From Verrucomicrobiota bacterium (GTDB taxonomy: Bacteria; Verrucomicrobiota; Verrucomicrobiia; Opitutales; Opitutaceae), in contig JAUWBD010000018.1 of the NCBI GenBank assembly GCA_030605125.1, forward strand, positions 1 through 40,846: DNA of 40,846 nucleotides, written 5' to 3'. Positions 1 through 40,846 of this stretch are shown here, one piece after another. The position numbers and the translations under genes were made by a program. The notes below the pieces were generated by a model that was not told the DNA's origin, did not search any database, and saw only the letters and a program-made list of their open reading frames with translations. Position 1 is the stretch's first letter. Each line of letters opens with the position of its first letter.

Positions 1-1
1 G

Positions 2-793
2 CCAAAAACCGCATCTGGGATTTTTTTGCGTTCTTGCAAAAACCGCGCCCGGAAAACCTGTGTTAAGCCGCTGAAACCGCGTCAGGTTGCGGAGGTTGCG
101 GCTGAGGAAACCGCATCGGGTGTGCGATACTACGGCTATCGTTATCTGGACACCTTCACCGGCCGGTGGCTCAGCAGAGATCCTATCAAAGAACGTGGAG
201 GGATAAATATTTATCGGATGACGGGCAACGATGCAGTGAATCGCATCGATATCTTGGGGCTTTTGCCTGACATAGAGTTTAATACTTTAGACTTAGCTGT
301 CGCTGCGGCCGCGAAGGCTATATATGAAAAAAATCTTGAGAACATTCCTACTGAGCACAGACAGCACTTTACTACAGAAGTAGCATTTCAGAAGCACAAA
401 GCAGATGTGTTGGCCCGCATTATACCGGATGAGTTAAAGGGGATACCATTTGGGCCTGAGCGCACTGACCTTTACCAAGCACGCCAAAAGAAATACTTTG
501 GCTATGAAATTGCTGGGGTGGTGGGGAGGGTGACAAAGCCATCCGGCTCCCCGCATGTCGTGTGGGTTATAGAGTATACAACTAATTTTGCGCTATCGTA
601 TGTCGATTTTTTCCCGGCAATGGAGCAACTGGAGAAAAAATACGAAAAGCTATATGGAAAAGGGTGCGTCGAACTCGAAGCCAAGTTGCACAATCATCCA
701 ACGGGAGGTCCCGCATCTCCTAGGGATATGGAAAATAAGGGGCAAATAAAAAACTACATAATTCAACCATGGGGGAGCTATAGTGAATATTAA
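2..793 (+). CDS. Rhs repeat protein, C-terminal end with polymorphic tip (partial)
   Basis: The frame is open from the window edge, so this is the 3' end of a longer gene; a TTG at 26 is the first possible start inside the window. About 35 residues after that TTG comes the Rhs core signature (VRYYGYRYLDTFTGRW, then LSRDPI and an NxY segment), ending at the ILGL boundary near residue 78. After the boundary lies a different tip of about 175 residues with FGYEIAG, then HNHPTGG and SPRD near its end. A glutamate, an HxHP and an S/P-x-x-D resemble JAB/MPN-like or DUF4329 tips of polymorphic toxins; the family pattern is recalled, the toxin role inferred. The region is visibly AT-richer than everything to its right. 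Its stop overlaps the next gene by 11 bases. The tip assignment is tentative; the Rhs core is clear. Confidence 0.8.
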   Translation, partial: PKTASGIFLRSCKNRARKTCVKPLKPRQVAEVAAEETASGVRYYGYRYLDTFTGRWLSRDPIKERGGINIYRMTGNDAVNRIDILGLLPDIEFNTLDLAVAAAAKAIYEKNLENIPTEHRQHFTTEVAFQKHKADVLARIIPDELKGIPFGPERTDLYQARQKKYFGYEIAGVVGRVTKPSGSPHVVWVIEYTTNFALSYVDFFPAMEQLEKKYEKLYGKGCVELEAKLHNHPTGGPASPRDMENKGQIKNYIIQPWGSYSEY

Positions 794-1274
794 GTCGATA
801 GCGTTGTTCTTTTTGGCAGTTTTTGTGCACGCGGGACAATTGCCGCCCGTATATTCATTATCGAGCACACGTATGAGCTACGGAGGGATTGGCCTCCCGG
901 CTATTCTGATAACAATCACAAGCCAGCAGATCTTGGTCGAGGTTGATGAAATGGTTGAATTGCGTCTTCATAAGCGTGACGATTTCGATCTTACGTTTCC
1001 TCTTCGCGTGCAGCCTGACGTCCGGGCGATTGAGACGCCTGAGGGACTATGCTTTAGCTTCTACTTCGAAATGGAGGGTGGGATGAAATTTTATCTCTAC
1101 TTAATTGGTGAAGAGAGGTGGATTTATGAGATGAAGGGGCACGGAATGTGGCTTAACTGGTCTACGGGCGAAACCTTTTCGAAGATACCCAATCGGCTTC
1201 AGTCAGTATTCGAGTTTCTTAAACGAGACGCCCTCCCCGCTTCTGATCCATTTGCGACTAAGCCAACGAAGTAA
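783..1274 (+). CDS. Small secreted protein, putative immunity partner of the Rhs tip
   Basis: A 163-residue protein starting with GTG inside the last codons of the Rhs gene (11-base overlap), which implies coupled translation. The N-terminus (MNIKSIALFFLAVFVHAG) looks like a signal peptide, so the product probably acts outside the cytoplasm. The rest is a mixed alpha/beta-looking sequence with acidic and aromatic patches (FSFYFEMEGG, KFYLYLIGEERW) and no motif I recognise. Position directly after an Rhs polymorphic tip, small size and shared low GC are the usual signs of a cognate immunity gene; that role is inferred from context only. It could instead be an unrelated orphan carried in the same island. 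Confidence 0.65.
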   Translation: MNIKSIALFFLAVFVHAGQLPPVYSLSSTRMSYGGIGLPAILITITSQQILVEVDEMVELRLHKRDDFDLTFPLRVQPDVRAIETPEGLCFSFYFEMEGGMKFYLYLIGEERWIYEMKGHGMWLNWSTGETFSKIPNRLQSVFEFLKRDALPASDPFATKPTK

Positions 1275-1507
1275 TTTCCCAAGCTCGGTCTTGGAAGGGC
1301 CGAGCCGAAGATTCATACCTTGACTTTCGACAAGCCGCCCCAGTGCCGGTGTTCGCGACGTCAACCCAATCGATCCTCGCAGACTCGGCGGCACACGTCG
1401 CGCTAGGCGCAATTCCATCTAGCCACTTTCGACTACAGGCGCCTTTCATGGTGCTCCCATCGACTACCCCGAAACCGATTCATCACGGCATCCTATACCC
1501 TCGGTGA
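1275..1507. other. Gene-free junction between the Rhs island and the host backbone
   Basis: No credible coding frame is seen on either strand. GC is intermediate between the AT-rich Rhs island and the GC-rich backbone. A 6-bp stem (GCTCGG at 1283-1288 with CCGAGC at 1300-1305) follows the preceding gene but has no T tract, so it is not a convincing terminator. The right boundary runs into a truncated MauE-like gene. Confidence 0.4.
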
Positions 1508-1528
1508 AGGTCCATCGCGCCGCGATGG

Positions 1529-1726
1529 CGGCCGGCGGCGCGGCTGCTGGCGGCGGGCCTGCTACTCGCGTTTTGCGCGGCCCTGGTCGCCGCCCTGGTG
1601 CGCGGGCTGGACATCCGTTGCGGCTGCTTCGGCGGCGCGGACGGCGGCGGCATGAGCGCCGGCTGGGCCTTGGCGCGCAACGGCGTGTTGCTCGCGCTGC
1701 TTTGGTTCGGTGGGCGGCGGAGGTGA
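1529..1726 (+). pseudogene. 3' remnant of a MauE/DoxX-like membrane protein gene
   Basis: In the second forward frame a stop at 1505-1507 is followed by an open stretch that reads as a hydrophobic helix (LLAAGLLLAFCAALVAALV), then RGLDIRCGCFGG, then a second hydrophobic segment (NGVLLALLWFGG) and TGA at 1724-1726. The (L)DIxCGCFG motif followed by a last helix is the characteristic C-terminal end of MauE/DoxX-type membrane proteins, as I know the family. The N-terminal helices and any start codon are missing, and the upstream sequence is unrelated, so this is a decapitated gene. The exact left breakpoint is uncertain, somewhere around 1508-1530. The simplest inference is that arrival of the Rhs island removed the 5' part. 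Confidence 0.65.
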
Positions 1727-1734
1727 GGGAGGCG

Positions 1735-1837
1735 GAAACGCCGGCGCGGTCGTCGGCGGGCGAGGAGTCGCAACGTAGGGCGTTCGCTTGCGAATGCCGG
1801 ATTGGCAAAGGGGTCCGAAACGCGGGCGCGGTCGTCG
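1735..1837 (+). repeat. Imperfect 21-bp direct repeat pair
   Basis: The 21-mer at 1735-1755 (beginning GAAACGCCGGCGCGG) recurs at 1817-1837 with one mismatch, 82 bases apart. The second copy leads directly into a perfect hairpin, so the pair belongs to the same short repetitive element as the inverted repeats at 1774-1854. Confidence 0.6.
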
Positions 1838-1854
1838 CAAGCGACGACCCTACG
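1774..1854. repeat. REPIN-like inverted pair of short palindromes
   Basis: Outer arms CGTAGGG (1774-1780) and CCCTACG (1848-1854) are exact inverted repeats. Just inside each is its own hairpin: GGCGTTCG-CTTG-CGAATGCC (1779-1798, one mismatch) and GTCGTCGC-AA-GCGACGAC (1831-1848, perfect). Two REP-like palindromes in opposite orientation is the layout of a REPIN. The right arm contains the TAG stop of the minus-strand gene ending at 1850. Confidence 0.6.
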
Positions 1855-2329
1855 AGGGGGAGGCCTCCTCGGCGGCGAGGCGGCCGATGTAGGCGCAGAA
1901 ATCCGCGTCTTCGCCGCGGAGCAGCTCGGGCAGCGCCTCGCGAAAATCGGGGCGCCGGCACCACTCCCGCATGTAGTCCTCCCAGGAGGCCCAGAGGCGG
2001 GTCTCCTCCTTGTCCATGTCGTCCTCGTAAACGAGGATGTAGGCGCGCTCGAAGAGGGAGATCAGGATCTCGAAAAGCACCATGCGCCGCTCCTGCTGCT
2101 CGGCGGTGAACGGCGCGGCCGGCGCGCGGCGGGTGGTGAGCTGCAGGTCGGCGTTCTTCAGCACGAGGCCGAGAAACTCCGCGTATTGGTCGGTCAGGCG
2201 GACATAGACCTCCTCCTCCTCGTTCTTGCGCTCCTTCCGCTGGTCGCGGAAGTAAACGAAGATGCCGAGGGGGAGGCCGACGACGGTGACGATGTAGCTG
2301 AGTGCCTCGAGGATTTCGAGCGGCGTCAT
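1850..2329 (-). CDS. Small membrane-anchored protein of unknown function
   Basis: A 159-residue protein. An N-terminal helix of about 20 hydrophobic residues (residues 10-28, YIVTVVGLPLGIFVYF) is followed by a strongly charged stretch (DQRKERKNEEEE) and a soluble, mostly helical domain with many aromatic and acidic residues (WASWEDYMREWCRRPDF). Such an arrangement suits a single-pass inner-membrane protein with a cytoplasmic domain. Its ATG overlaps the stop of the upstream CoA-transferase gene by 4 bases (ATGA), so the two are translationally coupled, with no indication of a shared pathway beyond that. The stop codon lies inside the right arm of a REPIN-like repeat, so the extreme C-terminus (EEASPS) may be repeat-derived. 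No family recognised. Confidence 0.75.
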   Translation of the reverse strand: MTPLEILEALSYIVTVVGLPLGIFVYFRDQRKERKNEEEEVYVRLTDQYAEFLGLVLKNADLQLTTRRAPAAPFTAEQQERRMVLFEILISLFERAYILVYEDDMDKEETRLWASWEDYMREWCRRPDFREALPELLRGEDADFCAYIGRLAAEEASPS

Positions 2330-3855
2330 GCCACGAGACTGGCCTCGCGCGCGGCGGGGTCAATCGGGGCGGAGAGGGCGCCGCGCATGTCGCCGGTGCG
2401 CAGGAACTGGCGGTGGAAGGCGAAGGCGTGCTCGACGTCGAAGGGCTCGTGGCCGTCCTTCGCGAGGGCGAGGTAGTGGCGCAGCTCGTCGCGGAAGTCC
2501 GGGTGGGCGCACTTCTGGATGATGAGCTCGGCGCGCTGGCGCGGATCGAGGCGGCGCAGGTCGGCCACGCCGTGCTCGGTGACGAGCACCTGCACGGAGT
2601 GCTCGCTGTGGTCGGCGTGGGTGACGAGGGGGACGAGCGTGCTGATCTTGCCGCCCTTCTGGAGCGAGGGGCAGGTGAAGATCGAGAGGTGGGCGTTGCG
2701 GGTGAAGTCGCCCGAGCCGCCGATGCCGTTCATCATCGTCTTGCCGAAGAGGTGCGTGCTGTTGATGTTGCCCTGGAGGTCGGCCTCGATCGCCGTATTC
2801 ACGGAGATGATACCGAGGCGGCGCACGATCTCGGGATTGTTGCTGATCTCCTGCGGGCGGAGGACGATGCGGCCGCGGAGCGAGTGCAGCTCGGCGTAGA
2901 GGGCCTTGAGAGCGGGCGGGCTGAGGGTCAGGGAGCAGCCGCTGGCGAACTTGAGCTTGCCCTGGCGGAGGAGGTCGAGGGTGGCGTCCTGAAGCACCTC
3001 GGAATACATGCAGAAGCGCGGGATGTCGGGGTGCGCGCCGAGGGCGCCGAGCACGGCGTTGGCGATGTCGCCCACGCCGGACTGGAGGGGGAGGAACTCG
3101 CGGGGGATGCGACCGACCTTGAGCTCGGCGGCGAGGAAGTTGGCGACGTTTTCACCGATCCGGGTGGTCACGGCGTCGGGCGCGGCGAAGGCGCCGGTCT
3201 CGTCGTCGCGCTCGGTGTGGACGACGCCGACGATCTTGGAGGGATCGATCTGGAGCCAGGGCTGGCCGATGCGGTCGGAGACGGAGTAGAGCGGGATCTC
3301 GCCGCGGTAGGGCGGGTCGATGGGCTCGTAGATGTCGTGCACGCCGCAGAGGGCGGAGGGGTGGCGGCGGTTGAGCTCGATGATTACCTTCTCGGCGCAG
3401 CGGGCGAAGGTGGGCGCGGCGCCGACGCCGCTGGTGAGGACGACGCGGCCGTCGGGCGTGATGTCGGCGGCCTCGAGCACGGCCCAGTGCACGGCGCCGA
3501 GGGCGCCGGTGCGCACGTGTTGCGCGAGCTGGCTGAGGTGCAGGTCGAAGAAGCGCACGCGGCCGGCGTTGATCGCCTTTCGCAGGTCGGGGTCGGACTG
3601 GTAGGGCGTGCGGAAGGAGATCGCGTCGGCCTTGGCGAGGGCGCCGTCGAGCGAGGCGCCGGTGGAGGCACCGGTGATCACGCCGATCTGGAAGGCGCGA
3701 CCGGCGGCGTGTTCGCGTTTGGCGTGTTCCGCGATGGCGGTGGGGATCTCCTTGGGCGCTCCGGCCGGGGTGAAGCCGCCGAAGGCGACGGTATCACCGT
3801 GGGTGATGAGCTGGGCCGCCTCGGCGGCGGTGAGGGAGGGGAATGGGAGGGACAT
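2326..3855 (-). CDS. Acetyl-CoA hydrolase / succinyl-CoA:acetate CoA-transferase family protein
   Basis: A 509-residue class I CoA-transferase, the usual length for the Ach1/Cat1/AarC (YgfH-ScpC) group. Visible marks are the N-terminal GDTVAFGGFTPAGAPKEIP segment, YSEVLQD with Glu286 as the expected catalytic glutamate that forms the glutamyl-CoA thioester, and GIGGSGDFTRNA at 377-388, typical of the succinyl-CoA:acetate branch. Known members move CoA between acyl-CoA and acetate (or hydrolyse acetyl-CoA) in acetate or propionate metabolism in the cytoplasm; which acceptor is used here cannot be read from sequence. The start at 3855 is the first ATG giving the conserved N-terminus, preceded by a pyrimidine tract rather than a Shine-Dalgarno. 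It is the first gene of a two-gene unit with the small membrane protein downstream. Confidence 0.92.
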   Translation of the reverse strand: MSLPFPSLTAAEAAQLITHGDTVAFGGFTPAGAPKEIPTAIAEHAKREHAAGRAFQIGVITGASTGASLDGALAKADAISFRTPYQSDPDLRKAINAGRVRFFDLHLSQLAQHVRTGALGAVHWAVLEAADITPDGRVVLTSGVGAAPTFARCAEKVIIELNRRHPSALCGVHDIYEPIDPPYRGEIPLYSVSDRIGQPWLQIDPSKIVGVVHTERDDETGAFAAPDAVTTRIGENVANFLAAELKVGRIPREFLPLQSGVGDIANAVLGALGAHPDIPRFCMYSEVLQDATLDLLRQGKLKFASGCSLTLSPPALKALYAELHSLRGRIVLRPQEISNNPEIVRRLGIISVNTAIEADLQGNINSTHLFGKTMMNGIGGSGDFTRNAHLSIFTCPSLQKGGKISTLVPLVTHADHSEHSVQVLVTEHGVADLRRLDPRQRAELIIQKCAHPDFRDELRHYLALAKDGHEPFDVEHAFAFHRQFLRTGDMRGALSAPIDPAAREASLVA

Positions 3856-3983
3856 GAGGAGGTGAGGGCTGCTCGGTTATGGGCCCGGGCGGTGAGCGAG
3901 GGCGCGCCGCGGGCCGGAAGGATTCCAGAGGATAGCCCGAAAGGCGCTTTCGAGCTACGCATTTGTTGGCGAGGGCAGGGCGC

Positions 3984-4017
3984 AAAAAGGCCCGGCGCGC
4001 GCGAGGCGGGCCGGGCC
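3984..4017 (-). terminator. Rho-independent terminator of the PPIase gene
   Basis: Read on the minus strand, GGCCCGGC and GCCGGGCC (4010-4017 and 3989-3996) form an 8-bp GC stem followed by five T (3988-3984), about 50 bases past the stop of the peptidyl-prolyl isomerase gene. Confidence 0.75.
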
Positions 4018-4067
4018 GGGAAAAAGACGTGGGGAGGACGGACGTAAAAGGATTTACGGGAGGAAAA

Positions 4068-5075
4068 TCAGTAAAGCCGGACGTAGGCGCCGCGGCGGAG
4101 ACGCTCCAGCCACTTCTCCTGCGCTTCACGCATCATTTGCTGCGCGAGGGAGGTCTCGATCTGCTCGCGCACCTCCTCGATCGGCGGCACACCGGCCTCT
4201 TTGCGGGCCTCGGCGAAGAGCAGATAGACACCTTCCGGTTGCACCACGGGCGAGCTCACCTGGCCGGCGCGGAGGGCGAAGAGCGGTTCGCTGAACTCGG
4301 GCTTCAGGTCGGCGCGTTTTTGCCAGCCCCAGTCGCCGCCACGGGAGCGGCGGGCGTCTTGGGTGTGCTCGCGGGCGAGCTCCTCGAAGGACGTGCCGGC
4401 GCGGAACTTGACGAGGATAGCCTCGGCTTGGGCGACGAGCTGCTCGTCGGTCTGCTCGCCGCGGTTGAGCTGGATGAGGCGGAGGTGCACCTGCTCCTCC
4501 TGGTGGAAGCGGGCTTGGTTGGCCTGGAAGTAGGATTCGACGCGGGCGGGGCTCACGACGTTGAGGCTCTTGCGCTGCTGGCCGCGCATGTAGCTGTAGA
4601 TGATCTCCTCCTCGACCTCCTTGCGGTAGTCGCGGAGGGTGAGGCCGCGGGAGCGGAGGTAGGCGAGGAAACGGGCGCGGTCGCCCTCAAACTGGGTGGT
4701 GAGCTGCTCCTTGATCGCGTTGTCGATGAAGCTTTCCGGGATCTTGCGGCGCTCGTCCTTGCGAAACTCGCGCACGATCAGGGCTCGGTCCACGAGGTTG
4801 CGGATGATCTCGTCCTGCACGCGCTCGAGGCGCTGCGAAAACTCCTGCTGGTTGCGCGAGTCGCGGCGGATCTGCGGGAGGATCGGGGCGAGCTCGCGGC
4901 GAATGTCGTCCACCGTGATGATCTTGCTCTCGACGACGGCGGCGATGCCGTTGGCGAAGCGAAGGTTGAGGCCGTCGTCGATGGGGGCGGCGGCCTGGGC
5001 CGCGGCGAAAGTGGGGACAAACAAGGCGCCGGCGAGGGCGAAGGGCAGGGCGAGGCGGCGGAGAGAAATAGGCAT
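4068..5075 (-). CDS. SurA-like periplasmic peptidyl-prolyl isomerase
   Basis: 335 residues. The start at 5075 gives a clean signal peptide (MPISLRRLALPFALAGALFVPTFAAAQA); the open frame continues upstream but codes only low-complexity sequence. Residues about 35-180 match the SurA N-terminal chaperone region (FANGIAAVVESKIITVDDIRREL, then ERVQDEIIRNLVDRALI). Residues about 190-290 are one parvulin domain with HLRLIQL, FEELAREHTQDARRSRGGDWGW and the FALRAGQVSSPV segment. SurA of enterobacteria has two parvulin domains; this one has one, as in many shorter relatives. The expected role is folding of outer-membrane proteins in the periplasm, which fits a window rich in exported proteins. It is monocistronic, with its own terminator downstream and a divergent gene upstream. 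Confidence 0.88.
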   Translation of the reverse strand: MPISLRRLALPFALAGALFVPTFAAAQAAAPIDDGLNLRFANGIAAVVESKIITVDDIRRELAPILPQIRRDSRNQQEFSQRLERVQDEIIRNLVDRALIVREFRKDERRKIPESFIDNAIKEQLTTQFEGDRARFLAYLRSRGLTLRDYRKEVEEEIIYSYMRGQQRKSLNVVSPARVESYFQANQARFHQEEQVHLRLIQLNRGEQTDEQLVAQAEAILVKFRAGTSFEELAREHTQDARRSRGGDWGWQKRADLKPEFSEPLFALRAGQVSSPVVQPEGVYLLFAEARKEAGVPPIEEVREQIETSLAQQMMREAQEKWLERLRRGAYVRLY

Positions 5076-5180
5076 GAGGGCGGAGGCGATGTGCGACAGC
5101 GGACGGCGGAAGTCGTGCCACGCTAGAAGGGGACCGGGAGTGGTCAATGGGGGAAACGTCCGGCGGCGGCGCCGCCGGGA

Positions 5181-5201
5181 ATGACGATGACCAATGACGA
5201 A
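5181..5201 (+). repeat. Degenerate TGACCAA heptamer repeat
   Basis: Three imperfect 7-base units (ATGACGA, TGACCAA, TGACGAA) run into TGGGCGG. The same arrangement, in cleaner form, stands at 24167-24194, so this appears to be a dispersed short tandem repeat. It sits in the divergent region between the PPIase gene and the helical protein gene. Confidence 0.5.
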
Positions 5202-5285
5202 TGGGCGGAGCGCGCGGGGGGATTGGGCTCGCCCGCCGGGGCGGAGCGGATTGGGTGGGGGGCGCTCAACCCCTCCGTTTCCCCT

Positions 5286-6602
5286 ATGAAAGTGAAAGTG
5301 CTGCCGATTTTGCTGGGTGTATCGTTGGCCGCGAACGCGGCGTTGTGGATCGCGCACGGCAGCGGAGGCGGGGGCTGGGGCCGCGGGGGAAAGGCCGGCG
5401 CGGCCGGGGCGGAGGCGGACAGGGACGCGCCGATTTTCCTCAAGCCGGAGGGGCCGGCCACGGGTGAGAGCAAGGCCATCGCGGCCGCGCTGCAATCGGG
5501 CGATCTGGCCCGGCTGCGCGACGAGCTGCGTGCGGCCGGGGTGGAGGAGGACCTCGTGCGCGCGATCGTGGCCGCCCGGCTGGCGAAGCGATACGAGGCC
5601 CGCCTGCGCGCCTTGCAGCCCCGGCCGGATCCAAACCGGCCTTGGTGGAAAAACGACGAGGACGGCTCCACCGGCCAGACCCGCGAGCAGCGCGAGATGG
5701 CGCGCGCCTTGCGCGACGAGCAACGCGCCGAGATGGAGCGGCTCCTCGGCCGGGATCCCCGGGCCGACGATCCAAACAGCTGGCTCGCCCGCACCTACGG
5801 CTACCTCCCGGTCGAGAAGCGCGACGAGCTGCGGCGGATCGAGCAGGACTACAACGAGCTTTCGAGCGAGCTGCGCCGCGAGCTGCGGGGTTTCACCCTG
5901 CCCTCGGACACCGAGAAACTGCAGTTCCTGGCGGAGGAGCGGCGGCGCGATCTGGAGAGCTTGCTCAGCCCGCAGGAGCTGGAGGCCTTTGAGCTGCGGC
6001 AGTCGCGGACCGCGCAAAACATGCGCTGGCGCATGACGCAGATGGACGCGAGCGAGGCGGAGTTTCGCGCGATCTTCGAGCTGCAGAAGGAGTTCGACGA
6101 CCGCTTCAACGAGCACGACCAGTATGGGAATCGGATCCGCACGATGGGGCCCGACGATTGGCGGGCCCGCAGCGAGGCGGAGAAGGCGATGCGCGAGCAG
6201 ATCCGCTCCGCCTTGGGGCCCGAGCGCTACGCCGACTACGTGCGTTCGCAGGACGGGGATTACCAGCAACTGCGCAACGCGGCGCGGCGTTTCGACCTGC
6301 CGCCCGACACGGCGAAGAACCTCCACGCGCTTCGCGACGACGTGCCGCGCCGGGCGGGTGCGATCGCGGACGACGCCTCGCTCAGTCTGGAGCAAAAGCG
6401 GGAGGCCTTGAAGCGGCTGGCGCAGGACACGCGCAACCTGGTGCGCACCACGATGGGCTCGGAGGTCGCCGACGCCTATTTCAAAAACAACGGCATGTCG
6501 TGGCTCGGCCAGCTCGAGCAAGGGACGATCGTCACGTTCGACGAGCACGGGCAGCAATCGCGCCGTCGCCTGGAGCAGGCTTCGCGGCCGGCGGGGCGCT
6601 GA
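5286..6602 (+). CDS. Membrane-anchored helical protein of unknown function
   Basis: 438 residues from the ATG at 5286, which places a signal anchor (MKVKVLPILLGVSLAANAALWIA) at the N-terminus; the earlier in-frame ATGs lie in a repeat and add only a low-complexity leader. A glycine-rich linker follows, then about 400 residues that are almost wholly charged helix. A loosely repeated pattern is visible, a helix ending in LGxE/LSPQE and then a tyrosine or phenylalanine (LSPQELEAFELRQS, ALGPERYADYV, TMGSEVADAYF), recalling the LTxxQ helices of Spy/CpxP-like periplasmic proteins, though the similarity is weak. Orientation is divergent from the SurA-like gene, with the two starts 210 bases apart, so a shared envelope-stress role is possible but only inferred. 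Confidence 0.7.
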   Translation: MKVKVLPILLGVSLAANAALWIAHGSGGGGWGRGGKAGAAGAEADRDAPIFLKPEGPATGESKAIAAALQSGDLARLRDELRAAGVEEDLVRAIVAARLAKRYEARLRALQPRPDPNRPWWKNDEDGSTGQTREQREMARALRDEQRAEMERLLGRDPRADDPNSWLARTYGYLPVEKRDELRRIEQDYNELSSELRRELRGFTLPSDTEKLQFLAEERRRDLESLLSPQELEAFELRQSRTAQNMRWRMTQMDASEAEFRAIFELQKEFDDRFNEHDQYGNRIRTMGPDDWRARSEAEKAMREQIRSALGPERYADYVRSQDGDYQQLRNAARRFDLPPDTAKNLHALRDDVPRRAGAIADDASLSLEQKREALKRLAQDTRNLVRTTMGSEVADAYFKNNGMSWLGQLEQGTIVTFDEHGQQSRRRLEQASRPAGR

Positions 6603-6653
6603 GCGCGGCGCCGGGGGCTTCTTGGGCCGGGGCGCGGCGCATGCCGCCTGAAA

Positions 6654-8054
6654 TCAACGTTTTTCGTGCGGCGTGGGAACGAGGCGATATACGTGCGCTT
6701 GGGGTCGCGAGGTCGAACGGATGCGGCGCTCTAGGTCCGCGAGGTGGGCGCGGATGTTCGCCTCCTCCGGCTTCGCGTGGAGGTATCGCTCGATGATGCC
6801 GAAGTTGTAGCGATCCATCGAAGCTTCGCTGCGGCGGAGGCGCTCCATTTGCTCGCTGAGCCGCTCCCGCACCGTGGCGAACTCCACCGGCTGCGGGACA
6901 TCGCGCAGGTGCCAGTGCTCCACCTGCGGGATCACCCGTAAACGCGAGGAAACCGTGTCCCGCCACTCGCGGACCAAACCGAGCACGCGGGCCGCCTGGC
7001 GAGACTGCGGCGTGTCGGTTTCGGCGGCGAGGTCCACGCCGGCGGCGAGTTCGCCGGCGGACCAGGCACGGATGCGGACCCCGTCGATGTGGAGTTCGTA
7101 GTCGCCGGCCGGAAGGCCGGTGATGCGGAGCGATTCGTGATTCAACTCCTCCCGGATCGGCGCCCAGGCGAGGGCATCGAGGGCATCGCGGTGAAACGGA
7201 TACGGAAGACTCGCCGCGCGGACCGTGAAGGTCAGCCCCCCACCGGCGGGCGCGAGGTCGGAGACGGCGGCGTTCTTTTCGGCGACCACCCGGGCAGCCC
7301 GCGCATCGATCTCGATGGCCGAAACCAGCGCTGGAGCGCCCTGGGCTTTCAGTAGGAGCCATGCCATGAGGAGGTGCCCGGGGGCGCCGGGATGGACGCG
7401 GTCGGCGCCGATGATGGTGGCGCGTGGTTCGGCGGCTTGCAGGCGCGCGTTGATCGAGGTCATCGGGCCGTGGAAATCGACCAGGCCGGAGCCGGTCTCG
7501 GCCGCCAGCTCACGCAGAAAAGCCGCGCATTCGCCGAGGGCGGTGTTGACGCCGAGCTGGCGGGGACGATCGCTCTCGGCGGTGTCGTCGAACGGGGACG
7601 GCGTGAGCAGGACGACGCGAACGCCATCGGAGCGCAGCCGGGAAACGAGGGCGCGCATGTCGCGCCGATATTGGTCGAGAGCCGCGGCGCGGCGCGCGAG
7701 CACCTCGGCGCTTGGCGACGCTTCGCCGTAGAAACCGCGGCCCACGTCGTTCATCCCGAACATCACGGTGACGACGCTGGGTTTTTGCGCACGGACGTCC
7801 CACTCGTAGCGGCGCAAGGCTCCGCCCGCGCTGTCGCCGGAGATGCCGGCGCTCGCCGCCTGAAGCGCGCCGTCGGGGAAACGTGTGGCGTAGTAGAGAT
7901 AGACGGACGAGGCGTAGGCCCCGTTTTGGGTGATGCTGTCGCCGAGGAACAGCCATCGGTCATCGGGGCGAAAGAGTCCGCCCGAGGCGGGCTCGGCGGC
8001 ACGAACAGGGCCGTGGACGGTGAGTGCGAGAAGCAGGAGTGCGAGGCGTTTCAT
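6654..8054 (-). CDS. Secreted SGNH/GDSL-family hydrolase (probable carbohydrate esterase)
   Basis: 466 residues with a signal peptide (MKRLALLLLALTVHGPVRAAEP). The SGNH blocks are all visible: GDSIT with the nucleophile Ser40, GMND with Asn102, and ADRVHPGAPGH with Asp218 and His221 completing the triad. After the catalytic domain (about 33-235) comes a 230-residue extension, partly beta-rich and ending in a charged helical region. Family members in polysaccharide loci commonly remove acetyl or other acyl groups from sugars; deacetylation of the glycan attacked by this operon is the likely role, inferred from context. Its ATG overlaps by 4 bases (ATGA) the stop of the frameshifted tail of the GH30 gene, so its translation probably depends on ribosomes finishing that tail. 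It is the last gene of the operon. Confidence 0.88.
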   Translation of the reverse strand: MKRLALLLLALTVHGPVRAAEPASGGLFRPDDRWLFLGDSITQNGAYASSVYLYYATRFPDGALQAASAGISGDSAGGALRRYEWDVRAQKPSVVTVMFGMNDVGRGFYGEASPSAEVLARRAAALDQYRRDMRALVSRLRSDGVRVVLLTPSPFDDTAESDRPRQLGVNTALGECAAFLRELAAETGSGLVDFHGPMTSINARLQAAEPRATIIGADRVHPGAPGHLLMAWLLLKAQGAPALVSAIEIDARAARVVAEKNAAVSDLAPAGGGLTFTVRAASLPYPFHRDALDALAWAPIREELNHESLRITGLPAGDYELHIDGVRIRAWSAGELAAGVDLAAETDTPQSRQAARVLGLVREWRDTVSSRLRVIPQVEHWHLRDVPQPVEFATVRERLSEQMERLRRSEASMDRYNFGIIERYLHAKPEEANIRAHLADLERRIRSTSRPQAHVYRLVPTPHEKR

Positions 8055-8446
8055 TGGATCAAAAGTCGGAGAAATCGGCGTGGCTGCGGCGGGCGGGTGT
8101 CGGAGACCGTGACGGCCTCGCCGGGGGCGCCGGGGTTGACGGAGATCGTTTCCCACGAGGCGAGGTCGTCGCTGGCCTGGACCGTGTAGCGGAGATCTTC
8201 GCGCAGGCGTGTGAACGACAGGCGCGGGCGTTGGCCGGGGCCGAGGCTGACGGTGGGCAGGAGGTCGCGGCCGGAGGCGGGGGAGACGGGAGAGGAGCCG
8301 AGGGCGTATTCAAGGAGGTTGGGGATGCCGTCGGCATCGGGATCGGCGAGATCGCCCCCCTCGCCGGCGCCGTCGGACGGAAGACCGTGCGAGCGGCGCC
8401 ACTCCGCGAGCGGTGAAAGCGGCGGCAAAGGAGGCGGTGTGGCTAA
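8051..8446 (-). CDS. C-terminal tail of the GH30-LamG protein, out of frame by one base
   Basis: In the frame one base off from the GH30 gene, directly after the T9 run, about 130 codons read as a linker (TPPPLPPLSPLAEWRRSH), then DPDADGIPNLLEYALGSSPVSP, then a beta-rich end finishing in RRFLRLLIQ. The same kind of tail (W-R-x-x-H, DGxPNLLxYALG, ending FLRLR) closes the 1152-residue protein at 29570-33028 in frame. There is no obvious start codon of its own. Adding a single T to the T9 run would join it to the upstream protein. Its TGA overlaps the ATG of the SGNH gene, the mark of a translated frame. It is either the end of one gene split by a mutation or sequencing error, or a product of slippage. 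Confidence 0.7.
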   Translation of the reverse strand, partial: LATPPPLPPLSPLAEWRRSHGLPSDGAGEGGDLADPDADGIPNLLEYALGSSPVSPASGRDLLPTVSLGPGQRPRLSFTRLREDLRYTVQASDDLASWETISVNPGAPGEAVTVSDTRPPQPRRFLRLLIQ

Positions 8447-11400
8447 AAAAAAACTTCGGGGCGGCCGGAGATGCGGACGGAGCGAATCTCGCCTTGGAAG
8501 AAGGTGTTTGATCCGGAGCTGATATGGCCGATGCGGAGCTGGCCGTTGTTGGCGGGTTGAACGATGCCGCCGCTCAAGGCGCGGCTGCCGACGAGGACGC
8601 CGTCGAGATACAATTTCATCGTGGAGCCGTCGTAGGTGGCGCCGACGTGGGTCCAAACGCCGCCGACCACGGGAGCGGAAGACTGGAGCATGATCTCGTT
8701 GCTGCCGTTTTGCACGAGCCAGGAGACCCGGCGGTTCTGCTCCACGATCAAGCGGAAGCCGTTGAACTTGTAGTCACCGTATTGGAGGATGCCGAGGCCG
8801 CGGGTGCCGAGGTGCGACACGGCGGGTTTGATCCAGGCCTCCACGGCCACGGTGCCGTCGGGCAGGCTGATGACGGGAGCGGAGAAGGCGGGGTTGAGGC
8901 GCAAGGTGCCGTCGAAGCGGAGGGCGCCTCCGAGCCCTTCCCGCACCCAGGCCAGCGTGGAGGAGGCGTCCACGGGTTTGAGCGCGATGCCCGAAAGGCG
9001 GCGATCCGGGACGCGTTGTCCGCCGCCGCGGGAGAAGTCCCAGAGCGCGACGGTGTCTCCGCGCAGTTCGGCGGAATCGGGCCCTTCGCCCAGCGGGCCG
9101 GTGGCGGAAACGACGTAGAATCCGGGCGCGCCGCCGGTGCTGTCGGTGTGTTGCGGGAGGGCCGGCGTGGCGACCGTGGCGTAGGGGCCGCCAGGGGCCG
9201 AGGCGCGTTTAACCTTGTAGCCGGTGGCGCCAAAGACGGGCTGCCAAGTCAAGGCCACCGAAGCTCCGGAGGCGGAGGCTCGCAGGCCCTGGACCGCCTG
9301 CGGGGTGAAGCGGATGTTGTCGAAAGTGGCGGTGGCGGTCACGGAGGGGTTGGAGGTGCAAACCACGAGGCCGACATGGATGTCGCTGAAGAGGCGGAAG
9401 GTGTTGCTCGCGACCTGGGTCCAGGCGACCCCATCGGAGGAGATATGGCCGGTGACGGTGTTGCCGACGCGCACGAGCCGGAGCCACTGGGCGGTCGAGA
9501 TGTTTGGTCCGGTGACGTAGTTGCCGCCGGTGTTCTCGGTGGTGCGGGCATACCAGCGGGCGCGGCCGTGGCCGGGTTCGAAGAGGATGGCGGCGGTGCT
9601 GGACTGGGCGACGAGTTCGTCGCGCATCATGAGCCCGACTCGCAGATTGGGCGCGCCCGCGACGGGCGGAGCGGAGACGAGGCGGGCGATGAAGGTGCCG
9701 TCGCCGGCCATCTTGATCCAGGTGAAGTTGAAGCCGTCGGCGGTGCTGGCCATCGAGGCGCCGGCCCCGGTGACGGTGTAGGTGCCGGATGGCGAGATCG
9801 TGAGGCCGCCGGCGAGACCGGTCGAGCCCACGTCCTGATTGGTGAAGCCGCCGGTCGTGGGCGCGGCGACGACCGCGGAATCGCCGCTTTCTCCGACGGC
9901 GTTGCGTGCGGAGACGGTGTAATGATAGGCGGTGCCCGGTGTCGCGGTAAGATCGATGTAGCGGGTGTCGGAGCTGACGTCGATGGGGGTGAAGGGGCCC
10001 GCGGAGGAGGTGCCCCGCTTGATGATCCAGGTGTCGGCGCCGACGGTGTTGTGCCAATCGAGGACGACGGGCGCGTTGATCGCGGAACGGGCGGAGAGGC
10101 CGACGGGAGCCGGCGGGATGGACGGCGAGGCGGCCGGGGAGCGCAGACTGACGAGCTCGCGAGCGTGGACCGTCACGGTGCCGACACCGTTGACGAAGGT
10201 GACGGTGCCGGCGGGCGAGAAGTGCGTGTGCGCCTTGCTGCGCCAGACGGAGAAAACGGTGCTCGGGACGGAGGCCAGCTCCTCGATCGTGATCGTGACC
10301 GAAAAGTGGTTTTCCGGGTGGAACAGGTTCGGAGGCGAGCTGTTGGGGGTGTGCGGGCTGCCGACGATGCCGGTGGTGTTGACGATGTTGACGCCCCAGC
10401 TCCCGTCGGGGTTGAGACCGACGGCGGCGTTGATGGCGGGGTTTTGGTTCAGGTGGTTGAACATGCCGCCCTCGGTGGCGCTGCTGCAGCGACGCATGAC
10501 CGCGCCCTTTCTCAGCACGTGGAGGGCCTGCCTAAAGTAGTGGTAACGCAGATACAGGATGACGCTCGAGGTGGCCTGGTCATAGACGGCGAGGTAGGCG
10601 TGGGCGTTGGAGTCGGTGGCGGCGTTGGCCACCCGGCGCATGCCGATGAAATAGAGCCAATGGTCCACGCCGGCGTTGAGGTCGCAGAGGAAGCGGCCGA
10701 GGATGGTGGAGGCGCGATGCTCGTCCTCCGGCTGCTCGTTTCCGGCGTCGGAGGATTCGGTCATCCACCACTCCTTGTCGCGACGGCGCTCCCACTGGCG
10801 GACGTTGGGGAGCACCCGGAAGTAGGAGTGGTGGGCGATGCCGGAGAGGTTTCGCCAGGCGGCGCCGTCGGCGAAAAGGGGATCGATGAACTGGAGCATG
10901 CCGCTGCTGCCGTTGGAGGTCTCGGGCGCGATGATCTTGACGTTGCCCAGTCCGCGGGCGTCGAGCCGGGCGCGGAGTTCGTTGACGCAGTCGATCATCT
11001 GTTGCGCGCTCCAGCTTCCCGGCTCGTTGGCGATGCCGGTCGCGTGGATCTGGACGCCGTAGGCGAGCTCGATCTGGGCGATCACCTCGGCGAGGCGCTC
11101 GGCGTAGGCGGACATGGATTCGGCCGGCGGGGAGGTCCAGCTATAGACGGGCGCGCTTCGGCAGGGCGCGAGCAGCAGGGTGTCAACGCCGCGAGCCATG
11201 ACGTCGGCGATGAGTCCGCTGGCGACGTAGCGGCTGTTGAACTCGGCGAGCATGGAGGAGACCGTCTGCGTGTGGTCGGAGCTGATCCACAGGCGCAGGA
11301 TATTCATCTCGAGATCCCGAAACACCAGGTCGGCCATCTGATCCCGGATGGGCGGCGAGAGGTCCGACCAGGATGTGGTGACCTGGCTCACGCCAAAGCC

Positions 11401-11532
11401 CGCGAAGGTTTGGCGAAGCCCGTCGGAATGGGCGGTGATGGCATAGGGCGTTTGCGCGGATGAGGTGGCGGTCATCCACGCTCCGAGGAGCAGAGCGCAG
11501 GCGAGCGTCGCGATCTTGGGGAGGGTGTGCAT
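8443..11532 (-). CDS. Secreted GH30-like glycoside hydrolase with Fn3, beta-sandwich and LamG domains
   Basis: 1029 residues from the ATG at 11532, which gives a signal peptide (MHTLPKIATLACALLLGAW, cleaved after SSAQ). Residues about 30-370 resemble a GH30 clan-A barrel: FAGFGVSQ near the start, ATGIANEPG with Glu170 as expected acid/base, and WWMTESSD with Glu259 as expected nucleophile; a beta-sandwich follows to about 470. Then come Fn3 (470-560), a concanavalin-like segment (560-745), a second Fn3 (747-825) and LamG (826-1029). GH30 members include endo-xylanases and endo-beta-1,6-glucanases or galactanases; the substrate is not readable here. The frame ends EVFF-TAG inside nine T (8445-8453). 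Its LamG domain is clearly paralogous to the stand-alone LamG protein at 17708-18454. Confidence 0.85.
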   Translation of the reverse strand: MHTLPKIATLACALLLGAWMTATSSAQTPYAITAHSDGLRQTFAGFGVSQVTTSWSDLSPPIRDQMADLVFRDLEMNILRLWISSDHTQTVSSMLAEFNSRYVASGLIADVMARGVDTLLLAPCRSAPVYSWTSPPAESMSAYAERLAEVIAQIELAYGVQIHATGIANEPGSWSAQQMIDCVNELRARLDARGLGNVKIIAPETSNGSSGMLQFIDPLFADGAAWRNLSGIAHHSYFRVLPNVRQWERRRDKEWWMTESSDAGNEQPEDEHRASTILGRFLCDLNAGVDHWLYFIGMRRVANAATDSNAHAYLAVYDQATSSVILYLRYHYFRQALHVLRKGAVMRRCSSATEGGMFNHLNQNPAINAAVGLNPDGSWGVNIVNTTGIVGSPHTPNSSPPNLFHPENHFSVTITIEELASVPSTVFSVWRSKAHTHFSPAGTVTFVNGVGTVTVHARELVSLRSPAASPSIPPAPVGLSARSAINAPVVLDWHNTVGADTWIIKRGTSSAGPFTPIDVSSDTRYIDLTATPGTAYHYTVSARNAVGESGDSAVVAAPTTGGFTNQDVGSTGLAGGLTISPSGTYTVTGAGASMASTADGFNFTWIKMAGDGTFIARLVSAPPVAGAPNLRVGLMMRDELVAQSSTAAILFEPGHGRARWYARTTENTGGNYVTGPNISTAQWLRLVRVGNTVTGHISSDGVAWTQVASNTFRLFSDIHVGLVVCTSNPSVTATATFDNIRFTPQAVQGLRASASGASVALTWQPVFGATGYKVKRASAPGGPYATVATPALPQHTDSTGGAPGFYVVSATGPLGEGPDSAELRGDTVALWDFSRGGGQRVPDRRLSGIALKPVDASSTLAWVREGLGGALRFDGTLRLNPAFSAPVISLPDGTVAVEAWIKPAVSHLGTRGLGILQYGDYKFNGFRLIVEQNRRVSWLVQNGSNEIMLQSSAPVVGGVWTHVGATYDGSTMKLYLDGVLVGSRALSGGIVQPANNGQLRIGHISSGSNTFFQGEIRSVRISGRPEVFF
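8445..8453 (-). other. T9 homopolymer at a frameshift junction
   Basis: Nine T on the coding strand directly precede AG, giving the stop TAG in the GH30-LamG frame. One additional T turns GTT-TTT-TTT-TAG into GTT-TTT-TTT-TTA and opens the frame into the 130-codon tail. Runs of nine T or A are known sites of RNA polymerase slippage as well as of indel mutations and sequencing errors. Confidence 0.75.
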
Positions 11533-11620
11533 GGGGTGTTTGGGGGAAAATCGAGGCACGGCGGCGGCCTGCACGGACGGAGTGCCGCCGCCATGCGGGG
11601 GAGAGGTTTGAAAACACGCC

Positions 11621-13762
11621 CTAGGCGTAGGTGAGGTCGATCAGCCGCGAGTTCAGATCGACCGAACCGGAAACGTCCGAGCCCAGGGAGAAGCGCAGCA
11701 GCGACGCGCTCGCCTCGGCGTGGAAAGTCTCGGCGTCGTCGGCACGGGCCCATCCCAGCAGCCAGGCGATTCGCGCCGAGGTGGTTGAGGCGCGCAAGCG
11801 GATGAAATCGACGGCTTCGGCGGAAGCCCCCGGCGACAGTCCGGGGCCGGAATAGGTGCGACGACCGAATTCCAGCACGAGCGACGTATCCAGAGGAGCG
11901 ATACACAGGAAGGCGCCCCCATCCTTGCCCTCGAGGCGAACGACAGACTTGTGCCCCGCCTCGACGCGCATGGCTTCGCCTTGGACGGCCACCACGATCT
12001 CACCATCGGCCGAGATCACGTTGCGGCGACGCATGAGGTAGTTTTCCTCTCGGAGCGGGCCGTTCCCCGTGTAGGCGGCGATCGAGAGCGGGGTGTGGAA
12101 GAACCAGTCGATCAGGGGAGTGCCGGTGGACGGCGCAGGGCGGGAGACCTGATCGAGGCCGATGACCGCCCGGCCGTGAAGATGAAAGAGCGAGCGGAAA
12201 AAGTCGAAGTCCGGGGGGGCCGGGTGGTTGGTGAACCAGGAGTTGGATTCCTCCCTTGGGTCGTGCAGGTGGTCGCGCGAAGGCAGGGCGCCGCCGGAAT
12301 TGAGCAGGAGAAACGCGTCGCCTCTCTCGCGGATGCATTGCGAAGCGAGGCGACCGATCACGGCCGCGGGTTCCTTGCGATCGAGCGTCACGGTGTTGTG
12401 GAACATGCTCGATTCGAGCCCCGGCGGACCGTAGCGGGGGAAAGGATCGGCGAGGATCACCTGCCCGCCGGCGGAGACCGTCACGTGACCGTGGTCGCGG
12501 TGGCCTTTGCCAGTGCCCTCGTAGCCGAAGCGGGCGGTGAGGATGCTGGCGTCTTCGCTCCATCCGCTCCGGCTGAAGAGGCCGCCGTGGTCGGGCAGGA
12601 TGTCGAGGCGGCGTTTGGGCGGGCGCGGGGTTTCCACCCGGCGGTAGAGCCAGAAGTTGATCAAGGGTTGATATTGCCCGAGCCCAAGCACCGCCGCCGG
12701 GGTGACGCGCAATGGGGAGGACGAGGAATCGGCCACGTGCGCGATCCTGTTTGAGATGAACCAGCCGATTTCGGGATCGCCAGTGAGCCGGTAGGCCTGA
12801 AGCAGGGCGGGGCGAAGCGTGACGGGGGTGGAGATAGAGCAGCCGCGCGGATGGTTCATCAGCACGGGGCCGGGGTGGACGGTGCGCAGGTAGGCCCGCA
12901 CGGCATCGGTCCACGCGGGGGATTTGCCGAAGGGTTCGTCGCCCGCTCGAGCGGCGAACGCGGCGTCGTGGCCGGTGAGCTGCGCGACCGGCAAGGCGTA
13001 GGCGAGCAGGGCGTCGAGCGCCATGAGATGGTAGTCGGGAGCGCCTTCCCCGTGCGAGCCGTCGTCGAGGAAGGTGGTGCGCAGTTCGTCGTGGCGGCGC
13101 GCGGCCTGGTGGAGGAGAAGTCGGCGCGCGCCGGGATCCTGGTGGGCGAGGGCGGCGCAGAGGACGCCGGCGTTGGCCCACATGCCGCGGTTGGAATATT
13201 TCAGCGCCTCCTCGTGGAAGGCGTAGCGGCGGGCGTAGCCGGCCAAGGCGGCGCGCAGCCCGTTTTTTTCCGTCGCGGAGAGGGCCTCGGGAGCATGCGC
13301 CTCGAGCAGGTCGAGGAGGTGCAGGATGACGGTCATGAAGCCGCCCTCGACCCAATATGCGCCGCCTTTCACAAAGCCTTCGAAAAACTGGCGCGGGTTT
13401 CCGGGAGCGGGAAGGTCACCGACCGCGATGCGCGCGAGGTTGGCATCCCAGCGCTCGGCATGGGCGCGGTGGTAGGCGATGACGCCGCGCAACCAGTCGG
13501 CGATCCACCGCCAGAGTCGCGACTCGTCCCGCACATAGGCGAGCACCACCGCGGCCATAACTTCGTCGAGGTCGCCGTCGTGGCACCAGACGGGGAAGAC
13601 GGGAGGGCGTAAGCCGCCGATCTTGACGAAGTGCAGTTCGGCTTCGGAGAGGAAGCGGTGCCAGAGCGGGTCGTCGATGTTGTGGAGCACGGCGGCGCGC
13701 TCCTCCCGCGTGGTCCACACGAAGGGATGGGTGAGGGCTGCAAAATCGGCGATGGGCGGCAT
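11621..13762 (-). CDS. Heparinase II/III-like polysaccharide lyase family protein
   Basis: 713 residues. The first half is all-helical, as for an (alpha/alpha) toroid (HEEALKYSNRGMWANAG, FLDDGSHGEGAPDYHLMALDALLAY); the second half is beta-rich and carries GKGHRDHGHVTVSAGGQVILADP, the segment that marks the heparinase II/III-like domain of PL12/15/17/21-type lyases. Such enzymes cleave uronic-acid-containing chains by beta-elimination, so the target glycan probably contains uronate. There is no signal peptide, and the upstream stop 9 bases away leaves little room for an alternative upstream start, so unlike its neighbours the product seems cytoplasmic. The start at 13762 is preceded by CCCCC. 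The next gene starts 88 bases further on. Confidence 0.8.
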   Translation of the reverse strand: MPPIADFAALTHPFVWTTREERAAVLHNIDDPLWHRFLSEAELHFVKIGGLRPPVFPVWCHDGDLDEVMAAVVLAYVRDESRLWRWIADWLRGVIAYHRAHAERWDANLARIAVGDLPAPGNPRQFFEGFVKGGAYWVEGGFMTVILHLLDLLEAHAPEALSATEKNGLRAALAGYARRYAFHEEALKYSNRGMWANAGVLCAALAHQDPGARRLLLHQAARRHDELRTTFLDDGSHGEGAPDYHLMALDALLAYALPVAQLTGHDAAFAARAGDEPFGKSPAWTDAVRAYLRTVHPGPVLMNHPRGCSISTPVTLRPALLQAYRLTGDPEIGWFISNRIAHVADSSSSPLRVTPAAVLGLGQYQPLINFWLYRRVETPRPPKRRLDILPDHGGLFSRSGWSEDASILTARFGYEGTGKGHRDHGHVTVSAGGQVILADPFPRYGPPGLESSMFHNTVTLDRKEPAAVIGRLASQCIRERGDAFLLLNSGGALPSRDHLHDPREESNSWFTNHPAPPDFDFFRSLFHLHGRAVIGLDQVSRPAPSTGTPLIDWFFHTPLSIAAYTGNGPLREENYLMRRRNVISADGEIVVAVQGEAMRVEAGHKSVVRLEGKDGGAFLCIAPLDTSLVLEFGRRTYSGPGLSPGASAEAVDFIRLRASTTSARIAWLLGWARADDAETFHAEASASLLRFSLGSDVSGSVDLNSRLIDLTYA

Positions 13763-13771
13763 GGGGGCGCG

Positions 13772-16700
13772 TCAGGGGGTGAGCAGGACGACAGGGTAGA
13801 GATCAGGGCGGCGGTATGGTTCGGTGCCAGGCGGAGTGAGCGTGAGCGCTCGTTTGCGGTGGTCGCGGTCGTGGTCGTTGACCAGCGCGGCAAAGCCGAA
13901 ATGGGCGCCGGCGACGAGGCGGACCGGGTTAAGATCGGCGACTGGCAGGGCGACCTCGTAAAAGGTGACGCGGTCTTGGAGGCGGATAACGGAGAGTCGC
14001 GCGTCCTCCACGGGGCCGAGGTCGAGGAAGGCGAGCTGGCGCTCGGGCGCCACGTCGCGAAACAGACGGGGCGCGTCCAGTCTCGGCCAGAGCTGGAAGC
14101 TTTGATCGTCCGGGCCGTAGCCCCGCGTGCGACTCCGAACGGAGTCGGCCCAGCCGTCGAAGTAGAGCTGCACGCTGTCGGCGTTCCAGACGTGGGTGGA
14201 GCTTTCCGCGGGATGATGCACGTCGTCGCGCACGGCGAGGGCGAGATAGAGGTGGTGCTCGTCCCAGGTCGCGTAAAAGCGGGCGGAGAAATCATCGGGG
14301 CCCGACCAAGCGACGGGGGCGTCCCGAAAGCGTCGCATCTGGGCCGGGTCCAAGCCATGCGGGCCGAAGTCGAGGCGATTGGACAAATCCAGCTGGAAGG
14401 CGTCGCGCCATTCCTCGGGACGGCCGGAAAGCGTGATCGGTGCGCGGCGTTTCGGCCAGGCCATCCACGAGCGCTCCAACTCGAAGTCACGCTCCTCGGC
14501 GCCATTCTTCGGATGAAGCGAGACCGTGAGGCGGCTGGTCGTGAGGGTGCCGGGCGCGAGACGGCGCGGATGGCGGTGTTTCCATTCGCCGCGCGCGGGA
14601 ATGTTGACGGAGCTGCGGGCGACCTCGCGCCCGTCCTCGCTCACCACGGCGACTCCCGAGAAGGCGCGATTGGCGGAGTTTTCCACGACGATCTCGAGCT
14701 CGGTGGCGGAGGCGGGGGCAAGCCAGGCGTGCAGGCTGCCCCGGTCGTCCACAAGGCGGCATTCCGCCAAGGCGGCGGTGAACGCGGCGGTGGCGCCGGC
14801 CGGGCCGCGAAGAAACACAGGGAAGGGCGAGGCTTCGATGGTTGCGCCCGGAGAATGCGACACGCCCATGAAATCGATCAGCTCCACGCCCGGTTGCGCG
14901 GCGAGCAGGGCGGAAACATCGAGCCGTGGCGCGGCCGCGGTTCCTTTGTCCACTTCGATGTCGTGGGACCAAAGCGCGGCCACCGGCCTGTTTTGCCCGT
15001 CCTCGAACACGTAGCAGCGAACCTGATAGCCGAGGGCGACGTCGGACTTGAAGGTGGCGTCGCCAAGGAGGCCGCCGAGCGTGTTGGCCGCGAAGGCGGG
15101 CGCCATCGGGGTGTGATCGACATCGCTAAAGGCGTTGATGCGGAAGCCCCAGTCCACGTCGAGTTTCACCCGCTCGGCGTATTTGAGGGCGACGAGCCAG
15201 CTGCGCGCGGTGTAGGCGGCGGCCATGCGCTCGCCCCAACCCATGGCGTAGGAGAGCGGACCCGCGCGATATCCATCGGTGCTGCAACCGACGTGGGTGT
15301 TAAGGTCCCAGGCCGGCACGACGTAGTTGTTGTGGTAGATGCCCTCGGTGAACCAGACGTCGCCCTTGAACCCCCGGCGTTCGAGGAGCGCGAGAAACTG
15401 ACGGGTCTCCGCGTCGCGGTCCGGTTCTTCCGGGCGGGCGCGGTAGGGATGGATGGCCGCGATGTCGAAGAGCTGCCGCCGGTCTTCGGCGAGGACCTGC
15501 AGCATCGTGTCCATGAACGCCTGCCCGGAGTTGGCATACATGTTGGCGGGATCGCTGCCGATGATCTTCGCGGCGGGGTTGGCCCGCAGGATGCCGCGGC
15601 GAGCCGCTTCGAGCGCGGCGATCATCTTCCGCATGTTCGCGGGATGGTTGATGTAGGGCCCCAGGATGGGCTCGTTGTTCAGCTTCCAATGGGTGACGTC
15701 GGAGTTGGCGGAGGCTTTTTTGAACGATTCCTCCTCGACCTGACGTAGTTGATCCTGGCTGAGGTCGAAGCCGTCCTTTTGCGACTGCCAGTTCATGGAC
15801 TTGAAGCCGTGGCCCGCGTCGAAGATGGAGCTGAAATGGAAAATGCCGTGGCGGCGGAGGGCGGCGTGAAACTCCGGCGGCGCCGGATCGAAAAGGATGG
15901 TGGAGCCGATCCCGACGCGCTTGAAAAACTCCGCCTCGCGCTCCCATTCGACGTAGCGTTCGCCGTTCAGGTGGGCGGAGAAGATGTCCTTGTGGCGGTG
16001 CCTGTTTTCCAGCGCGGGCATGACGACGAGACGCGCGTAGTCTTTGCCTGAATACGAACCGGACCTGAGCTCAAGCGTGGCGACATGCATGCCGGGCGGC
16101 AGCGAGGCCGCCCAGAAAAGGGGGGCGCGGCCGAGGCCTTCGGCGTCGAGGCGCAGGTCCACCGGCTCCCGCTGCTCGTCGCGGCCGAAGAAGTCCGTCG
16201 TCGTGACGCGAACGGCCACCTGCGCTCCGGGGGGGCCGCTGACGCGGAGCACGGCGCGGGGGTCTTCGCCCGGTTGCCACAGGTTTCCGCGCGCGCCGGC
16301 CTCCAGCCATGCGACGAGAGGCTTGGTGGTGAAGTCCGTGGCCGATCCCGCCTTCTCGAGCTGCACGGAGTCCACGAAGATCCAGCCTTCCTCACGCGCT
16401 CCGTGGTGACCAAAGCCGACCGAAAGCATGGGATGGGGGGCGTCGAAGGTGAAGGTGTGACGCTCCCAACGCTCGGTAAGCCGAATCTGCGTCGAGACCG
16501 GGAAGGTGGAAGGCACGAAAAATCCCTGCGCGCTCACGGAGAGACGTTGGTCGGGCCTCGTGCCGCGCGCGTGGAAACTGAGAGTGTAGCGCGCGCCGCG
16601 ATCCACCGGGATGGCGAAGCTTGCGACTTGGGCGGGATCGAGGCCGGGCTCCCCGCGGAGGGCCAGCGCGCGCCGGCCACTGTGCGGGGCGGTCTCGACG

Positions 16701-17632
16701 ATGTCGTAGTAGCGGGCGTGGCGGGGGGCTTGCTTGGCGGAGCCGAAGGTGTTCAAGCGCCAGTAGGCAAAGCCCGCCTCGAAGCCGGGATTTTGCACGA
16801 GATTCCGGCTTTGGTGGTATTGCGGCATGGCGAGCCGGTCGGCCGCCCAAAAGTCCACGCCGCCATAGGTCTCGGCGGAGACGGCCCGCTCCACCTCGCG
16901 AGGCAGTTCGATTTCGTAAACGAGCTCGCCTCCCCTCATCTCGAAAACGGCCTCGAGAAACGGCGGGCGGTAGCTGACGGTGTTGCGATCGGTGAACGAG
17001 ACGGAGCCGACCTTGACGGGATGAAAGGCCAGGCGCCGGGACGCGTCGTTCGGGTGGAAAACGAGGGGGACCGGCGCGCCTGGCGGGCGCAGGATCCGCG
17101 CGCCGCCGGGGGGATCGGAAGCGATGGCGAACTCGTCCGGACCGGCCGAGACGGTGGAGCCGACCGCGGCATGGCGGGTGACGTGCAGACGGGAGGCGAA
17201 GGTGGCACCGAGATGCACGCCCGGCGGCGCATCCACCTTCAGGCGGACCCTCACGCGCCCTTCGGTCGTGAGTTGGTAGCCGTAGGAGACCGGGACGGGC
17301 TGCACCCCGGCGGGATCGAGCAACGCATCGAAGCGATGCGTGCGGGTCGCTTGGTCCAACGTCGCGCGCGCGTCCTTCAATTGCGAGAAAGTGAACCAGC
17401 CGGCCGGGGCGGAGGTGGCGAGCCGGTTTTCGATCGGGACGAACAGGTCGAAGACGTTGCCCCGGTCATCGACGATTTGGATGATTCCCTGGCGGTTGAG
17501 GCGCACTTGGTGGCCGCCGCTCGTGATGGTGCCATCCGAGTGAAAAGTCGGGGCGCCGAAGGCGAGGGTCCCAAGGGCGAGCGAGAGCAGCAGGCGGCAA
17601 GCGCGGCCGGCGCCGGCGAAACAAATAGGCAT
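13772..17632 (-). CDS. Large secreted multidomain glycoside hydrolase (CBM4-like, clan-A barrel, CBM9-like)
   Basis: 1286 residues with a signal peptide (CRLLLSLALGTLAFGAP). The N-terminal 270 residues are beta-rich and of unknown family. Residues about 277-430 look like a CBM4/9-type jelly roll (NLVQNPGFEAGFAYW, then WIFVDSVQLEK). Residues about 540-860 form a clan-A TIM barrel with LNNEPILGPYI (Glu654, expected acid/base) and WFTEGIYHNN (Glu763, expected nucleophile), closest in look to GH39/GH5-like enzymes. From about 1066 to the end is a CBM9-like domain (WSGPDDFSARFYATWDEHHL, WNADSVQLYFDG). The protein is probably exported and acts on a long polysaccharide; substrate unknown. It lies mid-operon, 75 bases after the LamG gene and 9 bases before the heparinase-like gene. 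It is the largest protein of the cluster. Confidence 0.82.
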   Translation of the reverse strand: MPICFAGAGRACRLLLSLALGTLAFGAPTFHSDGTITSGGHQVRLNRQGIIQIVDDRGNVFDLFVPIENRLATSAPAGWFTFSQLKDARATLDQATRTHRFDALLDPAGVQPVPVSYGYQLTTEGRVRVRLKVDAPPGVHLGATFASRLHVTRHAAVGSTVSAGPDEFAIASDPPGGARILRPPGAPVPLVFHPNDASRRLAFHPVKVGSVSFTDRNTVSYRPPFLEAVFEMRGGELVYEIELPREVERAVSAETYGGVDFWAADRLAMPQYHQSRNLVQNPGFEAGFAYWRLNTFGSAKQAPRHARYYDIVETAPHSGRRALALRGEPGLDPAQVASFAIPVDRGARYTLSFHARGTRPDQRLSVSAQGFFVPSTFPVSTQIRLTERWERHTFTFDAPHPMLSVGFGHHGAREEGWIFVDSVQLEKAGSATDFTTKPLVAWLEAGARGNLWQPGEDPRAVLRVSGPPGAQVAVRVTTTDFFGRDEQREPVDLRLDAEGLGRAPLFWAASLPPGMHVATLELRSGSYSGKDYARLVVMPALENRHRHKDIFSAHLNGERYVEWEREAEFFKRVGIGSTILFDPAPPEFHAALRRHGIFHFSSIFDAGHGFKSMNWQSQKDGFDLSQDQLRQVEEESFKKASANSDVTHWKLNNEPILGPYINHPANMRKMIAALEAARRGILRANPAAKIIGSDPANMYANSGQAFMDTMLQVLAEDRRQLFDIAAIHPYRARPEEPDRDAETRQFLALLERRGFKGDVWFTEGIYHNNYVVPAWDLNTHVGCSTDGYRAGPLSYAMGWGERMAAAYTARSWLVALKYAERVKLDVDWGFRINAFSDVDHTPMAPAFAANTLGGLLGDATFKSDVALGYQVRCYVFEDGQNRPVAALWSHDIEVDKGTAAAPRLDVSALLAAQPGVELIDFMGVSHSPGATIEASPFPVFLRGPAGATAAFTAALAECRLVDDRGSLHAWLAPASATELEIVVENSANRAFSGVAVVSEDGREVARSSVNIPARGEWKHRHPRRLAPGTLTTSRLTVSLHPKNGAEERDFELERSWMAWPKRRAPITLSGRPEEWRDAFQLDLSNRLDFGPHGLDPAQMRRFRDAPVAWSGPDDFSARFYATWDEHHLYLALAVRDDVHHPAESSTHVWNADSVQLYFDGWADSVRSRTRGYGPDDQSFQLWPRLDAPRLFRDVAPERQLAFLDLGPVEDARLSVIRLQDRVTFYEVALPVADLNPVRLVAGAHFGFAALVNDHDRDHRKRALTLTPPGTEPYRRPDLYPVVLLTP

Positions 17633-17707
17633 GGGGGTGGGGTGAACGCTTTGGGGCGGCGGGCGCAGGCAGGGCGACGGGGCGCCTCCTCGTTTTGTCG
17701 CGACGGC

Positions 17708-18454
17708 TTAGTTCAGCTCGAAGCTGGTGCGTGCGGTGGAGGAAATGCGGATCGAGTTGATGACGCCGCGAAAGTAGGGGGCGGAGCCGGCGCCGACGTA
17801 GCCGATGGCAAAGTGGGAGTTGTTTTCCGGCTGAATGACGGCGTCGCGGAGGAGCAGCTCGCCTTGCGAGACCCCGTCGATGAAGAGGCGAATACGCTCG
17901 CCGTCGTAGGTGGCGGCAAGATGGGTCCAGCGCCCAAGGGGCAGCGAATCCTCGGAGAGCAGGCGAACCTCCGCGGAGCCGGTCTGCACGAGGAAGGCGA
18001 CCCGTCCGGTGCGCTCCACGAGCAGGCGGAAACCGGCGATGGTGTATTGGCCGTATTGAAAGATGCCCATCTGCTTGCCCGCGGCGTCGGCGGCGGGTCG
18101 CAACCACGCTTCGACGGTGAGCTGGTTGGACGGCAACGCGATCGGCGGGAACGAGCCTTCGGGCACGAGCCGGAAGCTGTGCTCAAACAGGAGCCCGCCC
18201 TGGTCGCCTTCCTCGACCAGCACGAGCGGCGTGCCCGGATCGGACGAGCGCAGGGAGATGCGGGCGGGGCCGAGATCGCGCACCCGGGTGGCGTCGGCTT
18301 TGGTGAAATCCCAGAGCGCGACGGTATCGGCCTGGGGCCGAAGCAGCTTGGGGGCGGCGGGACGGGCTTCGAGGCAGGCGAGCGGCGCGAGGGCGACCGC
18401 GAGGAGGAAGCGCAGGAGGCGCGACGCGGGGAGGGCGGGCAGGCGGGGAAGCAT
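17708..18454 (-). CDS. Secreted LamG/concanavalin-like domain protein
   Basis: 248 residues; the start at 18454 gives a signal peptide (LLRFLLAVALAPLACLEARP). The mature part is a single LamG-type jelly roll (DTVALWDFTKADATRVRDLG, LTVEAWLRP, RWTHLAATYDGERIRLFIDG, FRGVINSIRISSTAR). It is clearly paralogous to the C-terminal LamG domain of the GH30 protein (shared DTVALWDF, GI-QYG-Y---GFRL-VE, WTH-ATYDG). LamG domains usually bind glycans or protein partners; without a catalytic domain it may serve as a binding or docking protein for the secreted enzymes encoded after it. It lies 17 bases after the prepilin-like gene. Confidence 0.85.
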   Translation of the reverse strand: MLPRLPALPASRLLRFLLAVALAPLACLEARPAAPKLLRPQADTVALWDFTKADATRVRDLGPARISLRSSDPGTPLVLVEEGDQGGLLFEHSFRLVPEGSFPPIALPSNQLTVEAWLRPAADAAGKQMGIFQYGQYTIAGFRLLVERTGRVAFLVQTGSAEVRLLSEDSLPLGRWTHLAATYDGERIRLFIDGVSQGELLLRDAVIQPENNSHFAIGYVGAGSAPYFRGVINSIRISSTARTSFELN

Positions 18455-18471
18455 GGCGAAAGGAGGAGCGC

Positions 18472-19113
18472 TCAGTGACGGGGATTCCAAGGGAGCTGCT
18501 GGCTGTCGCCCAGGAGGGTGGCGTCGATAACGCGGGCCTCCACATGGCCGTCCATGAAGACCATGTTCACCTTGTTGCCGTGGCGGGCTTGCAGGCCCCA
18601 GGTGCCGCCGGGGATGTGCGAGGCGATGTCGCGCATGCACTGGTTGTCGGGGCCGGCGGAGTCGGCGTAGAAGATCACCTGCGACAGGGGCTGGCGGATG
18701 TTTGACCAACGCATCCGGCTCACGTCGGTCTCGCCGGTGCGGTTGTTTTTGCCGAAGTCCGCGCGCGATCCGCCGGTGGTGAGGTTTTCGCTGACGGGGC
18801 AGGCGAACTGGGCGATCGGCCGCGTGCCGGCCGGGCCGAAGCTGTAGATCGCCCGGCCGGACATGTAGGGCACGAGGGCGTCCACCCAGGTGGACTGGAG
18901 CGGACGATCGCTCCGGTTGGTGACGATCTCGTCGCGGTTGTCGCCGCTGTAGAGAAGGGATGCGGTATGGATCTGCCGGAGGTTGGAGGCGCACTGCGCG
19001 GCGCGAGCCTTCTCGCGGACCTTGCCGACGACAGGGATGAGGATCGCCGCCAGGACGCCGATGATGGCGATGACGGTCAGCAGCTCGATAAGGGTGAAGC
19101 CGCGGGTTTTCAT
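18472..19113 (-). CDS. Prepilin-type protein with GFTLIE leader and H-X9-DG end
   Basis: 213 residues from the ATG at 19113. The class III leader is textbook (MKTRG followed by [20 protein letters not shown]), with the expected +5 glutamate, then a long amphipathic helix ([17 protein letters not shown]). The C-terminus carries the [17 protein letters not shown] block, the H-X9-DG motif of the large Verrucomicrobia/Planctomycetes pseudopilin group. It would be cleaved by prepilin peptidase and assembled into a pseudopilus or held in the membrane. Its place inside a glycan-degradation operon, directly after a PEP-CTERM protein, suggests a role in surface display or secretion of the enzymes; this is inference. 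No pilin assembly genes lie nearby. Confidence 0.9.
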
Positions 19114-19143
19114 GGGAATTCGGGGTAATGGAAGAATGAATAC

Positions 19144-19163
19144 GGCGGGCCGTTCGGCCCGCC
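19144..19163 (-). promoter_or_regulatory. Intercistronic hairpin between the PEP-CTERM and prepilin genes
   Basis: A perfect 8-bp stem, GGCGGGCC and GGCCCGCC with a 4-base loop, lies 7 to 26 bases past the PEP-CTERM stop codon. On the minus strand it is followed by GTATTCATTCTT rather than a solid T run, so it may act as a partial terminator or 3'-end stabiliser that lets the first structural gene be expressed above the enzymes. Confidence 0.5.
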
Positions 19164-19169
19164 GCGGGA

Positions 19170-21053
19170 TCAAGCGCGGCGGCGGGGCCGGCGGGCGGAG
19201 GCGAGGCCGAGGGCGGCGAGGCCGGCGAAGGCGGCGAAGGCGGAGGGTTCCGGGATCGCGGTCGTAAAGACGAGGGTGTTGCCGGAGAAGGCGAAGCTTC
19301 CGTCGATGTTGGCCGAGAAGTCGGCGGCCGTGAAGCCGACGTTTGAGCCGAAGCTGACGAGCGTGTAGGTGAACGAGGGCGCGGCCGACCCGGTGAAGTC
19401 GAAGAGGAAGCTGTTGCCCGAGCCCTTGATGAAGTCGCCGGCGACGGTGAGCGAGTCGGAGGCGGCCTGGGTGGCGCCGAGGTCGAAGCGGAAGCCGCCG
19501 GAGGAGTCGTCGGAATTCCAGGTGAAGGATGATCCGGCGGTGAACACGCCCGCGCCGTCGCGGCCGGGCGAAAAGCCGGCGCCGGCGAGCAGGACAACCG
19601 CGCCGGCGACGGAGCCGCCGCCGCCGAGCGTGGCGCCCGACTCGACCTCGAGCGCGCCGAGGCCGGTGGCGGAGCCCGAGAGGTTGGCCGCGATCAAGGT
19701 GGCGCCGGCTTTGACGGTGGTCTTGGCCGTGTAGGTGTTGGCTCCGCTGAGAACAACCGTGCCGGCTCCCTCGACCCACACGTCGTTGGTCTTGGTCTGC
19801 TCGGCGTCGTTGTGGTTGAAGATGACGCCGCTGAATGTGGCGGTGCCGCCGGCGTCCGCCTTCAGACGGAGATGCGCGGCGCGATGATTGGCCGCGGCGG
19901 AGGTCTCGAGGCGGATGTCGCCGGAGAACGTGGCCTGGCCCGCGCCGTCGATGCCGAGGTAAACGGACTGCGTGGTGGGGGTGGCGGTGTTGCTGTTGCG
20001 GCGGACGCGGATGGCGGCGCCGACATCGTGGCCCGCGGTGGTGAAGAGGCCGGAGGAACGGCCGGCGGCGGCGCTGTCGTTCTCGCCTATCGAGACGTGG
20101 AGGCCGTTGCCGGCGCCGAGGGCGTTGGCGGAATCGAGCGAGACGAAGGCGTTGCGGATCACGACCGCGCCGTCGAGGGCGGCGGCGGCGGTGGGCACGA
20201 TGGCGGAGGTGAGCCCGGAGTTGTCGCCGCCGATGCGGTAGCGCAGGAGCGTGCCGGTCGCGTCGGCAAAGCTGTTGTTGAAGCGGATCGATTCGCCGAG
20301 CGCGGAGGTGCTGGAGAGGTTGCCCGCGAGGTTGATGGTGCCGAGGGTGTTGGCGGCGGCGTTGAAGTGGTAGGTGCCGGCGCCGGTGTCGGTGAAGACG
20401 AAATCGTTGGCCCAGGTGCGGTTGGTGTTGTTGTTGAAGTTGAAGAAGAAGGTGCTGTTGCCGCCGTTGTTGCTGACGGTGATCGCATTGGCGCCGAGGC
20501 GGGCGAGCGATGTGCCGGAGTTGAATGTCACGGTGCCGCGCTCAAGCGTGAAGGAGCCGCTCCAGTTGGCGGCCGAGCCGCCGTTCAACACGAGGTCGGA
20601 GCCGCCGTTTTTGGTGATGTTGCCCGAGCCGGACCAGTTGCCACTGGCGAGGAGACGGCCGGCGCTGCCGTTGCCGTTGAGGGACCACACCTGGTTGGCG
20701 GCAATCGTGAGCGGCGCGGTGATCGTGGTGGTGCCGCTGGTCTTGTTGCTGACGATACCACCGGCGCCGATCGAAAGGGGGCCGCCGCCCAGGGAGTAGT
20801 CGCCGGCGGTGGACTGGAAGGTGAGACTGTTGACCGCCCAGGCGGAGTCGATGTTGGTGGCGACGCCGGTGCCGAGGGCGAAGACGATGTCGTCGCCGCT
20901 CGTGGCGGGGGCGAAGGGCGCGGTGCTCCAGTTGGCGCCGTCGCTCCAATTGCCCGCGGTGGCGGCGGTCCAGTTGACGGTGGCGGCGAAGGCGGAATGC
21001 GCGGCGAAAGCGGCGAGGAGGCTGGCTATGTGGCGGGGGATGGCGGAGGGCAT
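19170..21053 (-). CDS. PEP-CTERM autotransporter-repeat surface protein
   Basis: 627 residues. Signal peptide at the N-terminus ([16 protein letters not shown]). The body is low-complexity, Asn/Gly/Ser/Thr-rich beta sequence with autotransporter-associated strand repeats ([40 protein letters not shown]). It ends in a complete PEP-CTERM tail: IPEPSAF, a hydrophobic stretch ([12 protein letters not shown]) and an arginine cluster (RRPRRRA), the signal for exosortase processing. No exosortase gene is in the window, so it must be elsewhere. As first structural gene after the regulator it is probably the most abundant product, a surface or matrix protein that could bind or organise the enzymes downstream. 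Start at 21053, 17 bases after the regulator stop. Confidence 0.88.
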
Positions 21054-21070
21054 GTGCGTGGGGTGGTGGT

Positions 21071-22177
21071 TCAGGTCGAGATGGAGAGGGTGTCGTTGAT
21101 GGCGGAGCCCGGGAGGCGCCGGACGGATTCGCGTGAGACGAGGCGGGGCGCGATCTGCACCGATCGGGACGGTGTGTCGCGGTTGTCCATGCGGCGGAGC
21201 AGCAGGTCCACCGCCTCGCGGCACATTTCGTCGAAGGGCTCCTCCATGGAGCTGAGCGGCGGGTCCATGAGCGGGCACGGGACGGTGTTGTCGATGCCGA
21301 TGATGCTCAGGTCCTCCGGCACGCGGACGCCCGCCTTGCGCGCGGCGCCGAGCAGGCGAAGCGCGAAGGCGTCGCTCATGATGATGGCGGTGGGGGCCTC
21401 GGCGCCGAGCTCGCTCCAGAGCCGGAGGATATCGTCGATTTTCTGCGGCGCCGGGTAGTCCTGATCGTCATTGAGGGCCTGGAACTCGACGTAGTCGCGG
21501 ATGCCTTTTTCACGCACGAAGCGGCGGTAGCCATCGATACGACGCTGGAAGATCGAATTCGTCGGGCAGTGACCAAAGGTGGCGATCCGGCGGTGGCCGG
21601 CCTCCCAGAGGTGTTCGGCGGCGACCGTGATGTTTTTCGCCTGATCGATTCCCACCTCGTCGTGCGGCAGGTGGCCGCTCCATTCGCGATTTATCAGGAC
21701 GAGCGGATAGCGGGAGGCGACCCAGTGGAGGAGGGCGTGGTCTTTGTCGGTCGCGTGCCAAATGACGCCGTCGATGTCGGAATCGGAAAGCCACTGCATG
21801 AGCGCCTTGCGGTTCTGACCGAGGTGATGAACCGAGATGCCGACGCCATGCCCGGCCAGCTGCTGGCCAGTGACGGTGACGATCTTGCCCATCAGGGTTT
21901 CGTATCCGCTCGAGACCCAAGGGTCGGCAATCTCGACGGTGGGCAGCGTCTCGACGAGGAGAGCACTGCGCCATTTACCGGATTCGGCGGAGGAGCGCGA
22001 AGGGGTGCGACGGCCGACGTAGCCGAGCTTTTCGGCGAGCCCGAGGACCTTGGCGCGCGTATCCTCGCTGACATTGAGCGACGTAGAACCGGAGAGGATG
22101 GCCGAGACGGCCGCTTGGCTAACGCCGCTACGCTTGGCGATTTCGGCTTGGGTAACGTGGGGACGGGAGGCGCTCAT
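21071..22177 (-). CDS. LacI-family transcriptional regulator
   Basis: 368 residues. Residues 8-55 are a LacI helix-turn-helix (VTQAEIAKRSGVSQAAVSAIL, then the hinge-side VLGLAEKLGYV). Residues about 70-350 form the periplasmic-binding-like sensor (DIDGVIWHATDK, RRIATFGHCPTN, PEDLSIIGIDNT). Members bind operators as dimers and release on sugar binding; the ligand here is probably an oligosaccharide or monosaccharide from the glycan degraded by the operon. It heads the minus-strand run and is followed after only 17 bases by the PEP-CTERM gene, so regulator and targets are likely co-transcribed and autoregulated through the inverted repeat at 22184-22200. No Shine-Dalgarno precedes the ATG. Confidence 0.93.
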   Translation of the reverse strand: MSASRPHVTQAEIAKRSGVSQAAVSAILSGSTSLNVSEDTRAKVLGLAEKLGYVGRRTPSRSSAESGKWRSALLVETLPTVEIADPWVSSGYETLMGKIVTVTGQQLAGHGVGISVHHLGQNRKALMQWLSDSDIDGVIWHATDKDHALLHWVASRYPLVLINREWSGHLPHDEVGIDQAKNITVAAEHLWEAGHRRIATFGHCPTNSIFQRRIDGYRRFVREKGIRDYVEFQALNDDQDYPAPQKIDDILRLWSELGAEAPTAIIMSDAFALRLLGAARKAGVRVPEDLSIIGIDNTVPCPLMDPPLSSMEEPFDEMCREAVDLLLRRMDNRDTPSRSVQIAPRLVSRESVRRLPGSAINDTLSIST

Positions 22178-22183
22178 CAGATA

Positions 22184-22200
22184 TAACTAATATTTAGTTA
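22184..22200. promoter_or_regulatory. 17-bp perfect inverted repeat, candidate LacI-family operator
   Basis: TAACTAA (22184-22190), spacer TAT, TTAGTTA (22194-22200): two exact 7-bp arms. It begins 7 bases upstream of the regulator ATG and overlaps the candidate -10 element, as expected for an autoregulatory operator. It is strikingly AT-rich in a GC-rich window. Confidence 0.7.
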
Positions 22201-22220
22201 CGTTCTGAGGCGCGGGTCAA
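22191..22220 (-). promoter_or_regulatory. Candidate sigma70 promoter of the regulator-led operon
   Basis: On the minus strand TTGACC (22220-22215) and TAAATA (22196-22191) are separated by 18 bases. Transcription would begin near 22184, only a few bases before the ATG at 22177, giving a very short or absent leader. The -10 lies inside the inverted repeat. Confidence 0.5.
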
Positions 22221-22341
22221 TCATGTTTTTCCGAGAGCGGAACTTTTTCCGGCGTCGAGCCTTCGATCCCTGCTGCGTCGGTAGCGGGGAAATCGCGCCG
22301 GGAACGGCTGCCTCCCAGAGGGGGCGAGGCGCAGGGCGCGT

Positions 22342-23673
22342 TCAGGCAGGAGCCGCGCCGGTGAACAAAAGCGAAGCGCGCTCCGCCAGCGCGAGCGGGT
22401 GGTCGAGGCAGGGGAGGCGGGAGAGGTCGGTCGGCGCGGCCGTGATCTCGCCGGAGAGAAGATCGACGAGCACGGGATCGCGGAGAGCGGGCGCGGCGAG
22501 GCTGATCGGCACGGGAGCGGGCGTCTCGAGCGCGGGCGTGAGGTCGCTGCGCCACCAGGCGACGAGGGACGGGGCGGTGTCTGCGGTGGCTTGCCAGGCG
22601 TAGGCGGCGACGCGGAAAGGCGCCTCGGCCGCGAGCGGAGGCAGCGCGCGGAGGGGAAAGCGGTCGTCCCAAAGGGAGAAAACGTGCGCGGCGGCGCGGT
22701 AGGCGAGTTTGCGGTGCCGGACTTGTTTGGTGGCGGGATCGATGGCGAGCAGTCCCTTGGGGTTGATGCCTTCGTAGAGGGCGCCGTCGCGCTTTTCGTA
22801 GCGCATGTCGGCGAGCTGGAAGAGGCTCATGGGCAGGCCGCGCGCGTGGTGGCCGAGGAGGCGGCGAAGATTCCAGGCGGCTTGGCGGCGCTCGGACCAG
22901 TCGGTGGTGTTGAGCGCGAGCTTGATGCCTTCGAGCCGGGCGGAGGGGGCGCCGGTCTCACCCTGGGCGAGCGCGACGCGGCGGGCGCCGAGCGAGTCGA
23001 GGATGGCGAGGAGTCGCTCGGGCATGGCGTAGCCCTCGTCGGGGTTTTCCGGATACCCGTGGAAGGTGACCTCGTCGAGAAGGTCGAAGCGGTCGGCGGA
23101 GGCGAGGAGGCGGAGAAACGCCTCGGCGAACTCGATCTTGCCGGCGAGGGCGAGGCCGGCGATGCGGGCGCGCGGATCGACGGCGCGGATGCGGCTGGCG
23201 GTGCGGACGAAGAGGTCGAGGTAACCTTCGGGACAGACGGCTTCCTTGTGGTCGGCCTCGTTCCAGATTTCCCAGCGCCGCACACGGCCGGAGTAGCGGG
23301 AGGCGAGCGAGGCGACCCAGCGATCCCAGGCGGCAAGCGCCTCGGCCGAGGTCGGTATGCCCTGGGCGAGGCCGATGCCGCCGCCGCCGGGGTAGGCGGG
23401 GTTGCCGTAGGAGACTTGCAGCCAAGGCGTGACGCCGGCGGCGAGGCAGCCGTCCACGCAGGCATCGAGCCAGGCCCAGGCGTAGGGCGCGCCGGGGACG
23501 GGTTCGCAACGGGCCCAGCCGGCTTGGAGGCGAGCCTGCTTGGCGCCGAGTTCGGCGAGATGCGGGGCGACGGCGGCGAAGTCCACGTAACCGCGGTCGA
23601 TGGTCTCGATGCCGATTCCCCACGGTGAGGAGGCGATCTCGTGGGTCGAGCGGGTGCGGAGGCGGGCGTGCAT
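22342..23673 (-). CDS. GH39-like clan-A glycoside hydrolase, no signal peptide
   Basis: 443 residues. The N-terminal 330 residues read as a TIM barrel of GH39/GH5-like type: GVTPWLQVSYGNPAY, RRWEIWNEADHKE with Glu139 as expected acid/base, DEVTFHGYPENPDEGY, and ALAQGETGAPS with Glu239 as expected nucleophile. The remaining part is beta-rich, as for the C-terminal sandwich of GH39 enzymes. No signal peptide precedes it, so it probably acts in the cytoplasm on imported oligosaccharides, for instance as an exo-glycosidase; substrate unknown. It is encoded just upstream of, and on the same strand as, the regulator operon, but 141 bases and a separate promoter lie between them. Between it and the Rieske gene is a hexamer repeat. 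Confidence 0.75.
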   Translation of the reverse strand: MHARLRTRSTHEIASSPWGIGIETIDRGYVDFAAVAPHLAELGAKQARLQAGWARCEPVPGAPYAWAWLDACVDGCLAAGVTPWLQVSYGNPAYPGGGGIGLAQGIPTSAEALAAWDRWVASLASRYSGRVRRWEIWNEADHKEAVCPEGYLDLFVRTASRIRAVDPRARIAGLALAGKIEFAEAFLRLLASADRFDLLDEVTFHGYPENPDEGYAMPERLLAILDSLGARRVALAQGETGAPSARLEGIKLALNTTDWSERRQAAWNLRRLLGHHARGLPMSLFQLADMRYEKRDGALYEGINPKGLLAIDPATKQVRHRKLAYRAAAHVFSLWDDRFPLRALPPLAAEAPFRVAAYAWQATADTAPSLVAWWRSDLTPALETPAPVPISLAAPALRDPVLVDLLSGEITAAPTDLSRLPCLDHPLALAERASLLFTGAAPA

Positions 23674-23694
23674 GGGCGGGGGCGCGAGGATCGG

Positions 23695-23728
23695 CGAGAA
23701 CGAGAACGAGCAAGAGAACGAGAACGAA
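23695..23728. repeat. Short tandem repeat of CGAGAA units
   Basis: About five and a half imperfect hexamers (CGAGAA, CGAGAA, CGAGCA, AGAGAA, CGAGAA, CGAA) fill the gap between the Rieske gene stop and the start of the GH39-like gene. Slippage-prone; it could vary in length between strains. Confidence 0.65.
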
Positions 23729-23730
23729 TA

Positions 23731-24156
23731 TTATGCGCCGGGGAGGCGGACGAAGAGCTGGCCGTCGGCGAGCTCGACGGGGAAGCGTTCGAGGTTTTCG
23801 GAGGCGCCGCCGGGGCAGGGGGCCGTGGCGGCGCCGAGTTCGACCGGGATGCGCTTCAGGCGGGTCTCGGGGTCCACGAGGTGCTCGCCGGTGGTGAGAT
23901 CGAACTCCCAACCATGCCACGGGCAGCGGAGGATGCAGCCGGCGCGGCCGGTGTTGTATTCATAAACCGGTGACGGCAAGGTGGTGCCGGAGACCGGGCC
24001 TTCGCAGACGCGCGCGCCGCCATGCGGGCAGATGTTGCGATAGGCGTGGTAGGCGCCGGCGACGTTGAAGACGCCGACGGAGATTTTGCCGTGGGCGACG
24101 ATGCGGCGCGCGCCGGGTGGGAGGTCGGCGGCGGGGCAGACGGGGAGGAGAGGCAT
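23731..24156 (-). CDS. Stand-alone Rieske [2Fe-2S] protein
   Basis: 141 residues. The cluster ligands are plain: C-P-H with Cys43 and His45, and C-P-W-H with Cys78 and His81 (NICPHGG and LRCPWHGWEFD). The remainder is a typical small Rieske fold of ferredoxin or NirD type, with no oxygenase catalytic domain, signal peptide or membrane helix. Its partner would be a reductase or oxygenase, neither of which is seen here. It follows the amidohydrolase gene at a distance of 77 bases on the same strand, and a TGACCAA heptamer repeat lies 11 bases before its start. Function beyond electron transfer is unknown. Confidence 0.9.
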   Translation of the reverse strand: MPLLPVCPAADLPPGARRIVAHGKISVGVFNVAGAYHAYRNICPHGGARVCEGPVSGTTLPSPVYEYNTGRAGCILRCPWHGWEFDLTTGEHLVDPETRLKRIPVELGAATAPCPGGASENLERFPVELADGQLFVRLPGA

Positions 24157-24166
24157 GGTGGAAAAA

Positions 24167-24194
24167 TGACCAATGACCAATGACCAAGGACCAA
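24167..24194 (-). repeat. Heptamer tandem repeat (TGACCAA)
   Basis: Three exact TGACCAA units and one GGACCAA (plus-strand reading) stand directly upstream of the Rieske start. A degenerate copy with the same GGGCGGAG flank occurs at 5181-5201. Heptamer families of this kind are common intergenic repeats; no function is evident. Confidence 0.65.
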
Positions 24195-24233
24195 GGGCGG
24201 AGGACGGGGAGGTAGGCTGGGGAGAAAGAAAGA

Positions 24234-25331
24234 TCAGGGGGCGGGGTGGAGGTCGTAGAGGTCGGCGGCGTTGCGCCAGAGGATCCGCTCCTTGAGGTCC
24301 TTGGGCAGCGGGGGGAGCGACATCTGCGGATTGTCGAAATCCCAGTGCGGGTAGTCGGAGGAAAACATAATCATCGAGGGCGCGTTGATCATTTCGAAAA
24401 TCTGCGGGAGGTGCCGCGGGTCCTCGGGCTCCTCGATGGGCTGGGTGGTCACCTTGATGTGCTCGCGGATGTATTCGCTGGGGAGGCGTTTCAACCACGG
24501 CGTCTGCGAGCGCAGGCCCTTGTAGTTTTTGTCCATGCGCCACATGAGGTGCGGCAGCCAGGCGATGCCGCCCTCGATGGCGACGAAGCGCAGGGCCGGG
24601 AACTTCTCGAACACGCCCTCGCAGACGAGCGAGTTGACGTGGGCCATGTAGGACGTGGGGAGGATATTGTGCCACTCCATGTAGCGGGTGGGGTGGCCGG
24701 CGGGCGTGGCAGGATAGGCGGTGCCGCGCCCCTCGGTGCCGGGGTGCACGGCGATGGGCAGGCCGTGCTCGGCGCAGGCTTGGTAGATGGGGTGGAAAAA
24801 GCGCTGGCCAAAGAGGCGGTTGGAGGCGCTGGCCATGATCACCTGCACCATGGCGGGATGCTCGCCCCACTTGTGGATCTCGCGCACGGCGGCCTCGGGA
24901 TCGGAGTGGTTGATGAGAATGGAGCCGCGGAAACGCGGGGAGTGCGCGAGCCAGGTGTGGGCGAGCCATTCGTTGTAGGCGGAGGCGAGCGCGTTGCCGA
25001 GATCGGGATCGGGGTGGATCGAGATGCCGAGCACGCCGGAGCCGGTGAGGATGCCGTAGTCGATGCCGTAGCGGTCGAGATGGTCGGTGATGAGGAAGGC
25101 GGGATCGCTGCCCGGCACCCCACCGCCGGGCGTCTTGGCGTCGTGGCGAAAAACGCCCATCGGCGAGAAGTAGGAGTGGCCGGGAACGAGCAGGCCGTGG
25201 CGCGCGACGATCTCGGCCCAGTAGGCGGGGAGAAAGGGAAGCAGGTCGGCGGGCTGGGTGAGGGCGTTGTGGACGTCGGCGTCGATGAGCCGGAGGCCCG
25301 GGGAGGCGGATTGGGTCGTGGTCGAATCCAT
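24234..25331 (-). CDS. Amidohydrolase_2-family metal-dependent hydrolase or decarboxylase
   Basis: 365 residues from the ATG at 25331, chosen because the family N-terminus LIDADVHN follows at residues 15-22. Asp19 and His21, His196 in IAVHPGTEG, His221, and Asp326 in FSSDYPHWDFD are the expected metal-site and catalytic residues of the COG2159 TIM-barrel group, which includes ACMSD-like decarboxylases and lactone or amide hydrolases. Reaction and substrate cannot be assigned. It is encoded just before the Rieske protein; the pair looks like a small transcription unit with its own promoter, as the preceding fucosidase gene ends in a strong terminator. An inverted repeat GTTAC-AC-GTAAC lies 50 bases upstream of the start. 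Confidence 0.85.
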   Translation of the reverse strand: MDSTTTQSASPGLRLIDADVHNALTQPADLLPFLPAYWAEIVARHGLLVPGHSYFSPMGVFRHDAKTPGGGVPGSDPAFLITDHLDRYGIDYGILTGSGVLGISIHPDPDLGNALASAYNEWLAHTWLAHSPRFRGSILINHSDPEAAVREIHKWGEHPAMVQVIMASASNRLFGQRFFHPIYQACAEHGLPIAVHPGTEGRGTAYPATPAGHPTRYMEWHNILPTSYMAHVNSLVCEGVFEKFPALRFVAIEGGIAWLPHLMWRMDKNYKGLRSQTPWLKRLPSEYIREHIKVTTQPIEEPEDPRHLPQIFEMINAPSMIMFSSDYPHWDFDNPQMSLPPLPKDLKERILWRNAADLYDLHPAP

Positions 25332-25380
25332 GGGACCGGGAACTTCGGGAGCGTGGCGGGAGGCGGCAAAGTCACCGGTG

Positions 25381-25392
25381 GTTACACGTAAC
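25381..25392. promoter_or_regulatory. Small palindrome upstream of the amidohydrolase gene
   Basis: GTTAC and GTAAC arms flank AC. It sits between the fucosidase terminator and the amidohydrolase start, so a regulator site is possible; it is too short to be certain. Confidence 0.3.
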
Positions 25393-25401
25393 TCATCCCG
25401 G

Positions 25402-25428
25402 AAAAAAACGCCCCGCGCAGGCGGGGCG
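25402..25428 (-). terminator. Rho-independent terminator of the alpha-L-fucosidase gene
   Basis: On the minus strand CGCCCCGC and GCGGGGCG (25428-25421 and 25416-25409) form a perfect 8-bp stem with a 4-base loop, followed by seven T (25408-25402), 33 bases past the fucosidase stop. Confidence 0.9.
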
Positions 25429-25460
25429 GCGTTGGCCGGGTTCCGGCTGATTGGCACGGA

Positions 25461-26849
25461 TCAGAAGGGCCGGCGGTCGGCGATGGACGCGGCTCGGGCG
25501 GCGTCGAGGCGGGCGCGCTCGGCGGCGGTGGCCGCGTCGTCGTTGAGGGTAAAAGCGACGACGGTGTCGCGCTCGTCGGGGAGCGGGAAGGTGCAGGCGG
25601 TGGGCGAGGCGAAGTTGAAGAAGATGTCGTCGGGGGCGTCGAAGGTCTGCACGCCGGGGTTCCAGAAATCGGTGATGAGCACGGCGGCGTTGTTGGCGAG
25701 GAGGCGGCCGTCGCGCACGCGACCGCGCAGGCCCTGGAGGCTGATGTTGCCGATCACCGGCTCGGTGAGGTGGGCGTAGAGGGTGTCGCCTTTTTGGGTG
25801 AAGCGGCCCCACTCGGGTTTCGCAAAAGCGGCGGGGCCGGCGCCGCGGATGGAGTCCTCGTTGAGGGCGAGCCATTCGCCGATCTCGGCGAGGATGCGGC
25901 GGGCGGGGGCGGGCACGCGACCGCGGGCGTCGGGCGAGACGTTGAGGAGGAGGTTGCCGTCCTTGGAAACGCAGTTGACGAGGGCGCGGATGATGGCGGC
26001 GGGCGATTTCCAGGCGTGGTCGGTGGCGGAGAAGCACCAGGAGTTGGTGAGGGTGAACCAGCCTTCCCAAGGCATGGGCTGGCCGGCGTCGTCGCGGAGG
26101 CCCTCGCGCGGGATGTTTTGCTCGGTCTGCTCGTAATCGCCGGCGTAGGCGGGGCGGGGGATTTTTTTGCGGGGCTCGTTGCCCCAGCGGTCGTTGAGGA
26201 GGAGCCAGGGCTGGAGGGCGCGGAGCTTTTTCTGGATCTCGGTCGCGCCCCATTTTTCGCCGGCGTAGTCCCAGTAGGAGAAATCCACTACAAGCGAGTC
26301 GATGCGGCCGTAATTGGTGCACAGCTCGATGAGCTGGCCGTGGAGGTAGGCGACATAGCGGGACCAGTCGCACTTGGCGTCGCGGGCCGGCGAGTCGGGG
26401 TGGTGGCGGAGCGGGTGCTGGCGGTCGCCGGTGGCGGGGCAGTCGGGGTGGTGCCAGTCCACGAGCGAGTAGTAGAGCCCGACGGCGAGGCCCTCGGCGC
26501 GCACGGCCTCGACCCACTCGCGCACGAGATCGCGGCGGGCGGGGGTGTTGGTCGATTTGAACTCGGTGAGCGCGGAGTCGAAGAGGCAGAAACCGTCGTG
26601 GTGCTTGGTGGTGAGGACGGCGTAGCGCGCGCCGGCGGCCTTGGCGAGGCGGGCCCACTCGACGGCCCAGCCGGGCTCGGGGTTGAAGCGATCGAAATAG
26701 GTCTGGTATTCGGCGTCGGTGAGGCGCTCGGTGGAGCGGACCCATTCGCCGCGGGCGGCGACGGAGTAGAGACCGAAGTGAAGCGACATGCCAAAGCGAT
26801 CATGGCGCCAGCGGGCGAGGGACTCGGAGGGGGAGGCGGGAAGGGACAT
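25461..26849 (-). CDS. GH29 alpha-L-fucosidase, no signal peptide
   Basis: 462 residues from the ATG at 26849 (the frame runs further upstream but without family sequence). GH29 marks are WRHDRFGMSLHFGLYS at the start, YAVLTTKHHDGFCLFDS at 77-92, GLYYSLVDWHHPD, DSLVVDFSYWDYAG with Asp189 as expected nucleophile, and DGNLLLNVSPDARGRVP. Members hydrolyse terminal alpha-L-fucosides with retention. Lack of a signal peptide points to cytoplasmic cleavage of imported fucosylated oligosaccharides. A short beta-rich C-terminal domain follows the barrel. The gene is monocistronic, with its own terminator, and diverges from the small secreted protein gene at 27002. Confidence 0.9.
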   Translation of the reverse strand: MSLPASPSESLARWRHDRFGMSLHFGLYSVAARGEWVRSTERLTDAEYQTYFDRFNPEPGWAVEWARLAKAAGARYAVLTTKHHDGFCLFDSALTEFKSTNTPARRDLVREWVEAVRAEGLAVGLYYSLVDWHHPDCPATGDRQHPLRHHPDSPARDAKCDWSRYVAYLHGQLIELCTNYGRIDSLVVDFSYWDYAGEKWGATEIQKKLRALQPWLLLNDRWGNEPRKKIPRPAYAGDYEQTEQNIPREGLRDDAGQPMPWEGWFTLTNSWCFSATDHAWKSPAAIIRALVNCVSKDGNLLLNVSPDARGRVPAPARRILAEIGEWLALNEDSIRGAGPAAFAKPEWGRFTQKGDTLYAHLTEPVIGNISLQGLRGRVRDGRLLANNAAVLITDFWNPGVQTFDAPDDIFFNFASPTACTFPLPDERDTVVAFTLNDDAATAAERARLDAARAASIADRRPF

Positions 26850-26920
26850 GTGGGCGAAAAGCGGAGAGCACGGCAAATCACGCGGAAAGGGCCAAGCGCG
26901 ACGCGATTCGCACGAGAGCA

Positions 26921-26947
26921 TGTTGCGCTATCGTGAGAATCGGCGGG
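26921..26947 (+). promoter_or_regulatory. Shared upstream motif, copy 1
   Basis: TGTTGCGCTATCGTGAGAAT followed by CGGCGGG, 55-80 bases upstream of the secreted protein at 27002. It matches copy 2 (minus strand, 33143-33117) at 17 of the first 20 positions. A related, weaker copy lies at 36131-36157. Possibly a promoter or activator site. Confidence 0.4.
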
Positions 26948-27001
26948 GCTTTGTCCGGGCCCGGGAGACGGGGCAGGTTTCGCGGAAAACCCACCTCGCC
27001 C

Positions 27002-27649
27002 ATGCCCCTGACCTCGCTCCTCCGCTTCGCGCGCTCCGCCCTTGTTTGCGCATTCCTGCCTCTCGCCGTTTGTCATGCGGCCCCACCCGCCGCGCCGGCG
27101 CTTGGCTTCCAGATGGGGCGCCACGCGGTGTCCTTCGACGAAGCGATGCGGGTGCGCCAGGACGACGCGAGCTATCTCATGATGCGCTGGTTCAGCGTGA
27201 AGCCGGACGCGGTGAATCTCACGCGGATCTCGCCCACGGTCGTGGCCGGAACGATCTCACTGCCGAGAGAGGACTACGTGGTGACCTACACGCGGGTGAG
27301 CGACTCGGTGTTGCGGGTGAACATCGGCCGCTCGCGGGGCCCGGCGGGCAGCGTGGTGCAGAGCGTGTTGTATCTGCCCTCCGCTCGCTATGCCGGAGCC
27401 AAGGTCATCCATGCCAAGGGCGAGTATGTGCTGCCGGCGGAGCCTGCGCGAAAGGAGTATCCGAAGTCGGCGCGCCTGACGGTGGCGCCGTCGGATACCT
27501 TCATTCCCTTCACGATCCGGATGACGACCGGGAGCTTCATGGATTTGCGCGACTACCGCGCCGAACAGCGAAGCAACAAAACCTTCCAGATCTTCGTGGT
27601 CGGCAAGCCCGACACCGAGATCGAGTATGAGATCCAGTTTGGCGAGTAG
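27002..27649 (+). CDS. Small secreted protein of unknown function
   Basis: 215 residues with a signal peptide (LVCAFLPLAVCHAAPPAAP). The mature part is beta-rich, with regular alternating hydrophobics (VVAGTISLPREDYVVTYTRV, VLRVNIGRSRGPAG, DTFIPFTIRMTTGSFMDL) suggesting a beta-sandwich; no family motif is recognised. It stands alone on the plus strand between two minus-strand carbohydrate genes and ends in a strong terminator. The start at 27002 follows CCC and gives the cleanest signal peptide; the upstream part of the frame is unrelated in character. A binding or accessory protein is possible, unproven. Confidence 0.7.
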   Translation: MPLTSLLRFARSALVCAFLPLAVCHAAPPAAPALGFQMGRHAVSFDEAMRVRQDDASYLMMRWFSVKPDAVNLTRISPTVVAGTISLPREDYVVTYTRVSDSVLRVNIGRSRGPAGSVVQSVLYLPSARYAGAKVIHAKGEYVLPAEPARKEYPKSARLTVAPSDTFIPFTIRMTTGSFMDLRDYRAEQRSNKTFQIFVVGKPDTEIEYEIQFGE

Positions 27650-27679
27650 CGGCCGCGAGGCGGCCGGCCCGGGATCGCG

Positions 27680-27706
27680 GGGCGCGCTTCGGCGCGCCCT
27701 TTTTTT
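27680..27706 (+). terminator. Rho-independent terminator with UUCG tetraloop
   Basis: GGGCGCGC (27680-27687), loop TTCG, GCGCGCCC (27692-27699), then seven T (27700-27706): a perfect 8-bp stem with the very stable C(UUCG)G loop, 30 bases past the stop at 27649. Confidence 0.92.
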
Positions 27707-27733
27707 ATTTCCGCAGGGCGCCGGCGGAGCGGG

Positions 27734-29551
27734 TCACGCGCCGAGGATGGCCTCGCCGAGCGGAAGTCGGAGATCGAAATCAACGGTCCATTCGCGCGCT
27801 TCGTCACTCGCTTCGGGCCAGGTGAGGCGCCAGAGCGAGTTTTGCTCCTCGCCCAGCAGGTAGGGGCCTTTTTGGGGGAGGCAGACAACCGTCGGCGCGG
27901 CGTGTTCGCCGGGCGCCATCCACCAGAGGTGGGCGATGCGCGGCACGCCGGAGGAGAGGGCGCGCGCCGGCCACGCGACCCGCCAGGCCGGGCCGTGCTC
28001 GTGCGACACGATTTCGGGAGCGGCACCCGAGACGAGCGGATGATGGCCGAAGGTCCACGTGCGTCCCTCGTGTTGGGCGAGGAGCAGGCGGCCGCCATCG
28101 GGCAGGGTGCGCGCGCGCAGGGTGGCGCGATCAAAGCCGATCAACTCGAGCGCGTCGGCGAGCTGCTCCCAGCGGGTGGAGACGCGGGGCATGCGGCGAA
28201 GGGCGACGACGCGCGCTCCGCGCTGCCTGCATTCGGTGAAGCCGGTGATGGCGGGGATGGTGGCGCGCGAAAGCGCCTTGTGGAGATCTCGCTTGATCGA
28301 CGGATGCCCGACCTCGACGCCGTCCTCGCGGCTGCGCCAGCGGAGAAAACCCCAGCCTTCCGATCCCGCGGTGAAGGAGACGGGGAAGGACTGCCACGAG
28401 AGGCCCCATTCGAGAAATTCGGCCTCGGGCATGAGCGGAAAATGGGAGACGGAGCCGATGCGGTGGGTCGGGGCGATGGAGGCGACCGCGACCGCGCCGC
28501 GCAGGCAGGGAATGGAGAGTTCGCGCCGGGCGGGCGCGGCGTCGGCGGCCGGCGCGAGGTCGAGCAGCTTTTCCTCGTGGAAGAGGTGATGGTAGGCGAA
28601 GTGGACGACGGTATCGGTGGTGTCGCGCACGGTGTCGGCCCAGTCCGTCCAAGCTTGGACGCGGTCGAGGTAGGGGCGGGGGCGGGTGCGCGCGGTGAAG
28701 GCGTAGCTGCGAATGGCCGGGACCCGCGGGCCGCCGGCAAAGGCGCGTTCGAGCCGCACCAGATCCGAGAAGAGCCGCACGAAATGCTCGCGGATGGGTT
28801 TGGGCAGGGTGCGGGAGAGCAGCAGCAGCGAGCCGAGCTGGCTGAACATGACCCCGGTGTAGATGTCGCTCAGGTGCTCGCCCCAGCCCCAGCCCTCGGT
28901 GAGCCAGTAGGTGGTGGCGTCGATGATGGCCTCGACGAGATCGGGCGAGGGCGGGCGGCCAAGGATCTCGCCCAGGAGCCAGGCGCAGACGAGGTCGCCG
29001 AGGTATTTGTTGGGATAGTGGAAACAGCGCTCGGCGACGGCGTGGGTGAACCAGCGGTGGAGATCGAGGCACATCGCGTCGATGAACTCTCGCTGGCCGG
29101 CGGTGAGGGAGTCGGCGTAGCGGAGGCGAAGGACGCAGAGATTGAGGCCGACGAAGAAGGCGGCGTTGGTGTCGGTGACGCGGCCCTCCTCGGCCCACCA
29201 GGCGAAGTTGCCGTGCGAGGCGGAGCCGTCGGTGCACTGGAGGCGGCGCAGGCCGGCGAGGACGGCATCGAGCGGCTCCTCGTTCAGGCGGCCGAGCTGG
29301 GCGGCGACGACGAGGCGGGCGGCGTTGCGCGGGAGGGAGTGCGCTCGGGTCAGCGAGGCGAGGCGCGGCGAAGCGGACTGATGGGTGAGATCGGGGTGCG
29401 ACCAGAGGCCGAGCGCCGCGTCGAAGCGGTCTCCATAGCAGGGCGGCGGCGAGGAAGGGTGGGCGGCGAGGGCGGTGGGCATGGCGCGGGCGGCGGCGAC
29501 AGGGAGGAGCATCCGGCGGGAACCGGGGGCGACAAACCGGGGTGCGTTCAC
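27734..29551 (-). CDS. Probable exported (alpha/alpha)-barrel protein of unknown enzymatic type
   Basis: 605 residues from a GTG at 29551. The N-terminus has SRRMLLPVAAARAMPTALA, which fits a Tat signal (S-R-R-x-x-L plus a moderate hydrophobic stretch). Residues about 50-300 are almost all helix with repeated tryptophan/tyrosine patches (CFHYPNKYLGDLVCAWLLGE, YWLTEGWGWGEHLSDIYTG), as in (alpha/alpha)6 toroid lyases or glycoside hydrolases; the rest is beta-rich. The overall plan resembles polysaccharide lyases with a heparinase-like fold, but no diagnostic motif is seen, so no activity is assigned. It lies 18 bases behind the 1152-residue LamG protein on the same strand, clearly in one unit with it. 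Confidence 0.7.
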   Translation of the reverse strand: MNAPRFVAPGSRRMLLPVAAARAMPTALAAHPSSPPPCYGDRFDAALGLWSHPDLTHQSASPRLASLTRAHSLPRNAARLVVAAQLGRLNEEPLDAVLAGLRRLQCTDGSASHGNFAWWAEEGRVTDTNAAFFVGLNLCVLRLRYADSLTAGQREFIDAMCLDLHRWFTHAVAERCFHYPNKYLGDLVCAWLLGEILGRPPSPDLVEAIIDATTYWLTEGWGWGEHLSDIYTGVMFSQLGSLLLLSRTLPKPIREHFVRLFSDLVRLERAFAGGPRVPAIRSYAFTARTRPRPYLDRVQAWTDWADTVRDTTDTVVHFAYHHLFHEEKLLDLAPAADAAPARRELSIPCLRGAVAVASIAPTHRIGSVSHFPLMPEAEFLEWGLSWQSFPVSFTAGSEGWGFLRWRSREDGVEVGHPSIKRDLHKALSRATIPAITGFTECRQRGARVVALRRMPRVSTRWEQLADALELIGFDRATLRARTLPDGGRLLLAQHEGRTWTFGHHPLVSGAAPEIVSHEHGPAWRVAWPARALSSGVPRIAHLWWMAPGEHAAPTVVCLPQKGPYLLGEEQNSLWRLTWPEASDEAREWTVDFDLRLPLGEAILGA

Positions 29552-29569
29552 TCCTGAGTATGCGGGGGC

Positions 29570-32500
29570 TCAGGGGGTGGCGGCGCGGAGGCGGAGGAAG
29601 AGCCGCGGGCGGGCGTCGCGGGCCACGTGGGCCTCCACCTCCTCGTGCGTGTCGGTGCGGCTCACGATCTCCTCGACCACGCCCGCCGTGGACCAGGCGG
29701 AGAGCGTCTCGGACCACTGCGCGGCGGCGGAGACGTCGGGCGCGTAGCGGGCGCGCCGATACGCCAGGGTCAGCACGTCGCCGGAGGGGCTGATCTCCAA
29801 GCGGGGGAGCGCGGCGGTGGCGGCGGGCACGAGCGGGTCGAGGCCGAGGGCGTATTTGAGCAGATTTGGCACGCCGTCGCCCGCCGGGGCGGCGGCGGGG
29901 CCGGAGATGGCGGAGTCGGCCAGCTGGGCGGCGGAGAAGTGGCGCTGGCGCCAGCTCTCGAGCGTGCCGTAGGGCGCGGGCGGGGCCGGGAGCGTGCCGC
30001 CCATCAGGTGCGCGATCGACTCGGCGGGGAAGGCGTGGCGATGGATGCGAAGCTGCGAGAGGCGGCCGTTGAACTGGTTGGTCGCGGAGGTGTTGGGCTG
30101 GCCGATCCACACCGGGGCGGAGTTGGTGTTGAGCACGGCGCTGCTCTCGGTGGCGGTGGTGTCGAGCACGCCGTTGACGTAGAGCCGGGCGCGCTGGGCG
30201 GAGGGCAGGGAGCCGTCGAAGACGACCGCGACGTGATACCAGGCGTCGTTGGCGAAGACGGTGCTCGAGGGGAAGCGGTTGTTGGTGGTGTCGAGATCGA
30301 TGAAGAGGCGGTTGCCGGTGAAGAAAAAGACGGAGAAGACACCGTCGGTGGTGCCGGTGCGCTTGGAGACGACGAAGCGGGGATCGGTGCCGTTGAGGTT
30401 GGAAGGGCGCACCCAGAAGGCGATGGTGAGCGCGCCCATGGCGTTGAAGGCGGCCTCGTTGGGCACGGAGGCGACCTGGGTGGAGCCGGCGAGGTTGACC
30501 ACGCGGCCGCGGGTGGTGTCGTCGGGCCAGGTGGGGGCGGAGGAGAACGTGAGCGCGCGGCCCTGGCCGGAGGCGTCGGCGGCGGTGGAGCCGGTGGTCT
30601 CGGTGAAGGGCCAGTGCGCGACGACGCCGTAGGGCGGGCCGGGGACGGCGGGCGTGACGGCGAGCACGCTCGCGCTCCAGGGGCCGGGGCCGAGGAGGGT
30701 GACGGGGCGGACGCGGTAGGCGTAGCCGGAGCCGGCGGCGAGGGCGTCGTCGGCGTAGTGGATCGTGGATACGGAGCCGAGGTCGAGCCAGGCGCCGTCG
30801 GGCAGGAGGCGGCGCTGGATCTGGTAACCGGAGAGCCCGTCGGCGGCGAGCGCCTGCCAGGCGAGGGAGGCGGAGCCGGAGGTGACGGCGGTGACGGAGA
30901 GGCCGGAGACGGGAGTGGTGGGCGAGGCCACCGACTGGGGAACGACGACGAGGCGCGGGTGCGCGGAGCTGGTGCCGTTTTCCTTGGTGGCGAAGGTGGA
31001 GTTGGAGCCGGAGGCGCCGTTGGCGCGGGTGAGGGCGAGCGTGGCGGAGGGGCGGCCGGCGGCGCGCACCGAGTTGAGGAAGGCGACCAGCTCGGGGCCG
31101 GTGAAGACGAGCGTGGCGCCGTTGGCCGTGGAACCGGGGACGTTGAGCGTGAGCAGGAGCTGGGCGCGGCCGCCGTTTTCGGTGCCGGCGCCGGTGAGCA
31201 GGTCGGTGCCGGAGGAGGTGTTGTTGGCGGGAGCGTTGTCCCAGTTGATCTGCATCTCGGGCCAGTCTTCGCCGAGCTTGCCGCCGCCGGCGGTGCTGCC
31301 GGGGTTGAGGCCGTAGAGGCGGAAGTTGAGGCCATTGGTCAGGTCGGCGGAGTCCCAGTCGAGCTGGGTGAAGGTGACGCGCAGCTCGGCGTGGCGGAGG
31401 TCCTCGGCGAGATCGCGGACGTCGAAACGGAGGTAGGCTTTGCGGTTGCCGACCTGTTTCACGTTCATCGTGGCGTTGGCGCCGCGGAGGGTGGTGCCTT
31501 CGACGCCGGAGTCGGCCTGCGGACCGAGGAAATAGGCGGGGCCGGTGGTGCCGAGCGAGGGCGTGGACCAATCCGAGCCGGCGCCGCCGGCGTAGAGGGC
31601 GCGCACCCGGTAGCGGTAGGTGGTGGCGGGGGCGAGACCCGTGTCCTCAAGCGAGAGGGTGGCGGCGGGGAGGGTGGCGAGGGTTTGCCAGGTGTCGGCG
31701 GAGGCGGGCGCGCGTTGAACCTCCCAGCCGGTGACGGCGCCGGAGGTCTGGTCGAGCCAGGAGAGGGCGATGCGGGCGAAGGAGAGCGGGGTGGCGCGCG
31801 GGCGGCCGGTGGCGGCGAGCGAGATGCGATAGACGTTGCCGTCGGTGCCGCCGAGGCGGGCGGGGACGCCGGTGCCGTCGGCGTAGAAGTAGTCGAAATT
31901 GGTGGTGAGAAAGAACTCGTCGCCCTGCGAGGCGAAGCGGGCGAAGAGCAGCCGGGGGCCGGGGCAGAGGGCGTTGAAGAGTTCGGTCCAGGACTGGCCG
32001 TGGTTGGTGCTCTCAAAGACGCGGGCGCGGTTGTGGTATTGGTTGGCGCCGCTGGTGATGGTCTGGCTGAGGAGCGCGCGGAGGCGGCCGTCGGCGGTGA
32101 AGTGGAAATCCTGCACGCGCACGGTGGTCTCGTTGACGGTGAGTCCGGGGAAGTTGTTGAACTCGCGCAGATCGAGCGTGGGCTCCATCTGGTGGATCGC
32201 GTAGAGCCGGTGGAAAGTGTGATAGTAGGCGACGCCGTCGCGCGTGATGCTGCGGCGCTGGTAGAGCTGGTTGGCGATGTGGGGAAAGCCGGCGGCGGAG
32301 TAGGTGGCGTGAGCGACGGCGAACTCGTCCCCGGTGCCGGGCGTGTAGCGGAAGATCGGGGTCGAGTCGCTCCACGGCATGACGTAGAGCTGGCCCTGCA
32401 CGACGAAGAAGTGCAGGGGCTCCTGCGAGGAACCGTCGGCGCCGCGCATCGGGCCGCCACGGGCGACGCGCCAGTTGACGCCGTCGTTTTCGCTGACGAC

Positions 32501-33028
32501 GAGGTGGGGGTAGCCGTTGCGATTGCCGTTTGAGGAGAGGAGCTTGCCGTCCCAGAGGTAAACATCGCGGCTGTGCTCGACGGCGAAGGAGTCGAAAGGC
32601 TGGTTGTTGGGCAGGATGATGTCGCGGCGCGTCCAGGTGGTGCCGTCGAGGATGTTGATGTTGGCGCCGGTGACGCCGAGGTCCTCGTTGTTGATATACA
32701 TCTTCCCGTCGAACTCGCGGAAGCGGATCACGAGTTCCTGGCGAATGCGTTGCTCGAGGTCGAAGGTCTGGCGGTCGAAGGCGAAACTCCAGACGTCGAT
32801 GGAGGTGTTGGTGGCGGTGTCGCCGCTGCCGATGAGCAGGCGGCCTTGGTAGGGCTCGAGGGTGTTGATGACTTTCGCGCCGGTGTTGGCCGCGCCCCAG
32901 CGGGCGGTGAGGGGGTTGCCGAGCAGCTCGATGCGCGAGGTGAAGTCCGGCGCCTGGGCGAGGACGGGCGCGGCGGCGGCGTGGGCGCGCGCGGCGAAGG
33001 ACGCGAGGGTGGTGCGGGCGCGGCGCAT
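29570..33028 (-). CDS. Large multidomain protein: propeller-like, Fn3, CBM96-like, Fn3, LamG and YALG tail
   Basis: 1152 residues. The N-terminus (MRRARTTLASFAARAHAAAAPVLAQAP) is a weak signal peptide. Residues about 30-400 look like a BNR/sialidase-type propeller (VVSENDGVNWRVARGG, FESTNHGQSWTEL). Fn3 follows (405-495), then about 497-670 a DNRLRE/CBM96-like sandwich (DSGVEGTTLRGANATMNVKQ, KAYLRFDVRDL), a second Fn3 (690-790), LamG (800-1000) and a C-terminal module from about 1015 (LESWRQRHFS, GDGVPNLLKYALGLDPL, ending PRLFLRLR). CBM96 is known from alginate-binding contexts. No catalytic residues are certain; it may be a binding or exo-acting protein. The tail is homologous to the frameshifted tail at 8051-8446. 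The start at 33028 follows CCCCC. Confidence 0.78.
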   Translation of the reverse strand: MRRARTTLASFAARAHAAAAPVLAQAPDFTSRIELLGNPLTARWGAANTGAKVINTLEPYQGRLLIGSGDTATNTSIDVWSFAFDRQTFDLEQRIRQELVIRFREFDGKMYINNEDLGVTGANINILDGTTWTRRDIILPNNQPFDSFAVEHSRDVYLWDGKLLSSNGNRNGYPHLVVSENDGVNWRVARGGPMRGADGSSQEPLHFFVVQGQLYVMPWSDSTPIFRYTPGTGDEFAVAHATYSAAGFPHIANQLYQRRSITRDGVAYYHTFHRLYAIHQMEPTLDLREFNNFPGLTVNETTVRVQDFHFTADGRLRALLSQTITSGANQYHNRARVFESTNHGQSWTELFNALCPGPRLLFARFASQGDEFFLTTNFDYFYADGTGVPARLGGTDGNVYRISLAATGRPRATPLSFARIALSWLDQTSGAVTGWEVQRAPASADTWQTLATLPAATLSLEDTGLAPATTYRYRVRALYAGGAGSDWSTPSLGTTGPAYFLGPQADSGVEGTTLRGANATMNVKQVGNRKAYLRFDVRDLAEDLRHAELRVTFTQLDWDSADLTNGLNFRLYGLNPGSTAGGGKLGEDWPEMQINWDNAPANNTSSGTDLLTGAGTENGGRAQLLLTLNVPGSTANGATLVFTGPELVAFLNSVRAAGRPSATLALTRANGASGSNSTFATKENGTSSAHPRLVVVPQSVASPTTPVSGLSVTAVTSGSASLAWQALAADGLSGYQIQRRLLPDGAWLDLGSVSTIHYADDALAAGSGYAYRVRPVTLLGPGPWSASVLAVTPAVPGPPYGVVAHWPFTETTGSTAADASGQGRALTFSSAPTWPDDTTRGRVVNLAGSTQVASVPNEAAFNAMGALTIAFWVRPSNLNGTDPRFVVSKRTGTTDGVFSVFFFTGNRLFIDLDTTNNRFPSSTVFANDAWYHVAVVFDGSLPSAQRARLYVNGVLDTTATESSAVLNTNSAPVWIGQPNTSATNQFNGRLSQLRIHRHAFPAESIAHLMGGTLPAPPAPYGTLESWRQRHFSAAQLADSAISGPAAAPAGDGVPNLLKYALGLDPLVPAATAALPRLEISPSGDVLTLAYRRARYAPDVSAAAQWSETLSAWSTAGVVEEIVSRTDTHEEVEAHVARDARPRLFLRLRAATP

Positions 33029-33116
33029 GGGGGAGCGGCGCGGGCGGCGGGGCGTGAAAAGGGGGAGGGGACGGGGCGGCTTGATATGATCCGTGCGAGC
33101 CGGCACCCGCCAACCG

Positions 33117-33143
33117 CCCGCCATTCTGTCGATAGCACAACAA
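33117..33143 (-). promoter_or_regulatory. Shared upstream motif, copy 2
   Basis: On the minus strand TGTTGTGCTATCGACAGAAT followed by GGCGGG, about 90-115 bases upstream of the 1152-residue protein start (33028). It matches copy 1 at 26921-26947 closely and lies in a divergent intergenic region. Confidence 0.4.
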
Positions 33144-33221
33144 AGCCTCGGTGACGGGTTGGCGTGCGGAGCGGTTGTCGGCACGGTGGCGATCTCGATC
33201 CCCTCGCGTTTGCCCCTGTTG

Positions 33222-36062
33222 ATGAACTCCCCGCTTTCCCTTCGTGGCGCAGGCCTTCTGCGTCTGTTGTTGTCGTCCGCGCTTTTGTCCGCGGCCCCCG
33301 CCGCCCTGCGCGCGCAGGAGGAGGCCGAGGCCGAGCGCCCGGTCGAGGCCGCGCCGGCCGGCTCGCGACGCCTGCCGATGCCCGTGCCGGCCATCCCGGA
33401 CAACCCGCCGCTGCCGGCGATGGTCATCACCGAAGCGGGGCAAAAACTCCTTCTGGAGCACACCGATTTGGCGGTGCGTTGGAACGCCGAGCGCCGTGCG
33501 TTGGAGACCAACCGTCCCGGCTGGTGGGTGGTCAACTTTCCCCTCGAGCGGGTGATCGGCCTCGAGGATCAGACGCCCGACCGCATCTCCACGGCGATCT
33601 TCGGACGCCCGGTCGCGGAGGTGAAGAACTGGTATCTGCGCACGCCGCCCTCGCTCGCCGCGCCGGCGGCCGCCGAGCCGCCCGTGCCGACGGGGCCGGC
33701 GCCGTTTCGGCCGCATGCGCGCCCGACGTGGATCGTGGATCAAGCGCACCGCGACGCGCGCGACGAGGGCGAGCGCGCGGGGCGGCCTGATTCCCCCTTC
33801 CGCAGCATCGCCGCCGCGGTGGCCCGCGCCCGGCCGGGGGACGTCGTTCACGTGCGCCCCGGCGTGTATCGCGAGTCTCTCACGGTGCGCACGGCCGGCA
33901 CGGCGGAGGCGCCGATCATCCTCGAGGGCCTGCGCGGGGCGGATGGCGCGATGCCGATCATCACCGGCAACGAAGCCGCCCCTGCGGGCGCCTGGTCGCC
34001 CGTGCCGGGGACGCCCGGGCTGTGGCAGGCGCGGCACTGGACCGGCCTGCCAGGCACGCTTGTGCGCGACGGGCGCGTGCTGCGCGAGCGCACCGTCGCG
34101 ACCGAGCTGGCGCCCGGCGAGTTTTCGCTCAACCGCGGTTCGCGCGAACTGGCGTTTCCACGCATCTCGCCCGAGGCGGCGGGGCGGGGCGAAGGCGCGC
34201 CGCGCGGGCTCGCCTGGGAGCGGCGCGAGGTGAACGGGGAGGGTTTCCTCGAGCTGCGCGGGCGGCGGGGCGTGTATTACCTCTCCACCTGGGTGTGGCT
34301 CGACCCGCGGGATGCCCGGGCGGGCGCGGTGTGGGATCCGCGTTTTCCGCAACCGATCACGGGCAACGTTTACATGGCCGGCGGCTTTCGCGCTTCGCGC
34401 CAGAGCGGCTCCGGATTTGGCAGCCAGCTCAATCCCTACCGCATGTGGCTCAACGGCGCGCTTATGCCGGCCTACGGTCTGGCGGGCGAACCGCGCGCCA
34501 ACTCCGACTACGCGCAAGATGGCGACAAGTGGGAACGCATGCCCTTCCGCGAGGGCTGGAACCACCTCGTGGTCGTGCTCGATTCCGCGAACAATCCGCG
34601 TCGCGCCGATCGTCTGCGTTTCAGCATCCCGCGCGGCTTCGGCGAAGGCGCGAGCTCCGCGACGGCGCCAGCCGAGCGCGGGCATGCGCGAGGGGTGCGT
34701 CGCGCCCAGTTTGTCTCCGAGTGGAACGTGCTCGGCCCGATCGAGCCCGAGCAGTCGGGCAACTCGATTTTCCTTCGGCTCCCGGCCGGCGAAGACCCCA
34801 ACAAGCTCGCGCTGGAGCTGCCGGCGCGCTCCGTGCTTGCGACCTTCGGCGAGCCGCACTGGCACGTGCGCGGCTTTGAGTTTCGCCATGGCGCGCAGTA
34901 TCAGCAGCAGGCGCAGGTGACGCTCGGCGCGCCGGGCCTGCGCTTCGAGCACAACCTCCTCCGCGAACCCGAGGTGCGCGGCCTCTCGCTCGTGCTCACT
35001 TTCCCGCAGACCGAGGCGCCGATGATCGTGCGCGGCAACTGGGTGCTCTCGCCCGGCGGGCTCGCGATGGGCGCCACCTCCGACTCCCCCTCGCTCACGC
35101 CGGAGAACCTCGCCTCGCCGCCGCGGCGCGGACGCCTGCTGGTGGATTTCAACCACCTGATCGACAACAACCGCGCCGGCTACCCGCGCTTCTGGGAATC
35201 GGGCGCGATCAAGTTTTTCCGCCTCACCGGCGCGGTCGTGCGCCACAACACCATCGTCGAGGGCGACGGCCCCGGAATCTGGTATGACTGGGAGCACTAC
35301 AACCTGCGCACCGAGGGGAATCTCTTCGTCCGCGCGACCGCCTTCGCCGTCGGCACCGAGGCCTCCCCCGGACCGCATCTGGTGGCCAACAACGTTTCCA
35401 TCGATCTCCGACCCGGCGGCGAGTGGTTCCGCTTCGCCCTGCTCGGCTGGAGCAGCGCCCGCGTGTGGAACGTGCACAACACGATCGACAACGCCCGCGA
35501 CAAGAACCACGGCGGCTGGGGCATCCAATATGCCGAGGGCCGCGACGACCGGCGCACGCGCTGGGGCGCCGTGACCGAGCGCAACGCCGCGGTGGTGAAC
35601 AACCTCGTCTTCCGCTCCGACACCACGCTGCACCGCGGCCGCGTGCGCCCGATCGAGGGCAACTTGTTCTACGGCGCGGGTGTGTCGGGCTTTGGCCGCC
35701 AAACGCGCTGGAGCGACGCCGCCTACGGCGCGCAGGTGGAGGCGAGCGCGCAGCTGCGCGGCACGGAGGCGCTACCGCCCTTTGCGAATCCGGCCTTCGG
35801 CAACTACCGGCCCGCGCCGGGTTCGCGCCCGGACCGGGCGGGCGTGGAGCGCGTGGTCATCGCCTCGCAGGGCGTGGAGACGGACATCGTGGGCTTGGTG
35901 ACGCACGACTTCTTCGGGCTCCTGCGTCACCCGGTCGATGGGCGTAGCGCGGGCGCCTTTCGGGTCGAACGTGCGCCAGCTCGCGGGGAGATCGTGCAGC
36001 TCGAGGTGGAGTTTGTGAACGGCACGATGGAGCGGCGCTGGCGCCCGGAGGCCGCGCGCTGA
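33222..36062 (+). CDS. Secreted right-handed beta-helix protein, possible polysaccharide lyase or hydrolase
   Basis: 946 residues from the ATG at 33222, the start that gives a signal peptide (GLLRLLLSSALLSAAPAALRAQ). A proline-rich linker leads to a DUF1565-like segment at about 189-220 (SPFRSIAAAVARARPGDVVHVRPGVYRESL), which commonly opens parallel beta-helix proteins. A long insert with jelly-roll character (about 330-540) interrupts, and the helix resumes at about 545-860 with repeated rungs (HWHVRGFEFRHGAQYQQQ, AVVRHNTIVEGDGPGIWYD, PHLVANNVSIDL, AVVNNLVFRSD). Such proteins are often pectate-lyase-like or epimerase/lyase enzymes for uronic-acid polymers; catalytic residues were not identified. 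It diverges from the 1152-residue protein gene and could share regulation with it. Confidence 0.78.
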   Translation: MNSPLSLRGAGLLRLLLSSALLSAAPAALRAQEEAEAERPVEAAPAGSRRLPMPVPAIPDNPPLPAMVITEAGQKLLLEHTDLAVRWNAERRALETNRPGWWVVNFPLERVIGLEDQTPDRISTAIFGRPVAEVKNWYLRTPPSLAAPAAAEPPVPTGPAPFRPHARPTWIVDQAHRDARDEGERAGRPDSPFRSIAAAVARARPGDVVHVRPGVYRESLTVRTAGTAEAPIILEGLRGADGAMPIITGNEAAPAGAWSPVPGTPGLWQARHWTGLPGTLVRDGRVLRERTVATELAPGEFSLNRGSRELAFPRISPEAAGRGEGAPRGLAWERREVNGEGFLELRGRRGVYYLSTWVWLDPRDARAGAVWDPRFPQPITGNVYMAGGFRASRQSGSGFGSQLNPYRMWLNGALMPAYGLAGEPRANSDYAQDGDKWERMPFREGWNHLVVVLDSANNPRRADRLRFSIPRGFGEGASSATAPAERGHARGVRRAQFVSEWNVLGPIEPEQSGNSIFLRLPAGEDPNKLALELPARSVLATFGEPHWHVRGFEFRHGAQYQQQAQVTLGAPGLRFEHNLLREPEVRGLSLVLTFPQTEAPMIVRGNWVLSPGGLAMGATSDSPSLTPENLASPPRRGRLLVDFNHLIDNNRAGYPRFWESGAIKFFRLTGAVVRHNTIVEGDGPGIWYDWEHYNLRTEGNLFVRATAFAVGTEASPGPHLVANNVSIDLRPGGEWFRFALLGWSSARVWNVHNTIDNARDKNHGGWGIQYAEGRDDRRTRWGAVTERNAAVVNNLVFRSDTTLHRGRVRPIEGNLFYGAGVSGFGRQTRWSDAAYGAQVEASAQLRGTEALPPFANPAFGNYRPAPGSRPDRAGVERVVIASQGVETDIVGLVTHDFFGLLRHPVDGRSAGAFRVERAPARGEIVQLEVEFVNGTMERRWRPEAAR

Positions 36063-36130
36063 GGGTTGGGGTGGGCGAGGGGAGGGGCGCGTCCGCGTCC
36101 AAAGCACGGGGCGCTAAGGCTACGCACTAT

Positions 36131-36157
36131 TTCGCTGTGCTACGGAATGAATGGAGG
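36131..36157 (+). promoter_or_regulatory. Shared upstream motif, possible weak copy 3
   Basis: TTCGCTGTGCTACGGAATGAATGG, about 85-110 bases upstream of the Verru_Chthon-like gene start at 36241. It shares GTGCTA, CGG and GAATGG with copies 1 and 2 only when a gap is allowed, so it may be chance. Confidence 0.2.
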
Positions 36158-36240
36158 AGCTTTTGCGGCCATGGGAAGCTCGGGAAAACTTCCCGGCTGT
36201 CTTCCTCCCCCGTCGCCCCTTTCCCCGACAGCCCCCTCGA

Positions 36241-39200
36241 ATGATGTTTGCGCCCCGTCCGCGCCGCGCCCGCGGCTTTGCTCTTATTGTCACCATCGTG
36301 CTGGTGGCCTTTCTGGTCCTCATCCTCGTGGGCCTGGCCACCTTCACGCGGGTGGAGACGCAGGTGGCGAGCAACACCCAGCAACTCTCGCAGGCGCGGC
36401 AAAACGCGCTCATGGCGCTCAACCTCGCCGTTGGTGAACTCCAGCGCGCGGCCGGGCCCGATCAACGTGTCACCGCGCCTTCCAGCCTCGGCACCACGAC
36501 CGCGTCCGGCAGTGATCTGCAACCGCACCTCACCGGCGTATGGCGGCATGATCCGGGCACCGCCACCGATTTGCCGACCCGCGCCTATTCGCCCAAGCTC
36601 GTGAGTTGGCTGGTGAGCGGAAACGAGAACATGGACGTGGATGCACCCACCGTGACGCCCGCGATGATCGCCGCGCTCCCCGAGCCCGCCGACGGCAACG
36701 ACGTGGTGTGGTTGGTCAACGACAAGACGGTGGAGCAGAGCGGCACGATCAACGCGGCCAATCCCGACAAGCGCATCCGCCTCAACAAGACGCCGATCCG
36801 CGCCGCCGCCGGCACCGTGCCGGGTATCGACCCCGCGGATACGCCCGCCATCGGCCACTACGCCTGGTGGGTGGGCGACGAGGGCGTGAAGGCGCGCATC
36901 AATGTCGTCGATCCGTTCGCGACGACCAATACGGCCGAAGCGCGCCGGAACCGGCTCTCCTCCAACCAAATTGCGCGGGGGAGCATGATCGACGGTTTCA
37001 AGAACCCTTCGGAGCCATCGGAGACTTTTCCTGACAACCAAACCAACCTGCTGAAGGTCATGGAGCGTTCCCAGTTCCGGTTCGCCGCGCCGTCCGTCCC
37101 CGTCACCAGTTCTCCGCCCAACGACCCGTGGAGGAGAAACTATCACGCCTTTACCGCCCATTCGGTCGGGCTGCTGACGGATACTCGGCAAGGCGGCTTG
37201 CGCCACGATTTGAGCTACCTGGCATCGCTGCCGACCACGGCCGCGTTTCGATCCGGCCTGCAACACGCCTACTCGGGACTCTCCTCCACCTACGACCCCG
37301 GCGCCGAAAGTTATAATGTGATCGCGCTCCCCGGCGTGTCCGTGCCGGCGTTCTTTCCTGCGCCATTCACGGTGAGCTCCGGCGATTTGGCCCCGACCTG
37401 GGAGCAGTTGCACTCCTTCATGCGGATGCATCTGGACGTGAGCGCCGGGCAGATCGCGCCCCGCACGCAGACCGCCACTCGCCACGGCGCGGGCCCCGTG
37501 TTGGTCCAGGCCAAGCTCGCCTTCGGCATCCGCTCCACGCCTTCGCTGACGCCCGACCGCTTCAACGTCTGGGTGCACTACTTCCCGCTGATCGTGCTCG
37601 GGAATCCTCATTCGGTCGCCCTCGCCCCGGCCGACTATAATTTGAACTTCCGGATTGTTCAGTCGTCCGGCACGACGGTCCCGAGCGTGCAGGTGCATCG
37701 CCCCGCGGCGGCGCCCTTGGCCGCGATCACCCACACCGTCCGGTCTTTTGGCGATTTTCTGAACACCACGTTTCAGCTTCGCCTGACGGAGCCCATCCCT
37801 GCCGGAGAGGCCCGCGTCTTCTCCCTCGAATTCGCACAGCCCACGGGCGAGTGGGAGTCATCGCCTCCATCTTACGCGTTCACCGCGGGGGCGGACTATC
37901 TTCTGGTCAACGATTTCAGCCCCGACGTGAGCATTCGGGACGGGGTGCGTGACAGTGGAGGGGCTCTGCGTGACTACACCGCGGAAGACTTGGAGGGCCT
38001 GCTGGTCCGCACGAGCGCCCAAACGATCATGGGGGCGGTCCTTTGGAACAACAGCCCCGGAGATCACGAGACGGTTTTTCAGATCATGGGGGTTGAGGCC
38101 GCTTCTTCGGGCGCGGCCAACGTCACCGCGACCATCTCCTCGGCCTCCAATCGGTTCCCCGGCGGCGGCTTCATGCAGCGTCACTCCGACCAACAGGACG
38201 GAGACGGCGACAACTTGGCCATCGGCTACTTCGGAGAGGTCAATCAACGCGCACCCGTCCTCAAGGCCAACATCCGCACCGACGGCAACTCCCCCGACGG
38301 CTCCGCGGGCTATCCCCTCCTCAGGAACGGGCGTGTGGTTTACGACTCACGCACTCGTTTCGACGGAGGCGCCAGCCGCCTCACGGTGCGCTCCGACATG
38401 AAGACGGTGCCCTGGTTGCTGAATCACCAGTCGGGCACCGGGCCGTTGCTCGACTCCTTGCCTGTCTTCCACGTGCCCAGGACCCCCCATGTATCGTTGG
38501 GGCAACTACAGCATTTCAACGCCACGGCGTTTCTTCCTTCGGGCACGACCGCATCGGGCGGGTTTCCGGACAATCATGGCTCCTCGCCCGCCTTCCCGGG
38601 AGGAAACGCGCCGACCAACAGCCTCGCGTATCAGCCGCCTTACATCGTGGGCCACTCACGCGCCTCCAAGTTCATCGAGCGGGACGCGCTCGCGCGAAAT
38701 CCGGCCGCGGGCGGGCAGCATCAGGACACCTCGTTTCTCCTCAACACCGCGCTTTGGGACCGGTTTTATTTTTCCTCGATCGACTATGCCGCCGAGACCT
38801 CCGGTGGTGCGGATCTCGATTTTGGCCGCTCCGACATCGCCGCGGTGAATCGCCGCTACCGCGCCATCCTCGAAGACGGCGCCACTCTCGGTGTTGCCGT
38901 GTCCTCTCTGCGCTCCGACTCCGCCGCGCGGCGCTTGCAAATCTTGGGCGCGTTCAACGTGAACTCGACCTCGAAGGAGGCGTGGAAGGCATTTTTGGGA
39001 TCGGCCCTGGGAGTTGATTTCAATTCGGACGTCACCTCCACCGACGTGGCGTTTCCGCGGCATCTCGATCTCGGCGGCACGACCAATCAGGCGTCGGCCG
39101 GCGTGCATCAAAACGCGTGGAGCGGCTTCCGAAAGCTGACCGAGGCGCAGATCGACACCCTGGCCGGGCACATCGTCGCTCAGGTGAAACTCCGCGGACC

Positions 39201-39684
39201 GTTCCTCTCGCTGTCGGACTTCGTGAACCGCCGTATCATCGCCGGCGACGACATCGGCATCCGCGGCGCGCTCGAAGAGGCCATCCGCGCGATGAATCTC
39301 AACGCCGTGACACTGGCCCGCTACAGCCAGGCGCCGCCCAACAAGACCGCCAACGTGGCCGACAACGCGCATGCCCGGCCCCACCTCATCACCGACTATC
39401 CGGGCTGGCTTACCCAAGCCGATCTTCTCCAGCCGCTCGCGCCCGCGATGACCGCCCGCTCCGACACCTTCGTGATTCGCACCTATGGCGATGTTCGCAA
39501 CCCGGTGACCGAAGCCATCGAGGGACGCGCCTGGTGCGAGGCGATCGTGCAGCGTCTGCCTGATTATGTGGACGCGGCTCAGGCGGCGACGACGGGGCCG
39601 ATCGCGCTCAACAACAGCAATCGCGATTTCGGCCGACGCTTCGCGGTGGTTTCGTTCCGCTGGCTCGGCTCCGACGATCTATGA
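36241..39684 (+). CDS. Verru_Chthon cassette protein A-like (PilX-type N-terminus)
   Basis: 1147 residues from the first of two ATGs at 36241; an earlier ATG at 36151 would add a leader with no recognisable features. The N-terminus is basic then GFALIVTIVLVAFLVLILVG with a following amphipathic helix (TQVASNTQQLSQARQNALM), like PilX/PulK minor-pilin leaders. The body is long, beta/coil-rich, with GHYAWWVGDEGVKARINVVDP near residue 205 and the end NRDFGRRFAVVSFRWLGSDD, the pattern I associate with the Verru_Chthon cassette A family (TIGR02600) of Verrucomicrobia. That family is of unknown function and normally lies with cassette proteins B, C and D; none follows here. It ends in a 4-base overlap with the next gene. 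Confidence 0.75.
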   Translation: MMFAPRPRRARGFALIVTIVLVAFLVLILVGLATFTRVETQVASNTQQLSQARQNALMALNLAVGELQRAAGPDQRVTAPSSLGTTTASGSDLQPHLTGVWRHDPGTATDLPTRAYSPKLVSWLVSGNENMDVDAPTVTPAMIAALPEPADGNDVVWLVNDKTVEQSGTINAANPDKRIRLNKTPIRAAAGTVPGIDPADTPAIGHYAWWVGDEGVKARINVVDPFATTNTAEARRNRLSSNQIARGSMIDGFKNPSEPSETFPDNQTNLLKVMERSQFRFAAPSVPVTSSPPNDPWRRNYHAFTAHSVGLLTDTRQGGLRHDLSYLASLPTTAAFRSGLQHAYSGLSSTYDPGAESYNVIALPGVSVPAFFPAPFTVSSGDLAPTWEQLHSFMRMHLDVSAGQIAPRTQTATRHGAGPVLVQAKLAFGIRSTPSLTPDRFNVWVHYFPLIVLGNPHSVALAPADYNLNFRIVQSSGTTVPSVQVHRPAAAPLAAITHTVRSFGDFLNTTFQLRLTEPIPAGEARVFSLEFAQPTGEWESSPPSYAFTAGADYLLVNDFSPDVSIRDGVRDSGGALRDYTAEDLEGLLVRTSAQTIMGAVLWNNSPGDHETVFQIMGVEAASSGAANVTATISSASNRFPGGGFMQRHSDQQDGDGDNLAIGYFGEVNQRAPVLKANIRTDGNSPDGSAGYPLLRNGRVVYDSRTRFDGGASRLTVRSDMKTVPWLLNHQSGTGPLLDSLPVFHVPRTPHVSLGQLQHFNATAFLPSGTTASGGFPDNHGSSPAFPGGNAPTNSLAYQPPYIVGHSRASKFIERDALARNPAAGGQHQDTSFLLNTALWDRFYFSSIDYAAETSGGADLDFGRSDIAAVNRRYRAILEDGATLGVAVSSLRSDSAARRLQILGAFNVNSTSKEAWKAFLGSALGVDFNSDVTSTDVAFPRHLDLGGTTNQASAGVHQNAWSGFRKLTEAQIDTLAGHIVAQVKLRGPFLSLSDFVNRRIIAGDDIGIRGALEEAIRAMNLNAVTLARYSQAPPNKTANVADNAHARPHLITDYPGWLTQADLLQPLAPAMTARSDTFVIRTYGDVRNPVTEAIEGRAWCEAIVQRLPDYVDAAQAATTGPIALNNSNRDFGRRFAVVSFRWLGSDDL

Positions 39685-40520
39685 AATCCTTCATTCGGTT
39701 TCTCTGTCTCCACCTTGCCGCCGTGGTGCTTGTGTTTGCCCAGCGCGGCCCGACTGAGACGGCTGAGCAGATTCATGTGCGGGGCTTCAGCTACGAGCGG
39801 CCGTTGCCCGAGTTGCATGTGGTGCAGGGGCGGGAAGCGGTGCCCTTCGCTCTCCAGCCCTATGAGCCGGGAGCGGAAATTCGTGTTCCTCCCACGGGCG
39901 AGGCCTTGGTGTTTATCCGGCCGCCGGAGAAGTTCACCTTGCCTGATGGCAGCGCGGGCGATCCGCGCGCCGCACCGCTCGCGCAGTGGACCCGCGTCGC
40001 CTCGACCACGCTCCCCGCCGGCAGTCGGCGAGTCATGCTGGCGTTTGTGCCTCAGCCTCCCGCGAGCCAGCCTGTGGCCGGCGGTGCCAGCCCCGATCCT
40101 TTTCGGGTGATCGTGATCGACGACGATCCGAAGGCCTTCCCCGTCGGCAGCCTGCGCCTGATCAATTTCAGCCCGCACGAACTCGCTTTCGAACTCGGCG
40201 GAGTGCAAGGCACGCTCGCGCCGGGCGCGCAAAAGGTCGAGGCGCCGAAGCTCGATCAAAAACACCGGACCTATCTGCGACTGGCCACCCAACAGGGCGG
40301 ACAATGGCAGTTGTTTCACCAAGGCGTGGCGTCGGTGTTGCCTCATCGCCGCTCGACTTACCTGGTGGTTTTTTCCGTGAGCCGGCAGATCGCCGACGGC
40401 ATGGACTTGGTGCGCGGACGAGACGGTCGCCCGGTGCCGATCATGATCGCGATTCCTTGGGCCGACGAGCCGGAGGCTCTGACCGCGGGCGGCGCGACGG
40501 GCGGACAGTCGCGCGGCTGA
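39681..40520 (+). CDS. Small secreted protein coupled to the Verru_Chthon-like gene
   Basis: 279 residues with a signal peptide (IRFLCLHLAAVVLVFAQRGP). ATG overlaps the previous stop by 4 bases (ATGA), so translation is coupled and the products probably act together. The sequence is beta-rich (FRVIVIDDDPKAFPVGSLRLINFSPHELAF, GSRRVMLAFVPQPP) and carries no catalytic motif; it recalls small secreted proteins seen next to such cassettes in related genomes, from memory and unverified. No terminator is evident directly after it. Confidence 0.78.
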   Translation: MKSFIRFLCLHLAAVVLVFAQRGPTETAEQIHVRGFSYERPLPELHVVQGREAVPFALQPYEPGAEIRVPPTGEALVFIRPPEKFTLPDGSAGDPRAAPLAQWTRVASTTLPAGSRRVMLAFVPQPPASQPVAGGASPDPFRVIVIDDDPKAFPVGSLRLINFSPHELAFELGGVQGTLAPGAQKVEAPKLDQKHRTYLRLATQQGGQWQLFHQGVASVLPHRRSTYLVVFSVSRQIADGMDLVRGRDGRPVPIMIAIPWADEPEALTAGGATGGQSRG

Positions 40521-40712
40521 GGCGGCGCCGGGCTTGTTGGCACCTGGCCGTTTGGCGCGGCAGATGGTCATCGTGAAGTGGCACGACTACGTGCGACGGG
40601 GCGGGAGCCCCATCGCTCCGGTGAAGCAGTGTGCCCCGCGCGGGAGCGGTGGAGCCACGGGGCTCCCGCCCCCGTGGGATCGCAGGTTGCGCGGAGCTGG
40701 CGCGGAAATGAA
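40521..40712. other. Gene-free segment between the secreted protein gene and the PEP-CTERM terminator
   Basis: About 190 bases without a credible gene; most of it is the REPIN-like hairpin at 40597-40674. Confidence 0.5.
40597..40674. repeat. REPIN-like long imperfect hairpin
   Basis: CGGGGCGGGAGCCCC (40597-40611) and GGGGCTCCCGCCCCC (40659-40673) are inverted repeats with 14 of 15 pairs. Inside them, CGCTCCG (40614-40620) pairs with CGGGAGCG (40641-40648) apart from one bulge. Each outer arm is itself partly self-complementary (GGGGC, GCCCC). The layout resembles the element at 1774-1854, with a different sequence. Confidence 0.5.
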
Positions 40713-40713
40713 A

Positions 40714-40747
40714 CGCCCCGCTCCGGCTTAAGGCCGGGGGCGGGGCG
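40714..40747 (-). terminator. Probable terminator of the right-edge PEP-CTERM gene
   Basis: On the minus strand the imperfect GC stem CGCCCCGCCCCCGGC / GCCGGAGCGGGGCG closes around a short TTAA-type loop and is followed by TTTCATTT, about 45 bases past the stop at 40793. Confidence 0.6.
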
Positions 40748-40792
40748 GTGAAGCGGCGGCGCGGGGCGTCGCCAAGGGGGTGGGGCGCGAAC

Positions 40793-40846
40793 TTAGCGGC
40801 GGCGGCGGCGCGAGGCGGCGAAGCCGAGGGCGCCGAGGCCGGCGAG
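40793..40846 (-). CDS. PEP-CTERM protein, last 17 codons (partial)
   Basis: Only the end is in the window: LAGLGALGFAASRRRRR followed by TAA (40795-40793). A hydrophobic Gly/Ala/Leu run then an arginine cluster is the end of a PEP-CTERM sorting tail; the PEP motif itself would lie just outside the window. The same tail style closes the protein at 19170-21053. Confidence 0.7.
   Translation of the reverse strand, partial: LAGLGALGFAASRRRRR

Follow-up and report, generated by a model that had tools for sequence, protein, structure and literature searches.

The locus

The window analyzed in this study, which is the whole stretch of 40,846 nucleotides, carries the following features.

8443–11532, minus strand: GH30-like/LamG protein in the zero frame, likely start ATG 11532
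8461–8886, minus strand: LamG domain, residues 897–1038 of 1043 (Pfam Laminin_G_3, E 5e-23)
8445–8453, minus strand: slip-site candidate T9 (A9 on the plus strand), zero frame GTT TTT TTT TAG
8443–8445, minus strand: zero-frame stop TAG, which includes the last T of the T9 (from the sequence)
8051–8449, minus strand: tail in the -1 frame, consisting of a linker and a C-terminal module, 132 codons plus TGA
8051–8054, minus strand: ATGA overlap of the tail stop (TGA 8053–8051) and the SGNH start (ATG 8054–8052)
6654–8054, minus strand: SGNH (GDSL) hydrolase, whose translation may be coupled to that of the tail (Pfam Lipase_GDSL_2, E 7e-22, scored on the longer open frame 6654–8156)
29588–29989, minus strand: divergent in-frame tail copy in another protein of the window (sequence match, for comparison only)

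At the T9 the zero frame reads GAA GTT TTT TTT TAG, and from the T9 down to the TGA at 8053–8051 the -1 frame contains no stop. The preliminary description of this DNA was therefore right that a TAG formed by the T9 ends the enzyme frame and that the shifted frame is open, although the length of the latter is 132 codons instead of the 130 originally given. The zero frame contains a slippery heptamer of the form X XXY YYZ, here U UUU UUU followed by UAG, and the frame junction has the A/T run of about nine or more bases that accompanies C-terminal extensions made by slippage. The position of the T9 is also a domain boundary, with the LamG domain ending at residue 1038 of 1043 and a Pro-rich linker beginning at the run. 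RNA folding 3′ of the T9 was marginal for one 85-nt stretch (z score -1.94) and not significant for three others. The T9 was ruled out as a terminator, because a simple consensus scan found no terminator-like site there.

The enzyme and its relatives

The open frame of the enzyme extends to 11574 with a GTG start; we take ATG 11532 as the start because the signal peptide then has, by reading, the same length as that of the ortholog. The GH30 label given earlier holds as GH30-like and not as GH30 proper, since the best matches, to NCBIfam XynC (E 4e-6) and Pfam GH59 (E 6e-5), are both below the curated cut-offs. The ortholog search, with the genome of the window included in every count, gave matches in 4 of 57 relatives at E ≤1e-30, 3 of 252 genomes of the family at E ≤1e-60 and 1 of 384 of the class at E ≤1e-80. 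The sole close ortholog found, with 58% identity, belongs to UBA4094 (L102); the match in G230 is this same UBA4094 sequence, L103 is identical to L102 across 6081 bases, and the remaining matches are partial, with 35–40% identity. Three more partial GH30-like matches (34–41%) occur in the genome of the window, together with a LamG match in the window.

The L102 ortholog has a natural stop directly after the LamG domain, without a T run and without a tail, and the paralog in the window likewise ends directly after LamG with no tail. Because both proteins end there, we consider the zero-frame product to be the complete enzyme and the tail to be an addition; the short form is, as predicted from these alignments, not truncated, and this GH30-like/LamG enzyme is complete in the same way as its ortholog. 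The earlier proposal that the T9 splits the enzyme from its own tail therefore fails. The comparison of the run among relatives that had been recommended gives an answer for the only ortholog found, which has no T run. The rule attached to it, that relatives without the run and the tail would make the tail a decayed remnant, does not hold, since L102 lacks both and yet the tail is undecayed.

The SGNH hydrolase begins with a signal-peptide-like sequence and shares 65% identity with the second of the SGNH genes in L102. Between the enzyme and this second gene, L102 has a first SGNH gene that is absent from the window; therefore, the region was rearranged.

The tail module

The -1 frame translation of the tail has 132 residues (...LADPDADGIPNLLEYALG...PRRFLRLLIQ), and a readthrough joint would read ...EVFFLATPPP.... 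The shifted frame 3′ of the T9 encodes a recognisable and intact protein module, which has 70 matches across the genome at E ≤1, more than expected by chance, and 58 at E ≤1e-4. Dozens of proteins in the genome and the genus end in this module, and those sampled have extracellular-type domains. The homologous in-frame tail reported elsewhere in the window exists (29588–29989), yet it is divergent, with 39% identity.

The tail-context scan covered 33 loci, with 30 contexts listed, of which 23 rows come from the same genome and some copies appear twice. In a leave-one-out profile test the window tail ranked 15 of 30, and in codon score 18 of 30; it alone among the 30 contexts listed has an A/T run of at least six bases within 150 nt upstream. 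By its profile and codon ranks, the tail is intact and shows no decay. No second shifted tail behind a run was found among the 11 tail matches in short or doubtful frames fetched from the same genome: four (L036–L039) are truncated where the contig ends, four (L040, L041, L045 and L046) are intact genes, two (L042 and L044) are TSP3-type proteins and one (L043) is a weak match. In the 14 congeners, no other run among 120 of at least nine bases lies upstream (≤700 nt) of the tail motif. Eight congener tails in short frames were also rejected as recurrences: the contig edge truncates seven of them, and L233, the eighth, is closely preceded by one stop and contains another, without a run.

The fold model of the tail is a beta domain of modest confidence (mean pLDDT 63, pTM 0.51), with pLDDT of roughly 75–83 over residues 71–132. 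Foldseek returned nothing for this model at E ≤0.001, the best VIA match (Z 5.9, rmsd 2.9, 70 aligned) falls among unspecific FN3/Ig-like rows, and a profile search of PDB sequences with the tail gave a single match at E 0.88. Of 13 tails, 5 gave a weak Pfam match to TSP3_bac; the window tail gave none. We derive no function from the predicted structure or its matches. Literature searches found nothing on the tail motif as text and gave no lead on C-terminal sorting in Opitutaceae.

Long homopolymers in the genome and the genus

The GC-rich genome of 4.88 Mb contains six A/T runs of at least nine bases, compared with 0.6 expected from the independent base composition of the window. Four of the six are internal to genes, and all four lie at frame transitions: in dnaX, an IS3-type transposase, a probable prophage tail chaperone and the GH30-like/LamG gene. 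The other three genes are of kinds known for recoding. The dnaX run occurs in 15 of 15 genomes of the genus, as A10 in 14 and A9 in one, and the A10 of the genome studied here shares its length with 13 congeners. The IS3-type element (C95) has an A9 and needs a +1 shift. The prophage chaperone is named from its position, since the pair precedes a tape-measure-like gene; its upstream frame had no family match.

Across the genus, 37 of 124 runs of at least nine bases were classed, by an automated and uncurated procedure, as inside one coding frame, although two of these are really dnaX. Therefore, recoding is not the only reason why long runs are kept, and we dropped the idea that gene-internal runs of this length mark frame changes throughout the genus. 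The first run classifier was insensitive, calling a shift at just 5 of 15 dnaX sites; an added truncation test recovers 15 of 15. Runs adjoining ordinary gene ends also occur (L049, L068, L135 and L160).

Discussion

We consider, with moderate confidence, that slippage on the T9, by RNA polymerase and possibly also by the ribosome in the -1 direction, gives rise to two forms of the enzyme, plain and tailed. Templated reading stops at the TAG within the T9 and gives the plain GH30-like/LamG enzyme. In a fraction of messages RNA polymerase would add one U, or drop two, and/or ribosomes would move back by one base on U UUU UUU UAG; the slipped products would continue as ...EVFFLATPPP... and carry an additional C-terminal module of about 130 residues. 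The tailed form would probably share the surface, matrix or folding fate of the module, and the untailed form would not, because the module ends dozens of proteins, of which those sampled have extracellular-type domains. A ribosome that reaches the end of the tail would stop on the ATGA, from which re-initiation at the SGNH hydrolase could follow; that gene may therefore also be affected by how often slippage occurs. Of the preliminary account, the production of two forms by slippage stands as the best-supported reading; the overlap is real, and its geometry alone is no proof of the translation constraint that had been read from it.

The T9 site resembles slip sites known elsewhere. E. coli polymerase is reported to insert at about 5% on T7 and 10% on T8, with T runs preferred (in the part of PMC6260861 cited), and slippage on the A9 of IS1447 is given as about 16% each way (PMC6211511, in part). 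In Shigella flexneri spa13/spa32, as described in the cited part of PMC5009743, 25–30% of the product receives, through a slip, 112 additional C-terminal residues; this extension ends in an overlap with the start of the next gene, whose expression is affected by slippage. The T9 gene would share the extension and has the overlap; the Shigella extension, however, is required for a secretion apparatus and its slip was measured, whereas the T9 tail is a module added to an exported enzyme and its slip is predicted from sequence. The dnaX gamma/tau pairs (Thermus A9 and the E. coli type) similarly obtain short and long forms from a slip-prone run (passages of PMC1088944 and PMC5009743), and the genus has its own dnaX A-run case; that run is of A and genus-wide, whereas the GH30-like gene has a T run in one genome. 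In IS1447-type IS3 elements, which the C95 element resembles in its A9 and +1 shift, a nine-base run joins two frames via transcriptional slippage (PMC6211511, same passages), although these are mobile elements with an A run and a shift opposite in direction to that of the T9 gene. Finally, the interrupted tssM of Citrobacter rodentium gives two length variants via transcriptional frameshifting (cited part of PMC4256274), but its short form is prematurely interrupted and that of the T9 gene is a complete enzyme. The run and the shifted extension were not found to be kept among homologs, the single ortholog having neither; because of this, we say that the site works like these systems and do not call it programmed. 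Literature searches gave no lead on slippage in secreted enzymes, and for verrucomicrobia paired with transcriptional slippage they gave nothing beyond PMC3711429.

According to one alternative, which we regard as unlikely, the tail was once in frame with a T10, and replication slippage lost one T, either freshly or as a reversible on/off change. A T9 is hypermutable in principle, the undecayed tail is what a recent change would leave, and phase-variable genes often encode surface and secreted proteins (PMC3711429, in part). However, a T10 would need GTT TTT TTT TTA for V-F-F-L, and among the 487 Leu codons of five genes of the window TTA occurs once; moreover, the end of the short form is the end of the ortholog. 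The TTA objection is softened if the run arose by expansion. It is quite improbable that recombination merely placed a tail fragment out of frame behind the enzyme stop, leaving a tail that is unmade or noise and too young to decay. The natural, untailed stop of the ortholog at the same place and the rearranged region, from which the first SGNH gene of L102 is absent, agree with such a fusion, but the tail is without decay, lies 3′ of a run that is among the six long A/T runs in the genome, and has its stop exactly on the start codon of the next gene. A sequencing or assembly error hiding a T10 and a continuous gene is very unlikely: homopolymers are error-prone and the genome is one draft assembly of 271 contigs, but we found no within-gene break at its 25 A/T8 and 30 G/C9+ runs, which makes a general homopolymer problem unlikely, and its dnaX A10 has the same length in 13 congeners.

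Slippage on the T9 may further act as a sorting switch, setting the ratio of untailed to tailed enzyme together with the expression of a coupled SGNH hydrolase; this extension of the two-form reading is speculative, and we hold it to be unlikely. Its setting is a genome whose gene-internal A/T runs of at least nine bases all lie at frame changes, and a module found in dozens of proteins in these Opitutaceae.

If the slippage on the T9 is real, a single gene would supply both a bare polysaccharide-degrading enzyme and one carrying a C-terminal module that is common in the genus, in a ratio set by slippage. The T9 case suggests a simple screen, namely for gene-internal A/T runs of at least nine bases in GC-rich genomes. 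If real here, slippage would reach beyond replication, transposition, phage and secretion-apparatus genes to the outfitting of secreted enzymes in Verrucomicrobiota.

Structure of the enzyme gene

The gene and its proposed slip site consist of three features.

End of the open frame at 8443, minus strand: GH30-like protein, exported-looking, with LamG at its C-terminus; 1043 codons from GTG, the likely start being ATG 11532
8453-8445, minus strand: T9 run, zero frame GAA GTT TTT TTT TAG, the last T of the run forming part of the stop
TGA at 8053-8051, minus strand: end of a shifted frame of 132 codons, opened by re-reading or adding one T

A -1 shift at T9 is needed to enter the tail, whose TGA overlaps the ATG of an SGNH hydrolase gene. 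The 132 residues of the tail include a linker rich in Pro, DPDADGIPNLLEYALG, a domain predicted to be beta and, at the end, PRRFLRL. The zero-frame product ends in ...SVRISGRPEVFF at a place that matches the end of its ortholog. Only one close ortholog was found, in Opitutaceae bacterium UBA4094 (locus L102; 58% identity, residues 14-1043); it ends in ...GEIRSVRIHSKPFITYDP and has neither run nor tail. Two SGNH genes come after it, the second of them sharing 65% identity with the window SGNH gene over residues 17-463. A LamG paralog within the window ends in ...SIRISSTARTSFELN. The short product is thus a complete protein, and the tail is extra in this lineage, placed at the domain boundary.

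The tail module

The tail matches 70 places in its own genome (E up to 1) and is present in all 15 genus genomes analysed, with 11 to 60 matches per genome (E up to 1e-4). The 45 loci searched contain 32 distinct copies. In 31 of these, no more than 33 residues separate the aligned end from a stop; the remaining copy continues for 218 residues past that end. A Pfam scan of ten tailed proteins, covering just the portion inside each fetched locus, found domains in seven (PATR twice, GH26 with Ig, DUF1349 with F5/8, RCC1, beta-helix and MBG) and none in three. The C-terminal position and domain company of the copies indicate a C-terminal module that is general in kind and probably belongs to exported proteins. 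In one locus (L040, about 2850-4890, G000:C55), the very next gene after that of a PEP-CTERM-like protein carries the tail module, so that two kinds of C-terminal module stand side by side.

The window tail is without decay. Among 30 tails of 90 to 150 residues, measured from tail start to stop or locus end, it ranks 15th when every tail is scored against a profile built from the other 29 (127.9 bits; range 82.6 to 152.7) and 18th by codon score per codon.

Long A/T runs and proposed slip sites

Runs of nine or more A or T occur at six places in the 4,884,761 bases of the own genome. Two are intergenic on reading, one in contig C31 at what we take to be a terminator-like site, and one in C187, upstream of what is presumably a tyrosyl-tRNA-synthetase-like gene, both names being our assumption from the sequence. 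All four gene-internal runs lie at frame transitions, a pattern claimed for the own genome alone; they are T9 and the following.

G000:C110:8988-8997 (L033): A10 in dnaX, tau in the -1 frame
G000:C95:328-336 (L032): A9 in an IS3-type transposase (HTH_Tnp_1 and rve), OrfA/OrfB join requiring +1
G000:C147:2662-2670 (L034): A9 in a probable prophage tail-chaperone pair, -1 shift; a tape-measure-like gene follows closely

In needing +1 at A9 for its join, the C95 element resembles the IS1447 group, reported from Firmicutes. The C147 pair owes its probable identity to position: the gene after it has a PHROG tape measure match (E 5e-6), its upstream frame has no family match, and its short shifted frame has a best E of 0.034, to an unknown family.

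The dnaX A-run site was found in 15 of 15 genus genomes (besides L033, at L119, L120, L121, L151, L155, L166, L169, L181, L191, L193, L201, L202, L211 and L219). In 14 of them it is A10, and the zero-frame stop comes no more than two codons later. The exception is A9 in genome G003 (L219), with the frames in a different relation, and is a variant or an error.

Homopolymer controls

As controls, 25 A/T8 runs and 30 G or C runs of at least nine bases were taken from the assembly that contains the window and classified by a coding score for which five window genes, the GH30-like enzyme included, served as training set. The first classifier assigned 11 A/T8 and 6 G/C runs to the interior of one coding frame; its flags fell on L049, L063 and L073. 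Because it flagged just 5 of the 15 dnaX sites, a truncation test was brought in, which recovers all 15 and flagged seven of the 55 controls. None was accepted as a break: at L058, L063, L071, L073 and L085 the opposite strand carries a higher-scoring gene, and L049 and L068, on reading, are ordinary gene ends ahead of the next gene's own start. At L049 (G000:C29:3201-3210), an A8 stands shortly upstream of an ATGA in which a gene end and the next gene's start overlap, and a slip at this A8 would fuse both frames.

Across the 15 genomes, 126 runs of nine or more A or T were listed, 124 of them distinct in loci. Under the first classifier, 76 counted as intergenic, 37 fell within a single frame and 11 were possible shifts. 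These 11 comprise four runs of the own genome, four of dnaX, and L149, L206 and L208, gene boundaries by reading. Eight dnaX sites were misplaced as intergenic and two as lying within a single frame. Outside the own genome, the truncation test covered 104 non-dnaX runs in 14 genomes and flagged nine. Of these, L135 and L160 proved to be ordinary gene ends, L172 and L208 are gene boundaries by reading, and L124, L132, L142, L147 and L154 stay flagged by the automated test alone.

Discussion

The T9 arrangement is real at the sequence level, and we believe that T9 is most likely a working slip site giving two forms of the enzyme. According to published rates, E. coli RNA polymerase inserts at T7 and T8 in about 5% and 10%, T runs being preferred (PMC6260861), the A9 of IS1447 slips about 16% each way (PMC6211511), and the short product of Thermus dnaX A9 amounts to 50% (PMC1088944); these rates make slippage at T9 likely, provided that the host RNA polymerase and the E. 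coli enzyme act alike. Baranov et al. regard long A/T runs as improbable by chance in GC-rich genomes and so likelier under positive selection (PMC1088944). The nearest architecture to T9 with its tail is Shigella spa13/spa32 (PMC5009743). The same two forms might also arise if ribosomes slip by -1 on U UUU UUU UAG; compared with shuffles, the 85 nt downstream have a marginally better RNA fold (z -1.94, 7 of 200).

A rival explanation is sequencing error. No break within a gene was found at the 55 control homopolymers by first classifier, truncation test or reading, which speaks against a general homopolymer error and leaves room for a single error at T9 itself. Two results of the genus control count against slippage at T9: in other genomes of the genus, runs of nine or more can lie within genes without any change of frame, and no tail other than that of the enzyme gene lies downstream of such a run. 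The predicted T9 slip site is not conserved, and we do not call it programmed. With a dnaX site in all 15 genomes, slip sites of this kind are evidently something that the genus lives with.
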